Shown here: positions 1-38,052 of the stretch, one piece after another
Layout of the letters: every line of letters begins with the position of its first letter
Numbering within the stretch: the first letter of the stretch is position 1
Source: Gemmatimonadaceae bacterium
GTDB taxonomy: Bacteria; Gemmatimonadota; Gemmatimonadetes; Gemmatimonadales; Gemmatimonadaceae
Length of the DNA: 38,052 bases
Assembly (NCBI GenBank): GCA_025453745.1
Contig: JALOPS010000013.1
Location: forward strand, 1-38,052
Direction: 5' to 3'
Translations under genes and position numbers: made by a program
Notes under the pieces: generated by a model
Seen by the model: the letters and a program-made list of their open reading frames with translations, nothing else
What the model was told of the DNA's origin: nothing
Database searches by the model: none

Positions 1-22
1 GCCCGCGGTGCGGATGGCGCCG

Positions 23-598
23 CTACTGGCGCGGTCGCGGCAGCGCGGTCGGTGGTATGAGCCCGTTGAGCCGCATGTAGTTCGCCACCTGGCTGTAGTG
101 ATCGGCGAGGTCGAGTGCGTGGCCGAGCACCATGTTCGCGCGCGTCGACGGGCGCGAGTTGCCGTTGAACGTGACGGTGATCGCATCGGCGAGCTTCGCG
201 TCATCGAGTTGCGCAAACGCGCCCGCGCAATACGCGAACGACGCCTTCATCTTGGCCACCAGCGTCTCCTTGGGCCACGTGGCCTTGACGGTGTCGGCCG
301 TGGCGGTTTCATCGGCCGGAATGGTGGGCTTGCTCGCGCCGAAGTTGCTGCAGAAGAAGTAGCTGTCGGTGGCCAGGTGCTGCGCAACGTAGCCCACGGT
401 CTGTTGCACGGGGGTGGGCTTGAAGCCGTACTTGCTCGATGGAATCGAGTCGAACGCGGCGGCGAGATTGCGATGCAGGGCCGTGATCCGGTTCTGGAAC
501 GCCGTCAGTACCGGGTTCACGGTGGGGGCGGGTGCGCTCTGTGCCGCGAGCGCGGCCGGGAGCACGAGCAGCAGCATCGCTGCGCGAATCGTGGACAT
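23..598 (-). CDS. Exported DinB/YfiT-like four-helix-bundle protein
   Basis: A 191-residue protein with an N-terminal signal peptide (residues 1-20, ending LAAQ). The body has the DinB pattern: H74 in a QHLATDSYF helix and H160 and H167 in a GHALDLADHYSQ helix, followed by the family-typical YMRLNGLIPP ending. The three histidines match the DinB metal-binding triad. The family includes bacillithiol or mycothiol-dependent transferases and many uncharacterised proteins, so the substrate is unknown. C83 and C124 could form a disulfide after export. An upstream in-frame extension to 811 exists, but the ATG at 598 is chosen because the signal peptide starts there. The gene lies downstream of, and in the same direction as, the Uma2-like gene, with a 246-base gap. 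The fold call is firm; a specific activity is not. Confidence 0.85.
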   Translation of the reverse strand: MSTIRAAMLLLVLPAALAAQSAPAPTVNPVLTAFQNRITALHRNLAAAFDSIPSSKYGFKPTPVQQTVGYVAQHLATDSYFFCSNFGASKPTIPADETATADTVKATWPKETLVAKMKASFAYCAGAFAQLDDAKLADAITVTFNGNSRPSTRANMVLGHALDLADHYSQVANYMRLNGLIPPTALPRPRQ

Positions 599-655
599 CG
601 AGACTCCTGACGCGAGGGAGGTCGTGGCGCGCGGTGTGCGTCGCCACAAGCGCCT

Positions 656-768
656 GAAGCGTACGCATGGTACGCTGCGCCTACCAGAGCGACCCGCCAG
701 GGCTGCCGGAGCCTGGTGCGGTGATGCGGGGCGGCGTGACGACCCCACGTCACGTGGGCGGCGTGACG
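656..768. promoter_or_regulatory. Cluster of inverted and direct repeats upstream of the DinB-like gene
   Basis: Three structures lie between the Uma2-like stop and the DinB-like start. There is a 7-base stem (658-664 with 670-676, loop GCATG). There is a 15-base palindrome at 744-758 (CCCACGT, C, ACGTGGG). There is also a direct repeat of GGGCGGCGTGACG at 729-741 and 756-768, flanking that palindrome with 27-base spacing. The layout resembles a regulator-binding region, but no regulator is identified and a terminator role for the upstream gene is also possible. Confidence 0.3.
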
Positions 769-844
769 TCCACAGCGCGCGCGCAACGCACTCGACGCCC
801 ACGGTGTTCACGTCCGGCGATCGCGCGGTGTCGCCGCGCGCCCC

Positions 845-1426
845 TCAGCGACCGATCGTGCCGGTGTCCGGGCCAAACACCTCATCGAACGCCACGAGCA
901 TGGACGGCATGCCCGGTGCTGGCGTCCATTCGAATGATTGTTGCTCGAGGACGGGGAAGTCCGAGCGCGCGGACCAGCGCTCGATGAAACGCGCGTCCAC
1001 GTCGACGGTCCACACCTCGCCGACTCCGTGCTGCAGGTACGTGGGCCGCTTGCGATGCCGATCGCGGGCGCGCGTGCTCGGACTCAATACCTCGATCACG
1101 AGCGCCGGCACCGGGAGCGCAGCCCAGTCCGCGCGCGAGTAGCGCTCGATGGGATAGAGCGCCGCGTCGGGCTCGAGCTGCGTGGTGCGGCCGATGGGCA
1201 CGGAGGCCGGCGCGCGCACGTCCCACCCGGTGGTCGCGCGGCACCAGACCTCGAGCAGATACACGAGATCCTTGGCGACTCGCTGATGCGGACTCGTGGC
1301 CAACGGCATCAACAGCAGCTCGCCATGGAGCAGCTCGTACCGCGGCCCATCGTCGGGGAACGACGCGAGATCCTCGACGGTCCAGATGCGATCGTCCTCG
1401 GTGGGCGCAACGCGTGGCATGGCCAT
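845..1426 (-). CDS. Uma2 family (DUF820) PD-(D/E)XK nuclease-fold protein
   Basis: A 193-residue protein with the Uma2 signature. It has YELLHGEL near residues 30-37, EPDAAL at 85-90 and IEVLSPST at 111-118. These are followed by RDRHRKRPTYLQHGVGEVWTVD, the charged stretch with the conserved Y, GV and W. D87 and E112 fit the PD-(D/E)XK metal-binding positions. Uma2 proteins occur in large families in cyanobacteria, Chloroflexi and Gemmatimonadota; their biological substrate is not established. Start codons are available at 1456, 1426 and 1420. The ATG at 1426 gives a protein of usual family length, but none has a clear ribosome binding site. No toxin or antitoxin partner is visible next to it. 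Confidence 0.85.
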   Translation of the reverse strand: MAMPRVAPTEDDRIWTVEDLASFPDDGPRYELLHGELLLMPLATSPHQRVAKDLVYLLEVWCRATTGWDVRAPASVPIGRTTQLEPDAALYPIERYSRADWAALPVPALVIEVLSPSTRARDRHRKRPTYLQHGVGEVWTVDVDARFIERWSARSDFPVLEQQSFEWTPAPGMPSMLVAFDEVFGPDTGTIGR

Positions 1427-1571
1427 ACGCTCGGCTCGGCGACAGGGAAAATGCAAGGGGGGAGCACGCCAGCCATGGTAGTGCCAGCAGCGCGATCGAG
1501 CGGTACCATTTTCGCGCGTGACAGAATCATGGGCGTTCGGAGCGTCCCGTCGCGTCGTCTTCCATCACATC

Positions 1572-3062
1572 ATGTCAGTCTCCATCGTGCCGCCGAGCAA
1601 GTTCCGAGTGTTCCTTCGTGCCACCGTGCGTGGAGTGGCGGTGGCGTGCGCCACCGTGATGGCTGCCGAGACGATTGGTGCGCAGACGAACGCCACCGCA
1701 CCGCCGATCCCACGCGAGTTCAGGGCCGCGTGGGTGGCCACGGTCGCGAACATCGACTGGCCGTCGCGCCCCGGCTTGTCCAGCGCAGCGCAGCAGGCCG
1801 AGCTGCTCGCGATCCTCGATCGCGCGGTGGCACTGCATCTCAACGCGATCGTCCTGCAGGTGCGCCCCGCAGCGGATGCGCTCTACGATTCGCCGTACGA
1901 GCCCTGGTCCGCGTATCTCACCGGTGTCGAGGGGCGCGCACCGGAACCGTACTACGATCCGCTGCACTTCGCCGTGCGCGCCGCGCACGAACGCGGACTC
2001 GAGCTGCACGCGTGGTTCAACCCGTACCGCGCACGCCATCCCACCGCCATCGGCGAGGCGGCGCGCACGCACATCGGCGTGCGTCACCCCGAGCTCGTCA
2101 GGCGATACGGGTCGTACGGGTGGATGGACCCCGGTGAGCCGCGCGTGCTCGCGCACTCGCTGCGCGTGATGCTCGACGTGGTGCGTCGCTACGATGTCGA
2201 CGGCATCCACATCGACGACTACTTCTACCCCTATCCGGAGCTCGGTCCCGATTCGCAGCCCGCGCCCTTTCCCGATTCGGCGAGCTATGCGCGCTATCGG
2301 CAGCGTGGTGGGCCGCTCGCGCGCGACGACTGGCGTCGACACAACGTCGATTCACTGATCCACGCGCTCTACACGCGGACCAAGGCACTCAAGCCGTGGG
2401 TGAAGGTGGGCATCAGCCCGTTCGGGATCTGGCGACCGGGGACGCCGGCGCAGATCCGCGGGTTCGATGCGTACGACAAGCTCTACGCCGATGCGCGACG
2501 CTGGTGGCGCGAAGGTTGGGTGGACTACCTGACGCCGCAGCTCTACTGGCCGATTGCCCAGACACCGCAGGCCTATGCGGTGCTGCTGCGCTGGTGGGCG
2601 GGCGAGAACGTGCGCGCGCGCCATCTGTGGGTCGGGCACAGCGCGGGACGCGCGGCATCGCCAGGGTGGCCCGACGGCGAACTGGCCGATAGCGGCACCA
2701 CGCGCACGACAGCCGCGCGCGCAATCGGTGATTCACTGCGGACGCGCGTGTATCGTGACGCGGCGCTGGTGCCGGCGTCGCCGTGGCTCGCCCGTGGCAC
2801 ACCTCCGGTGGCGCCGCGCGTGCAGGTTGTGCGGAATGTGGCGAGCGAGGATCGGGTGCTGCGCATTGCGCATACGCGTGCGACGACGGTGCGCTGGTGG
2901 GGCGTGCGCCTCGAGCACGAGGGCACGTGGACCCATCGCGTGCTTCCTGCCACGCAGCGCTCGCTCATCGTTGCCGCGCGTGGCGCATCGATGCCGACGC
3001 GGATCCTCGTGACGGCGGTTGATCGGTACGGTCGGGAAAGTCGCGCGGCCGTCGTGCGATAA
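1572..3062 (+). CDS. Secreted GH10-like glycoside hydrolase (YngK / DUF187 type)
   Basis: A 496-residue secreted protein with a signal peptide at about 1-37 (cut after GAQ). The catalytic domain starts with the family's typical FRAAWVATVANIDWPSRPG (residues 50-68). It continues with LNAIVLQVRPAADALY, HAWFNPYRA and the core VDGIHIDDYFYPYP near residue 210, and ends with a DYLTPQLYWP strand. This is the glycosyl-hydrolase-like 10 family, which acts on cell-wall or other polysaccharides outside the cytoplasm; the substrate cannot be read from sequence. Residues from about 415 onward look like a fibronectin-III-like beta domain. A GTG 54 bases upstream (1518) could also start the frame, but the ATG at 1572 begins a proper signal peptide. 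It is a single gene with no obvious operon partners. Confidence 0.88.
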   Translation: MSVSIVPPSKFRVFLRATVRGVAVACATVMAAETIGAQTNATAPPIPREFRAAWVATVANIDWPSRPGLSSAAQQAELLAILDRAVALHLNAIVLQVRPAADALYDSPYEPWSAYLTGVEGRAPEPYYDPLHFAVRAAHERGLELHAWFNPYRARHPTAIGEAARTHIGVRHPELVRRYGSYGWMDPGEPRVLAHSLRVMLDVVRRYDVDGIHIDDYFYPYPELGPDSQPAPFPDSASYARYRQRGGPLARDDWRRHNVDSLIHALYTRTKALKPWVKVGISPFGIWRPGTPAQIRGFDAYDKLYADARRWWREGWVDYLTPQLYWPIAQTPQAYAVLLRWWAGENVRARHLWVGHSAGRAASPGWPDGELADSGTTRTTAARAIGDSLRTRVYRDAALVPASPWLARGTPPVAPRVQVVRNVASEDRVLRIAHTRATTVRWWGVRLEHEGTWTHRVLPATQRSLIVAARGASMPTRILVTAVDRYGRESRAAVVR

Positions 3063-3211
3063 TCCGCGCCCACTCTGCCTGTCACGGCGGAGGCGGCGCA
3101 CCCATGGGCTGCGACTGCCGCGCCGCCGGATGGGCGCGGCAACGAAGCGCGCCACGCCCACCCGAGGGACGTCACGTCGTCATGTCGTCCCGACGGTGTA
3201 CCGTTTCGTCA

Positions 3212-3958
3212 TCACCGCGCGCGACGGCGACGCGCGATGACCACCACCGCCGCCAACCCCGCCGCCAGCAGTGCGACCGTGTCGGGCTCGGGAATCACGA
3301 CGGTCGGCGCCGCGAGCCACGTCGCCACATTCTGGCCAAACTGCGCGTTGCTCGTGTTCGCCCACTGCGCGTTGGAGAACATGTTGTAGTCGAACGCGCT
3401 GACGACACTGTTCGAGGCGCCGCGAAGCTGCACGACATTCTGGTTGAAGAGCTGTGTCCCGCCGGTCGCGGAGCCCGCGCCAACGGTGGTCACGCTGGTG
3501 ACCCCCGCCGTGAGCGCGTTGGCGACGATTGGTGTCATTGGCGGTGAGCCCGTGAGATTGGGACCGGCCGCGCCACCGACGACCGAGAGGAACGAGCCGT
3601 TCCACGGTGCCCAGCTGTCGTTCTCCCCGAGGAAGAACACGCGCCGCCCGCTCGCGATGTACTGCGTCAGGGTGGCCTGCTCGGCGGCGGTCATCGCGCC
3701 GTTGGACAGCGCGCCCAGATCGAGATAGAGCGCCGTCGAGGTCGACAGCGCCGCGAGCGACGAGATGTCAGCCACGGCAAAGATGTTGGCCGCACCGCCG
3801 AATGCCGACGTGATCGCGTTCTGCATGTTCGAGAAGCCGCCGGCGCCCCAGGTCAGCCCGGTTCCTGCCGCGCGCCGTGCAAGCCGCTGGGCGCTTGCTG
3901 GCTCGAGTGCTGTCAGTGCCAGGAGTGTGAGTACTCCGAACCGTCGTGCGACGTGCAT
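3212..3958 (-). CDS. PEP-CTERM anchored exported protein
   Basis: A 248-residue protein with a signal peptide (about 1-24, ending ASAQ). The C-terminal sorting tail holds IPEP at 222-225, a hydrophobic stretch of about 18 residues, and a final RRRRAR basic cluster. This is the tripartite PEP-CTERM signal handled by exosortase; the usual V-P-E-P reads I-P-E-P here. The core (about 60-200) has alternating strands and helices around LYLDLGAL, EQATLTQYIASGRRVFFLGEND and SFLSVVGG, which suggests a flavodoxin-like or glutamine-amidotransferase-like fold. That part is my reading, with no catalytic residues identified. The start at 3958 has GGGGGA a few bases upstream. No exosortase is present in the window. 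The gene is divergent from the TonB receptor. Confidence 0.8.
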   Translation of the reverse strand: MHVARRFGVLTLLALTALEPASAQRLARRAAGTGLTWGAGGFSNMQNAITSAFGGAANIFAVADISSLAALSTSTALYLDLGALSNGAMTAAEQATLTQYIASGRRVFFLGENDSWAPWNGSFLSVVGGAAGPNLTGSPPMTPIVANALTAGVTSVTTVGAGSATGGTQLFNQNVVQLRGASNSVVSAFDYNMFSNAQWANTSNAQFGQNVATWLAAPTVVIPEPDTVALLAAGLAAVVVIARRRRAR

Positions 3959-4003
3959 GGTGTCCCCCGAAATGGTGATGAGTGGACGCCCGCGCGCGCC
4001 AAG

Positions 4004-4039
4004 GCCCGCCGACATGGCGGGCGCCCCAACACGGTGTTG
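4004..4039. promoter_or_regulatory. Two adjacent perfect inverted repeats in the divergent PEP-CTERM/TonB gap
   Basis: The 156-base divergent region holds a 7-base stem (GCCCGCC at 4004-4010 with GGCGGGC at 4016-4022, 5-base loop). It is followed after four bases by a 13-base palindrome at 4027-4039 (arms CAACAC and GTGTTG around one G). Position between divergent starts suits an operator or mRNA leader structure. No regulator can be named. Confidence 0.3.
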
Positions 4040-4114
4040 CCGATGGAGTGTGGGGGTGCGAACGGGCGAACCGTCCATCAGCATGAAGCCGTTCGGACTC
4101 CCCCGCCAGCAATC

Positions 4115-6691
4115 GTGCGCCAGCTCACACTTGCGGTACTCCTCACGCTCCCGTGTGCCACACTCGCCGCCCAAGGCCAGCGTGGCGAGCCCGCCACGGC
4201 TCGCTATGTCCGCGTCGAGCAGGCCGTCTGGCCGCGCCTCGACTCGATCCGCGTCCGCGAGGCACGTGGCTCACGGGCCGATCTGATCGAGCAGATCGTG
4301 CGCGCGATCGGGGGGACCGTCGCGATGGATGCCGCGCTGCCGGCACTGGCCGATACCGTCTCGCTCGCGCGCGACCGGTCCGCGCGCGCCGCGCTGCTCG
4401 CCGTCGTCGACGGGGCGCCGCTCGTCGTGCTCGTGGATCCCGCGCTGGCGACCGTGGTGGTGCGCGCCGCCACGCGCGGCGTACGACGCGTGCGCGTGCT
4501 CGACGAACGCACGCAGTTGCCGATCGTGGGTGTCGAGGTGGTCGCGACGCGCGTTGCGCGTGCCGCACGCACCGATCGGCTGGGGTGGGCGTCGCTGGGT
4601 GACCTCGGTGCGAGCGAGGCCCGCGTGCTGGTGCGGGCGATCGGCTACGCGTCGGTCACGGTGACCGTATCGCCGGACTCGGGCCGCGTGGTGTCGCTCG
4701 TGCCGGCGCCGGCCACGCTGTCGCAGGTGGTGATCACGCCCGGCAGTCGGCGGGCGCTCGAGTCGGCAATCGTCGTGCCGCAGGCCGTGACACGCGAGCA
4801 GACCGTGGCGCGACCGCAGCTCGGCGAAGATCTGCTGCGCGCGCTCAATCGTCTGCCCGGGGTGGGGGCCAACGACTACAGTTCGCGCTTCAATGTGCGC
4901 GGCGCGCGCGCCGAGGAAGTGCTGGTGCTGCTCGACGGCATGCAGTTGCGCGAGCCCTACCATCTGAAAGACCTCGACGGTGCGCTCTCCATTCTGGACC
5001 TGCACGCCACCGGTGGTGTCGAGCTGGTGCCGGGCAACGCGACCAGCGAATACGGCGATCGCCTCACCGGTGTCATGAGCATCACGCCGCGAGAACCGGC
5101 GCCCGGCGAGACGCTGCGATCGGCGGGGTTGAGTCTCTCCTGGCTGCGCGCCCTGGCCGGGTCGAGCACGTCGGACGGGCGCGCCTCGTGGCTCGTCAGC
5201 GCACGGCGCGGCTATCTCGATCTGCTCTTTGCCATCACCAACGCCGACGCCACGTTCAACGCGGTGTACGCCGACGCCTTTGCCCGCGGCGTGTATCGAC
5301 CGACCACGCGCGATGAGCTCTCCCTCACGATGCTTGGCGCCACCGATCGCCTCACCAACGCGGCCGAACAGGAAACCCCGCCCTTTGCCTCGCGCTACGG
5401 GAGCGCGTACGGCTGGATGAGCTGGCGCCACGCGGGCTCGCGCCTCACCGGACAGACGGTGCTCGGACAGTCGCGCGTCACGCGCGACCGCGGGGCCACC
5501 GGTGGCGTGGGCGCACTGGCGGCGTCGCGATTGGACGACGAACGCGCGTTGGACGGTACGCATCTGCGCTCGTCGTGGACCATCCAGGTGGCACCGCATC
5601 TCGCGGTGCGGGCGGGCACGGAGGTGCAGTGGTTGGGCGCCCGCTATCGCTACGATCGCGTGCGGCAGACGTCGCTGACGATCTTTGGACTGGAGCGGCG
5701 CGCCGACACGCTGCGCGCACGCATCGACACTGCGGGGCACTGGACCGGGGTGTGGATTGCCCCACGTGTGCAGCTCGGCCCAGTGGTCGCCGAGGTGGGC
5801 ATGCGTCGTGATGCGTGGAGCTGGACGGGACCCGCCGTGTGGCAGCCGCGCGCCAATCTGGCGTGGCAGGTCGATCGGGCAACCACCGTGCGCGCTGCTG
5901 CTGGCGACTACGCGCAGGCACCTGGGCTCGACCTTCTGCCGGTCGAGCGCGGTGTGACGCACTGGTTTGCGCCGGAGCGTGCACGACATCTCGGGCTCGG
6001 TGTCGATCGGCAATTCGGGTCGGCGGTGAGCGTGCGGGTGGACGCGTATGCACGCCAGTTGACACAGGTATCGCCGAGGTTCGTCGATCTCGGCGGCGAC
6101 TTCGATCTCGTGCGCGATCTGCGCTTCACCAATCGTCAGGTCGACGCTGAGCGCGGCCGGGCGCGCGGCGTGGAGTTCTCGGTGGCGCGCGCCGGCACAC
6201 ATCGCGTCGATTGGACGGCGTGGTACGCGCGCTCGGAGATCGCCGATCGCATCGACGGAGGGTGGGTCCCGCGCGGCATCGATCAACCACACGCGGGCGC
6301 GATCGACGTGGGGTGGCGGTCGGCCGATCGCCGGTGGCGCGTGAGTGCGGCGCTGACCGTGCGCACGGGCTGGCCGATTACCGATGTCGGCGTGCGCGTC
6401 GACAGTGCGCGCGTGAACGGCGAGTTGCGCGTGGCTGCCACGCCGGTCTTCGGGGCGTACAACGGCACGCGCCTGCCCACGTACGTGCGCCTCGACGGCC
6501 GGGTGCTGCGAGAGTACCAGACGCGCCACGGGCACTGGACCGTATTCGCCGACATCTTCAACGCGCTCAATCGCCGGAATCCGCTCGCGTACGATGCACA
6601 GGTCCGTTCGGCGCGACCGCTGGTCTGGCAGCGCGTCACGACGGGCTATGTGCCGCGCTTGCCGTCGCTGGGGGTGACATGGGAGCGCTAG
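4115..6691 (+). CDS. TonB-dependent receptor with N-terminal STN signalling domain
   Basis: An outer-membrane receptor of 858 residues. From the GTG at 4115 the protein starts VRQLTLAVLLTLPCATLAAQ, a signal peptide. Next come an STN-like domain (about 45-115: two repeats of strand-helix around LIEQIVRAIGGTVAMD and LLAVVDGAPLVVLVD) and a carboxypeptidase-regulatory-like beta domain (VRRVRVLDERTQLPIVGVEV). The plug follows (LGEDLLRALNRLPGV, FNVRGARAEEVLVLLDGM), then a long beta-barrel ending in FNALNRRNP and a terminal GVTWER strand. STN domains signal to FecR-type anti-sigma factors, and the next two genes are exactly such a sigma/FecR pair. An upstream ATG at 4043 would add 24 residues before the signal peptide, so the start is uncertain. 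The ligand is unknown; a siderophore or other chelate is typical. Confidence 0.85.
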   Translation: MRQLTLAVLLTLPCATLAAQGQRGEPATARYVRVEQAVWPRLDSIRVREARGSRADLIEQIVRAIGGTVAMDAALPALADTVSLARDRSARAALLAVVDGAPLVVLVDPALATVVVRAATRGVRRVRVLDERTQLPIVGVEVVATRVARAARTDRLGWASLGDLGASEARVLVRAIGYASVTVTVSPDSGRVVSLVPAPATLSQVVITPGSRRALESAIVVPQAVTREQTVARPQLGEDLLRALNRLPGVGANDYSSRFNVRGARAEEVLVLLDGMQLREPYHLKDLDGALSILDLHATGGVELVPGNATSEYGDRLTGVMSITPREPAPGETLRSAGLSLSWLRALAGSSTSDGRASWLVSARRGYLDLLFAITNADATFNAVYADAFARGVYRPTTRDELSLTMLGATDRLTNAAEQETPPFASRYGSAYGWMSWRHAGSRLTGQTVLGQSRVTRDRGATGGVGALAASRLDDERALDGTHLRSSWTIQVAPHLAVRAGTEVQWLGARYRYDRVRQTSLTIFGLERRADTLRARIDTAGHWTGVWIAPRVQLGPVVAEVGMRRDAWSWTGPAVWQPRANLAWQVDRATTVRAAAGDYAQAPGLDLLPVERGVTHWFAPERARHLGLGVDRQFGSAVSVRVDAYARQLTQVSPRFVDLGGDFDLVRDLRFTNRQVDAERGRARGVEFSVARAGTHRVDWTAWYARSEIADRIDGGWVPRGIDQPHAGAIDVGWRSADRRWRVSAALTVRTGWPITDVGVRVDSARVNGELRVAATPVFGAYNGTRLPTYVRLDGRVLREYQTRHGHWTVFADIFNALNRRNPLAYDAQVRSARPLVWQRVTTGYVPRLPSLGVTWER

Positions 6692-7320
6692 TCGCCGAGT
6701 GGATACCGTGGCCGATGGTGCAGTGGTTCACTGTCCACGCGCGCACGGCGCAGGGTCCGGAGGAGGAAGCGCCACGCGGCGCCGCCGGCTCGGAGTCCCC
6801 CCGCTGGCGCGCGCTGCGAGACGGCGACGAGGACGCTTTCGCCGAGCTCTTTCGCACGCACTACGCGGCGTTGTGCACGGTGGCGGATCGACTGCTGCGC
6901 GTGCCTGCCGAGGCGGAGGAGGTGGTGCAGGATGTGTTCCTGCGCCTGTGGGAGCGTCGTGAGAGTTTGGAGGCGGTCGCGGATGAAGGCGCGTATCTGC
7001 GCACCGCCGTGCGACGTCGCGTGATCGACCGGGTGCGTCGCTCGCAGACGGAGGCCACCGTGATTGCGCACATCGCGCACGAGCCGGTGCTGTCCGATAT
7101 CCCCGACGATGACGCGGCACGGCTGCTCGGGGCGGTACGCGCCGCGTTCGTGCACTTGACCCCACGCTGTCGTGCGGCGATGACGCTGCGCTGGTTCGAA
7201 CGCCGCTCGCACGCGGAGATCGCCGCACTGCTCGAGATCTCGCCGAAGGGTGTGGAGCGACTCATCACGCGCGGGCTCGCCACGCTACGGCGCGTGCTGC
7301 CCGCCGAGGAGGACTCATGA
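6679..7320 (+). CDS. ECF RNA polymerase sigma factor (FecI-like)
   Basis: A 213-residue extracytoplasmic-function sigma factor. Region 2 starts near residue 45 (RDGDEDAFAELFRTHYAAL) and includes the helix EEVVQDVFLRLWERRESL and the DNA-melting part YLRTAVRRRVIDRVRR. Region 4 follows (about 150-205: LTPRCRAAMTLRWFERRSHAEIAALLEISPKGVERLITRGLATLR), a clear helix-turn-helix. The ATG at 6679 overlaps the receptor gene by 13 bases and has GGGGGTG upstream; the end overlaps the FecR gene by 4 bases (ATGA). Translational coupling across receptor, sigma and anti-sigma is therefore likely. It probably directs transcription of this operon or of other receptor genes when the receptor binds ligand. This role is inferred from the FecI/FecR/FecA paradigm. 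Confidence 0.92.
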   Translation: MGALVAEWIPWPMVQWFTVHARTAQGPEEEAPRGAAGSESPRWRALRDGDEDAFAELFRTHYAALCTVADRLLRVPAEAEEVVQDVFLRLWERRESLEAVADEGAYLRTAVRRRVIDRVRRSQTEATVIAHIAHEPVLSDIPDDDAARLLGAVRAAFVHLTPRCRAAMTLRWFERRSHAEIAALLEISPKGVERLITRGLATLRRVLPAEEDS

Positions 7321-8300
7321 CGGATCGCCCGATCGAGTTGCCGCCGGCGGTGGCGGATGCCGTGGACCGATGGCTCGCCATGGACGCGCGTGCGGACGAC
7401 CAGGCGGTGCTCGCTGCGTGGACACACGGGCACGCGGAACGATCGGCGTGGCTTGCGGCGCTCCGCACGACGGTCGATGTCGACGCCCCGCCGTCGACGT
7501 GGAACGTGGAGGCCGCGTGGCAGCGGGTCGAGGCAGCGCGTGCGACATCGGACGGCGGCACGCGCGCACGCGTGACGTGGTTCGCGCGCCGCTCGTGGCC
7601 GGTGGCTGTGGCGGCCTCGGTCGTAGTGATCGTGACGGTGTGGTCACTGCTGCGCGACCGATCGCCGGCCACGCCGGTACTCGCGCTCGATACGGCCGTG
7701 GGCGCCACTCGCCACGAGCGGCTCACCGATGGCACCAGCGTGGTGATGGGACCGGCGTCGTCGCTGTCGTATGTCGCCGCCGACGATCGACGCGATGTCG
7801 AACTGGTCGGACACGCCACGTTCGACGTTGCGCGCGACGCCGCACGACCATTCACGGTGCGCGCGCCTTTCGGCAGCGTGACCGTGGTCGGTACCGCGTT
7901 CGACGTGCATGCCTATCGCGACGACGCGGTGGCCACCGTCGCCGTCACGCATGGTGTGGTGGTCGTGCGCTCGGTGGCGCGACGCGAGGTGCACAGACTT
8001 TCGGCCGGCGACGTCGCCTCGATTCGCGCGGACTCTGTGCTCGTGCGGCGTGGGAGCGATGCAACGGCGGCCACCGCGTGGCGCGATGGGGAGCTCGCCT
8101 TTCGCGATGTGCCGCTCGCCGTGGTGTTGCGTGAGCTCTCGCGCTGGGGGCGTCCGTTGGCTGCTGCGCCGTCGTTGGCTGCGCGTCGCGTGACCGTGAC
8201 GGTCCGCGTGTCGACGCTGCGCGCGGCACCGGCGCAGCTTGCCGTGGCGCTCGGGGCCGTGGTGCGCGGCGATTCGATCGTGCCGCTCCCTGCGCGGTGA
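7317..8300 (+). CDS. FecR-like transmembrane anti-sigma factor
   Basis: A 327-residue protein starting within the ATGA overlap with the sigma gene. The N-terminal cytoplasmic part (1-60) has the DUF4880-like helical pattern (AVDRWLAMDARADDQAVLAAWTHGH), the sigma-binding region. One membrane helix lies at about 93-112. The periplasmic FecR domain follows (about 125-215: LTDGTSVVMGPASSLSY, GHATFDVARDAARPFTVRAPFGSVTVVGTAFDVHAY). The C-terminal stretch (about 260-327: FRDVPLAVVLRELSRWG and APAQLAVALGAV) looks like an STN-type fold, so both receptor and anti-sigma carry such domains. It should hold the sigma factor inactive until the receptor signals. This assignment is strong; the exact signal is not known. 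Confidence 0.9.
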   Translation: MTDRPIELPPAVADAVDRWLAMDARADDQAVLAAWTHGHAERSAWLAALRTTVDVDAPPSTWNVEAAWQRVEAARATSDGGTRARVTWFARRSWPVAVAASVVVIVTVWSLLRDRSPATPVLALDTAVGATRHERLTDGTSVVMGPASSLSYVAADDRRDVELVGHATFDVARDAARPFTVRAPFGSVTVVGTAFDVHAYRDDAVATVAVTHGVVVVRSVARREVHRLSAGDVASIRADSVLVRRGSDATAATAWRDGELAFRDVPLAVVLRELSRWGRPLAAAPSLAARRVTVTVRVSTLRAAPAQLAVALGAVVRGDSIVPLPAR

Positions 8301-8306
8301 ATCGGC

Positions 8307-8328
8307 GCACCACGCGATCGCATGGTGC
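8307..8328 (+). terminator. Near-perfect hairpin just after the fecR-like gene
   Basis: Six bases after the FecR stop, GCACCA (8307-8312) pairs with TGGTGC (8323-8328). The interior pairs further as GCG/CGC around AT, with a single mismatch. No T-run follows, so Rho-independent activity is only a possibility. Confidence 0.35.
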
Positions 8329-8416
8329 ATCCCGGGTACGCCCGACGACCGCTGCGCTCGTGGCTCGGGCGTCCCGGCTGACGCGAGGGCGGCGCGTCGG
8401 CTAGCATTGCCGCGTC

Positions 8417-8908
8417 ATGCCCTCACCGGTCCTGCTGCCCATCGACTTCGTGCTCGCGCGGCACAACATCTCCTGGCGCGAACTGCTCGTTGGGCTCGAT
8501 CGCGGGTGGGTCCAACCGCGCGATGCGTTGACGCTCGCGCATCGACGGCGGGCGATCGGCGATGACAGCCCGGAACTGGACGCGCTGCTCGAACTCGGTC
8601 CGTCCGATCGGGTGATGCCGCACGTGATGGCGCTCGCGGCACTCGAGCCCGAGCAGGACCCGCGCGAGATGATCGCGCGGTGGGGCGAACTCGCCCTCGC
8701 GTGGACGTGGCACTACCGCGAGGCGCTGGGCGATCCGCTGGCCACGGTGGCCGATCTATGGAGCGACTTCGACTTCCCGCCGTCGTGGGAACCCTTCATC
8801 CATTACCTCGCCGCCGCCGACGACGACGCGGACGCCGCGGCGACGCGGGCGCGTGCGTTGGATCGGTGGGAGCGCTTCGTCGCCTCGCACGTGCCGCCCA
8901 CGACATAG
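8417..8908 (+). CDS. DUF2247-like protein
   Basis: A 163-residue cytoplasmic protein. It begins with a pattern seen in DUF2247 (LPIDFVLARHNISWRELLVGLDRGWVQP, residues 7-34). An acidic region around LDALLELGPSDR follows, then the WTWHYREALGDPLATVADLWSDFDFPPSWEPFIHYL segment (about 93-134). The D-F-D-F/Y-P followed by F-I-x-Y is the most telling part. DUF2247 is an uncharacterised family sometimes found with polymorphic toxin immunity genes. No toxin is visible here, so an immunity role is not supported. There is no ribosome binding site of note before the ATG. Alternative: an unrelated protein with a similar helical layout. Confidence 0.6.
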   Translation: MPSPVLLPIDFVLARHNISWRELLVGLDRGWVQPRDALTLAHRRRAIGDDSPELDALLELGPSDRVMPHVMALAALEPEQDPREMIARWGELALAWTWHYREALGDPLATVADLWSDFDFPPSWEPFIHYLAAADDDADAAATRARALDRWERFVASHVPPTT

Positions 8909-8968
8909 CGCCGCGCCGGCGGTCGGCGCCGCCAGTCGGCGTGTCGCGATCCACTCATCCTGATACGC

Positions 8969-9319
8969 ATGTCTCCCGCCCTGCGCACCGTCCTGCTCCT
9001 CGCCGCGTCGAACGTGTTCATGACGTTCGCGTGGTACGCCCACTTGAAGAACCTCGGGCCGCGGCCGTGGTACATCGCGGCGACCCTGAGCTGGGGGATC
9101 GCACTCTTCGAATACCTGCTGCAGGTACCGGCCAACCGGATCGGGTACACCGTCTTCACGCTTCCGCAGCTCAAGATCCTGCAGGAGGTGATCACGCTGA
9201 CGGTCTTCGTCCCCTTCGCGGTGCTGTACATGCGGCAGCGCGTCACCCTCGACTACCTCTGGGCCGCGTGCTGCATGCTCGGCGCGGTCTATTTCCTCTT
9301 TCGCGGCGGGCGCGGCTAG
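8969..9319 (+). CDS. DUF486 / DMT-like small four-helix membrane protein
   Basis: A 116-residue integral membrane protein with four hydrophobic helices (about 5-23, 35-53, 67-86, 93-110). The motifs are characteristic of DUF486 (COG3169): FMTFAWYAHLKNL, WGIALFEYLLQVPANRIGY and FTLPQLKILQEVITLTVFVPFAVLYM. The family is related to small drug/metabolite transporters but has no proven substrate. It is full length compared with the family (about 110-120 residues). It follows the DUF2247-like gene by 60 bases on the same strand and may be cotranscribed with it. Confidence 0.9.
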   Translation: MSPALRTVLLLAASNVFMTFAWYAHLKNLGPRPWYIAATLSWGIALFEYLLQVPANRIGYTVFTLPQLKILQEVITLTVFVPFAVLYMRQRVTLDYLWAACCMLGAVYFLFRGGRG

Positions 9320-9329
9320 CCGGCGTCGG

Positions 9330-9530
9330 CTATCGCGTGTCGTGGGTCCACGCCGTCTCGTCGGCCCGGTTGGCGGCGGGTCGGCCGAGCGGTGCGCGGG
9401 CTTCGGAAACCACCTCGTCGGACGGGCCGTCTGAGGCGAGGTATCCCGGGTCCACGGGGACGTCGGACCAGGTGCGGCGAACGGTGAAGGAGACCTGGCG
9501 GCGTCGGGCCGCCGCAGCGCGTCGGTGCAT
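9330..9530 (-). CDS. Possible small basic protein, doubtful
   Basis: A 66-codon minus-strand frame starting MHRRAAAARRRQVSFTV. Residues from about 10 (QVSFTVRRTWSDVPVDPGYLA) have a mix that looks more protein-like than the surrounding shadow frames. The frame continues open upstream to 9947 without stops, as is common in GC-rich DNA, and there is no ribosome binding site. I do not recognise a family. It is listed only because it fills an otherwise empty gap. Confidence 0.2.
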   Translation of the reverse strand: MHRRAAAARRRQVSFTVRRTWSDVPVDPGYLASDGPSDEVVSEARAPLGRPAANRADETAWTHDTR

Positions 9531-9685
9531 CGGGCAGCGTCGCTCGATGAGGGGGGGCAGGGCGGACGGGTCCGCCGAGCGACCGTCCGGACATACGGTC
9601 CTACCCTCAACGGTGATCTGGCGCACAGGTTCCCGGCGCGATTCAGCCCGCAGCCCCCGGCCAACGGTCGGACGGCGCCGAGGCG

Positions 9686-9691
9686 TATACT
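9686..9691 (+). promoter_or_regulatory. Candidate -10 element before the BNR-repeat gene
   Basis: TATACT followed by CTCGC. A very similar string, TACACTCTCGC, occurs at 25429 before the glycerophosphodiesterase gene. No good -35 was found at 17 bases. Confidence 0.25.
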
Positions 9692-9756
9692 CTCGCGCGC
9701 TCCGCGTGGGGCGGCGCATCAGACCCGCCCCCTCCCTCCATCCATTGTCGTCGCCC

Positions 9757-12700
9757 ATGCGATTTCCCGCGCTCGGCGCGCCCCAGCGTCCCCTCGGACC
9801 GGCGCCCCTCACCGCGACTGCCGTCGCCCTGGCCACACTCCTCGCTGCCGGCGCGCCCCCTGTGGCCGCGCAGGCGCCCATCACGCGCACGCTCGACTCC
9901 GAGACGCTCAATGCGCTCCGGTGGCGCCCCATCGGCCCCGCGAACATGATGGGCCGCGTCGCGGACGTCGAAGGGCTGCCCTCACCGTCGAAGACGTTCT
10001 ACGTCGCGACCGCAGCCGGTGGCATCTACAAGACCACCAACAACGGGACCACGTTCCGCCCGATCTTCGACGATCAGCGGTGCATCTCGATGGGCGATCT
10101 CGCGATCGCGCCGAGCGACACCAACGTGATCTACGCCGGCAGCGGCGAGCCGAACTCGCGCAATTCGATGTCGCCCGGGTGCGGCATCTTCAAGTCCACC
10201 GATGGCGGTCGGAGCTGGACCTTCCTCGGTCTGCCGCAGTCGGAGCATATCGGCCGCGTGATCGTCGATCCACGCGATGCGAAGGTGGCGTACGTCGCCG
10301 CACTCGGCCCGGCGTGGCGCACGGGTGGCGAGCGCGGGCTCTACAAGACGACCGACGGCGGCACCACCTGGAACTGCATCAAGTGCATCGATGACAAGAC
10401 AGGCTTCGTCGACGTCGAGTTCGATCCGTCGAATCCGGACATCATCTGGGCGGCGAGCTACCAGCGCATCCGCGGTCCGTACTTCCTGAATTCGGGCGGC
10501 CCGGGCTCGGGGCTCTGGAAGTCGACGGATGCGGGCAAGACGTGGAGCGCCGTCACCGGTGGCGGGCTCCCCGAGACGCCCAAGGGGCGCATCGAGATCG
10601 CGATCGCGCCGTCGAACCCGAAGGTGATGTACCTGATGGTCGAGGCGGACACGGTCGCGCCCAAGGCGAAGGATCCCAAGGTCAAGGCGCAGACGCGGCC
10701 GAGCGGCCTCTATCGCTCGGCGGATGGCGGCGCGACGTGGACGCGCACGAACAACGAGAACACGCGCCCCTTCTACTACTCGCAGGTGCGTGTCGACACG
10801 AAGAATCCCGACCGCGTGTACTGGTCGTCGACGCCGGTGAAGGTGAGCGATGACGGCGGCAAGACCGCGCGCAATGCGACGGTGGGCATCCACGTTGATC
10901 ATCACGCGATGTGGATCGATCCCAACGATCCGCTGCACGTCATCGTCGGCAACGACGGCGGCATCGCGGTCACGTGGGACCGGGGCGGCACGTGGGACTT
11001 CCAGAACGTCTTCCCGATCGGGCAGTTCTACAACGTGTCGTACGACATGGCGGTGCCGTACAACGTCTGTGGCGGTGCACAGGACAACGGCTCGTGGTGT
11101 GGCCCGAGCCGCCGGAAGTCGGGTGGCATCACCAACGCGATGTGGTTCACGTATGCGGGCGGCGACGGCTTCGTCAGCGCGCAGGATCCGCGTGATCCGA
11201 ACATCGTCTATGGCGAGTCGCAGGGCGGCAACATGTCGCGCGTGAACATCGCGACCGGTGACCGGACGCCGCTCGTCAAGCCGTCGTGGCTGCAGAAGTA
11301 CCGGCAGTTCGAGGACTCGATCATCATCGAGCGTGGCGACACGACCAAGGCCGAGACACCGGCGCAGAAGAAGCGGCTGGCCGACCTGCGGGCGCGCCAG
11401 CGCGCCGACTCGACCGAGACGGATCTGCGGTGGAACTGGAACACGCCGTTCTTCCTCTCGCCGCACAATCCGGACGTGTTCTACGCGGCAGCCAATCGCG
11501 TGATGAAGTCGATGAGCCGCGGCGACAATCTCTTCCCGATCTCGCCCGATCTGACGACGAAGAACGCCGAGGCGATCCGCGTGGCGTCGCGCACGACGGG
11601 CGGCATCACCCCGGACGTCACGGGCGCGGAGATGTTCTCGACGATCGTCTCGCTCAACGAGAGCCCGGTCAAGGCGGGGATGCTCTTCGCGGGCACCGAC
11701 GACGGCAACGTGTGGCTGTCGCGGACCGACGGCGCGTCGTGGGACAACGTCACGGGCCGCTTCCCGGGCGTGCCGGTGGGCACGTATGTCTCGCGCATCG
11801 AGCCTTCGCACTTCGACACGGAGACGTTCTACGTCACGTTCGACAATCACCGCCGCGGTGACTTCACGCCGTACGTCTACATGACCGCCGACGGCGGGAA
11901 GACGTTCACGTCGATTGCGGCGAACCTGCCCAAGGGCGGGCCGGACTTCGTGCATGTGATCCGCGAGGATCGCATGAACCGCGATCTGCTCTTCGTGGGC
12001 ACGGACGTGGGTGCATACGTCTCGCTCGATCGGGGTGCGTCGTGGCAGAAGTTCATGACGGGGTTGGGCGCGGTGCCGGTGCACGACCTGCAGATCCACC
12101 CGCGCGATCGCGAACTGATCGCCGCGACGCACGGTCGCTCGTTCTGGATCGTGGACATCGCCCCGTTGCAGGAGATGACCGCGACGGTCGCGGCCAAGCC
12201 GGTGCATGTGTTCACGCCGCGCACGGCGTATCAGCACGGCGAGCGGATCTACAACGGCGAGTCGCCGGGGCACAAGATCTGGAGTGCGCCGAGCCCCGCG
12301 TACGGCGCGGAGATCGCGTATCGCATCGCCCCCGGGACGAGCGTGACGGGGCAGGTGCGGGTCGCGATCACCGATGCGAAGGGCGATACGCTGCGCTCGT
12401 TGACGAGCCCGGGCGCCGCCGGTGTGCACCGCGTCTCGTGGGACATGCGCGGGCGCCCGGCGCCGCAGCCGGCGCTGACACCGAGCGGCATTCGCGATTC
12501 GGTGAAGACGTTCGTGCGCACGCAGCAGATCCTCGATTCGCTGGAGAAGGAAAACGCGATGCCCAAGCCGATGCTCGACCGTGTGCGCACGGCAATGCTC
12601 GGCGGCGCGCAAGGGATGCAGCAGTTGATGGCGTCGATGGGCGGCGGCCCCGGCGGCGGTGGCGGGGCACGCCCGGGACAGCCGGTGGGCTATCCGCGCT

Positions 12701-13080
12701 TCGTCGAGCGGCCGGGTGAGTCGGCTGCGACGCCAGCGGGTGGGGCAGGCGGCGGGCAGGCGCGCGGCGAAGGCGCGCAGGGCGAAGGCGGCGCACCGGA
12801 GATGGACATGGGTGCGATGAGCACGGTGTTCGGTGCGTTCCGCGAGGTGTTCGGTGGGCGCGGCGGCGGATTCATCGGCGGCCGTGGGGGCGCAGCGCCG
12901 CTCGTGCCGACGGGGACGTACCTGGCGCACGTCACGGTGAACGGGCAGACGACGCGCATGCCGTTGCGGGTGGAGCGGTTGTCTGGTGGGGACGGTGGCG
13001 GGCCGATCTTCGGTGGCGGGGAGGACGAGGACGCGGCGCTGTTCGAGTGGTTTGTGCGGGTGGCGAGAGGGGAGAACTGA
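9757..13080 (+). CDS. Secreted BNR/VPS10-type beta-propeller protein
   Basis: A 1107-residue exported protein with a signal peptide (about 1-38, ending VAAQ). Residues 40-800 hold repeated propeller-blade motifs of the sortilin/BNR type: GGIYKTTNNGTTF, GIFKSTDGGRSWTF, GLYKTTDGGTTW, GLWKSTDAGKTWSAV, GLYRSADGGATW and later YMTADGGKTFTSI. Such Asp-box blades occur in VPS10-domain and sialidase-like proteins; no sialidase active site is recognised. After the propeller, a beta domain (GQVRVAITDAKGDTLRSL, VHRVSWDMRG) resembles the FlgD-type Ig-like domain. A glycine-rich, low-complexity stretch then runs from about 960 to 1050, before a last beta segment (TGTYLAHVTVNGQTTRMPLRVER). The ATG at 9757 is chosen because the signal peptide begins there, although the frame is open upstream. 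Related proteins are abundant in Gemmatimonadota and Acidobacteria; function unknown. Confidence 0.85.
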   Translation: MRFPALGAPQRPLGPAPLTATAVALATLLAAGAPPVAAQAPITRTLDSETLNALRWRPIGPANMMGRVADVEGLPSPSKTFYVATAAGGIYKTTNNGTTFRPIFDDQRCISMGDLAIAPSDTNVIYAGSGEPNSRNSMSPGCGIFKSTDGGRSWTFLGLPQSEHIGRVIVDPRDAKVAYVAALGPAWRTGGERGLYKTTDGGTTWNCIKCIDDKTGFVDVEFDPSNPDIIWAASYQRIRGPYFLNSGGPGSGLWKSTDAGKTWSAVTGGGLPETPKGRIEIAIAPSNPKVMYLMVEADTVAPKAKDPKVKAQTRPSGLYRSADGGATWTRTNNENTRPFYYSQVRVDTKNPDRVYWSSTPVKVSDDGGKTARNATVGIHVDHHAMWIDPNDPLHVIVGNDGGIAVTWDRGGTWDFQNVFPIGQFYNVSYDMAVPYNVCGGAQDNGSWCGPSRRKSGGITNAMWFTYAGGDGFVSAQDPRDPNIVYGESQGGNMSRVNIATGDRTPLVKPSWLQKYRQFEDSIIIERGDTTKAETPAQKKRLADLRARQRADSTETDLRWNWNTPFFLSPHNPDVFYAAANRVMKSMSRGDNLFPISPDLTTKNAEAIRVASRTTGGITPDVTGAEMFSTIVSLNESPVKAGMLFAGTDDGNVWLSRTDGASWDNVTGRFPGVPVGTYVSRIEPSHFDTETFYVTFDNHRRGDFTPYVYMTADGGKTFTSIAANLPKGGPDFVHVIREDRMNRDLLFVGTDVGAYVSLDRGASWQKFMTGLGAVPVHDLQIHPRDRELIAATHGRSFWIVDIAPLQEMTATVAAKPVHVFTPRTAYQHGERIYNGESPGHKIWSAPSPAYGAEIAYRIAPGTSVTGQVRVAITDAKGDTLRSLTSPGAAGVHRVSWDMRGRPAPQPALTPSGIRDSVKTFVRTQQILDSLEKENAMPKPMLDRVRTAMLGGAQGMQQLMASMGGGPGGGGGARPGQPVGYPRFVERPGESAATPAGGAGGGQARGEGAQGEGGAPEMDMGAMSTVFGAFREVFGGRGGGFIGGRGGAAPLVPTGTYLAHVTVNGQTTRMPLRVERLSGGDGGGPIFGGGEDEDAALFEWFVRVARGEN

Positions 13081-13086
13081 ACGGCA

Positions 13087-13410
13087 CGAGCAGCTGAGAG
13101 CGGAAGGGCAGTAGCCAGGCAGCGGACAGCTGAGAGCGTGCGGCTGAAGTCCAGCCGACAGCTCTCAGCTTTCCGCTGTCAGCTGCTCTCGCGCGTCGTG
13201 TCTACGGTTGATGCTGCGGCCTTTCTCACGACGGGAATGTGCCGGAGCTGCGGCTGAGAGCTCGTGCCGTGCTGACAGCACCAGCCCCGACGCGCGTACG
13301 ACCTGCGAGAGCAGCTGAGAGCTGTGAGCTGACAGCCGTCGGCTGGACTTCAGCAGCACGCTGAGAGCTGAGAGCTGCCCGGCTACTGCCCTTCCGCTCT
13401 CAGCTGCTCG
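13087..13410. repeat. Large imperfect palindrome made of AGCTGAGAGC units
   Basis: A 324-base element with two arms of 106 bases (13087-13192 and 13305-13410) that are imperfect reverse complements, around a 112-base centre. The outermost 30 bases of each arm (13087-13116, 13381-13410) pair without mismatch. Inside, 13143-13159 pairs with 13338-13354, and 13179-13192 with 13305-13318. The unit AGCTGAGAGC occurs at 13092, 13128, 13313 and 13366, and inverted at 13161 and 13396; near-copies start at 13252 and 13359. A small hairpin sits in the centre (13269-13281). It lies between two convergent genes, 6 bases after the BNR gene's stop. It contributes the stop codon (13400-13402) of the response regulator gene. 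It may act as a bidirectional terminator or be a mobile repeat; neither is proven. Confidence 0.85.
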
Positions 13411-14767
13411 GCTGTTGCCCCTCGCCATCACTCCCGGCCGCCCACTCCGTCAACTTCCGATACAATGTTTTCCGATCCAACCCAAGGATCTCCGCCGCCC
13501 GCGTCTTGTTCCCGTCTGCCCGCTTGAGCACGTCGAGCACGTACGCCCGCTCCACCGCCTCGAGCGGCAACAGCTCCTGCGACGCGCGCTGAATCAACGA
13601 CGCAATCCCCTCGCCCTCGCGCACGCGCGGTGGCAGGTCCCCCGCCGCCACGTGGTTCGACGTCGCCAGCGTCGCCGCCCGCTGCATCGCATTGCGCAGT
13701 TCGCGCACGTTGCCCGGCCACCCGTAGCCCAGGAGCGCCCGGCGCGCCGAGCCGTCGAGGCGGTGCACCCGCCCGCCCGACGCCTCCGCCAGCAACTGCT
13801 CGGCGAGCGGTTCGATGTCGTCCGGCCGATCGCGCAACGGCGGGACTTCGATCTGCAGGACCGCGAGCCGCCAGTACAGGTCCTCGCGAAAGCGCCCTTC
13901 GCGCATCTCGCTCTCGAGATCGTGGTGCGTGGCGGCGAGCACGCGCACATCGAACGTCGTCGCGGTCGCGTCGCCCATGCGCCGCACTTCTCCCGACTCG
14001 AGCGCGCGCAGCAGACGCGGTTGCACCGAGAGCGGCAGCTCGGCGACTTCATCGAGAAAGAGCGTGCCGCCGTTGGCCGCTTCGAAGAGCCCGGCGCGTT
14101 CGCGCTCGGCGCCGGGAAACGCGCCGCGTGCGTGGCCAAAGAGCTCCGCTTCGACGGAGGCATCGGGGATGGCTGCGCAGTTCACCGCCACGAACGGCCC
14201 ACGCCCCGATCGCTCGTGCACACGCCGCGCGAGCACTTCCTTGCCCACGCCGCTCTCGCCGGTGAAGAGCACCGGGTGCGTCGCGCGTGCGACGCGATCG
14301 ACGACGCCCAGCACCTCCTTCATGATCGCCGATCGCGCCACCAGTTCACCACTTCCCGGCGTGCCGGGCGCGTGCGCGGTCGTGGCGCTCACGGGTTGAT
14401 CGGTGACGGCGCGCGCGACCGTGCGCAGCAGCTCCGTTGTGGTGACCGGCTTGGTGAGGTAGTCGAACGCGCCCGCGCGCACGAGGCGTACGGCAGACTC
14501 GATCGACCCGAACGCCGTCATCACGATCACGCGCAGCGCCGGCTGTCGGCCAGCGACGGCGCGCAAGAGTTCCTCGCCCGTGCCGTCGGGCATCAGCAGA
14601 TCGGTCAACACCACACCGATGTCCGGATGCTGCGCCAGGTGTGCGAGCGCGTCGCGGCCCCCGGTGCTCGCGTGCACGTCATAGCCCTCGCTCGCGAGCA
14701 GTTCGGTGAGCAGGGCGCGCAGCGCCGCATCGTCTTCGACGACGAGCACGCGCGGAGTCGAGGTCAT
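13400..14767 (-). CDS. NtrC-family sigma-54-dependent response regulator with GAFPGA loop
   Basis: A 455-residue regulator. The receiver domain (5-120) has acidic residues E11-D13, phospho-acceptor D56 (VVLTDLLMP) and K107. The AAA+ domain (about 143-370) has Walker A GESGVGKE at 170-177 and Walker B GGTLFLDE at 233-240. A Fis-type helix-turn-helix lies at about 405-445 (DGNKTRAAEILGLDRKTLYRKL). Loop 1, normally GAFTGA, reads GAFPGA at 215-220 (codon CCC at 14114-14116). The Thr at that place contacts sigma-54, so the change is notable. The ATG at 14767 shares one base with the kinase stop (TGATG), so the pair is cotranslated; a GTG at 14770 is also possible. The last residues (QQPSS) and the stop lie in or next to the palindromic repeat. 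Confidence 0.93.
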   Translation of the reverse strand: MTSTPRVLVVEDDAALRALLTELLASEGYDVHASTGGRDALAHLAQHPDIGVVLTDLLMPDGTGEELLRAVAGRQPALRVIVMTAFGSIESAVRLVRAGAFDYLTKPVTTTELLRTVARAVTDQPVSATTAHAPGTPGSGELVARSAIMKEVLGVVDRVARATHPVLFTGESGVGKEVLARRVHERSGRGPFVAVNCAAIPDASVEAELFGHARGAFPGAERERAGLFEAANGGTLFLDEVAELPLSVQPRLLRALESGEVRRMGDATATTFDVRVLAATHHDLESEMREGRFREDLYWRLAVLQIEVPPLRDRPDDIEPLAEQLLAEASGGRVHRLDGSARRALLGYGWPGNVRELRNAMQRAATLATSNHVAAGDLPPRVREGEGIASLIQRASQELLPLEAVERAYVLDVLKRADGNKTRAAEILGLDRKTLYRKLTEWAAGSDGEGQQPSS

Positions 14768-16248
14768 CACGAGGCGGCGAGGGCGGTCGTGTCGGCGGCC
14801 GGCACGGTCAGCACGAAGCGTGCACCGGGTGCGCCGTCGGGGCGGGCGTCGAGCACGAGTGCGCCCCCATGTTCTTCTGCGATGCGGCGGGAGACGACGA
14901 GCCCCAGTCCGGTCCCGCTCGGCTTCGTGGTGGTGAACGGGCTGAACAGGCGCGCGGCAATCGCCGGATCGATGCCGCGTCCGGAGTCCTGCACGATCAC
15001 GCGCACCACGTCACCCGGCGACGTCGCGAAGGAGAGCTCGAGGCGCCGCGGCGGCACGGTCTGCTCGAGCGCTTCGATGCCGTTGAGCAGCAGGTTCACG
15101 AGCACTTGCCGAAGCTGGTCGGGGTCACCGATGACCGCGGGCAGCGGCTGCCGCACGCACTCGATGAGGACGCCGGCGCGCTGGCGCGGGAGCTCGACCG
15201 TCTCGAGCGCGGCATCGACGACCTGCTCGATCGCCACGACCTGCGTGCGGCGATTGGCGCGCCGCGCATCATCGAGCAGGGTGCGCACGGCTTTGGTGAT
15301 GCGATTGGCCTGCTCGACGATGCTCGAGAGATGCCGCCGCGCGGCGTCGTCGAGGTCGGTCCGTCGCAAGAGCATCTCGGCGCGCGCGGAAATCACGTTG
15401 AGCGGGGCGCCGATGTCGTGCGCGAGCCCCGCGGCGATCGTCCCCGCCGCGGCGCGCCGCTCCGCTTCACCGAGTCGCTGCTGCAGACTCACGCGTTCAT
15501 CGGCTTCGCGCAGCAGCGCATCGCGTGCCTCACCGAGCCGCGACGCCATCTCGTTGAATGCCGTGGCGACGTCGTCGAACTCGGTCGTGCCGTAGCGCGC
15601 GGGCACGCGCACCGTGGTGTCGCCCGAGCCGAGCGCACGCACGCCTTCGGAGAGCCGCGTCAGCGGCGCGACCACCAACTGTCGCGCGAGTACCACCAGC
15701 AAGAGGGCGATGACGCCGAGCAGCACCGCGGTGCCGATGAGTACCTGCCGCCGCGTTTCCGCGACCGTGGCATCGACGAGGCCGCGCGGCTGCACCACTT
15801 CGAGCGCGCCGATGATCCGATTGCGTCGCCCCTCGATGAGGCGACGGAACGCCGCGGTGCGCGCCGGGCCAAGCTGTCGCACGATCTCTTCTTCGCGCAC
15901 GCGCCGGGCAATGAATGCACGAACCGAGCTGTCCTGCGGCGCGATGAACGGCTGCAGCGACGTGGACGCGTAGCGCACCGTGCCGGTGACGTCGTAGACG
16001 ATCACGCCGAAGACGCGGACATCGGCCGAGACGCGGTCGACCAGCCGCTGCGCGCCCGTCGAGTCGATGCGATTGAGCTCCGTCTCCGCGAACGCGAGCG
16101 CGAGGGCACGCGCATACGACAGCGTCTGCCCCTGCAGCTCCTGATCGATGCGCGTCACCCCTTCGCGCAACTGCCATGCGCCAAAGAGGGTCATCACGAG
16201 GATGACGGCGGGGACGAACGCCAGGAGCAGGCGCACACGCAGACGCAT
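14767..16248 (-). CDS. HAMP-containing sensor histidine kinase
   Basis: A 493-residue membrane kinase. It has transmembrane helix 1 (about 6-25), an extracytoplasmic sensor region (26-172) and transmembrane helix 2 (about 172-191). HAMP follows (about 190-245: LVVAPLTRLSEGVRALGSGD and TTEFDDVATAFNEMASRLGE), then a dimerisation domain with phospho-acceptor H277 in AHDIGAPLNVI. The ATPase domain has its N-box at NLLLNGIEAL, G1 at DSGRGIDP, F-box at LFSPFTTTKP and G2 at GTGLGL. This layout is typical of ZraS/NtrB-like partners of sigma-54 activators, and its cognate regulator gene directly overlaps its stop. The ATG at 16248 follows a GTG at 16251; either may start. The signal sensed is not apparent from sequence. 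Confidence 0.93.
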   Translation of the reverse strand: MRLRVRLLLAFVPAVILVMTLFGAWQLREGVTRIDQELQGQTLSYARALALAFAETELNRIDSTGAQRLVDRVSADVRVFGVIVYDVTGTVRYASTSLQPFIAPQDSSVRAFIARRVREEEIVRQLGPARTAAFRRLIEGRRNRIIGALEVVQPRGLVDATVAETRRQVLIGTAVLLGVIALLLVVLARQLVVAPLTRLSEGVRALGSGDTTVRVPARYGTTEFDDVATAFNEMASRLGEARDALLREADERVSLQQRLGEAERRAAAGTIAAGLAHDIGAPLNVISARAEMLLRRTDLDDAARRHLSSIVEQANRITKAVRTLLDDARRANRRTQVVAIEQVVDAALETVELPRQRAGVLIECVRQPLPAVIGDPDQLRQVLVNLLLNGIEALEQTVPPRRLELSFATSPGDVVRVIVQDSGRGIDPAIAARLFSPFTTTKPSGTGLGLVVSRRIAEEHGGALVLDARPDGAPGARFVLTVPAADTTALAAS

Positions 16249-16368
16249 CACGGGAAGTTACCGATCCGCACGCGATGTGAGCTACGGCACCGCGCGGGAC
16301 CTGCCTCCGGCGACAGGGTATCACCCCGTCGCAGTTCGCCGGTCGCCGCATCTCGCTCAGGAGGTCCC

Positions 16369-17241
16369 ATGCCCGCTTCGCCCCGTCGCCCCGGCGCCGT
16401 CCGACCCGACGATTCCGCCATCATCATCAGCGATGTCGATGGTACACTCTTCGACGATGGCGGCTGGGCGGCCCCTCCCGGGGAACTCCGGGCACTCATG
16501 GGCACACGTCCGCTGGTGCTCGCGTCCAGCCGCACGGTGCGCGAGCTGATTGTGCTGCAGCACACGCTCGGCATGCGCGGTCCGGTGATCGCGGAGAACG
16601 GGGCGGTCGTCGCGTTCGATGCGCCCACCGACGATGGCCTCACGCGGCCGCGCGTGATCGGTCGGCGCACCGTCCACGTGCGACGGCTCGGACAATCCAC
16701 GCCGATCGTCCGCTCGCTGCTCGCCGAAGCGGCGCGCGAGGCCGGGGTCGTGGTGCTGCCGGCCGATCGCATCGATCCGGCGCGGCGCGCCTTGCGCGGC
16801 ATCGCGAGCCACGGTGCCGTGCGCCGCGCACTCGAGGCGCGCGAGGCGAGCGTGCTGCTCGAGCCGCTGGCGCTCTCGATCAGCGCGCGACTGCGGTGGC
16901 ATCAGGCCCTCGCCGAGCGTGGCGTGCAACTCTCGACAGGCGGGCGCTGGGCGTGCGCGGTCAGCGGCGCCGACAAGGGGCGCGCGGCGCGACTGGTCCG
17001 GCATGTGCTCGCGAGCACGATGGCCGAACCGGTCACCACCATGGGGCTCGGCAACGATGCCAACGATGCCGCGCTGCTCGCCGCAGTCGATCGGCCGATC
17101 GCCGTGCGTCGTGCGGATGGACGCGTGCACCCCTCCCTGCTCGCCGTCGACGATGTGGTGGTCTGCCAGCGACCGGGCATCGGCGGTGCGCTCGACGCGT
17201 TGCGCGCGCAGCTCGGCGCGACGCCTGCGGGGCCCGCGTGA
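16369..17241 (+). CDS. HAD-IIB phosphatase resembling mannosyl-3-phosphoglycerate phosphatase
   Basis: A 290-residue HAD-superfamily phosphatase. Motif I is DVDGTLF (D22 and D24) and motif II is near LASSRT (52-56). IAENGAVVAF follows at 74-83, a hallmark of the MPGP/Cof-type family. The cap region spans about 90-190. SGADKGRA at 199-206 carries the motif III Lys, and motif IV is GLGNDANDAALL at 226-237. The order and spacing fit mannosyl-3-phosphoglycerate phosphatase, which makes the compatible solute mannosylglycerate; sucrose-phosphate phosphatase-like activity is an alternative. The start has a perfect AGGAGG at 16359-16364. The stop overlaps the start of the glycosyltransferase gene (GTGA), so the two proteins probably act in one pathway. 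Confidence 0.82.
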   Translation: MPASPRRPGAVRPDDSAIIISDVDGTLFDDGGWAAPPGELRALMGTRPLVLASSRTVRELIVLQHTLGMRGPVIAENGAVVAFDAPTDDGLTRPRVIGRRTVHVRRLGQSTPIVRSLLAEAAREAGVVVLPADRIDPARRALRGIASHGAVRRALEAREASVLLEPLALSISARLRWHQALAERGVQLSTGGRWACAVSGADKGRAARLVRHVLASTMAEPVTTMGLGNDANDAALLAAVDRPIAVRRADGRVHPSLLAVDDVVVCQRPGIGGALDALRAQLGATPAGPA

Positions 17242-18314
17242 AGGAGCCGCGGTGGACGCTGGCGGTGCTCACCGTGCCAGGGCGCGAGCGCTACCTCGAT
17301 CGCCTGGCCGAATCGGTGCGTGCACTCCCCTCGCGTGACGGCGTCGAACTGCTCGTCGTGCACAACGCCGCCACCGAAATCGATCTGCGCCAGCTCGAAC
17401 GTCGGCTGCGGGCCAAGAGTGGGCTTCGCTGTCGCGCGGTGGCCAACGCCAGTGAGCCGACCATCGCCGCCGGACGGCGCATGCAGGTGGCGGTCTCGCG
17501 CACACCACTGCTCTGCTTCCTCGACGACGATTGCACGGTCCACGGCGACATCTTCGCCGCGCTCGAGCGCGAGCTGCAGCGCATGCCGGTCGGTGCGCTC
17601 GGACTGCCCTCCGTCGACGCCGACACGGGCGAACCCTTCAAGCCGCGCACGACGACGCCCAGCGTGGAACACGACGGGTTGCGCTTCATGCCCATTCAGG
17701 GGATGCTCGTCGCCACCTATCGCCGCCTCCTCATCGATGTCGGGGACTTTGCCAAGCATCGCCGCTACTGGGGCGAATGGACCGAGTTGAACACGCGTCT
17801 CTGGCGCATGGGGTACGCCACCGCGTACGTGATGAATGCCGGGCAGATCCGGCACTGGACCCGGGCGCCGGGATCGCCCACGCGTGACCTCACCGGACGC
17901 GAGCGCAACATCGTGTGGGGGCTGCTGTGCACCGCGCTCGAGTACGATCTCGTCCAGGCGCCCGATGACCTCGCGTTCTGGCAGCTCGTGCAGTCGCGCT
18001 ACCTGCCGTACGCATACGATCGGACGCCCACGGGGATGGATCTCCTGCGCACGCTCGGCGCGCTCGCGCCGCAGCTTGCGGCCGAATGGGGCGCGATCGC
18101 CGCGCATGCGGAACGCGCCCGAACGCATCCGTTTCAGTTCTCGCCGTTTCACGAGTGGACGGAGACCGATGTCCGCTTGGTGCTCGACGGCGCCGCCGAG
18201 CGGCTCGCGAGCTATCGGAGTGAAGCGTTCCCGGCCGTGGCGCCGTCGAAGGGGTGGCGGTGGTGGCGGCGCACCGCTCCGGTATCGGACGGGGCGTCGG
18301 TCGCGGTGTCGTAG
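17238..18314 (+). CDS. GT2-like family glycosyltransferase
   Basis: A 358-residue protein starting with GTG inside the GTGA overlap with the phosphatase gene. The N-terminal GT-A fold begins TLAVLTVPGRERYLDRLAESV and has the nucleotide-sugar/metal motif DDD at 96-98 (LLCFLDDDCTV). Further conserved-looking acceptor-side features are FMPIQGMLVATYRR, YWGEWTELNTRLWRMGY and IRHW. The C-terminal 140 residues are helical, ending in a basic WRWWRR patch. It is not an obvious member of the known mannosyl-3-phosphoglycerate synthase families, although its partner resembles MPG phosphatase. It may make the phosphorylated glycoside that the partner dephosphorylates, or decorate another acceptor. No membrane segment is seen. 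Confidence 0.75.
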   Translation: MKEPRWTLAVLTVPGRERYLDRLAESVRALPSRDGVELLVVHNAATEIDLRQLERRLRAKSGLRCRAVANASEPTIAAGRRMQVAVSRTPLLCFLDDDCTVHGDIFAALERELQRMPVGALGLPSVDADTGEPFKPRTTTPSVEHDGLRFMPIQGMLVATYRRLLIDVGDFAKHRRYWGEWTELNTRLWRMGYATAYVMNAGQIRHWTRAPGSPTRDLTGRERNIVWGLLCTALEYDLVQAPDDLAFWQLVQSRYLPYAYDRTPTGMDLLRTLGALAPQLAAEWGAIAAHAERARTHPFQFSPFHEWTETDVRLVLDGAAERLASYRSEAFPAVAPSKGWRWWRRTAPVSDGASVAVS

Positions 18315-18491
18315 CGGGTCGCGCCGGGCTGCGCGGGGTCCCGGCGACTTCGTCGGACCACTGACGTCACGCCTGGCCGTCGTCCGCCAGCTTCACTCGG
18401 GCGAGCAGTCACACCCACCGACGCGGCCGCACCACGGACCTTCCGCCACCCCGCGGATCGTGGCAGTTATCGGCAGCTCTCGTGCCTGCCC

Positions 18492-18914
18492 ATGCCACCG
18501 CTCGTCCGTACGCTCCTTGCTCTGCTCGTCGCCGTCCTGGTCGCCTTCGCGGTGATTGGGGCGGTCGAGGCCATCAACACGCGGCTGCATCCGGCGCCGT
18601 CGGGATTCGCGATGAGCGACCCGGCGCAGTTCGAAGCGTACATTCGGGCGCTCCCGGTGCGCGCACTCGCCATCGTGTTGGCAGGCTATGCACTCGCCGC
18701 GCTGGTGGCCGGCGCGATCGCCGCGCGTGTCGCGCCGGTGCATCCCGGCCGCCACGCGCTCCTCGCGGGTGCGCTGCTGTTTGCCGCCACCCTGGCCAAC
18801 GTCCTCTCCGTGCCGCAGCCGTGGGCATTCGAAGTCCTGAGTCTGGCGATTCCCGTCCCCCTCGCCGTCGTCGGCTCGCGCCTCGTCGAGCGTCGCATGC
18901 GGACAAGGGCGTGA
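18492..18914 (+). CDS. Small four-helix integral membrane protein, unknown
   Basis: A 140-residue membrane protein with hydrophobic helices at about 5-26, 57-80, 88-106 and 110-128. A soluble loop (27-55) lies between helix 1 and helix 2, with the sequence HPAPSGFAMSDPAQFEAYI. The C-terminus is basic (RLVERRMRTRA), which suggests a cytoplasmic tail. I do not recognise a named family, though similar short proteins are common as hypothetical membrane proteins. The start ATG at 18492 directly begins the first membrane segment; no strong ribosome binding site. The 2Fe-2S gene follows 69 bases downstream on the same strand. Confidence 0.7.
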   Translation: MPPLVRTLLALLVAVLVAFAVIGAVEAINTRLHPAPSGFAMSDPAQFEAYIRALPVRALAIVLAGYALAALVAGAIAARVAPVHPGRHALLAGALLFAATLANVLSVPQPWAFEVLSLAIPVPLAVVGSRLVERRMRTRA

Positions 18915-18983
18915 GGGCGCGCATCACGCGGGCCGCGGCCGCGGCGTCGCGAGCACCGTCGCGCCGACGTGGAGCAGCGCCGC

Positions 18984-19367
18984 ATGAGTGACAGTCTGGC
19001 CAAGCTCCAACGCCGCGCGGCCGCACGCGGCATCGTGCCTCCCGACGCCGCGGCGCCGCCTCCGCTCGCGCATCACGTCGTGCTGTGTACCGGGCGAAAG
19101 TGTGGTGGCAAGGTCGGCAAGAAGGCGCTGCGCCGACTTCGTCGCGCGGCCGCGCACCTTCGGCGCGACGGGCATGCGGTGCTCGTGACCGACACGCCAT
19201 GTCTCAAGCTGTGCGAACGTGGGCCACTGGCCGTGGTGTATCCCGAGGGGGCGTGGTATCACGACGTCACGCCGGATGTCGCCGACCGGATCTGTCGTGA
19301 ACATCTGCGCGCGGGTACCGTGGTCGCCGAGCACTGCTTCGCGTTGCGTCCGCTGCGCCAACAGTGA
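18984..19367 (+). CDS. Thioredoxin-like [2Fe-2S] ferredoxin-domain protein
   Basis: A 127-residue cytoplasmic protein with the thioredoxin-like ferredoxin pattern. C35 and C40 lie in [12 protein letters not shown], and C73 and C77 in [21 protein letters not shown]. Four such cysteines bind a 2Fe-2S cluster in this family, and the PC-x3-C-x-x-GP segment is diagnostic. An additional C118 lies near the end. The role is presumably electron transfer, but the partner is not obvious from neighbours. The ATG at 18984 has GGAG about ten bases upstream; a GTG at 18969 is an in-frame alternative that would add five residues. The N-terminal 30 residues are low-complexity and alanine-rich. Confidence 0.85.
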
Positions 19368-19470
19368 TCGGTCCACGCTGCAATGTGCGCAGCGGCGCGG
19401 CGGGTCCGCGTCGCGCATCGGCGTCCGTGGCGCGCCGCAAGCGTTCCGGCATCCCTTCTTCATCTTGGTC

Positions 19471-21156
19471 ATGACCGCGTTCCCATCCGACATCGAGATC
19501 GCGCAGCGCGCGACGTTGCGCCCCATCGCTGACGTGGCGGCCGACCTCGGCTTCGCGGCGGACGCGCTGCATCCGAACGGTCGCCATGCGGCCAAGCTGC
19601 CGCTCTCGGCGGCCGAGCGCCCGGCGCGTGGCACGCTCGTGCTCGTGACGGCGATCAATCCGACGGCGGCAGGGGAAGGGAAGACCACGACCACCGTCGG
19701 CGTGACGCAGGCGCTGCGTCGCCTCGGGCGCAATGCGGTGCTCTGCATTCGGCAGCCCTCGCTCGGACCGGTCTTTGGCGTCAAGGGCGGCGCGGCGGGC
19801 GGCGGCTACGCGCAGGTGTTGCCGATGGAAGACATCAACCTGCACTTCACGGGTGACTTCCACGCCGTCACCGCTGCGCACGCGCTGCTCGCCTCGCTGC
19901 TCGACAATCATCTGCATCACGGCAACGCTCGCGGCATCGATCCGCGGCGTATCACCTGGCCGCGCGCGGTCGACATGAACGATCGCGCGTTGCGCTCGGT
20001 CACCGTGGGGCTGGGCGGCGCCACCAACGGTCCCGTACGCGAAGAGCGCTTCGTCATCACCTCGGCGAGCGAAGTGATGGCGGTGCTCGCGCTCGCACGC
20101 GACGCGGCCGATCTGGAGGCGCGGCTCGCGCGCATCATCGTGGGGACCACTGCCGGCGCGACCGCGGGGCAACGTGCCCCCGTGCGCGCCGGCGACCTCG
20201 GTGCTGCCGGTGCCATGGCACTCCTGCTCAAGGACGCGATCCGTCCGAATCTGGTCCAGACGCTCGAAGGCGGACCGGCGCTCGTGCACGCCGGACCGTT
20301 TGCCAACATCGCGCACGGCTGCAACTCGCTCATTGCCACGCGCACGGCACTCGCGCACGCCGATCTCGTGCTCACCGAGGCCGGCTTTGGCTCCGACCTC
20401 GGGGCAGAGAAGTTCTTCCACATCAAGTGCCGCATGGGCGGGCTCGAGCCGCAGGCGGCGATTCTCGTCGCGTCGGTCCGCGCGCTCAAGCTCAATGGCG
20501 GTGCAGCCGCCAAGGCGCTGGCGACCGGCGATCTCGCCGCTCTCGAGCGCGGACTCGTCAATCTCGGGCGGCACATCGAGATCCTCCGACAATTCGGCGT
20601 GCCGGTCGTCGTCGCGGTCAATCGCTTTCCCACCGATACGCCCGCCGAGCTCGATCGCGTGTTGACCTACGCCTCGGCGCAGGGTGTGCGCGCCGCGATC
20701 AGCGATGTGTTCACCGCCGGTGGTGCAGGCGGCGAAGCCGTCGCGCGCGAACTGCTCGCCACGCTCGACGGGCCGCGCACCACATGGGCGCCGCTGTATG
20801 CACTCGACCGCCCGATCGCCGAGAAGCTCGAGACCATCGTGCGACGGGTCTACGGCGGCGCCGGCATCGTACTCTCGCCCAAGGCCGCGCGCGCCATCGA
20901 GTGGCTCGAAGCCAACGGGATGGGCGGCACGCCGGTGTGCATCGCGAAGACGCAGTACTCGTTCTCGGCCGATCCCACGCAGCTTGGCGCGCCGAGTGGC
21001 TTTACGGTGCCCATCGCGGACGTCACACCGAGTGCGGGAGCCGGCTTCGTGGTCGCGCTGGCCGGCGACATCATGACGATGCCGGGGCTGCCGCCCCAAC
21101 CCGCGGCGATGCGCATGGCGATCGACTCGGCGGGCGCGATCCACGGACTCTTCTAG
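19471..21156 (+). CDS. fhs: Formate-tetrahydrofolate ligase
   Basis: A 561-residue enzyme that forms 10-formyl-tetrahydrofolate from formate, THF and ATP in one-carbon metabolism. The P-loop TAAGEGKTTTT lies at 65-75. It is followed by the long family-specific block around IRQPSLGPVFGVKGGAAGG and YAQVLPMEDINLHFTGDFHA, and by GGATNGPVREE, EGGPALVHAGPFANIAHG and AGFGSDLGAEKF. The length fits the family (about 555-560). The protein looks complete, ending SAGAIHGLF. The ATG at 19471 is chosen because homologs begin with SDIEIAQ near the start; an upstream extension to 19219 exists in frame. Only ten bases separate its stop from the convergent MarR gene. Confidence 0.97.
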   Translation: MTAFPSDIEIAQRATLRPIADVAADLGFAADALHPNGRHAAKLPLSAAERPARGTLVLVTAINPTAAGEGKTTTTVGVTQALRRLGRNAVLCIRQPSLGPVFGVKGGAAGGGYAQVLPMEDINLHFTGDFHAVTAAHALLASLLDNHLHHGNARGIDPRRITWPRAVDMNDRALRSVTVGLGGATNGPVREERFVITSASEVMAVLALARDAADLEARLARIIVGTTAGATAGQRAPVRAGDLGAAGAMALLLKDAIRPNLVQTLEGGPALVHAGPFANIAHGCNSLIATRTALAHADLVLTEAGFGSDLGAEKFFHIKCRMGGLEPQAAILVASVRALKLNGGAAAKALATGDLAALERGLVNLGRHIEILRQFGVPVVVAVNRFPTDTPAELDRVLTYASAQGVRAAISDVFTAGGAGGEAVARELLATLDGPRTTWAPLYALDRPIAEKLETIVRRVYGGAGIVLSPKAARAIEWLEANGMGGTPVCIAKTQYSFSADPTQLGAPSGFTVPIADVTPSAGAGFVVALAGDIMTMPGLPPQPAAMRMAIDSAGAIHGLF

Positions 21157-21166
21157 CGCCGCGCAC

Positions 21167-21646
21167 TCACCGCACGCCGGCGAGTTCCCGCGACAACGCG
21201 CGCGTGGCGCGGTCGAGCGAGCGACGCTCGGCCGCGCTCAGTCCCTCGAGCACCGTGGCCACCGCCTGCACGCGTCGTGCACGGCCCGCCAGCAGCACGC
21301 GGCGCCCCTTGGCCGTGGCGGTGAGCACCACGGCGCGCGCATCGTCCGGGTCGGGTGTGCGGCGCACATGACCGCTCCGGACGAGCGCGGTGACGAGGCG
21401 ACTCATGGTGGCGGCGCTCACCTGTTCGGCCGCGGCGAGTGCGCCGAGCGAGCGCGGGCCGCCGAAGACGAGCACCGAGAGCACGGAAAGCCGCGGCGCC
21501 GAGAGCCCGCTCGCGCGATCGACCGCACGCACCTGCCGGAGCAGGCGGATCGCCACGGTGTGCAGCGCGGCCGCGAGCGGGTCACCGACGGCGCCGGCCG
21601 GCGTTCCTCTTGCGGGCGGGCGAGACGTGCGGGAGGTTGTCGTCAT
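21167..21646 (-). CDS. MarR family transcriptional regulator
   Basis: A 159-residue regulator. The winged helix-turn-helix spans about 50-120: LSVLSVLVFGGPRSLGALAAAEQVSAATMSRLVTALVRSG, then the wing HVRRTPDPDDARAVVLTATAKGRRVL with the family-typical D-x-R. The flanking helices form the dimer interface. The first 25 residues are Pro/Thr/Arg-rich and probably disordered. The start ATG at 21646 sits one base from a perfect 23-base palindrome, its probable own operator; ATG at 21658 falls inside that palindrome and is less likely. It is divergent from the VOC gene, so it probably represses both. The effector is unknown. Confidence 0.9.
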   Translation of the reverse strand: MTTTSRTSRPPARGTPAGAVGDPLAAALHTVAIRLLRQVRAVDRASGLSAPRLSVLSVLVFGGPRSLGALAAAEQVSAATMSRLVTALVRSGHVRRTPDPDDARAVVLTATAKGRRVLLAGRARRVQAVATVLEGLSAAERRSLDRATRALSRELAGVR

Positions 21647-21669
21647 GATCGTTAGCAATGCTAACGATC
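21647..21669. promoter_or_regulatory. Perfect 23-base palindromic operator between marR-like and VOC genes
   Basis: Arms of 11 bases (GATCGTTAGCA and its reverse complement) around a central A. It abuts the MarR start codon (21646) and lies 30 bases before the VOC start codon. Length and symmetry fit a MarR dimer site, so this is the probable autoregulatory operator. Confidence 0.75.
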
Positions 21670-21699
21670 GATCGGGTCGCCTTCCACCCTGGAGTGCCC

Positions 21700-22089
21700 A
21701 TGTCCACCGCCGTCGTCCCGCATCGCCTCGGACAAGTTGCCATCACCGTGCAGGACGTCGCTCGCGCCACGGCGTGGTACCGCGACGTGCTCGGCCTCAC
21801 GCATCTCTTCAATGCGCCGCCCGGTCTCGCGTTCTTCGACATCGGGGGCGTGCGGCTCATGCTCGCGCGCCCCGAGGGTGAGTCGGGCGGCACGTCGGTG
21901 CTGTACTACGCGGCGATCGATCTCGCGGGGATCTTCACGCGCTTCGCCGATCACGGTGCCACCATCGTGCAGCAGCCGCACAAGGTGGCCGCGATGCCGG
22001 ACCACGATCTCTGGATCGGGTTCGTCCGCGACAGCGAGGGCAACCTCGTTGGCGTGATGAGCGAGGTGCCGCGCGCGCCGGCGGCGTGA
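21700..22089 (+). CDS. VOC superfamily (glyoxalase/bleomycin-resistance) protein
   Basis: A 129-residue single VOC module of two beta-alpha-beta-beta-beta halves. It begins LGQVAITVQDVARATAWYRDVLGLTHLF (residues 10-37), then LAFFDIGGVRLMLARPEG. The second half runs from YYAAIDLAGIFTRFADHGATIV to IGFVRDSEGNLVGVMSEV. The closing D-x-EGN-L-V-G segment is diagnostic. Metal-binding positions are not certain; H12-like and E-ending positions are only partly visible. Members act as glyoxalases, dioxygenases or drug-binding proteins; a resistance or detoxification role fits control by the divergent MarR gene. GGAG lies at 21691-21694 before the ATG. The stop abuts the kinase stop on the other strand with no gap. 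Confidence 0.88.
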   Translation: MSTAVVPHRLGQVAITVQDVARATAWYRDVLGLTHLFNAPPGLAFFDIGGVRLMLARPEGESGGTSVLYYAAIDLAGIFTRFADHGATIVQQPHKVAAMPDHDLWIGFVRDSEGNLVGVMSEVPRAPAA

Positions 22090-25000
22090 CTACGACCGGT
22101 CCCTCAGGCGCGCCACCGCGGCGATCGCCTCGCGTCGTTCGGCGTCGTAGGCCGCGTCGGCCCCGCGCCACCAGCCCAGAAAGCGTTCGTACTCGGTGAG
22201 GGCGCGGGCCCGCTCGCCGAGCTGCTCGTACAGGCGGGCCCGCGTCAGCAGGCTGCGGACATACAGCACGTACCCGGGATCGCCAAAGCCGCCACTCGCA
22301 AGAAAGCGCTTCGGCTCGAGCAGTTCGTAGATCGCGAGTGCACGGCGCGTCTCGCCGAGCTGCGCGAACACTTCCGCGCGCCCGATCATGCGCAGGCCGC
22401 TGAAGGACAGCGGATAGTTGCGCAGCGAGTCGAGCGGCGGAATGCGCGTGGCCGCGCGCCGCGCCGCGATCGTGTCGCCACGCGCCAGCAGCGCGAGCGC
22501 CTCGAGTTCCGGAAAGGGCACGACCCGATCGCCGAGCCAGCGGCGCATCTGGCGCACATAGCTCGTGTCGCGCGTCGTGAGCGCCAGCAGGTAGGGCACG
22601 TTGGACGACTGCGCGCGGATCACCGTGCCGAGCGGCAGCGTGGTGGTATCGACAAAGGCGAGCCCGTTGTCGAGCGCCGCGCGCAACCGGCCCGTGTAGG
22701 CGCTCCCCATCGCGAGTCGCATGATCGCGCCATACCACTGCATGGTGGGTGCGAGCGCGAGCTGCGTGTAAGGCATCAGCGAGTCGGTTGCGAGGACGAG
22801 GCGCGTCAGGGCATCCACATCGCGCGGCTGTCCGAAGGCGGCGGCCACGCCCATGGTCTGCCCGACGATGAAGAAACGTTCGTCCGATGTCCCCGAGCGC
22901 AGCGACGCCGGTGTCGTGCTCGAGACGGCCGTCCGCAACACGGCGAGCGCACCCGGATCGTCCATGCGCATGCGGGCCACCGCGAGCTCGAAGGGCATGG
23001 TGGGCGAGCGGGCCGCCGGGCGCGCCATCGCCCGCTCGAGGACGAGCGCCGCCGAGTCGGGGAATTCGGTGATGAGGTAGTTCAGCGCCAGTTGGCGATA
23101 GGCGATCGATGCGTCGGGCGCCGCCTCGAGCCAGCGACGCAGCGCGTCACCCACGCGCGCGCGTGCCGCTCGGCCGAGCTGCTCGCGCTCCTCGGCAGAC
23201 TGCGGGCGCTGTCGTCCGCGGTTCGCCACGATGCTGTCGCCGACCAGCGCGAACGTGCCGCCATCGACGCCCATCTGGTAGAGCTGCACGAGCGACGGAT
23301 ACGCAAAGTAGTACGCCGAGTCGAGCGCGATCGACCGCTGGAGCGCACGCAGCGCACGAGTCGCCGCGCGCGCGGCGGCGTCGACGGAGTCCGGCTCGAC
23401 CACGAAGAACGGCGACGACGTGACACCGAGCCCGTACCATGCTTCGGCCAGGGTGGAGTCGCGTTGCACGATGGCGGCGTAGGCACGCCGCGCCTCCGCC
23501 CAGAGCACGCGTGCCGAATCGGGGCGCCCCTCCGTGATCGCGGCATTGCCCCGGAGCAGGATGAGGTTCGCCTCGACGATCGCGCGCTGCGAGGGCACGA
23601 GCCGGTCGGCGAAGCGCACCGCCGTCGCCGCGTCGGACAGCGCGCTGCGTTGCTCGACGCGACTCCAGGTGCGCACCTGCGAGCGCCGGTACCATGCGAG
23701 CGCGAAGGTCGAATCGGCCGCGATCGCGGTGGTCAGCAGCGAGTCCGCGGCGGCGAGTTGCCAGTTGTTCGCGCGACGTGTGGCGTGCAGGTAGGACTGA
23801 TAGGCGACGATGGACGACGTGGTCGCCCGCGCGACGTCGACGACCCCGGCGGGCGCGCCGTCCAAGCCCAGCAGGTCGCGCGCGATCGCGTCAAAGAGGG
23901 CGCGCGGATCGGCCGCGCGGGTGACGCTCCGCTGCGATTGCGCAAGCCGCGCGCCCGTGCTGACGTCGTAGCTGCGGGCGATGACGATCAGCGAATCGCG
24001 CGTCGTCTGGAGCTGTCCCATGATCAGCGCGCGCACGCCCGCGCGACGGCCGAGCTGCTGCGCGTCTGCCAGACCGATGCGGGTGGCGGTGTCGAGTGCC
24101 GCGTCGCGCAGCAGGTCGAGCGCCCGCTCGTAGTCCGTGACGCGCACGTCGGACCACTGCGCGAGCGTCAGCGAGAGCATGTTCACGCTCCCTTCGTGCA
24201 ACCACTCGAGCGATGGGTCACCACTCTGCACGTCGAAGGGCACGACGAAAAAGGAGCGCGAGCCGTCGGCCGGGAGTGCCGCGGCGGTGGCGGCAGCGGG
24301 TCGTGCGTCGCGACGCAATGCCAGCCATCCGATCACGGCGACGAGCGCGGCCGCCCCGATGCCGGTCAATAGCGTCCGTCGCGACGGGCCCGCGTCCGCA
24401 CCACGTGACACCCCGCGACGCATCGGTTCTGCGCCCTCGAGCGCGCGCGCCATGGTCGCGCCGTCGGCCCAGCGCTCGGCCGCGTTCTTGGCCAACGCGC
24501 GCTCGATCGCCCACGACACATGCGCGGGCACATCGCGTCGATGCGTCGCGAGCGGCTTCGGGGCTTCGGTGATTTGCTTGGCCAGGAGCGCCTGCGGTGT
24601 CGTGGCCTCGAAGGGCGACGCGCCGACGAGCATCTCGTAGCCCACGAGCCCCAGCGCGTAGAGATCGCTGCGCCCATCGAGTGCGCGATCACCCGCGGCC
24701 TGCTCGGGGCTCATGTAGCGCGGCGAGCCCATCACGAACCCCGTGCCCGTGGCCCCCGTGTCACCCGAGTGCGAGAGTGCGCGCGCGATGCCGAAGTCGG
24801 TCACGTGTGCGCGTCCGGTGGCCTCGTCGATGAGGACGTTCTCCGGCTTGACGTCGCGATGCACCACGCCGGCCGCGTGCGCGGCGTGCAGCGCGAGCGC
24901 CAGATCGCGCAGCAGCGGCACCGCCTCGCCCGGTGCGAGCCGCTGTACACGAAGGAGGCGGTCGCGCAGCGACTCGCCCGGCACGTACTGCATCGCGAAC

Positions 25001-25272
25001 CAGAGCAGCCCGCCCGTCTCCCCCGCGTCGAAGACCTGCACGATCCCGGGGTGCCGCAGCGCGGCGACGGTGCGCGCTTCGGCGAGGAAGCGCTGACGCA
25101 GGGCGGCCGTCGCCGCGAGTTCGGGATCGATGACCTTGATCGCCACCGGGCGATCGAGCACGTCGTCGTGCGCCAGCAGGACCGTCCCCATGCCACCGCG
25201 GCCCAGCTCGCGCTCCACGCGGTAGCGCGGGGCGAGGGCAGACCGCAGGCGTTCGACGAGCGGGGCAGACAC
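22090..25272 (-). CDS. Ser/Thr protein kinase with TolB-like and repeat domains
   Basis: A 1060-residue protein. The Hanks-type kinase domain (about 15-280) has the GRGGMG loop, K46 (VAIKVI), HRDVKPEN with D140, DFG starting at D159 and the SPRYMSPEQA activation region. One membrane helix lies at about 301-319. Outside it, a TolB-N/CadC-like domain (about 340-470) has FFVVPFDVQSGDPSLEWLHEGSVNML, ALIMGQLQTTRDSLIVIARSYDV and a SVTRAADP turn. The remaining 550 residues are alpha-helical, TPR-like repeats (ADSTFALAWYRRSQ, STLAEAWYGLGVTSS, ARLYEQLGERARALTEYERFL). This architecture recurs in Gemmatimonadota; substrates are unknown. The start is a GTG at 25272 with no clear ribosome binding site. 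Confidence 0.92.
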   Translation of the reverse strand: MSAPLVERLRSALAPRYRVERELGRGGMGTVLLAHDDVLDRPVAIKVIDPELAATAALRQRFLAEARTVAALRHPGIVQVFDAGETGGLLWFAMQYVPGESLRDRLLRVQRLAPGEAVPLLRDLALALHAAHAAGVVHRDVKPENVLIDEATGRAHVTDFGIARALSHSGDTGATGTGFVMGSPRYMSPEQAAGDRALDGRSDLYALGLVGYEMLVGASPFEATTPQALLAKQITEAPKPLATHRRDVPAHVSWAIERALAKNAAERWADGATMARALEGAEPMRRGVSRGADAGPSRRTLLTGIGAAALVAVIGWLALRRDARPAAATAAALPADGSRSFFVVPFDVQSGDPSLEWLHEGSVNMLSLTLAQWSDVRVTDYERALDLLRDAALDTATRIGLADAQQLGRRAGVRALIMGQLQTTRDSLIVIARSYDVSTGARLAQSQRSVTRAADPRALFDAIARDLLGLDGAPAGVVDVARATTSSIVAYQSYLHATRRANNWQLAAADSLLTTAIAADSTFALAWYRRSQVRTWSRVEQRSALSDAATAVRFADRLVPSQRAIVEANLILLRGNAAITEGRPDSARVLWAEARRAYAAIVQRDSTLAEAWYGLGVTSSPFFVVEPDSVDAAARAATRALRALQRSIALDSAYYFAYPSLVQLYQMGVDGGTFALVGDSIVANRGRQRPQSAEEREQLGRAARARVGDALRRWLEAAPDASIAYRQLALNYLITEFPDSAALVLERAMARPAARSPTMPFELAVARMRMDDPGALAVLRTAVSSTTPASLRSGTSDERFFIVGQTMGVAAAFGQPRDVDALTRLVLATDSLMPYTQLALAPTMQWYGAIMRLAMGSAYTGRLRAALDNGLAFVDTTTLPLGTVIRAQSSNVPYLLALTTRDTSYVRQMRRWLGDRVVPFPELEALALLARGDTIAARRAATRIPPLDSLRNYPLSFSGLRMIGRAEVFAQLGETRRALAIYELLEPKRFLASGGFGDPGYVLYVRSLLTRARLYEQLGERARALTEYERFLGWWRGADAAYDAERREAIAAVARLRDRS

Positions 25273-25428
25273 GAGGGGGGGGGCGGACCGGGGTGGACGG
25301 ACGCGGCGAAATCTCCCGATCCCGCTACCGGCGCGCCACGGCGATGTTCCGGTTCGGTCTCCGGCAGGTCGCCGCCACGCACCGTATCGGCTCCGTCACC
25401 GCACTTCGGCTTGGGCACCACGCGCGAC

Positions 25429-25434
25429 TACACT
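25429..25434 (+). promoter_or_regulatory. Candidate -10 close to the glycerophosphodiesterase ATG
   Basis: TACACT lies 6 bases before the ATG at 25441, so transcription would start at or near the ATG and the mRNA may be leaderless. TTCGGC at 25405-25410 would be a weak -35 with an 18-base spacer. It shares TAxACTCTCGC with 9686. Confidence 0.3.
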
Positions 25435-25440
25435 CTCGCC

Positions 25441-26505
25441 ATGCGCCCCTTCCGTGTCTACCGCGCCCTCCCCGTTCCCCTCGCCGTCCTGCTGGTCGCG
25501 GGGTGTCGTCCGTCGGCCACGCCGGTTCCGCTCCCCGCGCCCGCGATGACGGCGCCCATCATCATCGCCCATCGTGGGGCCAGCGGCCATCGGCCGGAAC
25601 ACACGATCGAAGCGTACGCGCTGGCCATCGAGATGGGGGCCGACTACATCGAGCCCGATCTCGTTGCGACGAAGGACGGCGTGCTCGTCGCGCGCCACGA
25701 GAACGAGATCGGCGGGACCACCGACGTGGCGGCGAAGTTTCCCGACCGTCGCACACAGAAGGTGATCGACGGCGACACGGTGCGCGGCTGGTTCACCGAA
25801 GACTTCACATTGGCCGAGCTCCGCACGCTGCGTGCAAAGGAGCGGCTGCCCATGCGCTCGCACGCCTATGACGGACAGTTCGTCATTCCGACATTCGACG
25901 ACATCCTGCTGCTCGTGGCCAATGAATCGGTCGCCAGGCAGCGACCGATCGGGCTCTATCCGGAGACCAAGCATCCGTCGTACTTCCGATCGATCGGGCT
26001 GCCGCTCGAGCCGCCGCTGCTCGAGGCGCTGACGAAGGCCGGGTATCGCACCAAAGAGGCGCCGGTCTTCATTCAGTCATTCGAGGTGGGCAACCTGCGC
26101 GCACTGCGATCGCAGACGCCGCTCCGGCTCGTGCAACTCGTCTCGCCGGTGGGCGCGCCGCCCGACTTCGTCGCCGCAGGCGATGCCCGCACCTACCGCG
26201 ACCTGGTGACGCCCGATGGGCTGCGCGAGATCGCGCGCTATGCCGATGGCATCGGCGCGAACACGCGGATGATCGTGCCGGTTGCCTCGGATGGCGCGCT
26301 CGGTACACCCACGTCGCTCGTCGCCGAGGCGCACGCCGCGGGACTCGTGGTGCATGCGTGGACACTGCGCAGCGAGTCGGCGTTTCTCCCAAAGGGGTAT
26401 GCCGGCGATCCACTGGCCGAAGTGCGCCAGCTCGCGCAGCTCGGCGTCGACGGCTTGTTCTGCGATTTTCCGGATGTGGGCGTCCGCGGGACGCGGGCGC
26501 GATAG
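25441..26505 (+). CDS. Glycerophosphodiester phosphodiesterase lipoprotein
   Basis: A 354-residue lipoprotein enzyme that cleaves glycerophosphodiesters to glycerol-3-phosphate and an alcohol. The signal peptide ends in a lipobox LVAGC with C22. The GDPD domain opens with IIAHRGASGHRPEHT (H44 and R45 are catalytic-type residues), continues EMGADYIEPDL (71-74) and then VARHENEI with H86. Later motifs are LYPETKHP, VFIQSFEV and VHAWTLRSE, ending with LGVDGLFCDFPD. This is the GlpQ-type periplasmic family rather than the cytoplasmic UgpQ type, judging from the export signal and length. It stands between two kinase genes on the other strand, both convergent or divergent to it, and is monocistronic. 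The stop lies 2 bases from the second kinase's stop. Confidence 0.93.
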   Translation: MRPFRVYRALPVPLAVLLVAGCRPSATPVPLPAPAMTAPIIIAHRGASGHRPEHTIEAYALAIEMGADYIEPDLVATKDGVLVARHENEIGGTTDVAAKFPDRRTQKVIDGDTVRGWFTEDFTLAELRTLRAKERLPMRSHAYDGQFVIPTFDDILLLVANESVARQRPIGLYPETKHPSYFRSIGLPLEPPLLEALTKAGYRTKEAPVFIQSFEVGNLRALRSQTPLRLVQLVSPVGAPPDFVAAGDARTYRDLVTPDGLREIARYADGIGANTRMIVPVASDGALGTPTSLVAEAHAAGLVVHAWTLRSESAFLPKGYAGDPLAEVRQLAQLGVDGLFCDFPDVGVRGTRAR

Positions 26506-26507
26506 CG

Positions 26508-28343
26508 CTACGGTCGCGGCGTTGCCGCCGGCAGCCCGGCAAACGGGTCGATGACGGGGCGCGTCCGACCCGTGTCATTGAACACATCGACCTGTTCGAC
26601 GGATACCCGCACGGCGTTGAGCGCCTTGTCGAGCTCGCGCTCGACGCAGCGCTCTTCCCACCGGTGCACCGGCCCGGTTGCGGCGACGGCAGCGCCCAAC
26701 GCGGCAATGGCGCCCAGTCCGGTCGCCGCAACCGTTGCGAGCGCCGCCAACCCCATCGTGGAGACGAAACCGGCCACGATCGCGCCGCCGCCCGTGCCCG
26801 CGCCCACGGAGAGCGCGCCATACACCGCCGCGTTGATGCGCACGCCGCTCTTGATGTCGAGATACAGCGAGAGCTCCGTCTGCCCGTTGCCGATCTCACG
26901 CAACGTGCAGCGCACTTCCTTGGCAAAGAGTCCCCAGCGCGACCACATGAACACACCGCTCGTCATCGCGTTGGTCGCATCGGAGAAATCGAAGACGAGC
27001 ACACCACCGTCGAGTGGATGCCCGCCGACCGTCTCGCGCAGCACGAGTCCGTACGGCGTGCCGCGCAGCACGCGCCCGACCGCAGCCAGCACGTCGCGTG
27101 CGGGCGCCGCGATCACGCGCGAGACCGACAGCCCGGTCCGTTTGGTGCCGAGAATGCGCATCGCCGCGCGATCCATGCGCGTCATCTGCACGGGGGCTGC
27201 CGACACGACGCCCCGCTCGCTGCGCTGCTCGGCGAGTGCGAGCGCCACGTAGCGCTGTGAGATGCCCGCTTCCACCGCGGCCGCCTCGACATCACGCAAC
27301 CGGTAGCCCGACGTCGGTGTGGACCCGGACGCGGCGCCCGTACCCGCGCTGCCAGGCGCCAACGCCGCGCGTGACTCCCGCGTGCGTGCATCGAGGCGTT
27401 GCGCCGCTTCCGCCTGCAACTGCGCGGCGCGCTGCCAGATCACCTTCGCCGCCGCCTCGCTGATCACCTGGCCGGGCTGCGCGTCGGCGGCGTGCGCCGC
27501 GTCCTCGAGCGCGCGTGTGAGCGCATCGGCCAGCGCTTCACCCGTCTCGAAGCGATCGCCCGCGGTCTTGCGCAGACAGCGATCGATGACGGCGCACACC
27601 GCCGCCGGCACTGCGGGTGCCACCGATGCCAACGCCGGCGCGGCCTTCGTCGCGTGCGCCACGAGGACGGCATGCGGCACTTCGGCGTCGAACGGCAATC
27701 GTCCGCTGAGCGCCTGATAGCCCACCACGCCGAGTGCGTAGAGGTCGCTGCGTCCATCGATCGGTTCGCCCGTCGCCTGCTCCGGACTCATGTAGTGCAC
27801 GGTGCCGAGCACCATGCCGTCTTGCGTGAGCGCGGGGTTGAAGTCCGCACGCGCGATGCCGAAGTCCGTGACGATCGCGCGGTTGGTCGCGCGCTCGATG
27901 AGGATGTTGTCGGGCTTCACGTCGCGGTGCACGACGCCGCGTACATGTGCATACGCCAGCGCCCAGGCGACCTCGCGCAGCACGCGCACCACGTCCACGA
28001 CCGGCAGCGGGCCGCGGTCGCGCAGCCGCTGGCCGAGCGTGTCGCCATCCACGTATCCCATCGCGAAGTACGTCACGCCGTTCGTTTCGTCTGCGCGGTA
28101 GACGGGCACGATGTGCGGGTGCGCGAGCTGCGCGGCGGTGCGCGCCTCGCGCAGGAAGCGTTCCCGCGTTTCGGCGCGCGCCGCGAGCTCGCCCGGCAGC
28201 ACCTTGAGGGCGACCGGTCGGTCCAATCGCAGATCGCGCGCGAGGTAGACCACGCCCATCCCACCCCGTCCGAGCTCGCGCTCGACGTGGTACTGGCCGT
28301 CCAAGGCGGCGGACAGCGTCTGGAAGTCGGTCGGAGGCGTCAC
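26508..28343 (-). CDS. Ser/Thr kinase fused to an unrecognised C-terminal module
   Basis: A 611-residue protein. The kinase domain (about 17-280) is complete: GRGGMG at 25-30, K47, HRDVKPDN with D141, DFG from D160, and MSPEQATGE. A helical linker (300-325) is followed by a short domain at about 345-375 (YRLRDVEAAAVEAGISQRYV) that resembles small helical repeats seen elsewhere in the phylum. Residues 390-500 form an alpha/beta domain with a start-like pattern (LSVSRVIAAPARDVLAAVGRVL; ELSLYLDIKSG), perhaps SRPBCC-like. A glycine/alanine-rich hydrophobic stretch (505-557) may be one or two membrane hairpins, followed by a charged tail (RWEERCVERELDKALNAV). The start is taken as GTG at 28343; the frame is open further upstream to 28451. 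Confidence 0.88.
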   Translation of the reverse strand: MTPPTDFQTLSAALDGQYHVERELGRGGMGVVYLARDLRLDRPVALKVLPGELAARAETRERFLREARTAAQLAHPHIVPVYRADETNGVTYFAMGYVDGDTLGQRLRDRGPLPVVDVVRVLREVAWALAYAHVRGVVHRDVKPDNILIERATNRAIVTDFGIARADFNPALTQDGMVLGTVHYMSPEQATGEPIDGRSDLYALGVVGYQALSGRLPFDAEVPHAVLVAHATKAAPALASVAPAVPAAVCAVIDRCLRKTAGDRFETGEALADALTRALEDAAHAADAQPGQVISEAAAKVIWQRAAQLQAEAAQRLDARTRESRAALAPGSAGTGAASGSTPTSGYRLRDVEAAAVEAGISQRYVALALAEQRSERGVVSAAPVQMTRMDRAAMRILGTKRTGLSVSRVIAAPARDVLAAVGRVLRGTPYGLVLRETVGGHPLDGGVLVFDFSDATNAMTSGVFMWSRWGLFAKEVRCTLREIGNGQTELSLYLDIKSGVRINAAVYGALSVGAGTGGGAIVAGFVSTMGLAALATVAATGLGAIAALGAAVAATGPVHRWEERCVERELDKALNAVRVSVEQVDVFNDTGRTRPVIDPFAGLPAATPRP

Positions 28344-28553
28344 GGGGCGGTGGCGAGAGCGCGAAGATACCGCACCAAACGGCGCGCGTGCGACGTGAGT
28401 GTCAGTCTCCGGCTGTCGGATCGATGCCGAGTTGCGAACGTCGCCGGCCAATCGTGTAACACATGTCCAGGCGCCGCGCGCGCCGGTGTCCCCTTGTGCC
28501 GCGGGTGTCTACCGCCACGTTTCGCCCTCCCCGATCCGCCCCACACCTCCGTC

Positions 28554-30383
28554 ATGACCGTCCCCCGCTCGAGCTATACCGTTGGCGTGGCCCGCTGGGC
28601 GCTCGACGGGCGGATCGTCGATGCCAATCAGGCATTTCTCGACCTGCTGGGCTACGATCGCGCCGCGCTCGTCGAAGGGGAGATCCACTGGACGCAGATC
28701 ACCAAGTCGGCCGACGCGCCACGCGACGCCGAACTGCGTGCGCTGCTCGTCGTCGATGGCATCGCGCCGCCCTATGAGCGAGTGCTCGTCAAGCGGGACG
28801 GCACCGACGTCCCCGTGCTCGTGGTCATCACCACGCTCGATGCGGCCGACGGGGTCGGATCGCTTTTCCTGCTCGACCTCTCGACGCAGCGCGAAACCGA
28901 GGCGCGTCTCCGCGCGAGCGAGGAGGCACAGCTCCAGTCGCAGAAGCTCGAGGCCCTCGGCCGGCTGGCCGGTGGTGTTGCGCACGACTTCAACAACCTG
29001 CTGACCGTCATTCGCGGCAACGCGACCATGCTGCTCGAGCAGGTCGGCGAGACGTCTCCGCTCGCCGATGAGATCGTCGAGATCGAACGCGCGGCCGCAC
29101 GCGCGACGGATCTCACGCGCCAACTGCTCGCCTACGGGCGTCGACAGGTGCTGCAGGCGCAACTGCTCGATCCGAGCGCCGTCGTGATGCAGCTCATGCG
29201 CATGCTCGAGCGCCTCCTGCCGCCGACGATGGCGCTCTCGGTCACGCCCGCGCGTGACGTCGGCATGATCGTCGCCGACCGCGGACAGCTCGAACAGGTG
29301 CTCGTCAACCTCGTGCTCAACGCGCGCGACGCCATGCACGCGCGCGGCGGCGCCCTCGTGATCCGGCTGGGCGACGTGGACGCCGCCGAAGACCGGATGG
29401 GCTACCCCGCCGACGGGAGCGAACCGTTTCGCATCGAGCCCGATGTCGCGCCTGGGGCCTACGTCCATCTCGCCGTCACCGACACGGGCATTGGCATGGA
29501 CGACGGCACGCGCGCGAAGGCGTTCGACCCGTTCTTCACGACCAAGTCGATTGGCGAGGGGACCGGCCTCGGCTTGTCGACCGTGTACGGCATCATGCAG
29601 CAGAGCGACGGCGCGGTGTGGATCGAGAGCGCCGCGGGCGCGGGCACCACGGTGCATCTGCTCTTCCGGCGCGCGGCGTCGCCGGCGCGTCCGGCGAGGC
29701 CGGCCCCTCCCTCGACGCTCGCCTATCATGGTGAGCCGCGCGTGCTCCTGGTCGAAGACGAGGACGGCGTGCGCGTGCTCGCGCAGCGCGTGCTCGAACG
29801 GAAAGGGTATCGCGTCACCACCGCCCAGGATGGTGATCAGGCGCTGACGATCTGGCGCGAGCAGCATGGGGCGTTCGAGGCCGTCGTCACCGATGTCATG
29901 ATGCCGCGCCTCTCCGGCCATGAGCTGATCGCGCGACTGCGCGCCGAACGCCCCACGCTGCCGGTGCTCTTCATGTCGGGCTACGCGGGTGGACAGCTCC
30001 CGCCCGGCATCCTGCCCCCCGATGTGGCCGCGCTGGCCGGTGCCGACGGGCTCGATCGCCGCACGCGGTTTTTGCAGAAGCCCTTCACCGTGCAGGCGCT
30101 GGCGAGCATGATCACGGAGCTGCTCGCGACCGCGGGCCGCCTCGAACCTGTCGCGGCCGGCGACTCGCCGGCCAGAACCTCGCCCCCAAGTCGATCGACA
30201 CCACGCCGGGCGTGCGCCCGACCCTGTCACCGGCGCGGTGGTCTCGCCGATCGTGCTGTCCACCACGTTCGTGCGCGAGCCGGACTACAGTCGCGGCGCC
30301 GGATGGGTCTATGCGCGCGATCGCACGCCCAACCGGGCGCAGCTCGAAGGAGCGCTCGCCGCGCTCGAAGCGCCGCAGGATGA
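28554..30383 (+). CDS. PAS - histidine kinase - receiver hybrid
   Basis: A 609-residue cytoplasmic protein. The PAS domain (about 8-125: WALDGRIVDANQAFLDLLGYDRAALVEG) is followed by a kinase core with H144 in VAHDFNNLLTVIRGNA. The N-box is near NLVLNARDAM, with DTGIGMDD, FDPFFTTK and GTGLGLSTVYG. A linker leads to the receiver (about 395-525), with D447 in VVTDVMMP and K near FLQKPFTV. The last 65 residues or so (from about 543) read in the wrong frame of the downstream PLP-enzyme gene and are not receiver-like. The true end probably lay near 30170 before a rearrangement. This kinase type is soluble and often paired with a separate regulator. The start is the ATG at 28554 directly before the PAS fold. 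Confidence 0.85.
   Translation: MTVPRSSYTVGVARWALDGRIVDANQAFLDLLGYDRAALVEGEIHWTQITKSADAPRDAELRALLVVDGIAPPYERVLVKRDGTDVPVLVVITTLDAADGVGSLFLLDLSTQRETEARLRASEEAQLQSQKLEALGRLAGGVAHDFNNLLTVIRGNATMLLEQVGETSPLADEIVEIERAAARATDLTRQLLAYGRRQVLQAQLLDPSAVVMQLMRMLERLLPPTMALSVTPARDVGMIVADRGQLEQVLVNLVLNARDAMHARGGALVIRLGDVDAAEDRMGYPADGSEPFRIEPDVAPGAYVHLAVTDTGIGMDDGTRAKAFDPFFTTKSIGEGTGLGLSTVYGIMQQSDGAVWIESAAGAGTTVHLLFRRAASPARPARPAPPSTLAYHGEPRVLLVEDEDGVRVLAQRVLERKGYRVTTAQDGDQALTIWREQHGAFEAVVTDVMMPRLSGHELIARLRAERPTLPVLFMSGYAGGQLPPGILPPDVAALAGADGLDRRTRFLQKPFTVQALASMITELLATAGRLEPVAAGDSPARTSPPSRSTPRRACARPCHRRGGLADRAVHHVRARAGLQSRRRMGLCARSHAQPGAARRSARRARSAAG
30155..30173. repeat. Perfect 19-base palindrome at the kinase/PLP-enzyme junction
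   Basis: Arms GGCCGGCGA and TCGCCGGCC around a single C. It sits exactly where the receiver domain ends and the PLP-enzyme frame becomes recognisable. It may be a hairpin remnant or a deletion hot spot. Confidence 0.5.
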
Positions 30384-31362
30384 AGATCCCGCGGCGTACG
30401 CGGCGCTCGCGTTCACGTCGGGCATGGCGGCGACGGCGGCGGTGATGCAGTGCGCATGGCCGGGCGCGCGCGTGCTGCTGCCGGAGCGCATCTACTACCA
30501 CACACGCTCACTCGCTGAGACAGTCTTCGGTCCTTGGGGACTGGTGCCGGTGCTCGTGCCGATGGACGATCTCGATGCCGTCGCGTCTGCGCTGCGCGCG
30601 GGCGAGCCGCCCGCGTTCGTGTGGATCGAGACACCATCGAATCCCACGCTGACCATCACCGACATTGCCGGTGTGGTGGCCCTCGTGCATGCACACACGC
30701 CGCGCGACGGCGCCCGTCGCACACGGGTCGTCGTCGACAACACCTGGGCCTCGCCGCTCGGTCAGCAGCCGCTCGTGTTGGGTGCCGATGTGGTGATGCA
30801 CTCGACCACCAAGTACCTCGCCGGCCACTCCGACGTGACCGGCGGGGCGCTCATCCTGCGTGCCGACGATCCGATGGCGGAACAGGTGCGCCGCATTCAA
30901 GTGCTTGCCGGCAGCGGGGCGGCACCGTTCGACGCCTGGCTCGTCGCGCGCGGTATCGCGAGTCTGCCCGCGCGTTGGCGCATGCATGTGGAGCACGCCG
31001 AAGAGGTGGCACAGGCGATGGCAACGCATCCCGCCGTGCACGCGGTGCACTATCCGTTTCTGCCGGGGCACCCCAATGGTGACGTCGCCCGGAGACAGAT
31101 GACATCGGGGGGTGCGATGCTCTCGCTGCAGGTGCGCGGCGGTCGGTCGGCCGCGCTCGCGGTCACCGCGCACGTGCGAGTGTTCACGCGGGCGACGTCG
31201 TTGGGCGGCGTCGAGAGCCTCATCGAACACCGCGCGTCGGTCGAGGGCCCGACCAGTCCCACCCCCGATGATCTGCTGCGCTGTTCCATCGGCCTCGAAC
31301 ACCCCGCAGATCTCATCGCCGATCTCGCGCAGGCGCTCGAGGGCGCGTCGGCGAGCGGTTAG
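30238..31362 (+). CDS. Trans-sulfuration PLP enzyme (cystathionine gamma-synthase/lyase type)
   Basis: A Cys/Met metabolism fold-type I PLP enzyme of 374 residues from the first GTG. It has STTF near 8, TSGMAATAAVMQ at about 60-71, VWIETPSNPTLTITDI, VVVDNTWASP (cofactor Asp), HSTTKYLAGHSDVTGG with Schiff-base Lys at K192 relative to this GTG, and SLGGVESLIEHRAS near the end. It could be cystathionine gamma-synthase, a lyase or methionine gamma-lyase; this is undecided. In-frame codons 30199-30237 encode HHAGRAPDPVTGA, the conserved N-terminus of the family, so the real protein starts further upstream. The frame opens after a TGA at 30109, and that interval has no ATG, GTG or TTG in frame, only a CTG at 30148. 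The gene overlaps the kinase frame by 146 bases. Confidence 0.85.
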   Translation: MVSPIVLSTTFVREPDYSRGAGWVYARDRTPNRAQLEGALAALEAPQDEDPAAYAALAFTSGMAATAAVMQCAWPGARVLLPERIYYHTRSLAETVFGPWGLVPVLVPMDDLDAVASALRAGEPPAFVWIETPSNPTLTITDIAGVVALVHAHTPRDGARRTRVVVDNTWASPLGQQPLVLGADVVMHSTTKYLAGHSDVTGGALILRADDPMAEQVRRIQVLAGSGAAPFDAWLVARGIASLPARWRMHVEHAEEVAQAMATHPAVHAVHYPFLPGHPNGDVARRQMTSGGAMLSLQVRGGRSAALAVTAHVRVFTRATSLGGVESLIEHRASVEGPTSPTPDDLLRCSIGLEHPADLIADLAQALEGASASG

Positions 31363-34300
31363 CGCGCCTCGCCGTCGACGCGTGCCTTGACCGCGCGCAT
31401 GGCCTGCTGCACGGCGCGCACGGCGGTCACGACATCGTCCCAGTCGTCTTCGGTGGTCGGTGTGATGGCGAGCAGCGCGCGCGACGCGGTGGCGACGTCG
31501 GGCGCGTCGACGCGATCGGCCTCGGCGGCCGCCTGCTGCGCGCCGCGGTGGAACCACGCGAGGTCCTGCGCCTGAACGGCGTTGGCGAGGTCGTGCACCA
31601 GGCGTCGCAATGCGGCCAAGGGGTGCGATGGATCGGGTGCTCCGGACGAAGCAGGCACAACGGGCGGCGCCTCCGGGCGCGCAGTGACTGGGAAGATGGA
31701 GAGCGTGTCGTGTGCGGAGCGCCCGCGCGCGGCCAGCACTCGGCTCAGCACCGCGGCGAGTTCGCGTCGCACGAGCGGCTTGGCGACGAAGCCGTTCATG
31801 CCGGCAGCCACCGTCGCCGCACGATCGGCCTCGTACACGTTGGCCGTCACGGCGATGATCGGGACCGGACGTCGGCCGCACGCCGCTTCGTCGGCCCGGA
31901 TCTGTCGGGCGGCCGACAGCCCGTCGAGCACCGGCATCTGCCAATCCATGAGGATCGCGTCGAAGGCGTGACTGCGGGCGGAGATGACCGCCTCGCCGCC
32001 ATCGACGGCGAGCGAGACGCGCGCGCCGAGCGATTCGACGTGGCGCTGCACGACGGCGCGATTGATCGGATGGTCTTCCGCGATCAGCACGTGTGCGCCG
32101 ACGAGCCGCGACAGATCGAGGCCGTCGAGGTCGTCCACGCGCGTGCCCGACGGGGTCCGCACGTCTTCCGCGGGGCGCAACGGCAGCTCGAAGAAGAAGC
32201 AGCTCCCATGGGCCTGCGTCTCGTCGAGCCCGAGCGATCCACCCATCTGCTCGATGAGTTCGCGACAGATCGAGAGGCCAAGTCCGGCGCCGCCCTCGGC
32301 GACGCGCGCCGCGTCGTGCACCTGGGAGAACGGCACGAACAGCGCGGCCCGGCGCGCCGGCGGAATGCCGATGCCGCTGTCGACCACCTCCACGCGCAGT
32401 CGCGTGGTGTCGTGGTGCGCGACGGTGGTGACGTTCACGCGCACGCCGCCATGCTCGGTGAACTTGATGGCGTTACCGACGAGGTTGAGCAGGACCTGAC
32501 GCAACCGCCCTTCGTCGCCGAGGATGCGGACCGGCAGCGCGTCGGCCACGTCGGCGGCGAGGGTGAGGCCCTTGGTGCGCGCGCGCGCGTCGAGCAGCTC
32601 CACGACGCCATGCACCGTGCGCCGAATGGGAAAGGACTCCTCGCGCAGTTCGATCTTGCCGGCCTCGATCTTGGCAAAGTCGAGCAGATCGTTGAGCAGC
32701 CGCAACAACGACTCGGCGGAGTCGTGCGCCATCTTCGCGAGTTGCCGCTGATCGCCGTCGAGCGCCGTCTCGCGGAGGAGATCGAGGGTACCGAGCACCC
32801 CGTTCATCGGTGTGCGCAGTTCGTGCGAGACCTTGGCCAGGAATTGCGACTTCGCGCGCGCGGCGGCTTCGGCGGCTTCCTTGAGCTCGACGAGGCGCTG
32901 CTCTCCGCGACGCTGCTCCGTGACGTCGAGAATCGCGCCCGTGACGGCGACGATGCGACCGGCGGCGTCGCGCACGGCCTGACCGAATGCGGTCGCGATG
33001 CGCTCTTCGCCATCACCGCGAATGAACCGGTACTCCAGGTGAAGCGGCGTCCCTTGTTGCGCCGCGGCCATCAGCGTCTCGTGCACGTACGCCCGGTCAT
33101 CCGGGTGCGTGGCGGCAATGGACGCTTCGTAGGGAAGCGGTTCGGTGGTCGCCGGGAGGCCAAAGATCGTGAACATCTCCGGTGACCAGCGCGCGCGCCG
33201 CGCGGCGAGGTCGAACGTCCACGCCCCGAGTCCGACGAGCCGCTGCGCCGAGGCGAGCTGAGCGTTCGTGGCCTTGAGCTGCTCCGCCTGCCGGCGCTCC
33301 TCCGTGACGTCGAGCGTGACGCCCTTGATCGAGATCACGCGGCCGTCGCGAATGGCGCCCGGCTCGGCGATCGAGCGCACCTCACCCACCGTGCCGTCTT
33401 CGCGTCGCACGCGATGTTCGAACGACTCCTCGCGTTGCGTCGTTGCCACGCGCGTGAGCGATTCGCGCACGGCGGCCGCGTCGTCCGGCAGCAGCAGCGT
33501 GGTGAAGAACTCGTCGAACGTCGGCGCACCGCGCGAGGGGTCGCGTTGGAAGAGGGCGCACATTTCCGGCGACCAGGTGGCTGTCCCGGCCTCCAGATCC
33601 ACATCCCACACGCCAAGCCGCGCAAGGCGCTGTGCCCCGCGCAGGCGCGAGGCCGCCGCGACCGCGTTCCGCTCTGCGCCAACGAGATCGGTGATGTCGC
33701 GGACGATTCCGGTCAATTGCGTGACCGTGCCGGTCTCATCGGCCACGCCGGAGACGGTCAGGTCGATGCTGCGCCACTCGCCATCGTAGCGACGCACGCG
33801 AAACTGCACGGCGCCCGGCGTGCCGTCGCGCCGGACACGGGCAATCGTCGCCAACAACTCGGCGGCTTCTGCGGGCTCCGTGGTCTCGGCGATCGAGTCG
33901 GGACCGGGCGGGCCGAGCGCCGGGTCGCGACACATCAGTTCGTAGAGCTCCTCCGACCAGGTCACCTCGCCGGTCGTCACGTCGACGTTCCACGTCCCCA
34001 TGCGCGCGGCGCGGAGCGCGAGCCGCAGCTTTGCCTCGGAGTGGGCGAGGGCCTCACGATTGCGGCGCGCCTCGGTGACGTCGCGCTGGATCGCGACCCA
34101 GTGCGTGAACCACCCGACCTCGTTGACTACCGGAACGATCGAGAGATCGATCCAGACGTCGCTGCCGTCCTTGTGGCGATTGAGCACCTCGCCGCGAAAG
34201 GGCGCCCAGCGGCTCAGGCAGCGGCGGATCTCGTCGAGGGTGGCGCGACTGGTGCGTTCGGTCTGGAAGAGGCGCGGACTGCGGCCGAGGACGTCGACGG

Positions 34301-34481
34301 CGGAGTAGCCGGTGAGGCGGGTGAAGGCGTCGTTGACGTAGACGATGCGGGGGCCGGGTGCGTTGAGCGGCTCCGCCTCGGTGATGACGATCGCCTCATG
34401 CGCCTGAATGACCACCTGCTCGAGCAGGCGGACCCGCTGCTCGAGGGGGAGGAAGGTGGGGGCGGGGGGATCGACGGTCAT
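31359..34481 (-). CDS. Four-PAS hybrid histidine kinase with receiver domain
   Basis: A 1040-residue soluble sensor. Four PAS domains run in tandem (about 20-135, 150-260, 280-395, 410-520), each ending in a D-V/I-T-E/D motif (QRDVTEARRN, VRDITDLVG, LDVTEERR, LDVTEQRR). A coiled linker precedes the dimerisation domain with H553 in VSHELRTPMNGV. The ATPase domain (about 655-770) has NLVGNAIKFTEHGG, DSGIGIPP, FVPFSQVHD and GGAGLGLSICRELIEQMGG. The receiver (about 795-915) has D846 in LMDWQMP, and K near FVAKPLV. The C-terminal helical tail (about 945-1040) is placed where an HPt domain would be but lacks a clear H-x-LKG-type motif. The start is the ATG at 34481. Its stop overlaps the PLP-enzyme stop by 4 bases on the opposite strand. 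Confidence 0.92.
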   Translation of the reverse strand: MTVDPPAPTFLPLEQRVRLLEQVVIQAHEAIVITEAEPLNAPGPRIVYVNDAFTRLTGYSAVDVLGRSPRLFQTERTSRATLDEIRRCLSRWAPFRGEVLNRHKDGSDVWIDLSIVPVVNEVGWFTHWVAIQRDVTEARRNREALAHSEAKLRLALRAARMGTWNVDVTTGEVTWSEELYELMCRDPALGPPGPDSIAETTEPAEAAELLATIARVRRDGTPGAVQFRVRRYDGEWRSIDLTVSGVADETGTVTQLTGIVRDITDLVGAERNAVAAASRLRGAQRLARLGVWDVDLEAGTATWSPEMCALFQRDPSRGAPTFDEFFTTLLLPDDAAAVRESLTRVATTQREESFEHRVRREDGTVGEVRSIAEPGAIRDGRVISIKGVTLDVTEERRQAEQLKATNAQLASAQRLVGLGAWTFDLAARRARWSPEMFTIFGLPATTEPLPYEASIAATHPDDRAYVHETLMAAAQQGTPLHLEYRFIRGDGEERIATAFGQAVRDAAGRIVAVTGAILDVTEQRRGEQRLVELKEAAEAAARAKSQFLAKVSHELRTPMNGVLGTLDLLRETALDGDQRQLAKMAHDSAESLLRLLNDLLDFAKIEAGKIELREESFPIRRTVHGVVELLDARARTKGLTLAADVADALPVRILGDEGRLRQVLLNLVGNAIKFTEHGGVRVNVTTVAHHDTTRLRVEVVDSGIGIPPARRAALFVPFSQVHDAARVAEGGAGLGLSICRELIEQMGGSLGLDETQAHGSCFFFELPLRPAEDVRTPSGTRVDDLDGLDLSRLVGAHVLIAEDHPINRAVVQRHVESLGARVSLAVDGGEAVISARSHAFDAILMDWQMPVLDGLSAARQIRADEAACGRRPVPIIAVTANVYEADRAATVAAGMNGFVAKPLVRRELAAVLSRVLAARGRSAHDTLSIFPVTARPEAPPVVPASSGAPDPSHPLAALRRLVHDLANAVQAQDLAWFHRGAQQAAAEADRVDAPDVATASRALLAITPTTEDDWDDVVTAVRAVQQAMRAVKARVDGEAR

Positions 34482-34702
34482 ACAATCTCGGACTGCCGGG
34501 CGTGGGGTGAGGAAACGCCGGGCAAGCGGGAGGGGGAGTATGGCCGATGTCGCGTTCCGGGGTGAACAGAACCGCGAGTCCGAGCGCTCGGCGGTGTGAC
34601 GTGGGAGTGACGCCACCGCATAGGGTGGTGATGCGAGCGCCCAGGATTCGGGGCGTGCTCCCGTGGTGAAGGGGATTGGCGGAGATGGTCGCACCGTCGC
34701 GG

Positions 34703-34729
34703 TGTCCGGGCCCGTGGTGGGCCGGGACA
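34703..34729 (+). promoter_or_regulatory. Leader hairpin upstream of the first four-cysteine lipoprotein
   Basis: Two 11-base arms (34703-34713, 34719-34729) pair with one G-G mismatch around loop GTGGT. The hairpin ends 15 bases before the GGAGGG ribosome binding site (34745-34750), so it would form in the mRNA leader. Function unknown. Confidence 0.35.
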
Positions 34730-34754
34730 TCAACCCCCAGCCCCGGAGGGCTGC

Positions 34755-35513
34755 ATGTCATTCTCTTCCCGATTCTCCCCGGCACCTCTTGTCACCGTAG
34801 TGATGCTCGCTGGCGTCGTGACGGCGTGTTCGGATGCGCCGAGTGGGCCGAACATCACCTCGACCGGATCGACGCCGACCACGTCGGTCGTCGGCGAGAG
34901 AGCGGTGCCGGTCACTCGCGTGCCGCGCGGCAATCCGCGCGCGGTGCGCGACTCCCTGTTCGCCGAGTTCGCCAAGCGCCCCGACTTTGCCGACCAGTGT
35001 GGCCAGCTCCGTCAACTGCATTCCGGGTTGGCCGATCGATTTGGCTGTCCGGAATCGAGCGGCATTGCGCGACTGCCGCATCTCTACACGGACGAAGAGA
35101 TCGAGGCGCAGCTCGCGGAGATCGCAGCGCAAACCGACGAGATGATGGCCGCGATCGACGCCGCGTGGGCTGAAGCCGACAACGGTGCGTCGCTGACGGC
35201 GCTGCAGAGCCAGCAACAGCCGCCGACACCTCCGACACCTCCGACACCGCCGAACGCGCCGCCGCCGCCGCAGTCTCCTCCCCGCGACTGTCATCGAGAG
35301 CGGGGTGATGCGTGGGGGGCGAGCGCGGCAGCGGCGGGCGACGCGTGGTTGGTCGGCGCCGGTATCGTGCGAAAGGATCCGCCCTCGGCGTGGCAGTCGC
35401 TGACGCGGTTGATCAGTTCGAGCGGCCCACGAGCGATTGGCGCCATCATCACCTACGTGGGCTGCACTCGTGACGGCGGTGGCGAGCCCAACGATCCCCG
35501 TCGCCCTCGATAG
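34755..35513 (+). CDS. Four-cysteine exported lipoprotein, copy 1, with proline-rich insert
   Basis: A 252-residue lipoprotein: signal peptide and lipobox VVTAC (C25). No known family recognised. After a low-complexity Thr/Ser-rich spacer come RDSLFAEFAKRPDFADQC (C82) and C98, then an acidic helix (YTDEEIEAQLAEIAAQTDEMMAAIDAAWAEAD). A proline-rich insert follows, encoded partly by three 9-base repeats of CCGACACCT type (35223-35249), then C179 and C237 in IITYVGC. A related gene lies at 36025 with identical spacing (C-x15-C and C-x57-C). This suggests two disulfides in the periplasm or on the cell surface. GGAGGG stands 4 bases before the ATG. Function unknown; adhesion, binding or an inhibitor role cannot be separated from sequence. 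Confidence 0.75.
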   Translation: MSFSSRFSPAPLVTVVMLAGVVTACSDAPSGPNITSTGSTPTTSVVGERAVPVTRVPRGNPRAVRDSLFAEFAKRPDFADQCGQLRQLHSGLADRFGCPESSGIARLPHLYTDEEIEAQLAEIAAQTDEMMAAIDAAWAEADNGASLTALQSQQQPPTPPTPPTPPNAPPPPQSPPRDCHRERGDAWGASAAAAGDAWLVGAGIVRKDPPSAWQSLTRLISSSGPRAIGAIITYVGCTRDGGGEPNDPRRPR

Positions 35514-35537
35514 CGCCGTGTTCGTTGACGGCACACA

Positions 35538-35568
35538 CGGCGGGAGCACCACGCTGGTGCTCCCGCCG
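35538..35568 (+). terminator. Strong terminator-like hairpin after lipoprotein copy 1
   Basis: A perfect 14-base stem (35538-35551 with 35555-35568) around a CGC loop, 24 bases after the lipoprotein stop. It is the best hairpin in the window. Only a weak T-rich stretch follows, so Rho-independent efficiency is uncertain. It is 26 bases before the next gene's start. Confidence 0.7.
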
Positions 35569-35594
35569 CAGTCTCGTTCCCCCAGCCTGCCAAT

Positions 35595-35858
35595 ATGTCC
35601 GCTGAATACTTCTTGGCCGTCGGACTGCTCATCGCCGTCGCGGGGATGATCCTCTGGGCCGTGTTCGCGGTGGCCAAGCTCGAGCACGACACGTCGGGAG
35701 GCTCACCGCGCGATCGCCTGTTGAACGCTGCCTTGGTCGTGACGAGCTCCGCCGCGCTCTTCTTCGGCGCGATGAGCTGGCCTCGCGCCACCACCGCGTG
35801 CGTCGCGCTCACCGTCGTGGTCGCGCTGGTGCGCTACAGCGGTCGCCGTGCGCGTTGA
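35595..35858 (+). CDS. Small membrane protein, unknown
   Basis: An 87-residue protein with hydrophobic segments at about 5-27, 44-60 and 66-80. A charged loop (KLEHDTSGGSPRDR) lies between the first and second, and the tail RYSGRRAR is basic. I do not recognise a family. The ATG at 35595 follows directly after the strong hairpin. It sits between the two four-cysteine lipoprotein genes and may be functionally linked to them, but there is no direct evidence. A small protein with several helices might be a subunit or regulator. Confidence 0.6.
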   Translation: MSAEYFLAVGLLIAVAGMILWAVFAVAKLEHDTSGGSPRDRLLNAALVVTSSAALFFGAMSWPRATTACVALTVVVALVRYSGRRAR

Positions 35859-35969
35859 TCGTCGCTCCAACGAAGTGGCGCGCGCTCCGCATGATGCGCT
35901 GCCGCGTGCTCCCACGCTTGGCCGCGTGCGAAAACGATGAAGGGATTCTGCGGCGGCGCCTGCACTGTC

Positions 35970-36005
35970 GGTGACATCACCGCCACAACGGACGGTGATC
36001 TCACC
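35970..36005. promoter_or_regulatory. Tandem dyads upstream of lipoprotein copy 2
   Basis: Two 12-base dyads of the form GGTGA-NN-TCACC (35970-35981 with CA, 35994-36005 with TC in the middle), centre-to-centre 24 bases. They end 19 bases before the ATG at 36025. Repeated symmetric sites suggest binding of a dimeric regulator on the promoter or leader. Confidence 0.45.
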
Positions 36006-36024
36006 TCCGTCACAGAGGCGCTCC

Positions 36025-36714
36025 ATGTCGTATCTCCTCGCTCGTCTCTCGCACGCCATGCTGGTCGCGCTGGCGTGCACCGTCTCCGCCTGCGACCGCT
36101 CGTTCACCGCACCGGACACGGATCACGCCGTCGCCGCGACCACTCGCACCGTTCGTACGCCCGATGACGCCGGTGACGGTCGCACCGCACCGCCGTCGGA
36201 CCGACTCAGCATGGGTCGGCTCCTCCGTACGCAGCCCGACTTCCCCGCGTTCTGTGCCACTCTCCCGCGCGTGTCCACGCGCTTTGCCGCCGCCATCGGC
36301 TGCGATGTGCTCGCGCATGCGCCCACGCTCGTCAGCGACGAGGATGATGAAATCCTCGCCGCGATCGCCGCGGAGGGTGACGCGCTGCTGTGGGAGGTCG
36401 ACAACGCGTGGAACGGTGGGGGCGCGCTCCGCCTGCCCGCGGAGGAGCTCCCGTCGACGCTCATCTTCCCGCCGGAGTTCTGCGATGTGCTCCACGGCGC
36501 CCGTCTGACCAGCGCGACCGGTGAAGTGGCCCGCCGCGGCGCCACACTCGGCGACGCCATCGCACGCCGTAACGTGATGCTCGCCCAAGGCGCGCTGAGT
36601 TCGCTCGGTACGGCTGTCCCGCCAGCCGTCGAAATCATCACGACCTACGTGCGGTGCAAGGACTGGCTGGACGGTTGGGGCTGGGGCCGCAACACCACGC
36701 TTCCTGCCCCCTGA
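36025..36714 (+). CDS. Four-cysteine exported lipoprotein, copy 2
   Basis: A 229-residue lipoprotein: signal peptide with lipobox VSAC (C23). It is a diverged relative of the gene at 34755: LLRTQPDFPAFC (C77) and C93 with C-x15-C, then acidic DEDDEILAAIAAEGDALLWEVDNAW. PPEFC (C153) and C211 (C-x57-C) in IITTYVRC complete the pattern. It lacks the proline-rich insert of copy 1 and ends in a Trp/Gly-rich tail (DWLDGWGWGRN). AGAGG lies about 7 bases before the ATG. Identical cysteine spacing in two proteins of low overall identity argues for a common fold with two disulfides. Function unknown. Confidence 0.75.
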   Translation: MSYLLARLSHAMLVALACTVSACDRSFTAPDTDHAVAATTRTVRTPDDAGDGRTAPPSDRLSMGRLLRTQPDFPAFCATLPRVSTRFAAAIGCDVLAHAPTLVSDEDDEILAAIAAEGDALLWEVDNAWNGGGALRLPAEELPSTLIFPPEFCDVLHGARLTSATGEVARRGATLGDAIARRNVMLAQGALSSLGTAVPPAVEIITTYVRCKDWLDGWGWGRNTTLPAP

Positions 36715-36730
36715 GATTGATCCGCGCATC

Positions 36731-36758
36731 CGTGCGGGCAGACCGGGCTGCCCGCACG
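36731..36758. terminator. Hairpin between convergent lipoprotein and RHH genes
   Basis: A perfect 11-base stem (CGTGCGGGCAG at 36731-36741 with its complement at 36748-36758), loop ACCGGG. It is 16 bases after the lipoprotein stop and also downstream of the minus-strand RHH gene (ends 36794), so it could serve both directions. No T-run. Confidence 0.6.
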
Positions 36759-36793
36759 ATGTGATCTGCGTGCGCGCGAGGGCGCGACGAGCC

Positions 36794-37030
36794 TCACCCG
36801 ATGTCCGACGAACCGCCGCTCTCTCCTGCGTCGTCGCGCGACACCTCGGGCGCGTCATCGACCGCATCGGCGCCGCGCACGCTCACCGGTCGCCCGACCC
36901 CCGCCAACGCCCGCCGCAGCACGAACTCGATCTGCCCGTTGAGGCTGCGCAAATCGTCGTTCGCCCAGCGCTGCATCGCCTCGAGCACGGCTCGATCGAC
37001 GCGCAAGAGAAACGGCTTGCGCTCAGCCAT
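36794..37030 (-). CDS. Small ribbon-helix-helix (Arc-like) protein
   Basis: A 78-residue protein. The N-terminal AERKPFLLRVDRAVLEAMQRWANDDLRSLNGQIEFVLRRAL (2-42) matches the Arc/MetJ type ribbon-helix-helix: a short beta strand (PFLLRVD), then two helices with the conserved N-G-Q-I-E-F/LRR segment. The last 30 residues are acidic and probably disordered. GGAGGG lies about 8 bases before the ATG at 37030. It follows the SPFH gene on the same strand by 96 bases, an arrangement seen in other genomes. It may regulate the SPFH gene or be a partner protein; the DNA target is unknown. Confidence 0.8.
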   Translation of the reverse strand: MAERKPFLLRVDRAVLEAMQRWANDDLRSLNGQIEFVLRRALAGVGRPVSVRGADAVDDAPEVSRDDAGESGGSSDIG

Positions 37031-37077
37031 CGCGGCGACCCTCCGCCGCGAGACTGCGCGCCACCTGCGACGCGCCC

Positions 37078-37110
37078 GACGGATGCGGTGCGCACGGCAC
37101 CCCATCCGTC
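37078..37110 (-). terminator. Stem-loop between SPFH and RHH genes
   Basis: An 8-base stem (GACGGATG 37078-37085 with CATCCGTC 37103-37110), a single C/C internal mismatch, then a 5-base stem (37087-37091 with 37097-37101) and a 5-base loop. It starts 16 bases after the SPFH stop on the minus strand. It could attenuate transcription into the RHH gene or mark an mRNA end. Confidence 0.6.
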
Positions 37111-37126
37111 AGGCCCTGCAGCGCCA

Positions 37127-37996
37127 TCACTGGTAGATCGACCCCGTGTTCACCACCGGCTGCGCGGCACGATCGGAGCAGAGCACCACCAGCAGGTTGC
37201 TCACCATCGCCGCCCGCCGGTCGCCGTCGAACTCCACGATCCGCTTGGCGGTGAGCTGGTCGAGCGCGCTCTCCACCATCCCCACCGCGCCATCGACGAT
37301 CGTCTGTCGGGCCGCCACGATCGCACTCGCCTGCTGCCGCTGCAGCATCGCCGCCGCGATCTCCGGCGCATACGCCAGATGCGAGATGCGCGACTCGATG
37401 ACTTCCACCCCCGCCTTCGCGAACCGCTCGTGCAGCGCCTCGCTCAGCCCCTTCGAGATCTCCGCCGTGTGCGTCGAGAGCGAGATCTCGCCGGTGCGGT
37501 GCGCATCGTAGGGATAGCTCGACGCGAGCGTGCGCAGCGCCGCCTCGCTCTGCATGTGCACGTACTTCTCGTAGTCGTCCACCTCGAAGAGCGCTTCGAC
37601 CGTGTCGATCACCTTCCAGACCACGATCGCGCCGATCTCGACGGGATTGGCATGGGCGTCGTTCACCTTGAGCTTGGTCGTCTCGAAGTTCCGCACCTTG
37701 AGCGAGACGGCCTTCTTCGTATAGAACGGGTTGGCGTACCAGAGCCCGGGCGCGCGCGCGGTCCCCACGTATTTGCCGAACAGGGTGAGCGCCTTGCCTT
37801 CATTGGGATGGACGATGAAGAAGCCGCCCAGCAGCACACTCAGGAGCCCCACACCGAGGAGGATCAGGACGCCGATCCCGTCGCGGTCGGCACGAAAGGC
37901 GGTGATGGCCGCTGCCAGGAGCGCGAGCAGCGCGAGCGGCAGGACCGCGAGCATGAGGTAACCGGACGAACCACGGAATTCGGTGTCGCGAAGCAT
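37127..37996 (-). CDS. SPFH (band 7) domain membrane protein
   Basis: A 289-residue membrane protein. Two hydrophobic helices lie at about 13-35 and 41-61. The SPFH/band 7 domain then runs from about 62 ([71 protein letters not shown]), through [26 protein letters not shown], to [34 protein letters not shown] near 215-245. Such proteins organise membrane microdomains and regulate proteases or channels. The ATG at 37996 has AGGAGA about 10 bases upstream; an earlier ATG at 38035 adds 13 residues but has no ribosome binding site. A promoter or operator candidate lies just upstream. Confidence 0.9.
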
Positions 37997-38022
37997 CGGG
38001 ATCAGTTCTCCTGTTAGGTATC

Positions 38023-38040
38023 GCAATGATATCACTTCGC
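38023..38040 (-). promoter_or_regulatory. AT-richer imperfect palindrome upstream of the SPFH gene
   Basis: Centred on TGATATCA (38027-38034), with partial symmetry over about 18 bases. It lies 27-44 bases before the SPFH start codon and is much AT-richer than the surroundings. It could be a -10 region or an operator. Confidence 0.3.
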
Positions 38041-38052
38041 GATCACATACGC

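Follow-up and report, generated by a model that had tools for sequence, protein, structure and literature searches.

Two diverged predicted lipoproteins with a common cysteine framework in a Gemmatimonadaceae genome

Near one end of the window, by which we mean the whole stretch of 38,052 nucleotides of Gemmatimonadaceae DNA that was analysed, lie two open reading frames that a first-pass annotation read as diverged lipoproteins with exactly spaced cysteines and as a possible new family. The locus thus raises the question of whether the shared spacing marks a genuine pair of related proteins and, if so, what kind of proteins these are. The features concerned are as follows.

34755..35513, plus strand: copy 1 lipoprotein, 252 aa; predicted lipobox VTAC (C25), cysteines 82/98 and 179/237, Ser at +2
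35223..35285, plus strand: proline-rich stretch inserted in copy 1 in the interval from Cys 98 to Cys 179, the first half made up of a 9-bp tandem repeat
35538..35568, no strand assigned: near-perfect hairpin between copy 1 and the small ORF, with a stem of ~14 bp and a 3-nt loop
35595..35858, plus strand: small ORF, 87 aa, with at least two hydrophobic stretches and no clear ribosome site
36025..36714, plus strand: copy 2 lipoprotein, 229 aa; predicted lipobox VSAC (C23), cysteines 77/93 and 153/211, Asp at +2

Two predicted lipoprotein genes and their surroundings

Read by eye, both copies satisfy the lipobox pattern [LVI][ASTVI][GAS]C, with VTAC at residues 22-25 of copy 1 and VSAC at residues 20-23 of copy 2, and in each a basic residue and a hydrophobic stretch come before the lipobox. 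With such good lipoboxes, both proteins are predicted to be bacterial lipoproteins lipidated at the lipobox cysteine, and the two signal sequences support the earlier placement of the domain outside the cytoplasm. A ribosome-site-like GGAGG lies immediately 5' of the copy 1 start, and a GAGG lies 5' of that of copy 2, for which we take ATG 36025 as the start; GTG 35971 is the less likely candidate, since it would place 18 further residues ahead of the signal peptide.

The two proteins align by BLASTP over 230 columns at 28% identity (54.3 bits, E=2e-13), and once the signal sequences were removed none of 1000 shuffles reached the local alignment score. Similarity of this degree points to an old duplication rather than a chance match in spacing. 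Together with the ribosome-site-like sequences, the GC3 values (0.75 for copy 1, 0.82 for copy 2) and the two lipoboxes, it supports the reading of both ORFs as real coding genes. That one or both are not genes, and that their match is an effect of composition, might be argued from the high GC content of this DNA, in which long antisense ORFs occur, and from the GC3 of copy 1, which is below that of the nearby Band 7 gene (0.88); however, such an effect would have to produce protein homology unmatched by any shuffle in two frames that each carry a lipobox and a ribosome-site-like sequence, and we regard this as highly improbable.

Upstream, the pair is flanked by a divergent gene for a hybrid PAS histidine kinase that includes a receiver domain; downstream, a short ORF and the gene for a Band 7 (SPFH) protein converge on it. 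The latter two occupy 36794-38035 of the minus strand, the Band 7 gene (37127-38035) coming first and the short ORF after it; by eye the short ORF looks like a ribbon-helix-helix DNA-binding protein, and it has no Pfam match. Between the copies, the hairpin at 35538-35568 has a fold of -33.2 kcal/mol (z -5.5). It is terminator-like and has no T run, which explains its absence from a consensus terminator scan, and transcription of copy 1 may stop here. The small ORF beyond the hairpin had been suggested as a membrane protein whose co-occurrence with the lipoproteins was worth checking. This link found no support: among 45 related genomes the small ORF gave only marginal matches (E 0.003-0.007), none of them convincing. 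Lacking a clear ribosome site and following a very strong hairpin after copy 1, it is probably not an operon partner of the copies. A dispersed short repeat was also observed at 35902-35960, in the gap that separates the small ORF from copy 2; its core of ~18-25 bp, GCG-x-GAAAACGATGAAGG, occurs about six times in the genome, spread over several contigs, and the reversed control contains no copy.

Cysteine framework and probable disulfide pairing

Copy 1 has cysteines at residues 25, 82, 98, 179 and 237, and copy 2 at residues 18, 23, 77, 93, 153 and 211. The positions and spacings first reported are exact in both: the mature chains share C-x15-C (C1-C2) and C-x57-C (C3-C4). All four cysteines besides the lipid-bearing one are thus kept against a background of ~28% identity, a conservation seen in two sequences of one genome that represent one divergence, and so an effective sample of one. 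Random placement of four cysteines would give both spacings with p about 2e-4, a figure to be read in the light of the homology of the copies, which makes a common spacing partly expected. There is no net insertion or deletion within either pair; the ungapped C1-C2 stretch is more similar between the copies than in all 20,000 shuffles, and the ungapped C3-C4 stretch reaches p=0.004 by the same approach. Of the sequence anchors described around these cysteines, PDF-x3-C and PP-x2-C were given correctly, while the IITYV-x-C at the fourth was slightly off, the copies reading AIITYVGC (copy 1) and IITTYVRC (copy 2); in register, this anchor is I-[IT]-T-Y-V-x-C.

The interval between the pairs behaves differently, with 80 residues from C2 to C3 in copy 1 versus 59 in copy 2. 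The Pro-rich insert of copy 1 falls here, between the two cysteine pairs and not between the lipid anchor and the domain, and the 9-base tandem repeat said to underlie it is real (CCGACACCT, 3.4 copies, 35223-35253). What has been lengthened would therefore be a linker between subdomains, which argues for pairing of C1 with C2 and of C3 with C4. Since spacing is fixed within the pairs and the C2-C3 interval both varies and carries the insert, we favour two disulfides in separate loops as the plausible arrangement, to judge from these sequence features.

AlphaFold2 models built from two-row alignments were all-helical and of low confidence (pLDDT 40.9 and 40.8, pTM 0.28 and 0.20). Helix order was identical in both copies, and in both, at a pLDDT of 41, C1 lay within one helix and C2 immediately behind the following one, an arrangement resembling a helical hairpin that is only suggestive in models of this quality. 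Alternatively, in place of two loops the four cysteines could make up a single interlaced core (C1-C3/C2-C4 or C1-C4/C2-C3) or a metal site. All four are indeed conserved jointly, and the models, at pLDDT 41, are too poor to discriminate between pairings. However, length is constant within the pairs and not between them, a Pro-rich insert between C2 and C3 would be more easily tolerated by separately folding halves, and the proteins have neither a metal-binding cysteine motif nor a family match. We therefore consider an interlaced core or metal site unlikely, and retain the two separate loops as the preferred arrangement.

Database and genome searches

Taking as a family match a score over the curated cut-off or an E below 0.001, neither lipoprotein matched a family in Pfam, NCBIfam, PHROGs or PADLOC, and a search of PDB sequences returned nothing above chance; the description of the domain as one without a known name is borne out in these collections. 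The sole PADLOC hit (E=0.03) fell on a Pro/Ala-rich stretch and was set aside as being at chance level. A thioredoxin-like oxidoreductase and a heme c site were likewise rejected, as neither copy contains a CxxC or a CxxCH; the closest two cysteines in either mature chain, the lipid-bearing one included, are at least 15 residues apart.

Single-protein searches of 59 related genomes returned the queries themselves and weak matches at chance level. Profile searches gave only weak partial matches in 395 genomes of the phylum and in 179 of the same family, a sample of 35 genera. None of the retrieved loci showed the four-cysteine pattern; one of them had cleared the loose filter only through an unrelated frame. 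No relative emerged from two pattern scans of GTDB across 84,980 species, from a viral pattern scan or from plasmids. A DNA motif search of 177 genomes with one mismatch allowed recovered the two copies and two chance matches. The motif PDF-x3-C-x15-C occurred in ~50 places, a rate not far above that of the reversed control, and profile scoring of the retrieved loci yielded no relative; nor did the neighbourhood of the orthologous Band 7 gene in 13 relatives hold a counterpart of the lipoprotein pair. The reach of these searches can be gauged from copy 2, which as sole query did not recover copy 1 within its own genome, so relatives at or below ~28% identity would escape them. The genome's relatives and its gene content suggest Gemmatimonadota as the phylum. 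The genus is apparently represented by one genome, 81% complete, and closer relatives may fall outside the sample. With two paralogs in one genome only, the proposal of a new family is weak and premature; what stands is a real, unnamed pair, apparently lineage-restricted and ordinary in kind.

Local duplication with fast divergence is common in sets of immunity and interaction proteins, and the pair might act in this way at the envelope, for example in protection from a secreted toxin. The copies are tandem and diverged, their divergence is rapid and no relative was found in related genomes, all as such a role would predict. Against it, no toxin, secretion or defence gene adjoins them, their neighbours being the histidine kinase and the Band 7 protein, and the only PADLOC match is the chance-level one on the Pro/Ala-rich stretch. 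We judge an immunity role improbable.

Proposed architecture and comparison with known lipoproteins

The explanation that we prefer, and hold to be somewhat probable, is that an old local duplication created two disulfide-closed, helical envelope lipoproteins. Each copy would be exported by Sec and then lipidated at its lipobox cysteine, and a disordered N-terminal tether of ~40 residues would lead to a small domain, probably helical throughout. Two subdomains would make it up, each with a disulfide of its own, C1-C2 closing what is likely a helical hairpin and C3-C4 closing the longer loop. The linker between them would tolerate variation, and the slipped 9-bp repeat of copy 1 would have drawn it out there to a stiff spacer rich in Pro. 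As a guess from architecture, a role in structure or in ligand binding at the envelope, rather than in catalysis, would be the likeliest.

The residues at +2 differ (Cys-Ser in copy 1, Cys-Asp in copy 2), and the copies might therefore end in different membranes. Asp at +2 is described as a LolCDE avoidance signal in gram-negative bacteria (PMC5727369). By analogy the copies may be sorted to different membranes, which for the phylum of this host is a guess. A fuller proposition would make the pair a lipoprotein domain of a kind so far undescribed, helical and disulfide-stapled, built of two independent subdomains, with the copies sorted to different membranes; this seems to us doubtful.

If confirmed, the pair would add one more unnamed envelope domain and would offer a small natural case in which the cysteine framework of a protein outlasts its duplication while the linker grows through a slipped DNA repeat. 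In poorly studied phyla, lipoproteins that are specific to one lineage and lack homologs are a common find, and the wider importance is therefore low until a function or relatives come to light; the pair is one among many lineage-specific envelope proteins, and nothing found raises it above them. With bacterial lipoproteins in general, as substrates of signal peptidase II, the copies share a signal sequence, a lipobox and a predicted disordered tether after the lipid-bearing cysteine, whereas Pfam and NCBIfam contain no named lipoprotein family that their mature domain matches. With thioredoxin-like and cytochrome c envelope lipoproteins they have in common conserved cysteines outside the cytoplasm; unlike these, they are without CxxC, CxxCH or a family match, and their cysteines stand 15 and 57 residues apart.
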